From assembly GCA_018609755.1 (NCBI GenBank), contig JAHENZ010000005.1:1-41186 (forward strand): 41,186 bases of DNA. The letters run 5' to 3'. This DNA is from Salinivenus sp. (GTDB lineage: Bacteria; Bacteroidota; Rhodothermia; Rhodothermales; Salinibacteraceae). The notes beneath the pieces were generated by a model. It saw nothing but the letters and a program-made list of their open reading frames with translations, made no database searches and was not told where the DNA came from. Made by a program: the position numbers and the translations under genes. Below are positions 1-41,186 of the stretch, piece by piece; positions within the stretch are counted from its first letter, which is position 1; the number at the start of each line of letters is the position of its first letter.

Positions 1-1
1 G

Positions 2-82
2 CCCGGCTTCGGCCCCGCGAAGGCCTCCAAAATCAAGTACGTCCTCCACTACTTTGGGCACCGGGACTTTTCGGAGGCGTAA
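2..82 (+). CDS. C-terminal tail of an unidentified protein (partial)
   Basis: An open frame enters from the left edge and ends with TAA at 80-82. The visible 26 residues end in HYFGHRDFSEA. There is too little sequence to name a family. The reading frame has no stop before 80, and the next gene starts about 200 bases later, so this is probably the true end of a gene rather than a chance frame. Confidence 0.45.
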   Translation, partial: PGFGPAKASKIKYVLHYFGHRDFSEA

Positions 83-118
83 ACAAGCTGTTCCGCTCTT
101 CTCCTGACATCATTTACG

Positions 119-128
119 AACGATCGTT
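119..128. promoter_or_regulatory. 10-bp palindrome AACGATCGTT, possible operator
   Basis: A perfect 10-bp palindrome lies in the spacer between the partial gene and the 59-aa membrane protein, about 165 bases upstream of the latter's ATG. Its flanks (TTACG and GTTCA) are only partly symmetrical. It could be a repressor half-site pair or chance. No second copy was found. Confidence 0.15.
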
Positions 129-291
129 GTTCATTTGTCCATCCGCTGGATTTCTGTCAGAGATGTTGGATAGCATCTTCAACCCGTCGGAAAGTCAAAG
201 CACTCTTTAATAAATCCAGGGTGCTCCCGCCCCCACCAGGAGCGATTCACCCGAACTCCACGCTTGTAGCCCTCAACACACGTCAGGAGCA

Positions 292-471
292 ATGGCTGAA
301 AGCAGCAACGCAGTAGATAAGGGAGTCTCTTTCCTCACGGCGCTCGGCGTCGCCCTGGCGACGGCCATTTCGTATACCACGTATAATTCCGTGGGATGGG
401 CCTTCGTGCACGGGGTCTGCAACTGGTTCTACGTCGCCTACGCTCTCTATTTCGACATTGCACAGCTCTAA
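292..471 (+). CDS. Small membrane protein, 59 aa, unknown function
   Basis: ATG at 292 is preceded by AGGAG at 285-289, one of the clearest Shine-Dalgarno sites in the window. The 59-residue product starts MAESSNAVDKG and has two hydrophobic stretches: about 14-28 (LTALGVALATAISY) and about 33-55, rich in Trp, Tyr and Phe (VGWAFVHGVCNWFYVAYALYF). It is predicted to sit in the inner membrane with two short helices. I do not recognise the family. The strong RBS and the coherent hydrophobic pattern argue that it is real despite its size. Confidence 0.6.
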   Translation: MAESSNAVDKGVSFLTALGVALATAISYTTYNSVGWAFVHGVCNWFYVAYALYFDIAQL

Positions 472-514
472 GCCGGAGGCGAATGAAAAGCGTCCGAAGC
501 GCTTGGAGCTGGCC

Positions 515-2266
515 TCAGCGGGACTCCGGGTCGACAGCCGGGGATGTCTCGGCGGTGCCGTTGGTCGTCGACGCAGCCGGAGCCGAGCGCCCAAACAGGG
601 ACTGACTGGCGTGATCATTGGCCAGAAGGTACGCCTCGTAGTGCTGGCGGGACGCGATGTGGTCGATGCCCTGTGCGGCAAAGTGCTCCACCACTGCCGT
701 GGCCCGACTTCCGTCCGTCCGAAGGGCCCACTGTGCGTGCCGGGCGAGCAGGGCCAGCTCCAGGGCGTGGCCGAGGGTAAGCGCAAACCGGCGCGCGCCC
801 GCCTCCACGGCCTCCGGACTGTCCTCCAGCGCCTCGGCCAGCCACTGCATGGCGTTCTGAAAGGCGCCCTGCGCTGTCTCTACGGCGTGCTGGAGTGCGG
901 GCGTCTCCACCGCCCGTTCGCACCGCGCCAGCTCTGCCTTCACCGCCTCCATGCGTCCCTCTCGACGCAACTTCTTCAAGGTCGTGAGGGCCATGACGTT
1001 GGTCGTTCCCTCCCATAGCGGAAGCGCGTAGGCGTTGCGGAGCAGCATGGGAATGCCCGTGTCCTCGACGTAGCCGCCGCCCCCGAACGCCTCCATTACC
1101 TCTCCCAGTACGCTGGTAGCCTGCTTGGCCGTAGTGAGCTTCACGAGCGGGGTGAGGACCGAAAAGAGGTGCTGTTCCTGCGTCCCCAACGCCCCAGCCT
1201 CCTGCTTGCCCAGCAATTCCACGAGGCGAAACGTGAGGTGAAATGCCCCCTCGAACGTGGCCTGGAGGGAGGCCATCGTGTCGTAGTGGAGCGGCTTCTC
1301 GATAATGGGTGTCCCGAACGCCTCGCGGTTTCGACTAAAGTCGCGGGCCAGCGCGAGCCCGCGCCGCATGAGCCCCGTGGCCAGCACCGCGTTCCAGGTG
1401 CGGGCAATGCGAACCATGGGGCCCAAGGTTCGCGTCCCCTCGCCGATGGCTGACACCGGACGTGCCACCGCGCCGTCGAGCTCCACCTCGGAGACGGGAA
1501 GCTTCTGCGCCCCCATTTTCTCTTTCATCCGCTTCACCTGAATGCCGGTGCGGGGCGACTCAGTGTCACGATCGCGGATGGGAAGGTAGAAGAGTGTGAG
1601 GGCATCATCAGTCTTGGCGAGCACGAGAGCCACGTTTGCGGCCGTCGAGCTCGTAAACCACTTGTGACCGTGGAGCCGCCAGGTGCCGTCCTCATCGCGA
1701 CGGGCCGTCGTCGAGATCTGGTTGAGGTCGGTCCCTCCCTCCTTCTCGGTTCGCCATTGCCCACTCGTCCAAAAGGTCCCCGGAGAGCGACTGAGGAGGT
1801 GGGGGACCGCCTCATCTACCAGGTCCTCCGGTCCGTGGTCCAACAGCGTACGGGCCGCGCCGTCGGTCGTGGCGAGCAAGAAGCCCAGCAGGTCCGTGCC
1901 GGGCAAGAGCAGGTAGGCTCGTGCAAACTGGTTGATGCGACTGTAGCGGCCGTGCTCCTGTTCGTAGGCAGCGGCAACAACACCGTGTGTGGCTGTTTCC
2001 TCCAGCGCCCTCTGCCACAAGTCCGTGAGTTCTACGTGGTCGATGCGATCCCCCTGCGGCCCGTAGCGGGTGAGGGTAGGATCGTTGGCTCGATCGTTCA
2101 GCTGAAGGTCATAGAGGTCGTTTCCAGCAAGGGCACCGATCTCGTGTAGGTCGGGATCAATGTCGGCGCGCACCTCCGGCGGAAGCACTCGTTCCAGATA
2201 GCGCCGCAGCACGCGGTCATCCGTGTACTGGTTGTCGAGTTCGGCAATTTTTGTAGGAGCGGCCAT
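515..2266 (-). CDS. Acyl-CoA dehydrogenase family protein (AidB-like)
   Basis: A 583-aa flavoprotein of the acyl-CoA dehydrogenase superfamily, longer than the usual 380-400 aa and closer to the AidB-type subfamily, which has an extra C-terminal helical region. Visible landmarks are the middle-domain motif RTEKEGGTDLNQIS (about 170-185) followed by LHGHKWFTSS, and a C-terminal domain with FGGGGYVEDTG and then LWEGTTNVMAL. Glu419 in that last motif aligns with the catalytic-base position of medium-chain acyl-CoA dehydrogenase (family knowledge). The last ~140 residues are an Ala/Glu-rich helical extension. The substrate cannot be told from sequence; a role in fatty acid or amino-acid catabolism or in the alkylation response is inference. 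The ATG at 2266 gives the typical N-terminus. It appears monocistronic. Confidence 0.9.
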   Translation of the reverse strand: MAAPTKIAELDNQYTDDRVLRRYLERVLPPEVRADIDPDLHEIGALAGNDLYDLQLNDRANDPTLTRYGPQGDRIDHVELTDLWQRALEETATHGVVAAAYEQEHGRYSRINQFARAYLLLPGTDLLGFLLATTDGAARTLLDHGPEDLVDEAVPHLLSRSPGTFWTSGQWRTEKEGGTDLNQISTTARRDEDGTWRLHGHKWFTSSTAANVALVLAKTDDALTLFYLPIRDRDTESPRTGIQVKRMKEKMGAQKLPVSEVELDGAVARPVSAIGEGTRTLGPMVRIARTWNAVLATGLMRRGLALARDFSRNREAFGTPIIEKPLHYDTMASLQATFEGAFHLTFRLVELLGKQEAGALGTQEQHLFSVLTPLVKLTTAKQATSVLGEVMEAFGGGGYVEDTGIPMLLRNAYALPLWEGTTNVMALTTLKKLRREGRMEAVKAELARCERAVETPALQHAVETAQGAFQNAMQWLAEALEDSPEAVEAGARRFALTLGHALELALLARHAQWALRTDGSRATAVVEHFAAQGIDHIASRQHYEAYLLANDHASQSLFGRSAPAASTTNGTAETSPAVDPESR

Positions 2267-2533
2267 ACGGACTGGAAGAAACTTGAGTCATAAAAACGCA
2301 AACCGTGCCCAGTCTACAAATACGGAATGCCGCCAGCTCTGGGACACCGTTCGAGAGGCGCGTGGGAGATCCTGCATCCATCCCTGTGGGACAATTCCGC
2401 ACACGTCTCGCCCAGCAGACAGGCCCGCCAGAATCAGTCTCTTCTCCTTGTCAAGCATCCGGCAACCAACCACCGTCGAGAGAACGTATTGGGTGCTACG
2501 AAAATGGAGAGATCGTGCGCTCTAAGTGGACTC

Positions 2534-2569
2534 AAATTTGGAGTTGGGAATTCGGAATGTGGAATGACG
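2534..2569 (-). repeat. Intergenic word repeat, GAATTCGGAATG family, copy 1
   Basis: The spacer contains GAATTCGGAATG at 2548-2559. The reverse complement CATTCCGAATTC occurs exactly at 7851-7862 and 8983-8994. The flanks also resemble each other: on the minus strand CATTCCGAATTCCCAACTCC here against CATTCCGAATTCCAAACCCC in copy 2. All three copies are outside genes. The sequence is built of slightly varied AATTC/GGAAT words. Confidence 0.6.
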
Positions 2570-2654
2570 TTCCCGACGACGCGATTTGCCATGTTCTGAA
2601 CGCGAATCCGTCCAATGCCGAAACTACAATTCCCCAAGGTTGGACTTGAACGCA

Positions 2655-2785
2655 CTTAGTGGTCAGTCAAGCCGAAGGTGTCGGGCATCGAATTGAATAC
2701 GCCCGCTTGAATGTCACTTCAACAGCCTGAATACCGTTCATTGATCGGGGCTTTACTCGAAATGGAAAACTTGACGCCCCACTAG
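2655..2785. mobile_element. MITE-like element 1 (131 bp), tandem with element 2
   Basis: A non-coding 131-bp segment with inverted ends: left CTTAGTGGTCAGTCAAG, right end reverse complement CTAGTGGGGCGTCAAG, agreeing at most positions. The ends are bounded by TA within CTTAG/CTAG, like the TA target used by IS630/Tc1-type transposases (family knowledge). It shares its right CTAG with the next element. The two are diverged homologues: CAGTCAAGC, then TGTCG and TCGAAT fall in the same order about 127 bp apart. No transposase is encoded, so movement would need one in trans. Confidence 0.5.
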
Positions 2786-2911
2786 TGCTCAGTCAAGCTG
2801 AGAATGTCGAGTGTCGAATCGTGCCCTGTCTCCGAAATCTGTTGTCGGCTATGACGTTACGGTTTCAGGACCAGCGCTCAATCCGACACGGAGAACGTGA
2901 CGCAGCACTAG
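2782..2911. mobile_element. MITE-like element 2 (130 bp)
   Basis: The second copy of the tandem pair. The left end is CTAGTGCTCAGTCAAG; the right end reverse complement is CTAGTGCTGCGTCACG, identical at 13 of 16 positions. Both ends lie on CTAG (2782-2785 and 2908-2911). Its length matches element 1 to one base. The right CTAG supplies the TAG stop of the minus-strand lipoprotein frame at 2908, so it may have cut that gene. No ORF of note lies inside. Confidence 0.5.
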
Positions 2912-3042
2912 ACCGGAAAGCGAACCAGTTCGGCGTTGAGGTGCGTGTTGTAATCGGTGTACTCCTCATCGAGGACGACAGGTCCTCCGTCAAAAAGCGA
3001 ACAACCGGCCAACACGAGGAGAAACAGGAGAGTTTTCCACAT
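2908..3042 (-). CDS. Small lipoprotein, 44 aa, possibly truncated by a MITE
   Basis: The frame from ATG at 3042 gives a short basic start, a hydrophobic core and a lipobox: MWKTLLFLLVLAGCSLFDGG, with Cys14 as the predicted lipidation site. The mature part continues to residue 44 and stops at a TAG that lies in the terminal CTAG of MITE-like element 2. This looks like a lipoprotein precursor exported by Sec and processed by signal peptidase II. The mature part is very short, so either this is a complete tiny lipoprotein or the 5' remnant of a longer one. Joining across the two elements with one TA retained still gives an in-frame TAA, which weakens the truncation idea. No strong RBS is seen. 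Confidence 0.45.
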   Translation of the reverse strand: MWKTLLFLLVLAGCSLFDGGPVVLDEEYTDYNTHLNAELVRFPV

Positions 3043-3212
3043 GGCACAAACAGAGAAATGCCTTAAACGTGCTCATTCTCCCTACACCCACGGAGACTCC
3101 AGTGCCAATTTAGTGTTGGGACGCCCAACTCATTCTCCCCGGCCCGGCGCTGTATTGATCTTCGCCGCCAGTTCCGTCCTTTCTGTCATTCTTCTCTGCA
3201 TGACGACGAATC

Positions 3213-3962
3213 ATGACCGCCTCGTATCCGCCCGACACCTCAACCGAGGCTCTTGACGACCTGTTGACGCCCGACTCTGCCCCGCGACAGATCGCCCCCA
3301 ACCTCTACTCCGTCCTGCCTTCCGACGTGGTGGGTGCCGCGTACGACACCCGCGCCGCTGCCTACGACCGTGTGGTGGGCAGCGATCTGTACAACCGCCT
3401 ACTCTGGGGCCTGCCCGTCGCCCGCTACCATTCTTTCGTGGACCGGGCCATACACGACGATTCCGGGCCGCTGCTCGACGCCGGGGCGGGTTCGACCGTC
3501 TTCACGGCGGAGACATACGGGCAAACGGATCGGCCGGTGCTTCTCGTCGACCGGTCGCGGGGCATGTTGAACGCCGCGCGGAACCGCCTGTCCGATCGCG
3601 CGGGTGGGACCCTTCCGGACCACGTCACGCTCCTACAAGCCGATCTCAACACCCTCTCCTTCCGCCCCGGCAGTGTAGACACAATCCTGTCGATGGGGAT
3701 GCTCCACCTTTTCGAGGATCCGACGGCCCACGTCCGGCGCCTGCTGGAGTGGCTCGCCCCGAGCGGGTCTCTCTTCGCCACGAGCCTCGTTGCCGAGCGA
3801 ACAATCGGACGGTTGTACCTGCACCTACTGCACCAGGCGGGAGAAGTGGCACCGCCGCGCTCCTACGACGACCTCCACCAGCAACTGTCCGCTGAACTCG
3901 ATGCCCGCGTAGAAGGGACGCGGACGGGAAGCATGGCCTTCTTCACCATTCGGAACGCATAA
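3213..3962 (+). CDS. Class I SAM-dependent methyltransferase
   Basis: A 249-aa protein with a Rossmann methyltransferase core. Motif I is LLDAGAGSTVF (about 86-96), an acidic strand end LLVDRSRGML follows, then DHVTLLQADLNTLSF (motif II region) and LSMGMLHLFEDP (motif III/post-III). These are features of the Methyltransf_11/25 group, which methylates small molecules or lipids. The substrate is unknown. It stands alone between the MITE patch and the convergent mla operon, so context gives no help. ATG 3213 is chosen because the N-terminal ~70 residues read as coherent protein. Confidence 0.8.
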   Translation: MTASYPPDTSTEALDDLLTPDSAPRQIAPNLYSVLPSDVVGAAYDTRAAAYDRVVGSDLYNRLLWGLPVARYHSFVDRAIHDDSGPLLDAGAGSTVFTAETYGQTDRPVLLVDRSRGMLNAARNRLSDRAGGTLPDHVTLLQADLNTLSFRPGSVDTILSMGMLHLFEDPTAHVRRLLEWLAPSGSLFATSLVAERTIGRLYLHLLHQAGEVAPPRSYDDLHQQLSAELDARVEGTRTGSMAFFTIRNA

Positions 3963-3970
3963 CGCCTCAC

Positions 3971-3990
3971 GTCGAGAGAAGAATCTCGAT
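3971..3990. terminator. Hairpin between convergent genes
   Basis: A 6-bp perfect stem TCGAGA (3972-3977) / TCTCGA (3984-3989) with a 6-base loop, extended by a G-T pair, lies in the 60-bp spacer between the ends of the methyltransferase gene (plus) and the auxiliary lipoprotein gene (minus). The following bases are AT-rich but there is no long U run. It could act as a bidirectional terminator. Confidence 0.35.
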
Positions 3991-4022
3991 ACATTACACT
4001 CTTTCACAAGTCTCCCCAGTCG

Positions 4023-4685
4023 TCATTCCGTCGCGGACAGAGTGCGCAGCCGGCGGCTGAGGTCTTCGGCCAACACGACGAGGGAGGTGTCGAGCTTGGC
4101 AACGAGGTTCCCAAAGTCGTTGACCGGCCAGCCCTCCTCTCGGTGGCGCGTCAGGCCGCGGGTCCGTACGGTGTCCCCCTCCGGCCCGAGAATCGTCCAG
4201 CCGACGGTCATTTGCGAGTGGCCCGTCGGGACGGGGGCATCGTCGTCCGCGTCAGGGCCCGGAGGGGCGGGCCCCACGCCCTCAAAGCGAAGGACGTGCA
4301 ACTGGATCACGTAGTCGAACGTCGACCCACGCGGCCACGGTACCACCTCGGCCGACTGGATTCCCGACTGGCCTTCCAAGTTGAGTGCCAGAGCTCGATT
4401 GAGGGCCGGCCCGAGCTCTTCTCCCCAGCGGTGAAATTCGGCAAAGCGAATCTGATTCGTCCCTCGGCGGGTCACAATGGTGGGGGCATCGAGGTACTCG
4501 GGCAGGCGCGGCTTCCGCAATCCGAGGCGAAGACCGGACGTTTCCACGGTGGTGTCATCCGCGAGTTCTCCCTCAAGCAGGTAGTAATTCGTGTTGCTGG
4601 GGCGAGGGCTGGGCAATTGCACGCATCCCCCCAGGAACAGTCCCACGAAGGTGGCAGCAAGAAGACATAGGCCAATTCTACGCAT
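4023..4685 (-). CDS. ABC-type transport auxiliary lipoprotein (PqiC/DUF330-like)
   Basis: I start this at ATG 4685 because it yields a lipoprotein signal, MRRIGLCLLAATFVGLFLGGC, with Cys21 as the lipidated residue. Starts further upstream overlap the MCE gene and read as out-of-frame sequence. The mature part has NYYLLEG near the N-terminus and a beta-rich body with YLDAPTIVTRRGTNQIRFAEFHRWGEELGPALNRAL, typical of the ABC_trans_aux family. Such lipoproteins work with MCE-protein transporters at the outer membrane or periplasm (family knowledge). It is the last gene of the operon, 34 bp after the MCE gene. 220 aa. Confidence 0.85.
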   Translation of the reverse strand: MRRIGLCLLAATFVGLFLGGCVQLPSPRPSNTNYYLLEGELADDTTVETSGLRLGLRKPRLPEYLDAPTIVTRRGTNQIRFAEFHRWGEELGPALNRALALNLEGQSGIQSAEVVPWPRGSTFDYVIQLHVLRFEGVGPAPPGPDADDDAPVPTGHSQMTVGWTILGPEGDTVRTRGLTRHREEGWPVNDFGNLVAKLDTSLVVLAEDLSRRLRTLSATE

Positions 4686-4719
4686 GCGCGTATCAGACTC
4701 AAGCGAAAGAAACGGACGA

Positions 4720-5760
4720 CTATTGTTCATCGGTCGGCGACGGGGGCGGGGCCTCTTTGCCTCGAATGAACATGCTGGGGTTGCGCTCCAGCGACTGGAT
4801 GAGGACGCGCAGCGCTTCCGTCGCATTGGCGAGTTTCGATAGGGCGTCCTGCATCTCGTAGCCGATGCCGGAATCCGTCGAGATGGTCCGTTCAAACTCC
4901 TTCATGGTCCCCCGCATACGTTGCAGGGTTGTGCGCAGCTCCTGGTTCGTCGCCTTCAACTCCTCGGCCGTCGGATCCACAGACGACCGCATTTCCTCAA
5001 CGAGCCTCCGCGTCTCAGAAATGGTGTTGCGAAGATCTCCGGTCACCTTCGGGGCATCCGCAACCGCCGTCTGGACCTCTTCCGACTCCACGACCTCTTG
5101 CACCGATTCAATCGTGGCGAGGATCGAGCGGTTGATCTCCTGGGCGTCCAGCTGATCTAATTTCTCGTTGGCGTTGACGAGGAACGTGATGATGTTCTCG
5201 TTGATCTTGCTCACGTCGAACCGGCGCAGGTTCGTCATCAGGCCGGACGCCTCCTCCCCCAGCCGGGCCAGCGGCGAGAGCTCGGTCGGTATTTCGAGGT
5301 GGGGCGAGCCGGTGTGGCCGTACACGACCGAGTCCGGGTCCGAAACGTACGTGAGCTCCACGTAGAGCTTTCCGGTCACGATGCTTTCGAGCTGCAACTG
5401 GGCGCGGAGGCCATCCCCAATCTGGTCTTTCAGGAGGCGCGGATTGTCCAGGTCGAGGGGCGCTCCGGTCGTGTCGGTCACCGGCTCCAAATTGATTGCG
5501 TACTGCACCGGCACCTGGAACGTCTCATTCTCCAGGTCCACCCGCAGCTTGACGTCGGTCACTTCCCCAATCGGCACCCCCTTAAACTTCACCGGTGCGC
5601 CCACGTCGAGCCCGTTTACGGACTCGTCGAAGTAGCTGATGAAAGTGGTACGCTGATCGAAGATGCGACTTGCCCCCAGAGCCCCTATTCCGACGATCGC
5701 AAGCACGATGGCACCTACGACGAAGAGGCCGATGGCGGTCGGATTGGCGCGTTGACTCAT
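4720..5760 (-). CDS. mlaD: MCE/MlaD-family substrate-binding protein
   Basis: A 346-aa protein with one N-terminal membrane anchor (about 10-32, IGLFVVGAIVLAIVGIGALG) followed by an MCE domain (about 40-115) with the characteristic VNGLDVGAPVKFKGVPIGEVTDVKL. The C-terminal half is a long, charged, largely helical region with coiled-coil character, ending in a Pro-rich tail. MCE proteins form periplasmic rings that carry phospholipids or other hydrophobic molecules between membranes (family knowledge). It is longer than E. coli MlaD (183 aa), a common pattern outside Proteobacteria. It sits 32 bp after the ATPase gene and 34 bp before the lipoprotein gene. The symbol denotes family, not proven orthology. 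Confidence 0.88.
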   Translation of the reverse strand: MSQRANPTAIGLFVVGAIVLAIVGIGALGASRIFDQRTTFISYFDESVNGLDVGAPVKFKGVPIGEVTDVKLRVDLENETFQVPVQYAINLEPVTDTTGAPLDLDNPRLLKDQIGDGLRAQLQLESIVTGKLYVELTYVSDPDSVVYGHTGSPHLEIPTELSPLARLGEEASGLMTNLRRFDVSKINENIITFLVNANEKLDQLDAQEINRSILATIESVQEVVESEEVQTAVADAPKVTGDLRNTISETRRLVEEMRSSVDPTAEELKATNQELRTTLQRMRGTMKEFERTISTDSGIGYEMQDALSKLANATEALRVLIQSLERNPSMFIRGKEAPPPSPTDEQ

Positions 5761-5792
5761 GGAACGGCAGATCGATGAAACAAAACCCAGTG

Positions 5793-6557
5793 CTATTCGG
5801 CCTCAAGCGACCGGGTGAGAAACTGATGCACGCGCGGGTTCGGCGGATTGCTCCGGAGTTCCTCCGGCGGGCCGAGCGCCGTCATCGTCTTCGTTTCAAT
5901 GTCGAGATAGAGCGCCCGGTCGGCGATCGTAAAGATGCTTTCGAGGTCGTGCGTGACGACCACGATGGTGGTGTTGAGGCTGTCGCGGAGTTGGAGCACG
6001 AGGTCGTCGAGGCGGCGGGCACTGACCGGGTCGAGGCCCGACGTCGGCTCGTCAAAAAACAGGATGTCGGGATCGAGCGCAACGGCCCGAGCGAGGGCGG
6101 CCCGCTTCCGCATGCCGCCGCTGATCTCGTGAGGATAGAACGACTCGAACCCTCGCAGTCCCACCAGTGCCAGTTTCAGCGACACGATGCGGTCGATGTC
6201 CGTATCGTTCAAGTCCGTGTATTCGCGTAGGGGGAGACCAATGTTCTCGGCGAGGGTCATGGTACTCCAGAGCGCCCCTTTCTGGTAGAGAACCCCCGTC
6301 GTGCGAAGCAGCGCCGACCGTTCCTCCTCGTCCAGTTCCCACAGGGCATTGCCCTGCAGCTGCACCGTCCCGTCCGAAGGCCGCAAGAGCCCAATCATGT
6401 GCTTGAGCAACGTACTCTTGCCCGATCCACTCCCGCCCATAATGACGAGAATCTCCCCTTGCGCCACGTCAAAGGTCAAATCGCGCATCACGACGAAAGA
6501 CCCAAAGGCCATCGTCAAATCCTCAACCGAAATGGCGGGAGAAGTCGAACCAGACAC
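5793..6557 (-). CDS. mlaF: Lipid-transport ABC ATPase (MlaF-like)
   Basis: The ATP-binding subunit of the Mla-type importer/exporter. Visible motifs are Walker A GGSGSGKST (residues 41-49), signature EISGGMRKRAALARA, Walker B ILFFDEPTSGLDP and the H-loop VVVTHDLESI. SGGMRKR is typical of MlaF-type ATPases. The start is uncertain. GTG 6557 gives 254 aa beginning VSGSTSPAISVEDL, which fits the family. A TTG at 6605 immediately after the permease stop would add 16 residues and has a possible AGG upstream. It is second in the operon. Confidence 0.9.
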   Translation of the reverse strand: MSGSTSPAISVEDLTMAFGSFVVMRDLTFDVAQGEILVIMGGSGSGKSTLLKHMIGLLRPSDGTVQLQGNALWELDEEERSALLRTTGVLYQKGALWSTMTLAENIGLPLREYTDLNDTDIDRIVSLKLALVGLRGFESFYPHEISGGMRKRAALARAVALDPDILFFDEPTSGLDPVSARRLDDLVLQLRDSLNTTIVVVTHDLESIFTIADRALYLDIETKTMTALGPPEELRSNPPNPRVHQFLTRSLEAE

Positions 6558-6605
6558 TGCAACAAGCGAAAATGTAGGGGCGAGGCTCTGTGGACCCGGG
6601 AGCAA

Positions 6606-7760
6606 TTAGACCTGCAGGACAGCCGCCGCCCAGTCGATGATGGCGTTCGCGAGAACAATGAGGATGATGCCGGTCACGACGGCGGAGGTCGTGGCCTGGC
6701 CCACCGCCGAAGCATCGTTGCCCGTCTGCAGTCCTCGCATGCAGCCCGAGATTCCGATGATGGCCCCATAGACGACCGACTTCACGATGCCGACGAGGCC
6801 GTCCGCAAGCACGACGGGCTCCAGCAAGCCGGTAAAAAACTGGGTATAGCTGAGGTCGAGCATCGTGGTGGCCACGGCCAGCCCCCCGAGGATGCCGAGC
6901 ACGTCCGCGTACACCGTGAGTAGCGGCAGGGCGATCACGATGGCCAGGAGCCGCGGCGTCACCAAAAAGTCGATGGGCGAAATGCCGAGCGTCTTTAGCG
7001 CATCAATCTCCTCCGCAATCTTCATGCTCCCAATCTCCGCAGCAAAGGCCGCCCCGGTGCGCCCCGTCATGATAATCGCGGTCATAAGGGCCCCCAGCTC
7101 GCGCAGCATGCCGTAGCTGACAAGATAGGACACGTAGTAGTCCGCCCCAAACCGGCGAAGCACCACCGCCCCCAGGAACGCGATGATGAGGCCTACCAGC
7201 AGGCTAATAACCGTCACGATGGGCAGCGCAGAGGACGTGCTCGACTGCAGGGCGACCCCAAAGGTGCGCCATCGCATCCGTACCTGCCGCGTCAAAAGCC
7301 CGAAGAGGCTCTGCACCACCTGCCCAATAAACGCAAGAACGTCGAGCATCTCGTCGTACACGTCCAGCGCCCAGAGCCCCATCCGAGCCAGCAGTCCTGA
7401 AGGCCCCTCTTCGTCGTCGGTGTCCTGCTCGGGCACGGCCTGAGAGAGCGAGACGAGTCTCGCAAGCGACGCCGGAAGCGTCTCGGTACGGATCTCGATG
7501 TCCTGCTCGCGACAAAACTCGGCCGTTTCGAAGAGAAACGTCACGAGACTGCTGTCCCAATTCTCGAGATCGTCGGTCTCGAAGGCGATGGTGTCGACTG
7601 GGCCGGTCACGTTCGCGGCGTCGACTGCGTCGCGGAGCGACGGAAGCGGACTGCGGAGCGACCAGGTGCCGGTCGGACGAAGCACGAGCGTCCGGTCGGT
7701 GTAGTGAGCGTCGACCTGCATCGGAGGAGTCGTTGCGAGACGAGAACGGAGCCTTTTCAC
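6606..7760 (-). CDS. mlaE: MlaE-family lipid ABC permease with N-terminal STAS-like domain
   Basis: A 384-aa fusion. Residues about 15-115 resemble a STAS domain (LVLRPTGTWSL, then the DDLENWDSS strand-loop where STAS proteins carry a conserved D-S-S/G, then an amphipathic helix). Residues about 125-384 are an MlaE permease with five or six membrane segments and the hallmark TGRTGAAFAAEIGSMKIAEEIDAL, followed by LGISPIDFLVTPR. In E. coli the STAS partner MlaB is a separate protein (family knowledge); here it appears fused. It is first gene of the four-gene operon running leftwards. ATG 7760 is used; ATG 7721 is an alternative that keeps the whole STAS region. Confidence 0.9.
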   Translation of the reverse strand: MKRLRSRLATTPPMQVDAHYTDRTLVLRPTGTWSLRSPLPSLRDAVDAANVTGPVDTIAFETDDLENWDSSLVTFLFETAEFCREQDIEIRTETLPASLARLVSLSQAVPEQDTDDEEGPSGLLARMGLWALDVYDEMLDVLAFIGQVVQSLFGLLTRQVRMRWRTFGVALQSSTSSALPIVTVISLLVGLIIAFLGAVVLRRFGADYYVSYLVSYGMLRELGALMTAIIMTGRTGAAFAAEIGSMKIAEEIDALKTLGISPIDFLVTPRLLAIVIALPLLTVYADVLGILGGLAVATTMLDLSYTQFFTGLLEPVVLADGLVGIVKSVVYGAIIGISGCMRGLQTGNDASAVGQATTSAVVTGIILIVLANAIIDWAAAVLQV

Positions 7761-7843
7761 GAATGCAGCTCAGAAAAGTGCCTACGTGTTGCGTGGGCGT
7801 TCGACAATGGACGTTTGGCATTACGAGTTGGGCGCCGCTCCCC

Positions 7844-7879
7844 CACTCTACATTCCGAATTCCAAACCCCAATTCGCCA
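7844..7879 (+). repeat. Intergenic word repeat, GAATTCGGAATG family, copy 2
   Basis: CATTCCGAATTC at 7851-7862 matches copies 1 and 3 exactly, followed by the variable words CAAACCCCAATTCG. It fills the end of the 119-bp spacer between the mlaE start and the hydrolase stop, ending one base before that stop codon. Confidence 0.6.
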
Positions 7880-8878
7880 TCAGGGCGTCGCGGGGGCGGG
7901 GGTGGTCCACTGCACGTCCATAAACACGGGGAGGTGATCCGAGAGACTGCGGGCCTCCTTCAGTGACGAAAACTGTGGGGTAAAGTCCAGGACGCCACCC
8001 CGAACTGCCCGCAGTGGCCCGGTTTCGTAGAAGACGTTGTCGTATTCGCTGGCGAGGTGACCGTTGGGCCCCGGATCGCGCGTGCGCTTGAGGCTGGTGC
8101 GCTGATCGTCGAGCACGGCCTGATAGCCCAAACGGCGCAACTCATTGAACGCCGAGTGATCTTCGTCGAGGTTGAAGTCTCCCAAGAGAATCACGTGGTC
8201 GGCCTCGTAGCGGCGGTGGAGGCGGTCGAGCAGGGCGATCTCATGCTCCGGATCTTTCGAACTCGGCACGGCGTGCAGGCTGGCCACGAGGATACGCTGT
8301 CCCGTTTTCCGGTGCTCGAACCGGGCCAGATACGGCTCGCGGTCGATGGCATCGGCTAATGACGTCTCCAGCCACGCTTGGCCGACCAAACGGACGCGGG
8401 ACGGCTTCCAGAGAAAGGCGTAGCGCTCGGTGCCGGGCCCCGTAGTGGGATCGCTGATGCGATAGTCCCACGCAAAACCGGTGCGGTCGAGTTCGGCGTC
8501 GAGTTTTCCAATTGCCTGTGCCCCCGGCGGAGACGTCACGACTTCTTGAACGGCCACGAGATCAAAGTCGCGCAGGGTCTGGGCCGCTACGGCAATCTCC
8601 CGATCGTCCTTCGTCCGACCAAAGTTGTAGAGATTCCAGCTCACCACCCGGACGTGCGGGCCTTCGATTTCGCCCTCGACGCTGGAGGACTGCGGCTCCC
8701 TCTCAGGCAATGGGAGTGCGGGTACGTCCACCTCCGGCAGCTCGACCGACTCGAACAACGGATCTCCCGCATCCCCGAGGTCAAACCCGGGCACGTCAAT
8801 GGTCGTGAAATACTCGATTCCAGCGAGAACCCCGACGAGCAAGGCGACGAGAAGAAAGCGACGGAGCGTATCTTCCAT
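7880..8878 (-). CDS. Endonuclease/exonuclease/phosphatase (EEP) family protein, membrane-anchored
   Basis: A 332-aa protein with an N-terminal hydrophobic segment (about 7-24, FLLVALLVGVLAGIEYF), then an acidic linker, then an EEP hydrolase domain. EEP landmarks are VVSWNLYNFG (metal-site Asn), DLVAVQEVV (catalytic Glu), HAVPSS, HVILLGDFNLDEDH (Asp and Asn) and the terminal LSDHLPVFMDV (catalytic Asp-His). The set of residues needed for a metal-dependent phosphodiesterase is present. Substrates of this superfamily range from DNA to phospholipids. The anchored, extracytoplasmic position suggests a secreted or periplasmic nuclease or phosphoesterase, by inference. Confidence 0.87.
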   Translation of the reverse strand: MEDTLRRFLLVALLVGVLAGIEYFTTIDVPGFDLGDAGDPLFESVELPEVDVPALPLPEREPQSSSVEGEIEGPHVRVVSWNLYNFGRTKDDREIAVAAQTLRDFDLVAVQEVVTSPPGAQAIGKLDAELDRTGFAWDYRISDPTTGPGTERYAFLWKPSRVRLVGQAWLETSLADAIDREPYLARFEHRKTGQRILVASLHAVPSSKDPEHEIALLDRLHRRYEADHVILLGDFNLDEDHSAFNELRRLGYQAVLDDQRTSLKRTRDPGPNGHLASEYDNVFYETGPLRAVRGGVLDFTPQFSSLKEARSLSDHLPVFMDVQWTTPAPATP

Positions 8879-8950
8879 ACGAAACAGGAGAGCCGTTTAG
8901 AGTAGCGCACCGTCAACGTACGCGTCCGCTAGCCGAACCTCGACCGTCAT

Positions 8951-9020
8951 CTGCCGAAATTCGCCGTTCCTCCTGCATTCGTCATTCCGAATTCGAAATT
9001 CGCCACTCGAAACTCGCCCT
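8951..9020 (+). repeat. Intergenic word repeat, GAATTCGGAATG family, copy 3 (longest)
   Basis: About 70 bases of slightly varied words: CCGAAATTCGCC, CATTCGTCATTCCGAATTC (with the shared 12-mer at 8983-8994), GAAATTCGCCACTCG and GAAACTCGCC. It lies between the Pmp3-type gene's stop and the start of the EEP hydrolase. The local pattern is iterative rather than one exact tandem unit. Confidence 0.6.
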
Positions 9021-9023
9021 TCC

Positions 9024-9197
9024 CTACCGTCGGGCAATGATCCAAATGGCGTGGACTAGTCCCGGAATGTAGCCGAGGAGAGTCAGCAGCACGTTGAGCC
9101 AAAACTGCGTACCCAGGCCCTCCTGCAAAAAGACGCCCAGGGGCGGGAGCAGAACGGAAATTATAATGCGGAGAAGATCGGCACTGGAGGAACTCAT
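9024..9197 (-). CDS. Pmp3/YqaE-family small membrane protein
   Basis: A 57-aa protein from ATG 9197: MSSSSADLLRIIISVLLPPL, then GVFLQEGLGTQFWLNVLLTLLGYIPGLVHAIWIIARR. It has two membrane helices and the family hallmarks LPPLGVFLQ and LLTLLGYIPGLVHAIWII. Pmp3/YqaE (UPF0057) proteins sit in the cytoplasmic membrane and are linked to salt and membrane-potential stress (family knowledge). That would suit a halophile, though this is inference. Confidence 0.92.
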   Translation of the reverse strand: MSSSSADLLRIIISVLLPPLGVFLQEGLGTQFWLNVLLTLLGYIPGLVHAIWIIARR

Positions 9198-9264
9198 GAG
9201 AGGTTCGCGATAGAGAAAAAAATAGCGGTGTCTTCCTTACGCACATCCCCAGCAGCGCGTTACA

Positions 9265-9295
9265 GGTCCCCGTCTTCCCAACCAGAGACGGGACC
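9265..9295 (-). terminator. Stem-loop downstream of the 195-aa membrane protein gene
   Basis: A 10-bp stem with one bulged C (GGTCCC-C-GTCT at 9265-9275 against AGACGGGACC at 9286-9295) and a 10-base loop, 22 bases after the minus-strand stop at 9317. It is stable but lacks a U tract, so factor-independent termination is uncertain; it may instead protect the 3' end. Confidence 0.4.
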
Positions 9296-9316
9296 ACTGC
9301 CCCTCATAGGCCGGAT

Positions 9317-9904
9317 TCACCAAAGGAGCGAGAGCAGCCCGCTCCCTACAGCCACCGGAATAAGCAAGAGACTCACGACCGTGGCCCCCACAACCAGCAA
9401 TACGAATCCGGGCGTTACGAACCGAAGGAGCGCGCCGTACCGGACCAACAAGGCCCGATTGTCGAGCAGGACCGTCCGAAGCGCCCACACCCGACGAAGA
9501 AGGACCCACCCGCGCCCAATCCACCCATCGGCCTCTGTCCCTTTCGCCGTCTGAACCGCCTCGGCTGACTCTGCAAGCGTTCGGTCGGTCCGCTGCCTCA
9601 CCCGATCGGGGAGGGCGCGCAGCTCGCGAAGGCCCTGGTAGAAGAGGCCGAGAATGATAGCAGGCGCGAGAAGCACAACGAGGCTACCGACAGCGCCGAA
9701 CAGAAACAGTCCCCCACTGCGCAGCGGCCACCACAGGAGCCACCAGAGGAGTCCCCCGGCTCCCGCCGAGGCGCCAGCAAGAACCGCTACCCCGACCATC
9801 ATCCGTCGGGCAAGGGTTGCCACAGAGCGTACAGCTGCCAGCAGACGTCCGTCCGAGTCCTCCTCGGATGCACCCGAATCGGGGGAAGTGGTGAAAGAAT
9901 TCAA
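9317..9904 (-). CDS. Membrane protein of unknown function
   Basis: A 195-aa protein with an acidic N-terminus, a hydrophobic block about 35-58 (MVGVAVLAGASAGAGGLLWWLLWW), another about 65-88 (GLFLFGAVGSLVVLLAPAIILGLFY), a charged cytoplasmic-like middle (about 90-145, Arg-rich) and a C-terminal hydrophobic segment (about 165-192). I do not recognise the family. The start is a TTG at 9904 with no in-frame ATG before residue 35, so the exact N-terminus is unsure. It is followed by a stem-loop and the Pmp3-type gene on the same strand. Confidence 0.6.
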   Translation of the reverse strand: MNSFTTSPDSGASEEDSDGRLLAAVRSVATLARRMMVGVAVLAGASAGAGGLLWWLLWWPLRSGGLFLFGAVGSLVVLLAPAIILGLFYQGLRELRALPDRVRQRTDRTLAESAEAVQTAKGTEADGWIGRGWVLLRRVWALRTVLLDNRALLVRYGALLRFVTPGFVLLVVGATVVSLLLIPVAVGSGLLSLLW

Positions 9905-10389
9905 GGGCAGAACGGGGGGCGGTACTAATTCGGTTGATACGCACGTTCACCGATTACATAAGCCGTCAGATGTTCGATCGTCCGGGCATCAGAGAATCCG
10001 TTTTTCGAAGAACGCAGTTTTTCTGTAACACAGAGTGTAAGCACAAACGGTCAGGCTTGGCACACGCAAGGGAAAGCTCCTTTGTGTTGAATTCCGAGCC
10101 CACCGGACGGTTCGCACTCACTCAGACAGTGGGTGTATTCTCTAATCGGTATCCCGCAGACCCCCTGCTCATTGAACGGTAGATGCACCCTGGAAGCGGT
10201 GTACGGGGGAGTTCGCCTCCCCTTCCATGCATCGGGTTCGGGATGCGAAGTTCGAGACAAACGTCCCCCCGGGGCGAAACATTGGCACCGGGTGGTGACT
10301 TCGTGCTCACATCACGTCCGTAATGGCGATCTGCGGGCACGCACACGACTTTTGATTTCGTTATTTTCTGGATAGATTTTCGACGCACT
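9905..10389. other. 485-bp divergent intergenic region, no gene found
   Basis: Open frames here are short and low quality on both strands. Small hairpins are visible at 10115-10135 (CACTCACT/AGTGGGTG) and 10206-10222 (GGGGAG TTCGC CTCCCC). It must hold the promoters of the genes on either side. Confidence 0.5.
10351..10380 (+). promoter_or_regulatory. Possible Bacteroidota-type promoter
   Basis: TTTG at 10351-10354 and TAGATTTT at 10373-10380 with 18 bases between them resemble the TTTG / TANNTTTG promoter of Bacteroidota. The start point would lie within a few bases of the ATG at 10390, implying a nearly leaderless mRNA. Tentative. Confidence 0.25.
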
Positions 10390-10893
10390 ATGACTCGACG
10401 TTCACTTACCTCCTTCCGCCTCGGCATTCTCACGCTCGCACTCGCGTTCTGTGCCCCCCTCGCGTTCGGCCAAATGCCACAGCAGGGCAATGCAGAGACG
10501 CTTTCCTCGTCGGACGTCAGTGACGAGGAGGTCCAGAAAGTGGCCCGCATCATGATGACGGTTCAGTCATCCACCCGCCAGGACCGAATGAAAATGCGGA
10601 AGGAAATGAAGCAGAAGTACGGCAATCCGCAGCAGATGGACTCGACGCAGAAGGCAAAAGCCCAGCGTGAGATGCGGAAGCGCCAGATGGCCATGCGGAA
10701 GAAGACGATGAAGATCATGCAGAAGGAGGCAAAGAAGGAAAACATGGATCCCCAGCGGGTCCAGACGATTCTGCGCTCCGCCCGTCAAGACTCCACCCTG
10801 CAGCAGCGCGTCCGGAAGGCCGTGAAGTCGCAGGCGCAACAGCAGTCGCCCTCCATGGGCGGTGGCTCTCAGGGCGGTGGCCCGGGGCAGTAA
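10390..10893 (+). CDS. Secreted Met/Lys/Gln-rich helical protein
   Basis: A 167-aa protein with a clear Sec signal peptide (cleavage probable after LAFCAPLAFG). The mature part has an acidic start (SSSDVSDEEVQKVARIMM) and then a long, strongly basic helical stretch dense in Met, Lys, Arg and Gln (KMRKEMKQKYGNPQQMDS, then QREMRKRQMAMRKKTMKIM), ending in a Gly/Ser/Gln tail. The layout vaguely recalls DUF4168 proteins, but I am not certain. The basic, Met-rich composition contrasts with the acidic neighbours. A perfect-looking terminator follows, so it is a single-gene transcript. Binding of metals, polyanions or cell-surface material are guesses. Confidence 0.7.
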   Translation: MTRRSLTSFRLGILTLALAFCAPLAFGQMPQQGNAETLSSSDVSDEEVQKVARIMMTVQSSTRQDRMKMRKEMKQKYGNPQQMDSTQKAKAQREMRKRQMAMRKKTMKIMQKEAKKENMDPQRVQTILRSARQDSTLQQRVRKAVKSQAQQQSPSMGGGSQGGGPGQ

Positions 10894-10918
10894 GTCTTCC
10901 CCTTCCATTCGATCCCTA

Positions 10919-10961
10919 AAGAAAAGCGGCCCTTGCCCCTGTGGCAATGGTCGCTTTTCTT
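10919..10961 (+). terminator. Strong stem-loop terminator
   Basis: AAGAAAAGCGGCC (10919-10931) pairs with GGTCGCTTTTCTT (10949-10961) with a single G-U, and an inner stem TTGCC/GGCAA closes a small loop. The U-rich right arm TTTTCTT gives the classic A-tract/U-tract form, which may work in both directions. It lies 26 bases after the stop at 10893. Confidence 0.85.
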
Positions 10962-11050
10962 ATGGACCTGGGGTACTCTCCAAAGACTGTTCTTCCCGTT
11001 CCTGGCTCTACGTAGGGATTCGTCGGCTTTCCCACTGTGTCTCCACTGCT

Positions 11051-12382
11051 ATGTTTTCCCGATCTTCTTCACCGCGGGCCTTTTCGCATGCGGCAGGGCT
11101 TTATCTCCTGTCCGTTCTTCTCGGAAGCACGCTCCTCCTCGGATGCGGCGGGGGAGGGACTGCGGACCAATCCAGCACAGCCTCCGTCTGCGATTCGGAC
11201 GATGGCGGCCTCTCACTTCCCAACGGCTTTTGCGCCACGGTGGTGGCCGATAGCCTCGGCCCCACCCGCCACCTCACGGTGGCCGACAACGGGGACGTCT
11301 ACGCCGCCGTTCAAGAAGTGACCGATGGAGGAGGTATCGTCGCTCTCCGGGACACCGATGGGGACTATAAAGCCGACCGGACGGAGTACTTTGGTGACAC
11401 CGGGGGAACCGGCATTGCACTTCACAACGGGTATCTCTATTTCGGACCTCCCGCCTCCGTCCGGCGATACGAAAAGGACGGCAATGAACTCGTCCCCTCC
11501 GGCGACGAGGAACGAATCGTGGAGTTGCCCAAGCAGAACTCCCACGCCGCCAAGCCCATCGCGTTCGACGGTAACGGCAACCTGTACGTGAACGTGGGCG
11601 CCCCCTCCAATGCGTGCATGGAGGAATCGCGCACGAAGGGCTCTCCGGGCCAAGACCCATGCCCTCTCTTAGAGGAGCACGGCGGCATCTGGCAGTACAG
11701 CGCCACCGAGACGGGCCAGACCCACACGCCGGACGCTCGCTACGTAACGGGCATTCGCAACGCAGTAGCCATCACGTGGAATGACGCTCAGGACAACCTG
11801 TATGTAGTTCAGCACGGTCGAGATCAGTTGCACTCGTTCTTCCCGGATCTCTACACGCAAGAGGAAAGTGCCGAACTGCCCGCCGAGGAGTTCTTCAAGG
11901 CCGACGAAGGCGACAACTTCGGGTGGCCGTACTGCTACTACGACTGGATGCAGGAGAAGAAGGTGCTGATGCCGGAGTACGGCGGTGACGGAAACGAGAT
12001 CGGTCGCTGCAAACAATTTGAGGATCCGATTCAGGCCTTCCCGGGACACTGGGGACCAAACGACGTGCTCTTCTACGACAATTCTCAGTTCCCCGAGAAG
12101 TATCAGGCCGGTGCCTTCATCGCCTGGCACGGCTCCTGGAATCGCGCCCCGCTCCCGCAGGAAGGGTACAAAGTGACGTTCACGCCGTTCGACGGCACTG
12201 AGCCGTCCGGCGACTACGAGGTCTTCGCCGACGGCTTTACTGGCGTCGACACCCTTGAGAGCCCGGCCAATGCTGAGCATCGGCCGACGGGCCTCGCGGT
12301 TGGACCAGACGGAGGCCTCTTCGTGGCTGACGACGGGGCCGGTACCATCTGGCGCATTGCGTACGTCGGAAACGACAACTGA
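11051..12382 (+). CDS. Lipoprotein with sorbosone/glucose dehydrogenase-like beta-propeller
   Basis: ATG 11051 gives a 443-aa precursor with a lipoprotein signal ending STLLLGC (Cys32). Earlier in-frame starts would run back through the terminator. The mature protein resembles the PQQ-dependent sugar/L-sorbosone dehydrogenase fold: GFCATVVADSLGPTRHLTV opening, repeated NGDVYAAV, GNGNLYVNVGAPSNAC, TGIRNAVAITW and GLAVGPDGGLFVADDGAGTIWRI blade motifs. Residues 101-112 (DTDGDYKADRTE) form an EF-hand-like Ca loop, common in this group. It is likely an outer-surface or periplasmic oxidoreductase acting on sugars or aldehydes. No CxxCH haem motif is present, so electrons would leave by another carrier. 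Confidence 0.8.
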   Translation: MFSRSSSPRAFSHAAGLYLLSVLLGSTLLLGCGGGGTADQSSTASVCDSDDGGLSLPNGFCATVVADSLGPTRHLTVADNGDVYAAVQEVTDGGGIVALRDTDGDYKADRTEYFGDTGGTGIALHNGYLYFGPPASVRRYEKDGNELVPSGDEERIVELPKQNSHAAKPIAFDGNGNLYVNVGAPSNACMEESRTKGSPGQDPCPLLEEHGGIWQYSATETGQTHTPDARYVTGIRNAVAITWNDAQDNLYVVQHGRDQLHSFFPDLYTQEESAELPAEEFFKADEGDNFGWPYCYYDWMQEKKVLMPEYGGDGNEIGRCKQFEDPIQAFPGHWGPNDVLFYDNSQFPEKYQAGAFIAWHGSWNRAPLPQEGYKVTFTPFDGTEPSGDYEVFADGFTGVDTLESPANAEHRPTGLAVGPDGGLFVADDGAGTIWRIAYVGNDN

Positions 12383-12505
12383 TGAACCGTTGCCTCTGCG
12401 ACGAGTATCTGCGGCGGCACGTCGGATCACGGCGTGTCGCCGTCCGTGGTTGAACGCAGCGTTCGCATTTATCTACCGTCCCGCTTCTTCACGGAGCCCG
12501 TCCCG

Positions 12506-13816
12506 ATGCAATACCTGAGCACTCGCACGCCGGACCATCGCGTCTCTCTTTCGACCGCATTGCAGGAGGGCCTGGCGCCCGACGGCGGTCTGTACGTCCC
12601 CGAGCGCTTTCCCGATCTCGGTCCCGCGGCGTTTGAGGGCTGCGATACGATTGAGGCCGTGGCCGAACGCCTCCTCCGCCCCTTTGCTGAAGGCGATGCG
12701 ATCGCCGAGGACCTGCCCGCGATCTGTGAGGCAACCTACGGCTTTCCGGTGCCGCTCCGCGACGTCGGCCGCCGGACGAGCGTGCTGGAGCTCTTTCACG
12801 GCCCCACCGCGGCATTCAAGGACGTGGGTGCGCGCTTCCTGGCCGACAGCCTCGCCCGCCTCAACGAAACTGCCGACCGTCCGCTCACCATCCTCGTCGC
12901 CACCTCCGGCGACACCGGCGCGGCCGTCGCGGCGGCCTTCTGGCAAAAGCCCAACGTCGAGGTCGTCGTCCTCTACCCCAAGGGCAAGGTATCCGACCGG
13001 CAGGAAAAACAGCTCACCGGCTGGAGCGACAACGTGCAGACGGTTGCGGTGAACGGCGTGTTTGACGACTGCCAGCAACTCGTAAAGGAAGCTTTCCAAC
13101 ACGAGGAGTGGCAGTCGCGGAAGCGCCTCTCCTCGGCCAACAGCATCAACATCGGCCGCCTGCTCCCGCAGATGACCTACTACGCCCACGCCAGCCTGCA
13201 GCACTGGCGTGCACACGGCACCAAACCCACCGTGATCGTGCCGTCCGGCAACCTCGGCAACGGCCTCGCCTGCCTCTACGCCCGCGAGTGCGGCCTGCCG
13301 ATCGGGGAGGTCATCTTTGCGACGAACGAAAACCGCCCCGTCACCCATTACCTGGAGACGGGCGACTATCAGGCCTTCGAGACGCAGCAAACGCTCGCAA
13401 CGGCGATGGACGTGGGCAACCCCAGCAACATGGAGCGCCTACGCCACCACTGGCCCACCGCCGAGGCCCTCCGCGAGGCCATCAGGGCCGAACAGGTCAC
13501 GGACGAACAGATCAAACGGCAAATCCGACGTGGACCGGACGCCTGGGATACGGTGTGGTGCCCGCACACGGCCACTGCCGTGGACGTGCGCGAGCGGCTG
13601 GATGACGACAGCGACCGGGACTGGATGCTGGTCGCTACCGCCCATCCGGCGAAGTTCCCAGAGGTTGTCGAGCCGCTCGTGGGGCACGAGATCGAGATTC
13701 CCGAGCTGCTGCGCAAGGTCATGGCCCGTTCGAAACCGGTGCCGCAAATCGCGCCGTCGCTCGATGAACTGGGGGGCATCGTGTTTGACGCCGAAACGCC
13801 CACCTCCGTGTCTTAA
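12506..13816 (+). CDS. thrC: Threonine synthase
   Basis: A 436-aa PLP enzyme converting O-phosphohomoserine to threonine. The start at ATG 12506 gives the standard N-terminus MQYLSTRTPDHRVSLSTALQ; the frame extends upstream but without family similarity. Motifs include LAPDGGLYVPERFP (20-35), the PLP lysine in ELFHGPTAAFKDVGARF (Lys105), ILVATSGDTGAAVAAAF, and VPSGNLGNGLA (phosphate/PLP binding). The length agrees with the ~430-aa class. No hom or thrB is adjacent here. A small hairpin (12429-12443, ACGGCG TGT CGCCGT) lies in its leader. Confidence 0.95.
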   Translation: MQYLSTRTPDHRVSLSTALQEGLAPDGGLYVPERFPDLGPAAFEGCDTIEAVAERLLRPFAEGDAIAEDLPAICEATYGFPVPLRDVGRRTSVLELFHGPTAAFKDVGARFLADSLARLNETADRPLTILVATSGDTGAAVAAAFWQKPNVEVVVLYPKGKVSDRQEKQLTGWSDNVQTVAVNGVFDDCQQLVKEAFQHEEWQSRKRLSSANSINIGRLLPQMTYYAHASLQHWRAHGTKPTVIVPSGNLGNGLACLYARECGLPIGEVIFATNENRPVTHYLETGDYQAFETQQTLATAMDVGNPSNMERLRHHWPTAEALREAIRAEQVTDEQIKRQIRRGPDAWDTVWCPHTATAVDVRERLDDDSDRDWMLVATAHPAKFPEVVEPLVGHEIEIPELLRKVMARSKPVPQIAPSLDELGGIVFDAETPTSVS

Positions 13817-13931
13817 CCGCTCCGCTCAGGATCTTTCCCTACGCGCCCTCACTCCCACCACCTAACGCCCACGCCTCCTCGCTCTCCTTCTGAGTCGCAC
13901 TCTTCGGCTCTCGAATCAGGCCTGCCCCATC

Positions 13932-15575
13932 ATGTCGGACGCCTTCTCCCTCTCCGGCCACCTCGTCGACCTGCACACCCGCGACATTCGTCCCGCAACC
14001 GTTGAGGTTCAAGACGGGACCATTGCCCGAATCGAACCCGCAGAGGACGTGCCGAACCGATACCTCCTCCCCGGCTTCGTGGACGCGCACGTCCACGTGG
14101 AGAGCTCGATGCTGCCGCCGTCTGAGTTTGCACGAGCGGCCGTGCCGCACGGGACGGTGGGCACCGTGAGCGACCCGCACGAGATCGCCAACGTTATCGG
14201 CGTGGAGGGGGTGAAGTACATGATCGAGGACGGCCGACAGGTGCCGTTCCACTTCGCGTTCGGCGCCCCCTCCTGCGTGCCCGCTACCCCCTTCGAGACA
14301 AGCGGGGCCGAACTGGACCCAGCCGCCGTGGCGGCGCTCCTAGACCGCGACGACGTGCTTTACCTCAGCGAGATGATGAACTACCCCGGAGCCATCCACC
14401 GCGACGACGACGTGATGGCGAAGATTGCGGCGGCGCAGGCACGAGGAAAGCCGGTGGACGGCCACGCCCCGGGGCTGCGGGGAGACGGCGTTGAACAGTA
14501 CGCCACTGCCGGCATCGAGACCGACCACGAGTGCTTTGGGATTGAGGAAGCCCGCGAAAAGCTGGACGCGGGAATGAAAATCGCCATCCGCGAGGGCTCG
14601 GCGGCGAAAAACTTCGACGAGCTGATTCCGCTGATGGACGAGGCCCCGAACCGCCTCATGTTCTGCAGCGACGATAAACACCCGGACTCCCTCGTCCGCG
14701 ACCACATCGACACGCTGGTGCGCCGGGCGCTGGCCCGAGGCTACGACCGGTTCGACGTGCTCCGTGCCGCCTGCGTGCATCCCGTCGAGCACTACGGGCT
14801 GGACGTGGGACTGCTGCAAGAAGGCGATCCGGCGGACTTCATCGTCGTGGACGACCTGGACGCTCTGAACGTCCACCAAACGTACGTGGAAGGGCAACTC
14901 GTCGCCGAGGACGGTGCATCCCACATTGAACGGGTGTCCTCGGATGTGGTCAATCAGTTTGAGGCGAGTCCGGTGGACGCTACAGACTTTCAGGTCTCTG
15001 CGGAGTCCGATCAGATGCGTGTCATTACCGCCGTCGACAACCAGCTGATGACTGGGGAGGACATCGTCGACACTCCCGTTGAGAACGGAATGGCCGTGGC
15101 CGACTCGGAGCGAGACGTACTCAAGCTGGCGGTCGTCAACCGGTACGAGGAGACCGAACCGGCTGTGGCCTTCATTCAAGGCTTTGGGCTAGACGAGGGG
15201 GCCCTGGCCTCCAGCGTCGCGCATGACTCACACAACGTTCTGGCGGTGGGCACGAGCGACGACGCGATTGCCGACGCCGTAAACACCGTGATTGAGAATC
15301 AGGGGGGGATCAGTGCTGTGGGCACCGGCGAGTCGCACGTGCTCCCCCTCCCGATCGCCGGCCTCATGAGCGACCGTCCGCACGACGTGGTGGCCCGACG
15401 CTATGAAAAGCTCAGCCACTTCGTGCAGGACGCGCTGGGGAGTCCAATGGACGCGCCGTTCATGACGCTCTCATTCATGGCTTTGCTCGTCATCCCCCAA
15501 CTCAAACTCAGCGATCAGGGGCTGTTCGACGGGGATTCCTTTTCGTTCGTCGACCGCTTTGTGGACAGAACGTGA
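13932..15575 (+). CDS. ade: Adenine deaminase
   Basis: A 547-aa amidohydrolase converting adenine to hypoxanthine and ammonia. It has the N-terminal composite-domain strand pattern, then the metal motif GFVDAHVHVESSMLPPSEF (His53, His55), SDPHEIANVIG, VDGHAPGL and TDHECFG, then FCSDDKHPDSL (catalytic-site Asp) and the C-terminal adenine-deaminase domain ending near FSFVDRFVD. These are the diagnostic Ade (COG1001) blocks, and the length is typical (540-590 aa). ATG 13932 agrees with the family N-terminus. It probably has its own promoter in the 115-bp spacer. Confidence 0.95.
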   Translation: MSDAFSLSGHLVDLHTRDIRPATVEVQDGTIARIEPAEDVPNRYLLPGFVDAHVHVESSMLPPSEFARAAVPHGTVGTVSDPHEIANVIGVEGVKYMIEDGRQVPFHFAFGAPSCVPATPFETSGAELDPAAVAALLDRDDVLYLSEMMNYPGAIHRDDDVMAKIAAAQARGKPVDGHAPGLRGDGVEQYATAGIETDHECFGIEEAREKLDAGMKIAIREGSAAKNFDELIPLMDEAPNRLMFCSDDKHPDSLVRDHIDTLVRRALARGYDRFDVLRAACVHPVEHYGLDVGLLQEGDPADFIVVDDLDALNVHQTYVEGQLVAEDGASHIERVSSDVVNQFEASPVDATDFQVSAESDQMRVITAVDNQLMTGEDIVDTPVENGMAVADSERDVLKLAVVNRYEETEPAVAFIQGFGLDEGALASSVAHDSHNVLAVGTSDDAIADAVNTVIENQGGISAVGTGESHVLPLPIAGLMSDRPHDVVARRYEKLSHFVQDALGSPMDAPFMTLSFMALLVIPQLKLSDQGLFDGDSFSFVDRFVDRT

Positions 15576-15631
15576 GAGCTAAACAGACGACGGGACATCT
15601 GTTACGCCCCGGGCGTTTATGGCGACTCATT

Positions 15632-15665
15632 AAGCGAGAAGTAAGGGGGACTTTCCTGCTCGCTT
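15632..15665 (+). other. Stem-loop in the ade 3' spacer
   Basis: AAGCGAG (15632-15638) pairs perfectly with CTCGCTT (15659-15665), with further pairing GAAGT/ACTTTC inside. It lies 57 bases after ade and 22 bases before the next ATG. No U run follows, so it may be a weak terminator or a leader structure of the next gene. Confidence 0.35.
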
Positions 15666-15687
15666 GATCATCCAACGATCTATTTCC

Positions 15688-16566
15688 ATGTCGCCCCCGT
15701 TCCGTCCCGTCTCGATATTTCTCTGTGCCCTGCTACTCGGGAGTAGCGGTGTGTCTGCTCAGCCACTCCCCCCTCCCAAGACGGCGCTCCCGGTTTCCAT
15801 CAAGACGCCGGCTGTGAGCGTGCGTCCACTCACGACGATTGACGACTCTACACCAGCCGTCTCCTCTCTCCGTCTGTCTACACGGGTCTCCCCACCGCCT
15901 CGCCCCACCTCTTCTTTCGGTCAGGCCCTCCTCGACAGCAGTCTGGGCCTCCAGACTAGCACGCGTGACCTCCGCGCCCGCCTTCTTGCCTCAGCAGAGA
16001 GGCCCTCCCAGCACGACGAGCTTCCAGATCCCCACTTTGGCCGTGCCCTCCTCGGCGGCACACTCGGCGCCGGTCTCGGCACAGGACTGGGACTGCTTCT
16101 TCTGCACGAAGCATCCCGGATCGACTCCGAAGACGACTGGCGGGACTCGCGTCGTGAATCGCCCGAGGAAAGAGTTGCCGGCATGGCGGCTATGATTGGA
16201 ATCGCTAGCATCGTCGCAGGCGGACCGATCGGGGCGGTTGAAGGGGGACGCATCGAACGACGCAAAAACGACGCGTACGTGGGGGCAGCGGTCGGGGAGT
16301 TCGTCTTCGGCGTGCTCGGCTACGTGGTCGCGAATCGTCTGGACGAAAACACTTTTTCCCGACTGGTGGGTCTGGGGACCGGTGCGGCCCTGGGGTCGGC
16401 GACCGGGGCCATCCTCGTCGCCTCCCAACAAAAGAACAAGCGGGGGCTGTTTCAGAAAAACGAGGGGCACTGGACGATGGCCCCGCCGATGGTTCGTCTC
16501 CACCCAAACCTTTCGACTCGTCACCCGCCCTCGGTTCGTGTGACCCTGATGTCGCTGCGGTGGTAA
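15688..16566 (+). CDS. Exported protein with glycine-zipper membrane segments, unknown function
   Basis: A 292-aa protein from ATG 15688. A signal peptide (VSIFLCALLLGSSGVSAQ) is followed by a Pro/Thr-rich disordered region (to about residue 110) and then three glycine-rich hydrophobic segments: LLGGTLGAGLGTGLGLLLL, AGMAAMIGIASIVAGGPIGAVEGG and LVGLGTGAALGSATGAILVA. Small-residue zipper helices of this kind are seen in envelope proteins that insert in the outer membrane or oligomerise. The C-terminus is basic. I do not recognise a named family. Confidence 0.65.
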   Translation: MSPPFRPVSIFLCALLLGSSGVSAQPLPPPKTALPVSIKTPAVSVRPLTTIDDSTPAVSSLRLSTRVSPPPRPTSSFGQALLDSSLGLQTSTRDLRARLLASAERPSQHDELPDPHFGRALLGGTLGAGLGTGLGLLLLHEASRIDSEDDWRDSRRESPEERVAGMAAMIGIASIVAGGPIGAVEGGRIERRKNDAYVGAAVGEFVFGVLGYVVANRLDENTFSRLVGLGTGAALGSATGAILVASQQKNKRGLFQKNEGHWTMAPPMVRLHPNLSTRHPPSVRVTLMSLRW

Positions 16567-16668
16567 CAGATGTTTGATCGCTATCCTCACCTGCGGAACG
16601 CACAATTCTCGCGGGAGTCCCACAGATCCGTCATTTTGAACGGCACTTGCTGTCCACCCAAGCCCCCT

Positions 16669-17628
16669 CTAGGAAATACCGGAGGCCTCAGACAACCACC
16701 GCAGTGCCAACCCATGCCGGAGTTCGTACGGGCTCACGCGAAGGGAGGAGCAATCGTAGTGCTCAAGAATGCGATCGAGCAGGATGATCCCCACCGGAAA
16801 CACGTCCGCCCGTCCCTCCATCGCCTCGGGGTGCAGCGCCCGAATGTCCTCGACGCTCAACGCCAGTAGTCGTTTGCGCCACCGGCGAACGTCGTTGTGA
16901 GAAAGGACAAAGCTCTCACCGTGCAGGGCATCCCACGTGCTGTCCGACCCGGAATGGACGCGTGCAAGGGCCGTGGCAGTGCCCGCCGTTCCGATGAGCG
17001 TCGGATCCGTCCCCACGGAAAGAGTCGAATTCTCGAGTGTCGTGTCGATGAGGTGCTCGACCCGATCCACCTCTGCGGCGGAGGGCGGCTGCGACGAAAA
17101 GCACCGCTCGGTGAGGCGAACACAGCCGACATCGAGGCTCACTCGGTCCGTCATCGCTCCGGTGTAGCTCGACTCGTGCCGGGACGGGTCGGTACCGGAG
17201 ATAAGCTCCGTGGAGCCGCCGCCGACATCCACGATCAGACACGCACCTGCTAGGTCGTCGAACGCCGCACAGGCCGCGGCGAAGCTCCAGAGGGCCTCCT
17301 CGTCGCCGGAGAGAACGTCAACGGACAGCCCAAGGTCGTCCCGGATGCGGTCGAGGACAGCCTCCCGGTTGGTGGCGTCACGCAGAGCACTCGTCCCCGC
17401 GGTCACGAGAGTCGTTGCTTCGTGTGCCTGGGCCGTCTGCTTGTGCTCCCGAAGGGTGGTGAGCAGCCGATCTTGGGCCGCCCGACCGATGCGGCCACTC
17501 CGGTCCACCCCCTCGCCCAGTCGCACGAACCGCTCGGCGGCGTGCAAGCGACGAAGCGTGCCGTCCTCCCACTCCACCACGAGAAGTTGAACCGTATTTG
17601 TGCCAATGTCGATTGTCGCGAGGCGCAT
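16669..17628 (-). CDS. Ppx/GppA-family phosphatase
   Basis: A 319-aa protein of the exopolyphosphatase / guanosine pentaphosphatase family. ATG 17628 gives the classic opening MRLATIDIGTNTVQLLVVEW (phosphate-1 loop). ERFVRLGEGVDRSGRI, VTAGTSALRDATN, LSGDEEALWSF and LIVDVGGGSTELI (phosphate-2) follow. It has the short ~310-aa form with only the two actin-like domains, so it lacks the C-terminal HD domain of long Ppx proteins. It acts on polyphosphate and/or pppGpp (family knowledge); sequence alone does not decide. It lies 46 bp after prmA on the same strand, and that spacer is almost wholly a word repeat and hairpin. Confidence 0.9.
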   Translation of the reverse strand: MRLATIDIGTNTVQLLVVEWEDGTLRRLHAAERFVRLGEGVDRSGRIGRAAQDRLLTTLREHKQTAQAHEATTLVTAGTSALRDATNREAVLDRIRDDLGLSVDVLSGDEEALWSFAAACAAFDDLAGACLIVDVGGGSTELISGTDPSRHESSYTGAMTDRVSLDVGCVRLTERCFSSQPPSAAEVDRVEHLIDTTLENSTLSVGTDPTLIGTAGTATALARVHSGSDSTWDALHGESFVLSHNDVRRWRKRLLALSVEDIRALHPEAMEGRADVFPVGIILLDRILEHYDCSSLRVSPYELRHGLALRWLSEASGIS

Positions 17629-17641
17629 AGTCGGAAGATTC

Positions 17642-17674
17642 CGTATTTCGTATTGCGTAGGGGAACCGTCCCCT
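17642..17674. repeat. CGTATTTCGTATTGCG word repeat with hairpin in the prmA-ppx spacer
   Basis: CGTATTTCGTATTGCGTA (17642-17659) belongs to the same family as 19364-19389 and 19530-19554. It abuts a perfect hairpin AGGGGA ACCG TCCCCT at 17659-17674, which ends at the base next to the prmA stop codon (17675). On the minus strand the order is prmA stop, hairpin, word repeat, ppx. Confidence 0.6.
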
Positions 17675-18514
17675 TCAAGAGACCGGCTCCGTGCGAACAG
17701 CCCACCAGCCGTCTTCCGTCCGTTCGTCATCGATCGTGAACCCCTGCTCGCGGAGCGCCTCCTCCATCTCGGGCCGGTCGCTCATAAGGAGGCCCGATAG
17801 AATCAGGTGTCCGTGTGGGGCAAGGTGAGCCCGGAACGCTGGGAGCATGTCCAAGAGCGGCTGTCGCGTAACGTTGGCGACGATAACGTCAGCTCTCAAG
17901 CCGGAGGAGACAGCGTCAATCGATCCTTCTTGAATCGTGACGGTCTCTGCTACGTCGTTCTGCGCCACGTTCTCCCGAGCATTCTGAACGGCGCCCGGCT
18001 CAATGTCGACCCCTACGACGACAGATGCTCCACGTCGGGCTGCTGCAATGGCGAGCACGCCCGTTCCAGTGCCCACGTCGATCACCGTGTCGCCCGCCCC
18101 CACGGTATCTTCCAGCAACCGCAGCGTGAGCCGCGTCGTGGCGTGATGCCCAGTACCAAAGCTCTGCTTCGGATCGATCCGGAGAACCGTCGCCTCCGCG
18201 TGTTCGTCCGACACTTCCACTGACGTAGGACACAACAGAAACGTCCCCACCCGCACGGGCGCGACGGATGCCTCCCACTTTGCATTCCAGTTGCGATCTC
18301 CTAGGACGCGGATCTCCATAACATCCGAATAGCCGTCGGCCCGCAGCCGCGCCGCCAGTCGTTCGCGGACAGCGCTCGACCACTCGTCGGACGGAATGTA
18401 GGCAATGAGCGTGGCGTCCGTTTGCTGAAATCCAGTTGCCCGGTCGGCCAGTATCCCAACGTAGCGGTCGTGCTCCAGGGAAGGAACGGACAGCGTCACT
18501 TCAATCGTGTCCAT
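17675..18514 (-). CDS. prmA: Ribosomal protein L11 methyltransferase
   Basis: A 279-aa SAM-dependent enzyme that trimethylates ribosomal protein L11. It has an N-terminal substrate-binding domain (1-~65), a linker with NWNAKWEASVAPVRVG, and a catalytic domain with the PrmA-specific IDPKQSFGTGHHATTRL (113-129), motif I VIDVGTGTGVLAIAA (144-158), GVDIEPGAVQNARENV and DVIVANVTRQPLLDM (an N-[V/I]-x-R variant of the NPPY-like motif). The length is slightly short of E. coli PrmA (293 aa), as usual in Bacteroidota. It lies between ubiE and ppx on the same strand. Confidence 0.93.
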   Translation of the reverse strand: MDTIEVTLSVPSLEHDRYVGILADRATGFQQTDATLIAYIPSDEWSSAVRERLAARLRADGYSDVMEIRVLGDRNWNAKWEASVAPVRVGTFLLCPTSVEVSDEHAEATVLRIDPKQSFGTGHHATTRLTLRLLEDTVGAGDTVIDVGTGTGVLAIAAARRGASVVVGVDIEPGAVQNARENVAQNDVAETVTIQEGSIDAVSSGLRADVIVANVTRQPLLDMLPAFRAHLAPHGHLILSGLLMSDRPEMEEALREQGFTIDDERTEDGWWAVRTEPVS

Positions 18515-18622
18515 GAGGGCCGATTGTACCGATCCGTGAGGAGAACCATCGAGGATCGTCTCTTCTCAACCGGGGCCCCGTGCACTCGGAAGACGGTTTA
18601 GACCCTTTCGCCCGGATGGGGA

Positions 18623-19354
18623 CTACTCCGGGACGGTCCCGCGATAAAGCGAGGCGATGCCGAAGGTGAGGGGCTCCCAGAGGAGTTCGCCGAAGCCACT
18701 GTCGTCCATACGGTTCAGAAAGTCGGTCCCATCCGGGAACTTCGCCACCGAGTTCGGCAGGTACTCGTACGCCCCCTGGTCTGGGCTCAACGTGCCCCCA
18801 ATCCGAGGAAGGATGTGACGGCTATACCAGCTGTAGAGTTGCTTGATCGGAAACGTGCGCGGCCGACTGAATTCCAGTACGACCAGCCGCCCGCCGGGTC
18901 GCAGCACACGCCGGATGCCTCGAAGTCCGGCATTCAGGTCTTCGAAATTCCGCACCCCAAACGCCACCATCGCAGCATCGAACGACGCATCGTCGAATGG
19001 GAGATCCTGAGCGTCGCCCTGCACCAACGAGATGCGCGGCGAAAGGCCGAGCCGATCGAGCTTCTTCCGTCCGTAGTCAAGCATTTCGGCGGAGAGGTCT
19101 ACCCCGATTACGTCGCGAGGATGGAGCATGCGCTCCGCCTTAATGGCGAGGTCCGCAGTGCCGGTGGCCACGTCGAGCACACGGGTTGGCTGTTCGTCCG
19201 TCAGCAGGCGAACGGCCCGAGAGCGCCAGTACTGGTCGATTCCAAAGCTCAGGACCCGGTTCAACAGGTCGTACCGCGGGGCAATGCTGTCGAACATCTC
19301 CTCCACCGCGTCCGCCTTGCCCTCAACCTCACCAATCGGGGGATGATCGGGCAT
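18623..19354 (-). CDS. ubiE: Demethylmenaquinone methyltransferase (UbiE/MenG)
   Basis: A 243-aa methyltransferase performing the last C-methylation of menaquinone (or ubiquinone) synthesis. ATG 19354 gives MPDHPPIGEVEGKADAVEEM, then the family signature FDSIAPRYDLLNRVLSFGIDQYWR (21-44), motif I VLDVATGTADLA (59-70), GVDLSAEMLDYGRKK and the second signature VAFGVRNFEDLNAGLRGIRRVLRPGG. The C-terminus GGTLSPDQGAYEYLPNSVAKFPDG is also typical. The frame stays open to 19582 but the extension is word-repeat sequence, not conserved protein. The downstream gene is prmA. Confidence 0.94.
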   Translation of the reverse strand: MPDHPPIGEVEGKADAVEEMFDSIAPRYDLLNRVLSFGIDQYWRSRAVRLLTDEQPTRVLDVATGTADLAIKAERMLHPRDVIGVDLSAEMLDYGRKKLDRLGLSPRISLVQGDAQDLPFDDASFDAAMVAFGVRNFEDLNAGLRGIRRVLRPGGRLVVLEFSRPRTFPIKQLYSWYSRHILPRIGGTLSPDQGAYEYLPNSVAKFPDGTDFLNRMDDSGFGELLWEPLTFGIASLYRGTVPE

Positions 19355-19363
19355 CTTGGCCTC

Positions 19364-19554
19364 TGTATTTCGTGATGCGTATTGCGTACGAGCAACCGAT
19401 CGCATAAAATGCACACCGCCCCTGGAGGCTCCGAGGTTCTGGCCGAAAGGATGGGAAGAAATGAACAGAACTCGAAAGGATCTCCCCGCACATTCGTCTT
19501 TCCTTCGATCCCCCGGCTCAGAAGACCCCTCACGAAATACACAATGCGAAATAC
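19364..19554. repeat. Inverted pair of CGTATTTCGTATTGCG word repeats in the pfkA-ubiE spacer
   Basis: TGTATTTCGTGA at 19364-19375 is repeated inverted as TCACGAAATACA at 19530-19541. Each copy is extended by related words (GCGTATTGCGTACGA on the left; GCGAAATACG on the right). About 154 bp separates them. This 257-bp spacer contains no convincing gene and forms the ubiE leader. Confidence 0.6.
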
Positions 19555-19611
19555 GTCCCTTTCGGCAGAGGCATGGTACCAACGAAATTGAAGAAGCCGA
19601 GACTCAGCCTC

Positions 19612-20595
19612 TCAGCTCAGAATCTGCGTCAGCTTCAACAGGTCGTAGTCAATGGACTTTCTACGGCCGTAGACGTTGCGGAGGGGAGTGAGCTTCGTTT
19701 CACCGTTCACGAGTCCTACCATGACGTCCGAGTGGCCGTCGAGCAGTGCTTCGACGGCGGCGACCCCAAGGCGACTGGCGAGCACGCGGTCGCCGGCCGT
19801 GGGCGACCCGCCGCGCTGGGTGTGGCCGAGAATCGTAGAGCGCAGGTCAATGTCCGAAAATTCCGGATCGTCGCGGAGCGCCTGTTCGATGCCACGGGCC
19901 CCTCCAAGCTCATCGCCCTCTGCCACCACGACGATCGTCGAGCGCCGCTGGGCAGACATGAGCGAGAGGATGCGCTCTTTCACCATGTCCATCTCCGTGA
20001 TCGTCTCCGGAATCAGGATCAGCTCTGCCCCCCCACCGATGCCGCTATTGAGTGCGATGAAGCCGGCGTCTCGTCCCATAACCTCCACTAGAAAGAGGCG
20101 GTTGTGGGCATCGGCCGTGTCGCGCACCCGGTCGATGTTTTCGATAGCGGTGTTGAGCGCCGTGTCGTAGCCGATGGTGGCGTCAGTGCCGTAGAGGTCG
20201 TTGTCGATGGTGCCCGGCGCCCCAATGACGGGAAACTCGTGTTCCTCGTGCAGCTTCGAAGCCCCCCGAAAGGTCCCATCGCCCCCGATGGCCACGAGAG
20301 CATCGATTTTGGCCTTGCGCAATTGCTGGGCCGCTCGGGCGCGCCCCTCTTTGTGCATAAAGTCTTCCGAGCGGGCACTCTTGAGCACAGTGCCGCCCGT
20401 CTGTACGATGTGCGAGACCGACCGGCGATCCATTTCCACGTAATCGCCCTCAATCATGCCTTCGTAGCCGCGCCGGATGCCGGTCACGTCGAGGTCGTTG
20501 CTAAGAGCGGTGCGCACGACGGCTCGGAGGCACGCATTCATGCCGGGGGCATCGCCCCCACTGGTGTACACGCCGAGGCGCTGAATGTCCTGCAT
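19612..20595 (-). CDS. pfkA: 6-phosphofructokinase (ATP-dependent type)
   Basis: A 327-aa glycolytic enzyme phosphorylating fructose 6-phosphate. Motifs are GVYTSGGDAPGMNACLRAVV (8-27), IGGDGTFRGA (103-112), PGTIDND (127-133, with the catalytic Asp), VEVMGRDAGFIAL, EGDELGGA and the product-site LGHTQRGGSPTAGDRVLASRLG. Gly in GGDG and Gly in PGTIDND are the ATP-type residues; PPi-dependent enzymes usually have Asp and Lys there (family knowledge). Size is that of the bacterial allosteric tetramer. It is upstream of ubiE on the same strand, separated by the repeat-bearing spacer. Confidence 0.95.
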   Translation of the reverse strand: MQDIQRLGVYTSGGDAPGMNACLRAVVRTALSNDLDVTGIRRGYEGMIEGDYVEMDRRSVSHIVQTGGTVLKSARSEDFMHKEGRARAAQQLRKAKIDALVAIGGDGTFRGASKLHEEHEFPVIGAPGTIDNDLYGTDATIGYDTALNTAIENIDRVRDTADAHNRLFLVEVMGRDAGFIALNSGIGGGAELILIPETITEMDMVKERILSLMSAQRRSTIVVVAEGDELGGARGIEQALRDDPEFSDIDLRSTILGHTQRGGSPTAGDRVLASRLGVAAVEALLDGHSDVMVGLVNGETKLTPLRNVYGRRKSIDYDLLKLTQILS

Positions 20596-20667
20596 AGGGG
20601 TGCGGTGTAACGAATCAATAAGGATCCAACGAAGGAGGAGAGTGGGCAGACGGAAATCCGCTCCGCG

Positions 20668-21615
20668 TTACTGCCCAACTTGGGGACGGGCTATCACGAT
20701 ACCGATTTGATGATCGATCTTCTGAACGTACCGTTGAAGATCGGGCGAAACCATGACGCCGTCGGAGAGGGACGCGTGGAGAAGCCCCCGTCCTCCATCC
20801 TCGTGGGCGTAGACGAGGCCGGTGTGGGCCACGTCGAGCCCGTCGATGGAGGTCGCCAGGGCCACGACGTCGCCGGCCTGCAGCTGGTCGTAGACGGCCC
20901 GGATCGAATCCTGCGGGACGAAGGACACCGGCCGCTCCTGCTGCTGCGCGCGCAAATTCTGCTCCATCTGCTGGACGCAGGCGTAGAGGCTGTCGTTCGT
21001 CGCGAATTTGTCGTAGTCCGAGCGGTGCGTGCTCATAAAGTCGAGCGTGTCCGTCATGCGGCGCCCGCCGAGCTCGTCGTCGATCCGTTCCACGATGCCC
21101 TGATCCTCGTTGTCGGCCAGCCACTCGGTAAAGTAGTGCAGACGGCTGCAGTAGCCCTGCATGGTGCCGTCCCGGTAGCGCTGCTCGGCCAGGCGGCGCG
21201 CAAAGCCGGCGTAGGTCGAATCGCCCGCCATCGCCCCGCGCGCCATCGCCAATGTCGTCTCGACGAAGGTCACGCAGTCGAAGCCATCGAGCCGCACGAC
21301 GAGCGTCTCGGTGGCCGGCTCGTCCAACGTGCCGGCGAGGTAGGGCCGCCCCTGAAACTGGAGTCCGATCTCTTGCATGAGCGCCCCGACGGACGAGACG
21401 TCCGCCCGGTGCGCCATCGCGTGCTGCATGACGCTCGCAAACTGAGCAGCCGTAGCCGAGTCCGGGGGAATCAAGACGCTGTCGGGAAGCGACGCGGAGG
21501 ACGAGGAATCGGGAGTAGCAGTGCCCGCCGACGACGCGTCCGACGCGGGCTGGCAGCCACTCATCCCCCCGAAAAGCCCAATAAGGACGAGGAGGAGGCA
21601 GAACGAACGGACCAT
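20668..21615 (-). CDS. DUF1460 lipoprotein (putative amidase/NlpC-like cysteine hydrolase)
   Basis: ATG 21615 gives a 315-aa lipoprotein precursor: signal MVRSFCLLLVLIGLFGGMSGC with Cys21 lipidated, a Ser/Ala/Asp linker (22-50), then a DUF1460 domain. Catalytic-looking features are LDGFDCVTFVET (Cys114), LHYFTEWLADN, GDVVALATSIDGLDVAHTGLVY (His) and LLHASLSDGVMVS. DUF1460 proteins are N-acetylmuramoyl-L-alanine amidase-like enzymes with an NlpC/P60-type fold (family knowledge), so peptidoglycan turnover or recycling at the envelope is likely. Longer frames upstream would overlap the spacer to aat and read as non-conserved. Confidence 0.85.
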   Translation of the reverse strand: MVRSFCLLLVLIGLFGGMSGCQPASDASSAGTATPDSSSSASLPDSVLIPPDSATAAQFASVMQHAMAHRADVSSVGALMQEIGLQFQGRPYLAGTLDEPATETLVVRLDGFDCVTFVETTLAMARGAMAGDSTYAGFARRLAEQRYRDGTMQGYCSRLHYFTEWLADNEDQGIVERIDDELGGRRMTDTLDFMSTHRSDYDKFATNDSLYACVQQMEQNLRAQQQERPVSFVPQDSIRAVYDQLQAGDVVALATSIDGLDVAHTGLVYAHEDGGRGLLHASLSDGVMVSPDLQRYVQKIDHQIGIVIARPQVGQ

Positions 21616-21652
21616 GGCGGGAGAAATGTGAGAGACTAGAAACACGTGCATT

Positions 21653-22366
21653 TCACCCATTCGTCCGGCCCTCGTTTCCCTCCGTTGGGGGAGACCCTGC
21701 AAATTCTGCAACGGGCCGATCCAACGCCGCAGCGTCGGCGTCCGAAAGCGGCCACCACGTCGGGGATTCTCGAAGGGCCTCGTCTAGGCGCTGCATGTAC
21801 TCGGATCGTGGAATTTCCTCCACGCCGAACCGCTTCAGGTGTTCGGTCGAGTACTGCGTGTCGAGGAGCGTGTACCCACCCGCACGGAGTTGTCGCACGA
21901 GGTGGACGAGCGCGACTTTTGAGGCGTTGCTGACCTCGAAAAACATCGACTCCCCGAAAAAGGCCCCACCCAAATCCACCCCGTACAGCCCTCCGGCTAG
22001 GGTGTCGTCCTGCCAGCACTCAACGCTGTGAGCGTGCCCCTGTTCATGCAACTCGGTGTACGCGTCAATGATGCGGGCCGTGATCCACGTCCGGTTGCGG
22101 TCCGCACAGGCCCGAATGACCTGCTCGAACACCCGGTCGCTCGTAACCGAAAACTCGCGTCGACGCACCCGACGGCGGAGGTTGTGGGGAACGTGAAACT
22201 CATCGAGCGGCAGGTGCGCGCGTGGGTCGGGCGAGTACCAGCGGACGGTGCCCGTGCGGTCGTCTCCCATCGGAAAGATACCGCTGGCATAGGCCCGAAT
22301 CAGGACGTGGGGCGTGAGGCGGAAATCGTCGGACACGGAGGCTCGTCGCGGTGGTGAAATGAGCAT
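21653..22366 (-). CDS. aat: Leucyl/phenylalanyl-tRNA-protein transferase
   Basis: A 237-aa enzyme that adds Leu or Phe from charged tRNA to N-terminal Arg/Lys of proteins, marking them for ClpS/ClpAP (N-degron pathway). Family motifs are LIRAYASGIFPMGDD, VRWYSPDPRAHLPLDEFHVP, WITARIIDAYTELHEQGHAHSVE, LAGGLYGVDLGGAFFGESMF, and LLDTQYSTEHLKRFGVEEIPRSEYMQ. All core blocks of the GNAT-like Aat fold are present at the usual length. It starts at ATG 22366, directly after a stem-loop. A 37-bp spacer separates it from the DUF1460 gene. Confidence 0.95.
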   Translation of the reverse strand: MLISPPRRASVSDDFRLTPHVLIRAYASGIFPMGDDRTGTVRWYSPDPRAHLPLDEFHVPHNLRRRVRRREFSVTSDRVFEQVIRACADRNRTWITARIIDAYTELHEQGHAHSVECWQDDTLAGGLYGVDLGGAFFGESMFFEVSNASKVALVHLVRQLRAGGYTLLDTQYSTEHLKRFGVEEIPRSEYMQRLDEALRESPTWWPLSDADAAALDRPVAEFAGSPPTEGNEGRTNG

Positions 22367-22402
22367 TCTCGCTGACGCGTCAAACTATGCTGTGCAGCGA
22401 GA
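22367..22402 (-). promoter_or_regulatory. Stem-loop abutting the aat start codon
   Basis: TCTCGCTG (22367-22374) and CAGCGAGA (22395-22402) are perfectly complementary over 8 bp with a 20-base loop. In the minus-strand mRNA the stem ends on the base before the aat AUG and covers the RBS region, so it could lower translation. Seen in sequence; function inferred. Confidence 0.35.
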
Positions 22403-22559
22403 GTTTAGGGTTTCACTTCGGTTGATTGCACCTTTCTTTTCAAGATGTACGAGATGTGCTCCCTGTCCATTTTGGGAGTGTGTCATGAGTTCATGAGTCA
22501 CGAAGGATACACTGGAAGCACTCTGCCCGTACTCTGCGTTTCCTCAGCCCCTTTCGTCT

Positions 22560-23069
22560 ATGGACACGCCCAACTACCGCGCTATCGTCGGCGATCGATC
22601 GTTTGACCTGTCCTTTGAAGAGGATTACGTGGTCGTGGACGGCGAGGCGAAGCCCTATTCCTTCGAGGTCCTACGGGACGGCTACGTCTCGCTCATCGTC
22701 GATGGCGTGAGCGTGCCGGTGTCGGTTGAACCGGGGGCTGACGGCCGCATGCAGGTGACCATTGCAGGGCAGCGAACGGAGGTGCAGGTGAAGGACGAGC
22801 GAGACCTGCTGGTCGACGCGTTTGGACTGGACGCCGGTGCGGCCGCGGGCGGTGAAGTACGGGCGCCGATGCCGGGCCTCGTAATCGACCTTCTCGTGGA
22901 GGAGGGGGATACGGTGGAGGCTGATCAGGGCCTGCTCGTGCTGGAAGCCATGAAGATGGAAAACGAACTCAAGGCCCCCTCCGGCGGCGTCGTGGGAACG
23001 ATTCACACAAAGAATGAAGAAGCCGTCGACAAAAACGATCTGCTCGTCGAAATCGAGCCAGCTGACTGA
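22560..23069 (+). CDS. Biotin/lipoyl carrier protein (acyl-CoA carboxylase BCCP-type subunit)
   Basis: A 169-aa protein with a C-terminal biotinyl domain (about 98-167): APMPGLVIDLLVEEGDTVEADQGLLVLEAMKMENEL, with the biotinylated lysine Lys132 in EAMKMEN. The N-terminal ~90 residues form a beta-rich leader (YRAIVGDRSFDLSFEEDYVVVDG) as in the carrier subunits of propionyl/acetyl-CoA or oxaloacetate-type carboxylases. It carries CO2 between a biotin carboxylase and a carboxyltransferase, neither of which is encoded nearby. It is followed 47 bp downstream by an SDR gene on the same strand. Confidence 0.9.
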   Translation: MDTPNYRAIVGDRSFDLSFEEDYVVVDGEAKPYSFEVLRDGYVSLIVDGVSVPVSVEPGADGRMQVTIAGQRTEVQVKDERDLLVDAFGLDAGAAAGGEVRAPMPGLVIDLLVEEGDTVEADQGLLVLEAMKMENELKAPSGGVVGTIHTKNEEAVDKNDLLVEIEPAD

Positions 23070-23116
23070 ACGTGTAGAATTGAAGAGAAGCGTTTTTCTC
23101 AACAACGGAGTCTGGA

Positions 23117-24121
23117 ATGGCGGAAAACGATACAGTTCTCGTGACGGGAGCCACCGGATTCATCGGATCGGTGCTCACCCGTCAACTGGTGGAGAACGAC
23201 GCCAACGTCCGCATTTTTCGGCGGGAGACGTCTTCGTTGGACTTGCTGGGCGATACGGCCAACGACGTGGAGCACGCAGTGGGAGACCTGACCCACGCCC
23301 GCAGCCTCTACGACGCCATGACGGGCGTGGACCGCGTCTTTCATGTGGCGGCCAAGGTGAGCTTTGCACCCGGCGACCGGCAGGCGCTCCGGCGCGTCAA
23401 CGTAGACGGCACCGCAAATGTCGTGAACGCTGCTCTGCACGCCGAGGTGGATCGTCTCGTACACACCTCCAGTATCGCCGCACTGGGACGGCCGCGCACC
23501 CCGGAGACTCCCATCGATGAGGAGACGCCCTGGGAGGATGCCCCTCACCGGACGGCCTACGCCCAAACGAAGCGGCAGGCCGAACTTGAGATCCATCGTG
23601 GCATCGCGGAGGGACTGGACGCCGTGCTCGTCAACCCATCGCTGGTCTTCGGCGTCGGAAACGCCACCACTAACACCCGACGGATCGTCGACGCGGTACG
23701 GAGCGGCTGGATGGTGGCCGTGCCCCCCGGGGGATCGAACGTCGTCGACGTCCTGGATGTGGCGGCCGGCCACCGCGCCGCCATGACAAACGGGAAAACC
23801 GGCCAACGGTATATTCTGGGAGGAGAAAATCGGAGCTGGATGGAAATTGCCACGCTCCTCGCAGAAGCGTTCGACGTAGCTCCCCCTCGCTATACTGTGC
23901 CCGGCCCCCTCCTTCGCGCCGGATCCGTCTTGACCGAAACCCTGGCGACCCTCACTCGCACCCAGCCTCTTCTCTCTCGCGAAACGGCCCGCACGGCGTC
24001 TCACACCTACCGCTTCGACAACACGCGGGCTCGGTCTGAACTGGGCTGTCACTTTCGCCCCTTCAAAGACACCGCCCACCGGATCGCGCAAGCGCTCATC
24101 GGAGCGAACTCCTCCCCGTAG
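23117..24121 (+). CDS. NAD(P)-dependent epimerase/dehydratase family (extended SDR)
   Basis: A 334-aa extended short-chain dehydrogenase. The N-terminal Rossmann motif VLVTGATGFIGSVLTRQL binds NAD(P); VGDLTHARSL and VHTSSIAALG follow, and the catalytic pair is Tyr-x-x-x-Lys in YAQTKRQAELE. NPSLVFGVGN and the C-terminal substrate domain resemble dihydroflavonol-4-reductase/HpnA-type proteins, which act on sterol, hopanoid or flavonoid-like ketones. The true substrate is unknown. It is probably co-transcribed with the biotin carrier gene, though a functional link is not obvious. Confidence 0.87.
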   Translation: MAENDTVLVTGATGFIGSVLTRQLVENDANVRIFRRETSSLDLLGDTANDVEHAVGDLTHARSLYDAMTGVDRVFHVAAKVSFAPGDRQALRRVNVDGTANVVNAALHAEVDRLVHTSSIAALGRPRTPETPIDEETPWEDAPHRTAYAQTKRQAELEIHRGIAEGLDAVLVNPSLVFGVGNATTNTRRIVDAVRSGWMVAVPPGGSNVVDVLDVAAGHRAAMTNGKTGQRYILGGENRSWMEIATLLAEAFDVAPPRYTVPGPLLRAGSVLTETLATLTRTQPLLSRETARTASHTYRFDNTRARSELGCHFRPFKDTAHRIAQALIGANSSP

Positions 24122-24245
24122 TGTCCCCTCGATGAGAGGAATCAGGTCCCCCAATCTGGGCCTGAACGAGACACAAAGAGGTTTCAATCAATCGTCATCG
24201 CGCACTCCGAACGTCACGCAGAGGCAATCACGTTTACAGCCTCGT

Positions 24246-24271
24246 ATATTGACTGACCAGTCAGTCAATAT
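24246..24271. promoter_or_regulatory. TetR-type operator palindrome
   Basis: ATATTGACTGAC (24246-24257) and GTCAGTCAATAT (24260-24271) are perfect 12-bp inverted arms around a 2-base centre. Long near-perfect palindromes of the TGACTGAC..GTCAGTCA form are typical operators of TetR-family repressors that control RND pumps (family knowledge). It lies 131 bases upstream of the tetR start, in the only long promoter region of the efflux operon, so autoregulation and control of the pump genes is likely. Confidence 0.75.
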
Positions 24272-24329
24272 CCATCATGTGCTCTTTAACATTGATTCTT
24301 TCTGTCTTCGCATTCAATCCTGAACTTTT

Positions 24330-24382
24330 CGTCAGTAAGTGACTTTACCGTCAACCGATGACTCGATGGTCACCTACTGACG
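24330..24382. promoter_or_regulatory. Second inverted repeat in the tetR leader
   Basis: CGTCAGTAAGTGAC (24330-24343) and GTCACCTACTGACG (24369-24382) are complementary at 13 of 14 positions with a 25-base spacer containing an alternative ATG (24358). The arms share GTCAGT with the upstream operator. It may be an mRNA hairpin or a pair of weaker repressor half-sites. Confidence 0.4.
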
Positions 24383-24402
24383 CCTCGTCCACTTTTCGAC
24401 CT

Positions 24403-25092
24403 ATGTCCTCCTCCACCGATTCCCTTTCCCGTCGCGAACGAGAGCGTCGGATGCGCCGCGAGGCGATGCTCGACGCCGCCCGTTCGGTCTTTGCGGAAAA
24501 AGGGTATGCCGACGCCACACTCGACGAAATTGCCCGTCGCGCCGAGTTCGGCAAGGGCACGCTCTACAACTACTTCGAGGGCGGGAAGGAGGAATTGCTC
24601 TTTGCCGTGTTCGAGGACATCGTTGGAGAGATGGAAACTCTGATTCACACGGTGTTTCAGGACAGCCTCGACGGAGACGAGCCGCTCCGCGACGCCTTCC
24701 ATACGTTCGTCGAGCGCCACTTTGAGCTTATTCGCGACCAGCAGGATCTCTTCATGATCATGCTGAGGGAAGCTCACCAGATGGCTTTTAGCGACGACCC
24801 AGAGCGCATGCAGTTCTTTCAGACACAGCAAGAACGACTCCTGAACGCGCTCACGCCAGTACTGGAAGCAGCCATGGACCGCGCGGAAATCCAATCTCTC
24901 CCTCCCTCGGCCGTTGCCAATCTCCTGCTCGCCAACGTTCGGGGAATGGGAAAACATTGCACCCTCGAACAACAGCACTGTCCCTGTGAGGAACAGGAGT
25001 TTCTTCACAATCCGCAGCGGGCCGCAGACTTTCTGACGACGCTGCTCTTTGATGGACTGTCGACGACCGGAACTTCATCCTCAGACGCGTAA
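24403..25092 (+). CDS. TetR/AcrR-family transcriptional regulator
   Basis: A 229-aa repressor from ATG 24403 (MSSSTDSLSRRERERRMRRE); ATG 24358 would add 15 residues lying in the inverted repeat. The DNA-binding domain spans about 20-65: ILDAARSVFAEKGY-like start (MLDAARSVFAEKGYADATLDE), recognition helix GKGTLYNYFEGGKEELLFAV. The C-terminal ligand domain is helical and ends with an unusual His/Cys cluster KHCTLEQQHCPCEEQ (His185, Cys186, His192, Cys193, Cys195). The next genes are TolC-like, adaptor and RND pump, so it most likely represses the efflux operon from the palindrome upstream. Whether the Cys cluster senses metal or redox state is speculation. Confidence 0.9.
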   Translation: MSSSTDSLSRRERERRMRREAMLDAARSVFAEKGYADATLDEIARRAEFGKGTLYNYFEGGKEELLFAVFEDIVGEMETLIHTVFQDSLDGDEPLRDAFHTFVERHFELIRDQQDLFMIMLREAHQMAFSDDPERMQFFQTQQERLLNALTPVLEAAMDRAEIQSLPPSAVANLLLANVRGMGKHCTLEQQHCPCEEQEFLHNPQRAADFLTTLLFDGLSTTGTSSSDA

Positions 25093-25151
25093 CATTCTCT
25101 TTTCTTGTTTCGTCCTTCCGAGAAATCGCAAGATCAGTGATTGCATTCGTC

Positions 25152-26828
25152 ATGCATCCCATGCGCTCCCTCGTTCCACCGACCTCAGTGCTTCTCTTGT
25201 GCCTGGGGCTGTTCGGACTTGTCCCCGCTTCGGCGTGGGGACAGGACTCTCCGGAAACCCCGGAGGAGGCTGTCGTCTCGGCCACCGAAGACGATCCCCT
25301 CACGCTCACGCTTAACGCTGCCGTGAGCATGGCCCTCAAGCACAATTTGGACTTGAAAGCTGCACAACTCAACGTGCAAGAAGCCGACGCCCAGGTCCGG
25401 GAGGCGTGGGGCAACCTGTACCCGTCGCTTGACCTTAGCGGGGGCTACACGCGCAACGTCGTAACCGCCAATCCTTTTGCGGGAAGTGACGCGGCGAACC
25501 TCATCGGTGGAGGGGGCGAGACGGAGTGGTTGGCCTTCAACGAGCGTCGCCGGCTGGACGGGGACCCCACGACGCAGCCCGTGTCGTTTCCGGCGTTCCA
25601 ACAGCGGCAGCGGGACAGTCTGGCTGCGGCCGGCATTTCCCTCGGCGGGGGCGGCGGCAACCCGTTCGGGGTCGACAATAGTTTTCGAGCCGGGCTCCAG
25701 CTCACCCAAACGCTCTACAGCAAGCAGGCCTTTGCCTCCGTAAAGGGGTCCGAACAGGCCAAGGCCGTGAATCGGCACGCCCGAGACCGGCAGGTGCAAA
25801 CCACGACCAACCAAGTCATGACGGCCTTCTACGACGCCCTCCTGGCGGCCCGGCGGGCCCAGGTCCGGAAGCAGCGGGTGCAGCGCGCCCAAAAAACCCT
25901 GCAGGAAGTCACCCAACAGGTGCGGCGGGGAGTGACCCCCAAGGCACAGCGGCTCGGTGCCGAAGTGGAGCTGTCCAACGCTCGCACACAACAGATTCAG
26001 GCGCGGAATGCGGCCGAACTCGCCCGGGACAATCTCAAACAAACCATCGGGATTTCCCCCGAAACGCCCATCCGCCTGGAAGGCGACCTCGAACAGCAGT
26101 ACGACGACGGGCTGCAGACGGTGTCCCTGCAAAACATCTCGATGTCACGGGCGGTCGATCAGGCCATCGAGAACCGCCCCGACCTCCGGCGCGCCGAGCT
26201 CAACGTAGAACTGCGTGAGATCCAAAAGGAATCGTCTCGCGCGGCATTCTTTCCCCGGGTTGAGGCCGTCGCGAATTTGGACTATTCCGGCCGGGTCCCC
26301 GACAATCGATCACGGACGATTACCACAGATCCGCAGGATCCCACCAATCCCTTCTACTACGCCCAGCAGGAGCGCGGCTTTTTCAACGACGACTTCTGGA
26401 ATCCCTCCTTCAGCGTCGGTCTCCAGTTCAGCTGGAACCTCTTCAACGGGTTTCAGAGCTCGTCCCGGCTCCAGCAAGCTGAGATTCAACGCCAGCGGGC
26501 TCAAACCCAGCTGGAACAGTTACGACAGGGGGTAAAAACGGAGGTGCGTGGGGCCGTTCGCAACCTCGAAAACGCTCGGGAGCGGGTGCAGGCTCAACAA
26601 ACGACGGTTCGCCAGGCGAAACTCAACTACGACCACGTGTCGAGGCGGGTCGCGGAAGGAGAAGCCAGCCCCATTGAACTGCGGGAGGCCTCCGATCAGC
26701 TCGACCAGAGTCGCCTGAATTACCTCCAGGCCGTGTACGACTATCTCGTGGCCCGCAGCGACCTCGAAACGGCGCTCGGCCAACCGCTGACGCCAACCTC
26801 TGAATCCTACCTGATGACGGGTCGATGA
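25152..26828 (+). CDS. TolC-family outer membrane efflux protein
   Basis: A 558-aa protein from ATG 25152 with a signal peptide (SVLLLCLGLFGLVPASAWG). Two outer-membrane-efflux (OEP) repeats follow: the first around TLNAAVSMALKHNLDLKAAQLN and the second around SRAVDQAIENRPDLRRAELNVELREIQ. Long alpha-helical coiled-coil stretches rich in Gln/Arg/Ala form the periplasmic tunnel, e.g. VRKQRVQRAQKTLQEVTQQV. It is longer than E. coli TolC (493 aa), partly from loops near 90-140. It would be the outer-membrane channel of the tripartite pump. Its stop overlaps the adaptor's ATG (ATGA), indicating coupled translation. Confidence 0.92.
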   Translation: MHPMRSLVPPTSVLLLCLGLFGLVPASAWGQDSPETPEEAVVSATEDDPLTLTLNAAVSMALKHNLDLKAAQLNVQEADAQVREAWGNLYPSLDLSGGYTRNVVTANPFAGSDAANLIGGGGETEWLAFNERRRLDGDPTTQPVSFPAFQQRQRDSLAAAGISLGGGGGNPFGVDNSFRAGLQLTQTLYSKQAFASVKGSEQAKAVNRHARDRQVQTTTNQVMTAFYDALLAARRAQVRKQRVQRAQKTLQEVTQQVRRGVTPKAQRLGAEVELSNARTQQIQARNAAELARDNLKQTIGISPETPIRLEGDLEQQYDDGLQTVSLQNISMSRAVDQAIENRPDLRRAELNVELREIQKESSRAAFFPRVEAVANLDYSGRVPDNRSRTITTDPQDPTNPFYYAQQERGFFNDDFWNPSFSVGLQFSWNLFNGFQSSSRLQQAEIQRQRAQTQLEQLRQGVKTEVRGAVRNLENARERVQAQQTTVRQAKLNYDHVSRRVAEGEASPIELREASDQLDQSRLNYLQAVYDYLVARSDLETALGQPLTPTSESYLMTGR

Positions 26829-28054
26829 CGCCCCTCGCTTCCTTCCGTCGACGCACGTTTTCCGACGACAATTCCGTTTCCATGACCGTACTCCGACTGC
26901 TTTCCTCCCATCCGTCCTCTTCTAACGTGACATTTCGCGCGCTTTCCTCCCTTGCCCTTTCGTTCGTCCTCGCCGCCGTACTCCTCTCCACGAGCGGCTG
27001 CAGCGACGGGCAGGCCGAGTCTTCATCGTCCCAAGCACGCCCCCAGCCGAAGACGCAAGTGGAGACCCTCGTGCTGGAGCCCACGTCGTTTACGGACGTG
27101 ATCGAGGTGACCGGCACCGTGGAAGCCATCGACGATGCGATGCTGTCCGCCCAAACCAACGGGCCGGTGACGATGCTGCTGGACCTGGGAGCGCAGGTCA
27201 ACGCGGGGCAGCCCGTTGCGAAGATCGACGCCGAGGAGGCGGAAGCGGCCGTCGAGCAGGCCGAAGCCCAGTACCAGCTGGCGCAGGACCGCTTCGAACG
27301 GCAGGAGCCCCTGTTCCGCGACTCAATCATCAGTCCCCTTGAGTTTGAACAGGTCCGCTCGGAACGGAATCAGGCGCGGGCGTCCCTCCAGCAAGCCAAA
27401 AAACGACTCGCCAACACCATCCTGGAAGCGCCCTTTTCCGGCACGATTGAGGAGCGCTTCTTGGAGGTCGGAGAACAGGCCGCCCCCGGCACTCAGGTCG
27501 CCAGGCTCGTGAACACACGGCGCGTGAAGGTAACCGCTGGCATTCCGGAACGGTACGCCAACGACATTGAGGTGGGCACGGCCGTGCAGCTCGACTTTCG
27601 ACGCTACGGCGCCGGAGTGCGCACCGCCGACGTGACGTTCGTGGGCAACACCATCGACCCGGAAAGCCGGACCTTTACCGTCGAGGCGACCCTGTCGAAC
27701 GAAAACCGCACCCTGAAGCCCGAAATGGGCGCCAAGCTCCGCGTCACGCGATCGGTGCTCGACAGCGCCCTGGTGCTTCCTCGCACCGCCGTGATTCGCG
27801 ACGAAACCGGCACGCACGTGTACGTGGTGGACCGCTCGGACACGACGGCGATCGCCCGCGATCGCGACATTTCCCTCGGCCCCGAAACCAGCGGCCAGAT
27901 TGTCGTCACCTCGGGCCTCTCGACCGGAGACGAGGTCATCACGGTCGGCCAAACGAACGTTTCGGATGGGGCCCCGGTGGAGGTCGCCAACCGGTCCACC
28001 ACCACTGAGACCGTTCAGGAAGACCAATCCCTCCCCACGCCTCCAACTGAGTGA
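26825..28054 (+). CDS. RND efflux periplasmic adaptor (HlyD/MFP family), lipoprotein
   Basis: A 409-aa protein. The start ATG 26825 overlaps the TolC stop by four bases; ATG 26882 would also retain the signal sequence. A hydrophobic segment ends in LLSTSGC (Cys59), marking a lipid anchor as in AcrA/MexA. The biotinyl-lipoyl-like domain is split by a coiled coil: VTGTVEAIDDAMLSAQTNG, hairpin EAAVEQAEAQYQLAQDRFERQE to RASLQQAKKRLANTILEAPFSGTIEERF. The beta-barrel (VKVTAGIPERYANDIEVGT) and membrane-proximal domain (LVLPRTAVIRDETGTHVYVV) follow. It bridges the RND pump to the TolC-like channel. Confidence 0.93.
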   Translation: MTPLASFRRRTFSDDNSVSMTVLRLLSSHPSSSNVTFRALSSLALSFVLAAVLLSTSGCSDGQAESSSSQARPQPKTQVETLVLEPTSFTDVIEVTGTVEAIDDAMLSAQTNGPVTMLLDLGAQVNAGQPVAKIDAEEAEAAVEQAEAQYQLAQDRFERQEPLFRDSIISPLEFEQVRSERNQARASLQQAKKRLANTILEAPFSGTIEERFLEVGEQAAPGTQVARLVNTRRVKVTAGIPERYANDIEVGTAVQLDFRRYGAGVRTADVTFVGNTIDPESRTFTVEATLSNENRTLKPEMGAKLRVTRSVLDSALVLPRTAVIRDETGTHVYVVDRSDTTAIARDRDISLGPETSGQIVVTSGLSTGDEVITVGQTNVSDGAPVEVANRSTTTETVQEDQSLPTPPTE

Positions 28055-28082
28055 CGAACGCCATCAGCGGACGCCGTTCGTC
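28053..28082 (+). terminator. Stem-loop between adaptor and RND pump genes
   Basis: GACGAACG (28053-28060) pairs perfectly with CGTTCGTC (28075-28082) over 8 bp, overlapping the adaptor stop, and is followed by TCAGCTTTTCTCT. It looks like a weak intrinsic terminator or mRNA-processing site in the 85-bp spacer, which could set the ratio of adaptor to pump. Confidence 0.4.
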
Positions 28083-28139
28083 TCAGCTTTTCTCTGCACG
28101 GGCTGACGCTTTGCCTCCTACGAACCCACGCTTGTTGCG

Positions 28140-31100
28140 ATGAAGATTACCGACCTCTCAATCAAGTACCGCACCGCGATCGCCGTCTTTACCCTGATTC
28201 TGGCGGTCGGCGGACTGGTGAGCTACCTCACGATTCCGAAAGAGTCCCGGCCCTCGATCGAGTTTCCGCAGATCGTGGTAACCTCCGTCTACCCCGGAGC
28301 CAGTCCGAGCGACGTAGAGTCGACCGTCTCGCAGGTCATTGAACAGGAAATTAGCTCCGTGAATGGCATCGACGAGATGCGCTCGACCTCCTCGGAGGGC
28401 GTCTCAACCATCGTCGTCGAGTTTACGCCGGACGTCGAAACCGACAAGGCCTACCAGGAGGTCAACCGCGCCGTGGACCGCGCGCAGCCGGACCTGCCCG
28501 ACGCGGTGGAAGATCCCATGGTCGACGAGATTAACACCGACGAGTTTCCGATCCTGACGATCAACCTGTCGGGCTCCTACTCGCTGGCCCGGCTGAAAGA
28601 GGTGGGCGAAGACCTCCAGGACGAAATTGAAGGCGTCTCCAGTGTCCTGGAGGCCAACTTGATTGGGGGACTCACGCGCGAGGTGCAGATCAATGTCGAC
28701 CTCTCTGCCCTCAAAAGCCACGGCGTCTCCTTCGACAACCTCGTAAATACGATCCAGCAGGAGAACACGAATATCCCGGGTGGCTCTATCGACATCGACC
28801 GGCTCAACTACCTGGTGCGGGTGAATGGTCAATTCGACGATCCTGCGCAGCAGATCGAGAACCTGGTCGTGAAGACGACCCCGAACGGGCGGAACGTATA
28901 CGTGCGCGACGTCGCCGACGTGATCTTCGGCTTCAAAGACCGCTCCTCCTACTCTCGCCTGCGAATTCTGAAGCGCGAGAACGCAGAGGGCGAGCTGATG
29001 CCGGTGCCGAAATCGGAGCGACAAACGGCGCAGGGCGTCTCCTTGAATGTCACCAAGCGCCCCGGCGCCAACATTTTGGAAACCTCCGCCCAGATCAAGT
29101 CGCTGATCGACAACTTTGACTTCCCAAGCGGCACTCAGGTCCTGATTACGGGGGACGAAAGCGAGAACGTGCAAACCCTGGTGACAGACCTGGAGAACAA
29201 CATTATCAGCGGCCTCATCTTCGTTATCGCCGTGCTGCTCTTCTTCCTGGGCGTGCGCAACGCGACCCTCGTGGGCATCGCCATTCCGCTGTCGATGTTC
29301 ACCAGCTTCCTCGTCTTCCAGGCGATGGGGCAGACACTCAACTTCATTATCCTCTTCTCGCTCATCATCGCGCTGGGGATGTTGGTGGACAACGCGGTGG
29401 TCGTCATCGAAAACATCTATCGCTTCCGCGAAGAAGGGTACTCGCGGTGGGAGTCCGCGCGGCTCGGAACGGCCGAGGTAGGCCCGGCGGTCGTCGCATC
29501 TACCGCCACCACCGTCTCGGCCTTCGCCCCCATGCTCTTTTGGCCGGGCATCATCGGCGAGTTCATGAGCTATCTGCCGCTCACCCTCATCATCACGCTT
29601 TCGAGTTCGCTCTTCGTGGCGGTTGTCATCAACCCCGTCATTACCGGCTTCTTTGTGGAGGTGAAAGGGCGGGAGAACGGAGCCGCCGGAGCGGCGCAGC
29701 GATGGCCGGCCATTGCGCGGTACGGGGGACTGGCGCTCATCTTGTTGCTCGGCATCACGCTGGGGATTGCAAACTGGAAGACGCTGGTGGTGATCGCCAT
29801 CGGGATTCCCGTCCTCTACTTCCTCCACGTATACGTCATGTCACCCATCGGCGACCGGTTCGTGGAGTCGGGACTGCCGAAACTCGTGGCGTGGTACCGG
29901 GGCTTCCTGCGGGAGATGCTCCAACGCGATTACTCGGTGCCGTACGCCTACCTGCGCAACACCGGCGCGCTCGGGGCCCTCTCCGCCGGAGTGGTGCTGG
30001 CCATCGGCGGCAGCCTGATTTCCTCCCTCGCCGGGCCGACGGCCGGCATGCTCCTGCTCGTGCCCGGCGGCATCCTGGCAGCCCTCGGCGCCCTCGGCGT
30101 GGTGATCCACACCCTGGAGAGCGTGTACCTGGGGGGCTGGACGAGCGTGAAGGTGGGCGGTGCCATTCTGGCCGTGATGTTTGCCGTGCTGGGCCTCAAT
30201 TACCTGGCCGGCGGCATTGACCCCAACACCATGCTCCGGCTCGCGGTGACCCCCGTCTTTCTCGTCCTGGTGGGCCTGATCGGCGCGTTCTTGAACTCAC
30301 GCGACCGCCTGCTGCTCACCGACACCCGCGCGGCTCTGCTGAACGGGTCACTCGGCGGCTTCATCCTCATCGCCGGGCTCTTCGTGATCGCGCCGACCGG
30401 CCAGGCCTTCTTCCCCGATACCGATCCGGGCCGGGTCCAGATTAACGCCGAGGCTCCGTTGGGCACCAACATCGAGACCTCCAACGACATCGCGCATACG
30501 GTGGAAGATCGCATCCTGAGCCTGCTCGACCAGAATCCCAAGTCGGAGTCCAACATCGAAAATCTTCTCGTGAACGTGGGCGTGGGCGGCGACGCCATGT
30601 TCGGCGGCGGGGCCCAGTCGCCCGAACGGTCGCGCGTCTCGCTGAACATGGTGGACTACGCCGACCGGGCGGAATCCTCAACGCGTACCCTCGACAAGCT
30701 CCGATCTCAGCTCCAGGGCATTCCCGGCACCGAGATCGAGTTTACGAAGGAGCAGCAGGGACCGCCGACCGGGCCGCCGGTCAACATCGAGATTTCGGGA
30801 CCGAAGTTTGAGCGCATCGTGCAGATCTCTAAAGAGATCAAAAGCCGACTCAACGACGCCGCCCAAAGCGGCGAACTGCCCGGCCTCGTCGACGTGTCCG
30901 ACAACCTAAACACGGGCCGCCCCGAGGTACAGGTGAACGTGGATCGCGAACAGGCGGCCCAATACGGACTCTCTACGAGTCGGATTGCGCAAACAGTCCG
31001 TTCGGCCATCCAGGGCATCGAGGCCGACACGTACCGCAGTGGCGAGGACGAATACGACATCACCGTTCGCCTTCAAAAAGAGGACCGCCAGAGCATCGAG

Positions 31101-32075
31101 GGCCTGGAAGGCCTCACGATCACAAACGTTCAGGGCCGACAGATTCCGCTCACCTCCGTGGCCGACATTGAAGAAGGGACCGGATTCGGTTCCATTACGC
31201 GCATCGACCAGAACCGCGTGGTCACCGTGTCCGGCGACGCGGCCCCCGGATACAATGGACCGGAGGTCCTGAACCGCGTGCAGAACGAACTCTCCGAGTA
31301 TCGGGAGAGCCTCCCTCCCAGCTACACCATGGAGTACACGGGTGGCAACGAGGAGCAGCAGGAATCCTTCGGCTTTCTCACGACCGCCCTCCTGATCGGC
31401 GCCTCGCTGATTTTCCTCATCCTGATCATCGAGTTTAACTCAATCAGCGCCCCCTTCATCATCATGGTGGCGGTGGGCCTGAGCATGATCGGCGTCTTGC
31501 TGGGCCTCATTCTTACCCGCACGCCGTTCAACCTCTTCACGTTCATCGGCATCATCGCGCTGGCCGGCATCGTAGTGAACAACAACATCGTGCTGGTCGA
31601 CTACATCATGCAGCTGCGGGGCCGCGGCCAGGACAAGCAGGACGCTATTATCGAAGGCGGCGCTACCCGCCTGCGCCCGGTACTGCTCACGGCCCTCACC
31701 ACAATTCTCGGCCTGGTGCCCCTCACGTTCGGCATCAACGTCGACTTTGTGGGCCTGCTGGCCGACTTCGCCCCCAACTTCCAGATCGGGAGCGAGAACA
31801 CGCAGTTCTGGGGTCCGATGGGCACGGCCATCATCTCCGGCCTTACGTTTGCCACGTTCCTCACGCTCGTGATCGTCCCGGTGATGTACTCCACGTTCGA
31901 TTCGCTGAGCCTTCGGATCACGCAGGCGTTCGGCGGCAGTGCTGAAGACGCCTCGATCGTGAGCGAGACGGTGGCGACCGATAGTCTCTTCGATAAAGAA
32001 GACGTGTCCGGCAACGGCGCTCCGAAAACTGCCGGGGAGCCTCAGCCGGAGGCTCCTCCCTCCCCGGAGGGATAG
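28140..32075 (+). CDS. RND efflux permease with enlarged central membrane region
   Basis: A 1311-aa inner-membrane drug/proton antiporter, against about 1020-1050 aa for AcrB. The N-terminal part is normal: TM1 (about 12-32), porter domain from EFPQIVVTSVYPGASPSDVE, TM2-6 (about 355-505) with GMLVDNAVVVIENIYR. Then about 260 residues separate the TM6 proline (Pro499) from FFPDTDPG (758), whereas AcrB has about 75. The extra ~185 residues hold about six hydrophobic segments. The second porter half and the last TMs follow, with LAGIVVNNNIVLVDYI, and an acidic/Pro-rich cytoplasmic tail. The AcrB Asp pair reads DN and the Lys940 region reads VNN, as in many HAE1-type homologues. It is the pump of the preceding TolC/adaptor pair. 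Confidence 0.93.
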   Translation: MKITDLSIKYRTAIAVFTLILAVGGLVSYLTIPKESRPSIEFPQIVVTSVYPGASPSDVESTVSQVIEQEISSVNGIDEMRSTSSEGVSTIVVEFTPDVETDKAYQEVNRAVDRAQPDLPDAVEDPMVDEINTDEFPILTINLSGSYSLARLKEVGEDLQDEIEGVSSVLEANLIGGLTREVQINVDLSALKSHGVSFDNLVNTIQQENTNIPGGSIDIDRLNYLVRVNGQFDDPAQQIENLVVKTTPNGRNVYVRDVADVIFGFKDRSSYSRLRILKRENAEGELMPVPKSERQTAQGVSLNVTKRPGANILETSAQIKSLIDNFDFPSGTQVLITGDESENVQTLVTDLENNIISGLIFVIAVLLFFLGVRNATLVGIAIPLSMFTSFLVFQAMGQTLNFIILFSLIIALGMLVDNAVVVIENIYRFREEGYSRWESARLGTAEVGPAVVASTATTVSAFAPMLFWPGIIGEFMSYLPLTLIITLSSSLFVAVVINPVITGFFVEVKGRENGAAGAAQRWPAIARYGGLALILLLGITLGIANWKTLVVIAIGIPVLYFLHVYVMSPIGDRFVESGLPKLVAWYRGFLREMLQRDYSVPYAYLRNTGALGALSAGVVLAIGGSLISSLAGPTAGMLLLVPGGILAALGALGVVIHTLESVYLGGWTSVKVGGAILAVMFAVLGLNYLAGGIDPNTMLRLAVTPVFLVLVGLIGAFLNSRDRLLLTDTRAALLNGSLGGFILIAGLFVIAPTGQAFFPDTDPGRVQINAEAPLGTNIETSNDIAHTVEDRILSLLDQNPKSESNIENLLVNVGVGGDAMFGGGAQSPERSRVSLNMVDYADRAESSTRTLDKLRSQLQGIPGTEIEFTKEQQGPPTGPPVNIEISGPKFERIVQISKEIKSRLNDAAQSGELPGLVDVSDNLNTGRPEVQVNVDREQAAQYGLSTSRIAQTVRSAIQGIEADTYRSGEDEYDITVRLQKEDRQSIEGLEGLTITNVQGRQIPLTSVADIEEGTGFGSITRIDQNRVVTVSGDAAPGYNGPEVLNRVQNELSEYRESLPPSYTMEYTGGNEEQQESFGFLTTALLIGASLIFLILIIEFNSISAPFIIMVAVGLSMIGVLLGLILTRTPFNLFTFIGIIALAGIVVNNNIVLVDYIMQLRGRGQDKQDAIIEGGATRLRPVLLTALTTILGLVPLTFGINVDFVGLLADFAPNFQIGSENTQFWGPMGTAIISGLTFATFLTLVIVPVMYSTFDSLSLRITQAFGGSAEDASIVSETVATDSLFDKEDVSGNGAPKTAGEPQPEAPPSPEG

Positions 32076-32324
32076 AGGTGCCAGCGGGCCCCAATCGGGC
32101 TGAGCACAGACGCCCCCCTACGCCGGTCGTGCAACCCCAACCCCCTCGCGAGAACCTACTGATCCGTGCACAGGTAGGCAAACCACTTTTTCCCTGCGGG
32201 GGAGGACCGTGGTAGGCGACCAGTCGGAGATCGTCTTCAGAAACCCATTCACGTATCAGTTCGGCCAAACGGCTGGAGCAGGCAGAAAAAGAAATGCAGC
32301 CTGCCAAAAGAGAAGGAAGGAGAA

Positions 32325-32384
32325 ATGGACACGTGGAAACATGGACGCAGGAACGTCCCAGCGTCCATGCTTCCATGCCTCCAT
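32325..32384. repeat. ATGGACGC-type word repeat forming a long hairpin
   Basis: The 24-base arm 32325-32348 and its partner 32361-32384 are complementary with about five mismatches; the inner part GGAAACATGGACGC / GCGTCCATGCTTCC pairs at 13 of 14. The loop is 12 bases. The arms are themselves made of the repeated words ATGGA, TGGAA and CATGG. It lies in the 482-bp non-coding stretch between the RND and sucC ends and could act as a bidirectional transcription barrier. Confidence 0.55.
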
Positions 32385-32398
32385 ACGTCAAACAGTTA

Positions 32399-32557
32399 GG
32401 GCCTGTTTTGCGAGCGAGTGCGATGCCGAGACAAAGTGGGCGAAGTGCAAAATGGCGCCCAAAAGAGCCTTGTAGTGGAACTACCAGGCGACTGCAGAAG
32501 CCATTTTGCACAAGATCCACGAAGTCGCAGGCCGTAGGTGTCTCGTCAAACAGGCTC
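32399..32557. mobile_element. MITE-like element (159 bp) with TTA duplication at the sucC stop codon
   Basis: Terminal inverted repeats: left GGGCCTGTTTTGCGAG, right (reverse complement) GAGCCTGTTTGACGAG, identical at 13 of 16. TTA flanks both ends (32396-32398 and 32558-32560), which fits a 3-bp target duplication. An inner perfect 12-bp inverted repeat GTGCAAAATGGC (32445-32456) / GCCATTTTGCAC (32500-32511) is also present. No protein is encoded. GAGCCTGTTTG-type ends and 3-bp TA-centred duplications are known for some IS5-family groups, so a non-autonomous relative is likely. The right-hand TTA is the complement of the sucC TAA stop. Confidence 0.6.
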
Positions 32558-33739
32558 TTACGCCTTCACTCCGAGCGCCTGCGTGACCTTGTCGGCGGCC
32601 TCCTTTAGCAGGACGGCGGACTCGATCGTCACGTCGCTCTCGTCCAGCAGTTGCTTGCCTTCCTCGGCGTTGGTCCCCTGCAGGCGAACGATGAGCGGCA
32701 CGTCGATGTCTATGTTCTTGGCCGCTTCGATCACCCCGTTTGCCACACGGTCACAGCGCACGATGCCGCCGAAGATGTTCACCAGAATGGCCTCCACATT
32801 CGGGTCCTTCAGAATGATGCGGAAGCCCGCTTCCACGGTCTCGGCACTCGCCGCGCCCCCCACGTCGAGGAAGTTCGCGGGCTCCCCGCCGGCCAGCTTA
32901 ATGATGTCCATGGTGGCCATCGCCAATCCGGCGCCGTTCACCATGCAGCCCACGTTGCCGTCGAGCTTGATGTAGCTGAGCCCGTGCTCGCCGGCCTCTC
33001 GCTCGGTCGGGTCCTCCTCGTGCGGGTCGCGCATTTCTTCGAGGTCCGGGTGCCGGTAAAGAGCATTGTCGTCGAGGTTGATCTTGGCGTCGACCGCCTC
33101 GATGGTGCCCTGATCGGTCCGCACGAGCGGATTGATTTCGGCCAGCGTGCTGTCCGTTTCCTCGAACGCTTCGTAGAGCCCCGTGATGGCGTTCACGGCC
33201 TGCTTGAAGGCCTCGCCCTCCAGATCCATCGCAAACGCAAGCTGGCGGGCGTGGAACGGACGCAATCCGAGCGACGGATCGACCCACACCTTGTGGATTT
33301 GCTCGGGAGACTCCTCCGCTACCGTCTCAATGTCGACGCCCCCCTCCGTCGACACCATGATCACGTTCATGCTCTTCTCACGGTCGAGCGTGACGCCGAG
33401 GTAGTACTCCTGTGCAATGTCGACACCCGCCGTCACCAGAATTTTGCGCACCTTCTGGCCCTCTTCCCCCGTCTGATGCGTCACCAAGTTCATTCCCAGA
33501 ATGTCTTCGGCGTACTGACGGACCTCCTCGATACTTTCTGCGAGTTTTACCCCGCCCCCTTTGCCACGACCCCCGGCGTGAATCTGCGCCTTCACGACGA
33601 AGAGACTCGGGGACAGGTCCTCCTGGAGACGCTCGGCGGCCGCAACGGCCTCATCGACCGTTTCCGCCACGATGCCCTTTGGCACCGGCACGTCGTAGTC
33701 TCGAAGAATGCCTTTTGCTTGATATTCGTGGAGCTTCAT
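32558..33739 (-). CDS. sucC: Succinyl-CoA synthetase (ADP-forming) beta subunit
   Basis: A 393-aa TCA-cycle enzyme subunit making succinate and ATP/GTP from succinyl-CoA. ATG 33739 gives the canonical start MKLHEYQAKGILRDYDVPVPKG. The ATP-grasp region has VVKAQIHAGGRGKGGGVKLA and the metal/nucleotide loop EINPLVRTDQGTIEAVDAKINLDDNA; the C-terminal CoA-ligase-like domain has GNVGCMVNGAGLAMATMDIIKLAGGEPANFLDVGG and VNIFGGIVRCDRVANGVIEA. The length agrees with the ~388-aa family norm. sucD is not adjacent. The stop codon coincides with a MITE target duplication, so its native 3' end may have been displaced. Confidence 0.96.
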   Translation of the reverse strand: MKLHEYQAKGILRDYDVPVPKGIVAETVDEAVAAAERLQEDLSPSLFVVKAQIHAGGRGKGGGVKLAESIEEVRQYAEDILGMNLVTHQTGEEGQKVRKILVTAGVDIAQEYYLGVTLDREKSMNVIMVSTEGGVDIETVAEESPEQIHKVWVDPSLGLRPFHARQLAFAMDLEGEAFKQAVNAITGLYEAFEETDSTLAEINPLVRTDQGTIEAVDAKINLDDNALYRHPDLEEMRDPHEEDPTEREAGEHGLSYIKLDGNVGCMVNGAGLAMATMDIIKLAGGEPANFLDVGGAASAETVEAGFRIILKDPNVEAILVNIFGGIVRCDRVANGVIEAAKNIDIDVPLIVRLQGTNAEEGKQLLDESDVTIESAVLLKEAADKVTQALGVKA

Positions 33740-34109
33740 GAACGTCGGGCGGATTAGGTGAACGGACAGTTCGCGGGTAAGTAAATGATCGGACGTGAGA
33801 AGGTCTAACCGAAACGCCGATTTTGCGGCTTGTTCGAGGGCCGCCGATTCGTAAACACCTCCTCCGAGGCCGCAGCGCCTCCTGAGCCCCTGCTCCACTG
33901 CGTGCTCAGGGAGAAGGAATCATCTCAAAACAGTTGGATGATGTTCAACGTGACTTCGGGGCCGCTCAAACCCGTGGATCCCGCACGCAGACGCTTCTGA
34001 AGCGCCTCCGAATCGACACGTTTCGGTCTGTTGAGAGAATTCCGAAGAGACGATCTTCATTTTCGAATCGGCCCTCCCTCGAACACCGTCGACCTCTTGT
34101 AGCCTCACT
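33740..34109. other. 370-bp divergent spacer between sucC and the lptF/G-like gene
   Basis: No gene is supported here on either strand; frames crossing it are extensions of sucC or short and non-conserved. It must contain both promoters. I see no clear TTTG/TANNTTTG pair, strong palindrome or repeat. Confidence 0.4.
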
Positions 34110-35192
34110 ATGACGATCTTCGAACGGCACGTCGCAAAGCGCCTCCTGAAGGGATTCGCCTTCTTCATCGGGTCCCTGATCGTGTTCTTCATCGTCCTGC
34201 ACTGGGTGGAGTACAGCGACGATTTTTTGGACGGAGGGGCCACGGTGAAGGAAGTCTTCATGGTGTTCTATCCCAGCTACGTTCCCGAAATCATCCGGCT
34301 GACCTCTCCCCTGGCGCTCTTTCTGTCGTGTATTTACGTGACGGGGACCCTTGCGCAAGAGCTACAGCTCATTGCCCTCCAAACGTCGGGCGTGTCCCTA
34401 TACCGGCTCATGCGCCCCTACGTCACAGTGGGCATCGTGGTTACCGTCTTCATGTTCGGCTTCAACGGTTGGGTCGTGCCCCGCACGAACGAGGTGGTGG
34501 TACGGTACGAAAATGAGTACCTCCCACACGGGGATCAGTCGACGAACACGAGCGAGATTCATCGTCAGAACGACCCGAGGACAATTCTCTCCATGGGGTA
34601 CTACGACCGGGACGAGAAACGGGCCCACGACGTGTCTCTCCAGCGGTTCGACGAAACCTCCCACCTGATCTCTCGCCTCGACGCCGAACGCATGAAGTGG
34701 GTCGACTCTCTCGAAACGTGGCGGTTGAAGAGGGTCGTCCACCGCTCGTTTACGGATTCCATCCTCACGGAAAAGTCGATGGCCTCCGTCGATACGACCC
34801 TGAAGATTTACCCGCGAGACCTTGCTCGGTCGCAAAACGACGTCGCGGCCATGACGATTCCCGTCGCCCGCAACTATCTGGCAGCGTTGCGACGGGCAGG
34901 AGTGGGCAATCTCGAACGGCCGCTCGTGGCGTACTACAATAAGTTTGCGTACCCGTTTGCCAACCTCATACTCGTTCTCATCGGAGTCCCCCTCGCCGCC
35001 GTCCGACGACGAGGCGGGCAGGCCATTCGGTTTGCAATCGGCCTCTTTACGGCGTTCGTGTACCTCTCCCTTCAGAAATTGACGGAACCGTTCGGGTACG
35101 CCGGGGCCCTCTCCCCCGCCCTCACCGCCTGGCTGCCGCACATCGCCTTTGCCGTCGTGGCTGCGTTCATTCTCTGGCAAACGCGGAAATGA
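34110..35192 (+). CDS. LptF/LptG-family permease (YjgP/YjgQ)
   Basis: A 360-aa inner-membrane protein of the LPS-export ABC transporter. It has the typical layout of three N-terminal TMs (about 13-33, 55-80 with EIIRLTSPLALFLSCIYVTGTLAQ, 100-122), a periplasmic beta-jellyroll (about 125-275) and three C-terminal TMs (about 285-355, FANLILVLIGVPLAAVRRRGGQAIRFAIGLF). It starts MTIFERHVAKRLLKGF, the usual coupling-helix start. LptF and LptG cannot be told apart here. With LptB it extracts LPS from the inner membrane (family knowledge). It stands alone. Confidence 0.92.
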   Translation: MTIFERHVAKRLLKGFAFFIGSLIVFFIVLHWVEYSDDFLDGGATVKEVFMVFYPSYVPEIIRLTSPLALFLSCIYVTGTLAQELQLIALQTSGVSLYRLMRPYVTVGIVVTVFMFGFNGWVVPRTNEVVVRYENEYLPHGDQSTNTSEIHRQNDPRTILSMGYYDRDEKRAHDVSLQRFDETSHLISRLDAERMKWVDSLETWRLKRVVHRSFTDSILTEKSMASVDTTLKIYPRDLARSQNDVAAMTIPVARNYLAALRRAGVGNLERPLVAYYNKFAYPFANLILVLIGVPLAAVRRRGGQAIRFAIGLFTAFVYLSLQKLTEPFGYAGALSPALTAWLPHIAFAVVAAFILWQTRK

Positions 35193-35235
35193 CTCGACGT
35201 CCGATTGGAACTGAGGACTGTGATGTTCTTCGTTC

Positions 35236-35835
35236 TCACGACGAAATCTCTCCCCCAAACTCGTTAGGATCACTTGACGGATTCTCCGGCAGCGGTCCGT
35301 AGAGCACATTCCCCGGCGCGTTCGGATCGTCTGACAGGTAAAACTCCTGCACGGCAACGACGAGATCTTCCTCCGTCAAGAAGCCTTTCCCGCCTCGGTC
35401 GAGCTGTCGAAATGCTTCTGCGCTGCCGTCCGCTCCCCAGGCATCGAGCCAATCGGCGTACTCTTCTTCCGTGACCCAGCCCGTGCCCGTGCGGTCAATG
35501 GCATCAAGCGTCCCCCGAGCGGCTCGCTGAAGCGTGCGGAGAGTCATTGTTTCGCCCTCTCCGACCCCTCGCTGGATCGAGTGCCAGTAGGCCTTCCACT
35601 CCGGCAACGTGACCCGCGCATCTCCGTCAAAGTCGGCAATCGTGCAGATGTGATCCCACCACGCCACGACCTGACTCCGTAGCGTCTCTCGCACGCCCTC
35701 GTCCGTCAAGTTCTGGGCGGCGGCCAGTCGCTGAGCCCGCAGGGCAAAGTCGCTGGCCTCGATGATCCCGTTTCCATCCTCGTCAATGAGGTTGAAGTAG
35801 TAGGTGGCCTTCCGGTCGTGGAGATCGCTGAGCAT
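35236..35835 (-). CDS. EF-hand calcium-binding protein (calerythrin-like)
   Basis: A 199-aa cytoplasmic protein with four EF-hand loops: D18-E-D-G-N-G-I-I-E-A-S-D29, D68-F-D-G-D-A-R-V-T-L-P-E79, D114-R-T-G-T-G-W-V-T-E-E-E125, and D146-R-G-G-K-G-F-L-T-E-E-D157. The first two are canonical Ca ligands. The third and fourth lack acidic residues at positions 3 and 5, so they probably bind weakly or not at all. The spacing matches bacterial calerythrin/sarcoplasmic-type proteins, thought to buffer Ca. No signal peptide. The acidic C-terminal tail (about 165-199) is extra. Confidence 0.88.
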   Translation of the reverse strand: MLSDLHDRKATYYFNLIDEDGNGIIEASDFALRAQRLAAAQNLTDEGVRETLRSQVVAWWDHICTIADFDGDARVTLPEWKAYWHSIQRGVGEGETMTLRTLQRAARGTLDAIDRTGTGWVTEEEYADWLDAWGADGSAEAFRQLDRGGKGFLTEEDLVVAVQEFYLSDDPNAPGNVLYGPLPENPSSDPNEFGGEISS

Positions 35836-36259
35836 GACGGACTGGAATCGATGTAAGGGGCGTCAAATCAATAGGCGCTATACGGTTCCTCGTCGCGTTG
35901 AATGGTCAGTGGACGAGAACAGTGCGCAACAGCTGACAACTGCTCCTCTACACCGATTCGTCTCACGATGGATTCGCGTGGCCTCCTCATCAATATTTTC
36001 GGTCCCTCCACCGGCCGCCTCCGTCCCTCGAACACAACGTTCCTGTGCAGACACGGCGAATGCCGTACTACGATTTGGAGAGCAGCGCCTCGTGTGGTAT
36101 CTTTTTGGCGGAGTGTGTCCGGCGATTTCTCCCTCCGTACCGACAATTTCGAAGAGAGCGGGCACTTCTGCAATGTCCGAACAACGACGGTACGTCTCTC
36201 CGGATCGCAACTCTGTACGATCGTAATCGGCGCATTTTTTCTCACCGAGTCTCCCCTGT
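35836..36259. other. 424-bp divergent spacer upstream of the carbon-uptake locus
   Basis: It separates the EF-hand gene (minus) from the DUF2294 gene (plus). Several frames of 120-150 codons run through it, but all overlap each other or the next gene and none has recognisable or compositionally convincing protein. The promoter of the DUF2294/dab region is expected here; no clear motif was identified. Confidence 0.4.
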
Positions 36260-36652
36260 ATGCCAGCATCTTCTGTCCCCCCTGGGAAAACGAAAGGCCA
36301 GATTGAGGCCGCCGTCACGGAGGCGATCACCCAGTTTGAGCGCGACTATCTCGGCCGTGGCCCGAAGGAGGCAAAGTCGTTCGTCGTCGAGAATCTCGTC
36401 GTCGTAAAACTCCAGGGCATTTTGAGCCCGGCCGAGCAACAGTTGAGCCACGAAAATGGAGGCGTCGAGCTGATCAAACAAATGCGGACCCGCCTGATTG
36501 AAAGCTCCAGCGAGGATCTGTGTCGGCTCGTAGCAGAGGAAACCGGCATTGAGGTCGTCAGCATGCATACAGACATCAGCGCTCGGACTGGAGAGCGCGT
36601 CTTTGTGTTCAGTCTCGAAGACGATCTTGAGGGCATATTGGAAGAGCGGTAA
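36260..36652 (+). CDS. DUF2294 / YbcI-like protein
   Basis: A 130-aa protein matching DUF2294 (B. subtilis YbcI): GQIEAAVTEAITQFERDYLGRGPKEAKSFVVENLVVVKLQGILSPAEQQL, then a helix, then GIEVVSMHTDISARTGERVFVFSLEDDLE. In B. subtilis ybcI lies with the dabA/dabB homologues ybcC and ndhF (established gene context), and the same grouping occurs here: dabB and dabA follow on the same strand. No signal or membrane segment, so it is cytoplasmic. Its molecular role is unknown; an accessory or regulatory role in inorganic-carbon uptake is inferred from context. 355 bp with a terminator separate it from dabB. Confidence 0.88.
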   Translation: MPASSVPPGKTKGQIEAAVTEAITQFERDYLGRGPKEAKSFVVENLVVVKLQGILSPAEQQLSHENGGVELIKQMRTRLIESSSEDLCRLVAEETGIEVVSMHTDISARTGERVFVFSLEDDLEGILEER

Positions 36653-36825
36653 AAAGGGGCATGAACTTTCGGTAAGGGAAGCGCTTCGCGACTTGCGACA
36701 ACCTGTACCTGTTTCTATGTTCGTCTGCGGTTGAGGAGATGGAGCGCCACCGGCGAGCCAGCTCTTCAACCTCTCACATACAGCTCCGGCACGCAAGCTG
36801 CGTACACGCTTGGCTCCGCCTGCAC

Positions 36826-36848
36826 GACTCCCGTTCCACGCGGGAGTC
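36826..36848 (+). promoter_or_regulatory. Stem-loop in the dabB leader
   Basis: GACTCCCG (36826-36833) pairs perfectly with CGGGAGTC (36841-36848) around a 7-base loop. It precedes the terminator hairpin by 35 bases in the 355-bp spacer that otherwise contains no gene. It could be part of a leader RNA or a processing stem. Confidence 0.4.
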
Positions 36849-36883
36849 TCCTGCACGCGCGTCAAGCGGGTACAACGATTGGA

Positions 36884-36928
36884 GGCCGACATTCAGCGTC
36901 GATTCGGCGCTGCGTGTCGGCCTTTTTT
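36884..36928 (+). terminator. Intrinsic terminator upstream of dabB
   Basis: GGCCGACA (36884-36891) pairs perfectly with TGTCGGCC (36915-36922); an inner stem CAGCG/CGCTG (36894-36898 and 36908-36912) extends it, and TTTTTT (36923-36928) follows. This is a textbook rho-independent terminator on the plus strand, 232 bases after the DUF2294 stop and 79 bases before dabB. It may end the DUF2294 transcript or act as an attenuator of dabB-dabA. Confidence 0.85.
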
Positions 36929-37007
36929 CGTGCGCAAGTTTTGTGAGGACGTCTGGTGCCCAAGGATTGCCTTTTCACTGTACTCCTTGAACGACTGCTC
37001 TCTGCGC

Positions 37008-38423
37008 ATGCCGCTCCTGCTGACCCGCCTGACGTGGTTGCTCTTCGTGCTGAGCCTCGGTGCTCTGGTGTGGTCCCCCGATCCCGACTGGGCGCACGGC
37101 ACGGTCCTCCACGTCGACGGACTCACCCGCCTCATGGCCGTCGTGACCACCTTCTTCAGTGGGATCATTCAGAGCTTCGCTCGGCGATACATGGCAGGGG
37201 CCAAGCGTCTGAACTCGTTCTATGGGCGGATTTTCGCGCTCACGTTCATCGTGATATTGATGACGGCAGCCAACCATCTCGTCCTGTTCGTCGGGGCCTG
37301 GACGGCCATGGGCTGGCTGCTGGCGGACCTCATCGGGCACGTGCGAGGATGGCCGCAGGCACGGGCGGCCGCTCGATTCGCTCGCTGGCACTTTCTGGCG
37401 AGCAGTGCGCTGGTGGCCGGTGCTCTCGCCCTTCTGGGCGTACAGGCCGGGACGACAACCATTGACGGTGTGCTGTCAAGCCTCCCGTCCCTTTCCTCCT
37501 CCACCGTTGCCCTGGCTGCGCTCCTCCTGCTGGGCGGAGCAATGATTCAGTCCGCCCTCGTTCCCTTTCATCGATGGCTATTGTCCTCGATGACGGCCCC
37601 CACGCCGGTATCCGGCTTCATGCACGCCGGCCTCGTCAATGCCGGGGGCATCCTGCTGGCCCGGTTCGCCCCGGTTGCCTTCGAGCTCTCCTGGGTCATG
37701 TTGGTGATTGTGTTTGCGGGCGGCGTGAGTGCGCTCGTGGGCCAAGCCTGGATTTTGGTGCAGACGGACGTGAAGCGCCAGCTCGGCTCCTCAACGGTTG
37801 CCCAGATGGGATTCATGGTCCTACAGTGCGGCCTGGGACTCATCCCGGCCGCCATCACCCACCTCCTGCTGCACGGCTTCTACAAGGCGTACCTCTTCCT
37901 CGCAACCGGCTCCGCGGTGAAGCAGACGACGCCATCGAAGGCCTCCCCCACGTCTCCGTCCCTCGCCGGAAGCCTCGTCGCACTGGTCTCAGCAGTCCTG
38001 GGTGGCCTCCTGTTCGCGACTCTCACCGGCAAGTCGCTCACGACCCTCAACAGCGGCGCCCTACTCACCTTGTTCGTCGTTCTGGCCGTGTTGCACGCCA
38101 CACGAACGATGATCCGGCGTTCGGCGTTGCCCCGCACTGCCCGCCTCTGGGCCGTGCCGGTCGCGCTGCTCTCCTCGATCGGCCTCTACGCCCTCGTCTA
38201 CAACGGCGTGTCGGCCCTCCTGGCCCCGCTCCCGATGGTGTCGGTGCACCCGCCCCTCACTCCACTGCACTGGACGCTCGCCGGGCTGTTCGTGGCCGCG
38301 TACGTCGCCACGGAGCGGGGCTGGCATCGTTTGAGCACGCGGCTCTACGTCGCCCTCCTCAATAGCTCCCAGCCGGTTTCGACGACCCTACTGCACAACC
38401 GCGATCAGTACAATGCCTATTGA
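37008..38423 (+). CDS. dabB: DabB, membrane subunit of the DAB inorganic-carbon transporter
   Basis: A 471-aa polytopic protein of the NuoL/MrpA (proton_antipo_M) family, start ATG 37008 (MPLLLTRLTWLLF). The open frame extends upstream through the terminator and is not used. Family motifs are HVDGLTRLMAVVTTFFSGIIQSFARRYM, MIQSALVPFHRWLLSSM, APTPVSGFMHAGLVNAGGILLARF and HLLLHGFYKAYLFLATGSAV, with 12 or more hydrophobic segments. In DAB systems DabB couples cation flow to DabA (family knowledge). It overlaps dabA by 11 bases, so the two are translated together. Annotation as NADH dehydrogenase subunit 5 would be misleading: no other complex I genes are present. Confidence 0.92.
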   Translation: MPLLLTRLTWLLFVLSLGALVWSPDPDWAHGTVLHVDGLTRLMAVVTTFFSGIIQSFARRYMAGAKRLNSFYGRIFALTFIVILMTAANHLVLFVGAWTAMGWLLADLIGHVRGWPQARAAARFARWHFLASSALVAGALALLGVQAGTTTIDGVLSSLPSLSSSTVALAALLLLGGAMIQSALVPFHRWLLSSMTAPTPVSGFMHAGLVNAGGILLARFAPVAFELSWVMLVIVFAGGVSALVGQAWILVQTDVKRQLGSSTVAQMGFMVLQCGLGLIPAAITHLLLHGFYKAYLFLATGSAVKQTTPSKASPTSPSLAGSLVALVSAVLGGLLFATLTGKSLTTLNSGALLTLFVVLAVLHATRTMIRRSALPRTARLWAVPVALLSSIGLYALVYNGVSALLAPLPMVSVHPPLTPLHWTLAGLFVAAYVATERGWHRLSTRLYVALLNSSQPVSTTLLHNRDQYNAY

Positions 38424-40845
38424 ACGTTCCGTCGTCCGCGCTCGGATCGAAAATGCAGCCGAGTACGTCGGTCCCCTCTGGCCCCTGCAAACATTCAACG
38501 CCGCCAATCCGCTGGTGGGGTTCGAGGATCAGCCGTTCGACCACGCGGTCCAGCAGGCCGGGAAACTGCTCGGGGGCCGCGGATACGCACACCCGTCGGT
38601 CTTCCGTCAGGCCTGGGAAAACGGGGAAATCGACCCCGACATTCTGACGCGGCGCCTGGCCGAACACGGCATCACGCAGCGCCCCGAGGTGCTTTTGGAC
38701 CGGATGGACTCCGACGATCGCCGGGCCGACTCGGCTCCGTCGGATGAACCGCTCGATCGCGTGATGGTGAAGTGGCTCTCGGCGTTCCTCGACCAGGGGC
38801 AGGCCGCTTGGCCCATGCCGAAGCGGTCCGAGGGCTTTTACGCCGCCTGGCGCGCGGTGGCGCCCTACGACAATGCCGCCCCCTCCATCACGCGGTCAGC
38901 CGACCTTCCCGACACTCTACTGGAGGCCTTCGAGGAGGTCCTCTCCGGCTATCCCGAAAAGCGATGGGAGAGCATTTTCGTCCACCACCTCGCCGCCCTG
39001 CCGGGCTGGACCGGCTTCATTAAGTGGCGATCCCGGCGGGCCAACACGGAGTGGCAGGAGGCCTACCCCATCACCCTGGCCGACTACCTCGCCGTTCGCC
39101 TGACTCTGGCCACCCACCTGGGCGAAGCGGTGGCCCCGGATCGGGCCCGGGACCTGCCGGCCAACGGCACCGACCGGCCCTTCCTTCCCCAGATCTGGCT
39201 CCAGGCCTGGGAGGAAAGCTATCGGGATCGGCTGCTCAGCGACCTGGCGCAGGCGAAAACGCCAAACGACAAAGCAACTCGTCCCGATGCCCAGTTCGCC
39301 TTCTGCATCGACGTCCGCTCAGAAGTGATCCGACGACACATCGAGGAACAGGGACCTTACGAGACCCACGGGTACGCTGGCTTCTTTGGCGTGCCCATGC
39401 AACACCAGCCCTACGGCACCGAATCGACGGTGAAGGCATGCCCCCCGATCGTCGATCCGAAACATCGCATTATCGACCGGCCGGTGGACGACAAACAGTC
39501 CGCAGCGGATCGACACGGCTGGTGGACGGCCCTCGAAACGGGCCGCCGGGGACTCGTGAAGACCCTCAAACACAACATTGCCGCCGCATTCGGCTTCGTG
39601 GAGGGGAGCGGCGGATTCTTCGGAGGCGCAATGGCCGCCCGCACCCTGCTCCCGTCAGCACTCTTCAGCATGGCCGAGTGGGTGACCGACTGGATCCCTC
39701 AGCCCGAATCGTTCACCGAACCGACCGTGGATCGCCCGCCGTCCGACGATGCGGAATGGGAAAACGGCCTGCCCGTCGGGCTCTCTCACGAAGCGAAGGT
39801 ACTCTACGCCGAGGCCGCGTTCCGCCTCATGGGCTGGACGGACCGCTTCGCCCCGATCGTCGTGTTCACGGGCCACGGCACCCAAACCCCAAACAACCCG
39901 TACAAATCGAGCCTCGATTGCGGGGCCTGTTCCGGGAATCCGGGGGGACCGAACGCGCGGGTCCTCGCCACGATTTGCAACGAGGAGGCGGTGCAGACCG
40001 AACTGCGCGAACGGGGCATCGACATTCCCGACGACACCGTCTTCCTCGCCGGCCAGCACAACACCACAACCGACGAAATCACCCTCTTCGTCGACGATGC
40101 CTCTCCTCCGGTCCCCCCCGACGCCCTGGACCAACTCCGGGAGGACCTGCAAACCGCTCAGGCCGGGGCCACCACGGAACGCGTTCGGACCATGAACGCA
40201 ACGGTTGACGCGGGCCGACCGCAGGCGGCTGTCCGAGAAACCGAACGGCGGGCCGCCGATTGGGCCGAAACGCGGCCGGAATGGGGACTGGCCGGGAATG
40301 CCTCATTCATCGTTGGTCCCCGCAGCCTCACGCAAAACGTGGACCTTGACGGTCGCACCTTCCTTCACTCCTACGACTGGACCAAGGACGAGGACGGGAC
40401 CGCCCTAGAGAACATCATGACCGGACCGCTGGTCGTAGGGGAATGGATTAACATGCAGTACTACTTCTCAACGGTCGATAACGCGGCGTATGGAAGCGGC
40501 TCAAAGGTCACACAGAACGTCGTCGGCAAAATCGGTATCGTTCAGGGCAATGGGGGCGACCTTATGACCGGGCTTCCATTACAGTCCCTACAGATTGACG
40601 ACGAGCACCCGTTCCACCGTCCCCTACGCCTGCTCGCCGTCATTCAGGCCCCGGCCGATCGGGTCGACGCCATCCTTGATCGGCACGCCTCACTTGCCCA
40701 ACTTCTTGACCATGAGTGGATCCACCTTACGATCATGGATCCTACCGAGAACAATTCGTTCTTTCATTACGAGTCAGAGGGATGGACCGCGCATACGAAT
40801 GCGGCTCCCTCCTCCCCCCCCGCGTTCTCTACTTCTGCTTCCTAA
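38413..40845 (+). CDS. dabA: DabA, carbonic-anhydrase-like subunit (UPF0753/DUF2309)
   Basis: An 810-aa cytoplasmic-side protein that, with DabB, accumulates bicarbonate from CO2 in an energy-coupled way (established for Halothiobacillus). The zinc/active-site pattern is visible: Cys298 and Asp300 in FAFCIDVRSEVIRRHIE, His488 in FTGHGTQTPNNPYKSS and Cys503 in LDCGACSGNPGGPNAR. The His-Cys spacing of 15 agrees with H. neapolitanus DabA (His524/Cys539). Other family blocks are NAANPLVGFEDQPFDHA, YGFFGVP-like YAGFFGVPMQH, NASFIVGPRSLTQNVDLDGRTFLHSYDW and QYYFSTVDNAAYGSGSKVTQNVVGKIGIVQGNGGDLMTGLP. It appears complete and functional. Confidence 0.95.
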   Translation: MPIERSVVRARIENAAEYVGPLWPLQTFNAANPLVGFEDQPFDHAVQQAGKLLGGRGYAHPSVFRQAWENGEIDPDILTRRLAEHGITQRPEVLLDRMDSDDRRADSAPSDEPLDRVMVKWLSAFLDQGQAAWPMPKRSEGFYAAWRAVAPYDNAAPSITRSADLPDTLLEAFEEVLSGYPEKRWESIFVHHLAALPGWTGFIKWRSRRANTEWQEAYPITLADYLAVRLTLATHLGEAVAPDRARDLPANGTDRPFLPQIWLQAWEESYRDRLLSDLAQAKTPNDKATRPDAQFAFCIDVRSEVIRRHIEEQGPYETHGYAGFFGVPMQHQPYGTESTVKACPPIVDPKHRIIDRPVDDKQSAADRHGWWTALETGRRGLVKTLKHNIAAAFGFVEGSGGFFGGAMAARTLLPSALFSMAEWVTDWIPQPESFTEPTVDRPPSDDAEWENGLPVGLSHEAKVLYAEAAFRLMGWTDRFAPIVVFTGHGTQTPNNPYKSSLDCGACSGNPGGPNARVLATICNEEAVQTELRERGIDIPDDTVFLAGQHNTTTDEITLFVDDASPPVPPDALDQLREDLQTAQAGATTERVRTMNATVDAGRPQAAVRETERRAADWAETRPEWGLAGNASFIVGPRSLTQNVDLDGRTFLHSYDWTKDEDGTALENIMTGPLVVGEWINMQYYFSTVDNAAYGSGSKVTQNVVGKIGIVQGNGGDLMTGLPLQSLQIDDEHPFHRPLRLLAVIQAPADRVDAILDRHASLAQLLDHEWIHLTIMDPTENNSFFHYESEGWTAHTNAAPSSPPAFSTSAS

Positions 40846-40850
40846 CACGT

Positions 40851-41019
40851 CTAGTGGGCTTGCGCAACTGAAATGCGAGAAATCGCAGACCGTGACGCTG
40901 TTCCCGTCTGTATCTCCTGCGCGGAATATGCCAGGGATCGACCACTGCCGGCAAACGCTGACGATTGTGGCGTCAGGGGACCGACGCTCGAAACCGCCAG
41001 AGTCGTTGTGCAAGACTAG
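40851..41019. mobile_element. MITE-like element (169 bp) between dabA and the P-II gene
   Basis: Both ends are CTAG (40851-40854; 41016-41019). The left end reads CTAGTGGGCTTGCGCAAC; the right end reverse complement reads CTAGTCTTGCACAAC. With a 3-base gap they agree at 14 of 15. It starts 5 bases after the dabA stop. Inside are a GAAA-tetraloop hairpin TGCGA/TCGCA (40874-40887) and CTGACG/CGTCAG (40958-40976). No ORF is present. It could instead be a structured leader of the P-II gene. Confidence 0.4.
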
Positions 41020-41067
41020 CGTGCATTTTCACCCTCGACGTGCACATCGAGACCAACCAGACCTGCC

Positions 41068-41186
41068 ATGAGTGACGAGTCCAACAACAACCAGACCGAG
41101 CACACCCTCCACCCGCTCAAGAAAATCGAAATCATCGTCCGCGGCGAGAAAGAGCCGTTCGTCCGCGATCTGCTCGACGAGTCGAA
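41068..41186 (+). CDS. P-II-like protein, N-terminus (runs off the right edge)
   Basis: ATG 41068 starts MSDESNNNQTEHTLHPLKKI, then EIIVRGEKEPFVRDLLDES, and the frame is still open at the window end. LKKIEIIVRGE.. followed by a helix is the opening beta-alpha unit of the P-II/GlnB-like fold. P-II-like proteins encoded next to bicarbonate transporters (SbtB with SbtA; CPII in carboxysome loci; some DAB operons) sense adenine nucleotides and/or bicarbonate (family knowledge). Here it probably regulates DabAB. The T-loop and later domains are outside the window, so the assignment rests on about 25 residues plus context. Confidence 0.65.
   Translation, partial: MSDESNNNQTEHTLHPLKKIEIIVRGEKEPFVRDLLDES

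Follow-up and report, generated by a model that had tools for sequence, protein, structure and literature searches.

A structured RNA linked to mpsC precedes the DAB inorganic-carbon genes of a Salinibacteraceae bacterium and is a candidate transcription attenuator

We identified a structured RNA which lies between mpsC and dabBA in a genome of the family Salinibacteraceae and which follows mpsC in every mpsC-bearing genome of the order. With moderate confidence, and on the basis of sequence, we propose that the locus serves inorganic-carbon import or capture in a heterotroph, with dabBA under attenuation by this leader RNA. The sequence-only reading of the same DNA had described the protein-coding genes of the locus and had overlooked the RNA between mpsC and dabB.

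Organization of the mpsC-dabBA locus

The source assembly is a Salinibacteraceae MAG (5.0 Mb in 328 contigs, 96% complete and 5% contaminated) of a salt-loving, apparently non-autotrophic bacterium. The window, which is the whole stretch of 41,186 nucleotides that was analysed, corresponds to contig C5. ORF and Pfam analysis showed the order mpsC, dabB, dabA and P-II-like gene, all on the plus strand, between positions 36260 and 41186. This confirmed the four-gene locus that had been claimed, with the identity of the P-II-like gene established through full-length relatives. The first gene, mpsC (36260..36652), encodes a predicted cytosolic protein of 130 amino acids with a DUF2294 domain (PF10057, E 2.1e-34; 118.4 bits compared to a gathering score of 23). 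It is followed by dabB/mpsA (37008..38423), encoding the proton-channel-like membrane subunit (PF00361, E 6e-37, and PF00662; DabB2 9rd0_B, E 5e-30), and dabA/mpsB (38413..40845), encoding the cytoplasmic subunit which is similar to beta-carbonic anhydrase (beta-CA) (PF10070, E 1e-266). The coordinates of the two genes reproduce the reported overlap of 11 bp, and PF10070 DabA and PF00361 DabB share one operon. DabA could be aligned with DabA2 (9rd0_A) across most of its length (E 1e-120). In this alignment C298, D300, R302, H488 and C503 correspond to the Zn, Asp and Arg residues of DabA2, so that the zinc ligands (Cys/His/Cys) and the Asp-Arg dyad are all kept, as the earlier claim on the active site had it. 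Both the Cys2His zinc site and this dyad have been described for DabA (PMC13144422).

A survey of gene order, which had been suggested earlier, showed that the arrangement recurs across the genus and most sister genera and is not unique to the source genome. Among 41 relatives, nearly all family members with complete genomes have DAB, which is rare in genomes from outside the family. Among plasmid records the closest DabA proteins are haloarchaeal (52-55%), and neither of two haloarchaeal plasmid DAB loci that were compared has mpsC or P-II annotated alongside.

The last ORF (41068..41184, plus strand) runs into the end of contig C5 at 41186, so that only the 5' end of the gene, with 39 amino acids, is present. 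By itself this fragment gave no match to a Pfam family. It is 59-90% identical to the start of proteins of 115-125 amino acids that are encoded directly downstream of dabA in relatives, and these full-length proteins match Pfam P-II (E 9e-22) and PDB 5d4n (E 1.6e-26; next P-II E 0.025). The gene at 41068 is therefore P-II-like, as had been proposed; extension past 41186 within the assembly ends with the contig, and the full-length gene at the same place in relatives is a P-II gene. The relatives share 48 of 101 residues with 5d4n in an ungapped alignment that includes the T-loop region, and 5d4n/5d4l are by far the closest PDB entries. P-II proteins of the CPII type have previously been described in carboxysome loci. 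The entries 5d4n/5d4l are presumably CPII, the PII-like protein of Thiomonas intermedia (PDB 5d4n, 5ds7; Wheatley et al. 2016). Judged by these similarities, the P-II-like gene is of the CPII (bicarbonate-associated) type and closer to CPII than to GlnB/GlnK.

A structured RNA separates mpsC from dabB

The gap between mpsC and dabB is 355 nt long and is conserved at the nucleotide level. It contains a structured RNA at 36727..36930 on the plus strand, defined by covariance modelling (models R1/R2) and by covariation. The 5' domain hairpin pairs 36729-36738 with 36762-36771, and conserved segments of the RNA include CAAGC and AACGAUUG. A consensus structure of 36 pairs was derived from 17 sequences. 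In an alignment of 24 sequences, 95.9% of the cells are paired, compared to 31-41% for slid structures, 30 of the 36 pairs changed on both sides, and the observed values were reached by none of 500 shuffles; this alignment was fitted to the covariance model, which biases it towards the model, and 19 covarying pairs were found when MAFFT alone was used. In the source genome the RNA scored 131.7 bits with R1 and is present in a single copy, save for an antisense palindrome. No family in Rfam 15 overlaps the RNA, even at lenient thresholds. A known RNA (tmRNA, tRNA or any Rfam family) was ruled out for want of a match. The RNA is uncatalogued in Rfam and, within the open-access literature covered, is the newer finding compared to the DAB locus itself.

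The 3' end of the RNA is formed by an intrinsic terminator (GGCCGACATTCAGCG..GTGTCGGCC-TTTTTT; 36884..36928, plus strand), 79 nt before the start of dabB. It consists of a helix of 15 pairs, 10 of which changed on both sides, and a T run, and it was terminator-like in the scan. Immediately 5' of the RNA, a promoter-like sequence (TTG-N20-TATGTTCG) is found at 36693..36723 on the same strand. The corresponding motif TTG-N17..22-TAnnnT occurs within 55 nt upstream of the RNA at 18 of the 26 loci, compared to a mean of 0.76 and a maximum of 4 in 500 shuffles. A simple sigma-70 scan found no promoter in the leader region. With the 3' arm of the terminator removed, several single-sequence folds show pairing between a conserved linker (CGGC..CAA) and UUG..GCCG in the 5' arm; the mean number of such pairs is 4.5, compared to 3.7 in shuffled linkers, and an antiterminator is thus not separated from chance.

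The RNA is linked to mpsC and precedes different genes

Model R1 detected the RNA in 23 of the 114 genomes of the order, once per genome, including four families with no or hardly any members in the seed; second hits were either weak or an antisense terminator palindrome. mpsC is present in 26 of the 114 genomes and is followed by the RNA in every one of them, a count which takes in G016 and G022, where the RNA has diverged, and G102 (filters off, 38 bits), and which does not represent independent events, as the genomes of the order are related and several are incomplete MAGs. Among the 114 genomes, those without mpsC had no RNA match at threshold, and a search of 395 genomes from across the phylum gave matches only within the order. 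In this even sample of the phylum, both mpsC and the RNA are confined to the order. Given this unbroken linkage, MpsC is a candidate partner for binding of the RNA or of the signal. Of the Bacillota, Acetoanaerobium has a weak RNA match (E 0.007) that lies precisely in the interval from mpsC to an OFA-like transporter gene and is no more than suggestive. Anoxybacillus gave no significant RNA match, and no RNA adjoins the DUF2294 gene of a 595-kb phage record.

Directly downstream of the RNA lies dabB in 16 of the 26 genomes (G008 is counted here with the dabB of its second DAB copy, which is broken) and the isocitrate dehydrogenase gene icd in seven. In G065 a TerB-like ORF comes first and is followed by icd, and in G088 and G102, which belong to another family, the RNA is followed by an exported beta-CA and then SbtA. 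In most genomes the next start codon follows the end of the RNA at a distance of 26-85 nt, which in places is too short for another promoter. In the MpsC tree G080, with icd, and G020, with dab, are sisters (100/99), indicating that the target changed while mpsC and the RNA stayed together. The connection of icd to CO2 is less direct, and this gene may adjoin the RNA by chance.

MpsC outside the order and its known properties

The AlphaFold2 model of MpsC (pLDDT 87) had no Foldseek match at E <= 0.001, and the best VIA Z was 6.9, among unrelated folds. No MpsC relatives were detected in viral contigs or in six non-Rhodothermota genomes with distant DAB. On Bacillota plasmids, mpsC is found before SbtA with a terminator between the two, elsewhere after dabBA, and divergent DUF2294 genes precede fdhD. 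No relevant paper on DUF2294 as such was found in the open literature. DUF2294 is the MpsC of staphylococcal mpsABC, and its location beside DAB in staphylococci was already known; deletion of mpsC in S. aureus left growth unaffected, and in E. coli mpsAB is sufficient (PMC6689103). The sequence-only reading had placed DUF2294 in a four-part DAB module. The adjacency is real, but MpsC is more than just a DAB subunit here, since the mpsC-RNA pair is also found without DAB, in other families of the order.

Carbon metabolism of the host and its relatives

RuBisCO (PF00016) was not found in the source genome, which extends to the whole genome what had been stated for the window. PEP carboxylase is present in the source genome and in 21 of 24 relatives. 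As PEP carboxylase is present and RuBisCO undetected, the earlier suggestion that the locus supplies bicarbonate for anaplerotic and biotin-dependent carboxylation fits. beta-CA (PF00484) was not detected in the source genome and is missing from 12 of the 13 genomes of the genus. The sole member with a beta-CA, G011 (an 83% complete genome), is without DAB and mpsC. An alpha-CA is present in the source genome and in a few others, including G008 and G009. In sister genera (G013, G014, G020, G021), a beta-CA without obvious signal peptide is encoded directly after the P-II gene.

Discussion

The DAB part of the locus belongs to a known system, of which it is a conserved variant, as both heterotroph DAB and staphylococcal mpsC beside DAB were known before. 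The setting had been called little described; conservation of the locus is supported by our data, but its novelty was overstated, since DAB in heterotrophs is well described for S. aureus MpsAB (PMC6689103) and for heterotrophic Halobacteria (PMC10880623). In S. aureus, MpsAB is the sole inorganic-carbon supply where beta-CA is missing (PMC6689103). With DabAB2 of Halothiobacillus neapolitanus (DAB/DAC; 9rd0) the locus shares both subunits, the gene overlap and the full Zn/Asp/Arg site, whereas here the genome has no detected RuBisCO and the nearest DabA among plasmid records is haloarchaeal. The combination of DAB and DUF2294 in a heterotroph is shared with S. aureus MpsABC (PMC6689103), but in contrast to the order mpsA-mpsB-mpsC of S. 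aureus, mpsC lies upstream here and is set apart by the structured RNA. Compared to CPII of T. intermedia, the P-II gene stands beside DAB in a non-autotroph, without a carboxysome. Riboswitches and other leader attenuators share with the RNA the 5' leader position, covarying helices and a terminator just before metabolically related genes; here, however, Rfam has no match, mpsC invariably precedes the RNA, and the antiterminator is putative.

In the mechanism that we propose, DabB would couple proton-motive force to DabA, which would hydrate CO2 to bicarbonate intracellularly. The bicarbonate would feed PEP carboxylase, biotin carboxylases and carbamoyl-phosphate synthesis, and DAB would replace the beta-CA that is absent from the genus. 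The CPII-type P-II protein probably tunes transport according to the levels of adenylates and bicarbonate. For dabBA, transcription would start at a promoter after mpsC and pass through the structured leader of ~200 nt to the intrinsic terminator, and read-through would switch the genes on. Candidate signals are a CO2/bicarbonate-linked metabolite or a protein, for which MpsC is the obvious candidate. In relatives the same pair of mpsC and presumed leader precedes icd or the exported beta-CA and SbtA.

The spacing, the terminator, the promoter-like motif and the CO2 theme of the downstream genes together point to a cis-acting transcription attenuator. The main rival explanation is a free-standing, trans-acting sRNA, in which case the terminator would simply mark the end of its gene, and weak or embedded promoters would drive the genes downstream. 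Such an sRNA would account for a promoter-like motif and a strong terminator belonging to the RNA itself and for a linkage to mpsC that is stricter than that to any single downstream gene, and linker shuffling gave no statistical support for an antiterminator. However, the gap between terminator and start codon is often ~26-50 nt, which can hardly accommodate a promoter, and nearly all downstream genes are related to CO2 or bicarbonate, which is unexpected for a free sRNA. We consider this explanation unlikely, though it deserves serious attention.

It is less probable still that the locus is a plain DAB operon, with mpsC and the RNA unrelated to regulation of the transporter and adjacent to it through deletion history. 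Under this explanation, an ancestral arrangement mpsC-RNA-icd-DAB2-DAB1-PII would have been reduced to mpsC-RNA-DAB1-PII. G080 carries mpsC-RNA-icd-dabB2-dabA2-dabB1-dabA1 in one stretch, in agreement with such a reduction, some dab adjacencies may indeed result from simple deletion of icd and the second DAB, and mpsC is dispensable in S. aureus (PMC6689103). This explanation is countered by the position of mpsC and the RNA before beta-CA and SbtA in two genomes of another family and by Bacillota, where mpsC lies beside SbtA or DAB and the CO2 linkage is repeated without that deletion history. A DAB used for another purpose, for example membrane potential or Na+/H+ handling in brine, is very improbable. 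MpsABC was first named as a membrane-potential-generating system (PMC6689103), but the beta-CA-like site is complete, the P-II is of the CPII type, most DAB carriers of the genus are without beta-CA, and a cytosolic-looking beta-CA comes right after P-II in sister genera.

Beyond the attenuator reading of this locus, we raise a tentative and rather doubtful proposal, namely that the mpsC-linked RNA is the first of a new regulatory class that would sense CO2/bicarbonate status, directly or via RNA-binding MpsC, and attenuate DAB, SbtA, CA and icd.

Bicarbonate is also required by bacteria that do not fix CO2, and little is known of the way in which these bacteria sense it. For MpsC/DUF2294, whose deletion was without phenotype in S. 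aureus, the RNA is a specific candidate partner, and the connection with carbon supply is found in two phyla. The position of the RNA before differing CO2-handling genes suggests RNA control of carbon dioxide supply, and a conserved leader RNA before three alternative inorganic-carbon systems is a directly testable candidate regulator.

Use of the mpsC-RNA slot by other genes

In two genomes of another family, the DUF2294 gene mpsC and the structured RNA after it are followed by genes for an exported beta-carbonic anhydrase and the bicarbonate transporter SbtA (L131:2784-4575 and L105:4459-6459); a different inorganic-carbon system thus occupies this position. RNAs of this type may extend to Bacillota, as suggested by a weak match to the covariance models (R1/R2, E 0.007) in Acetoanaerobium (L125:4360-4454), located precisely in the gap that separates mpsC from an OFA-like MFS gene. 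A DUF2294/MpsC-like stretch is present in a very large uncultured phage record (LR756511.1, 595 kb; L132:3102-3380), and no RNA match was found beside it.

Genes neighboring the DAB transporter, and a biotin carrier-like protein

Directly 3' of dabBA and the P-II gene, sister genera carry a beta-carbonic anhydrase gene whose product has no obvious signal peptide (L111:13135-13776, L112:11912-12586, and L060:1411-2187). The pairing of a bicarbonate pump with an apparently cytosolic carbonic anhydrase is unexpected. In the relative G009, a group of ORFs that looks like an arginine-biosynthesis cluster (argE-, argB-, carbamoyltransferase-, and argD-like, assigned by eye) is convergent towards the P-II gene (L049:13800-18293). 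The biotin carrier noted in the sequence-only reading was recovered as a biotin carrier-like protein with a LEAMKMEN motif (22560-23069 of the window).

Additional DAB copies and DabA relationships

Some relatives carry an additional DAB that has diverged to about 33% identity with the main copy (loci include L106:8832-13321 and L055 in G025). It adjoins the main DAB in G080, is placed 3' of mpsC-RNA-icd in G013 (L054:2096-4069), and looks broken in G008, with dabB and dabA fragments ~4 kb apart (L056:2117-8987). In one MAG (G023), dabA is apparently split into three frames (L010:5156-7387), which may reflect either sequencing error or decay. Among plasmid-borne copies, those of haloarchaea resemble DabA of the window (38413-40845) most, at 52-55%, and other bacterial ones reach at most 37%; gene exchange in brine is a possible explanation.
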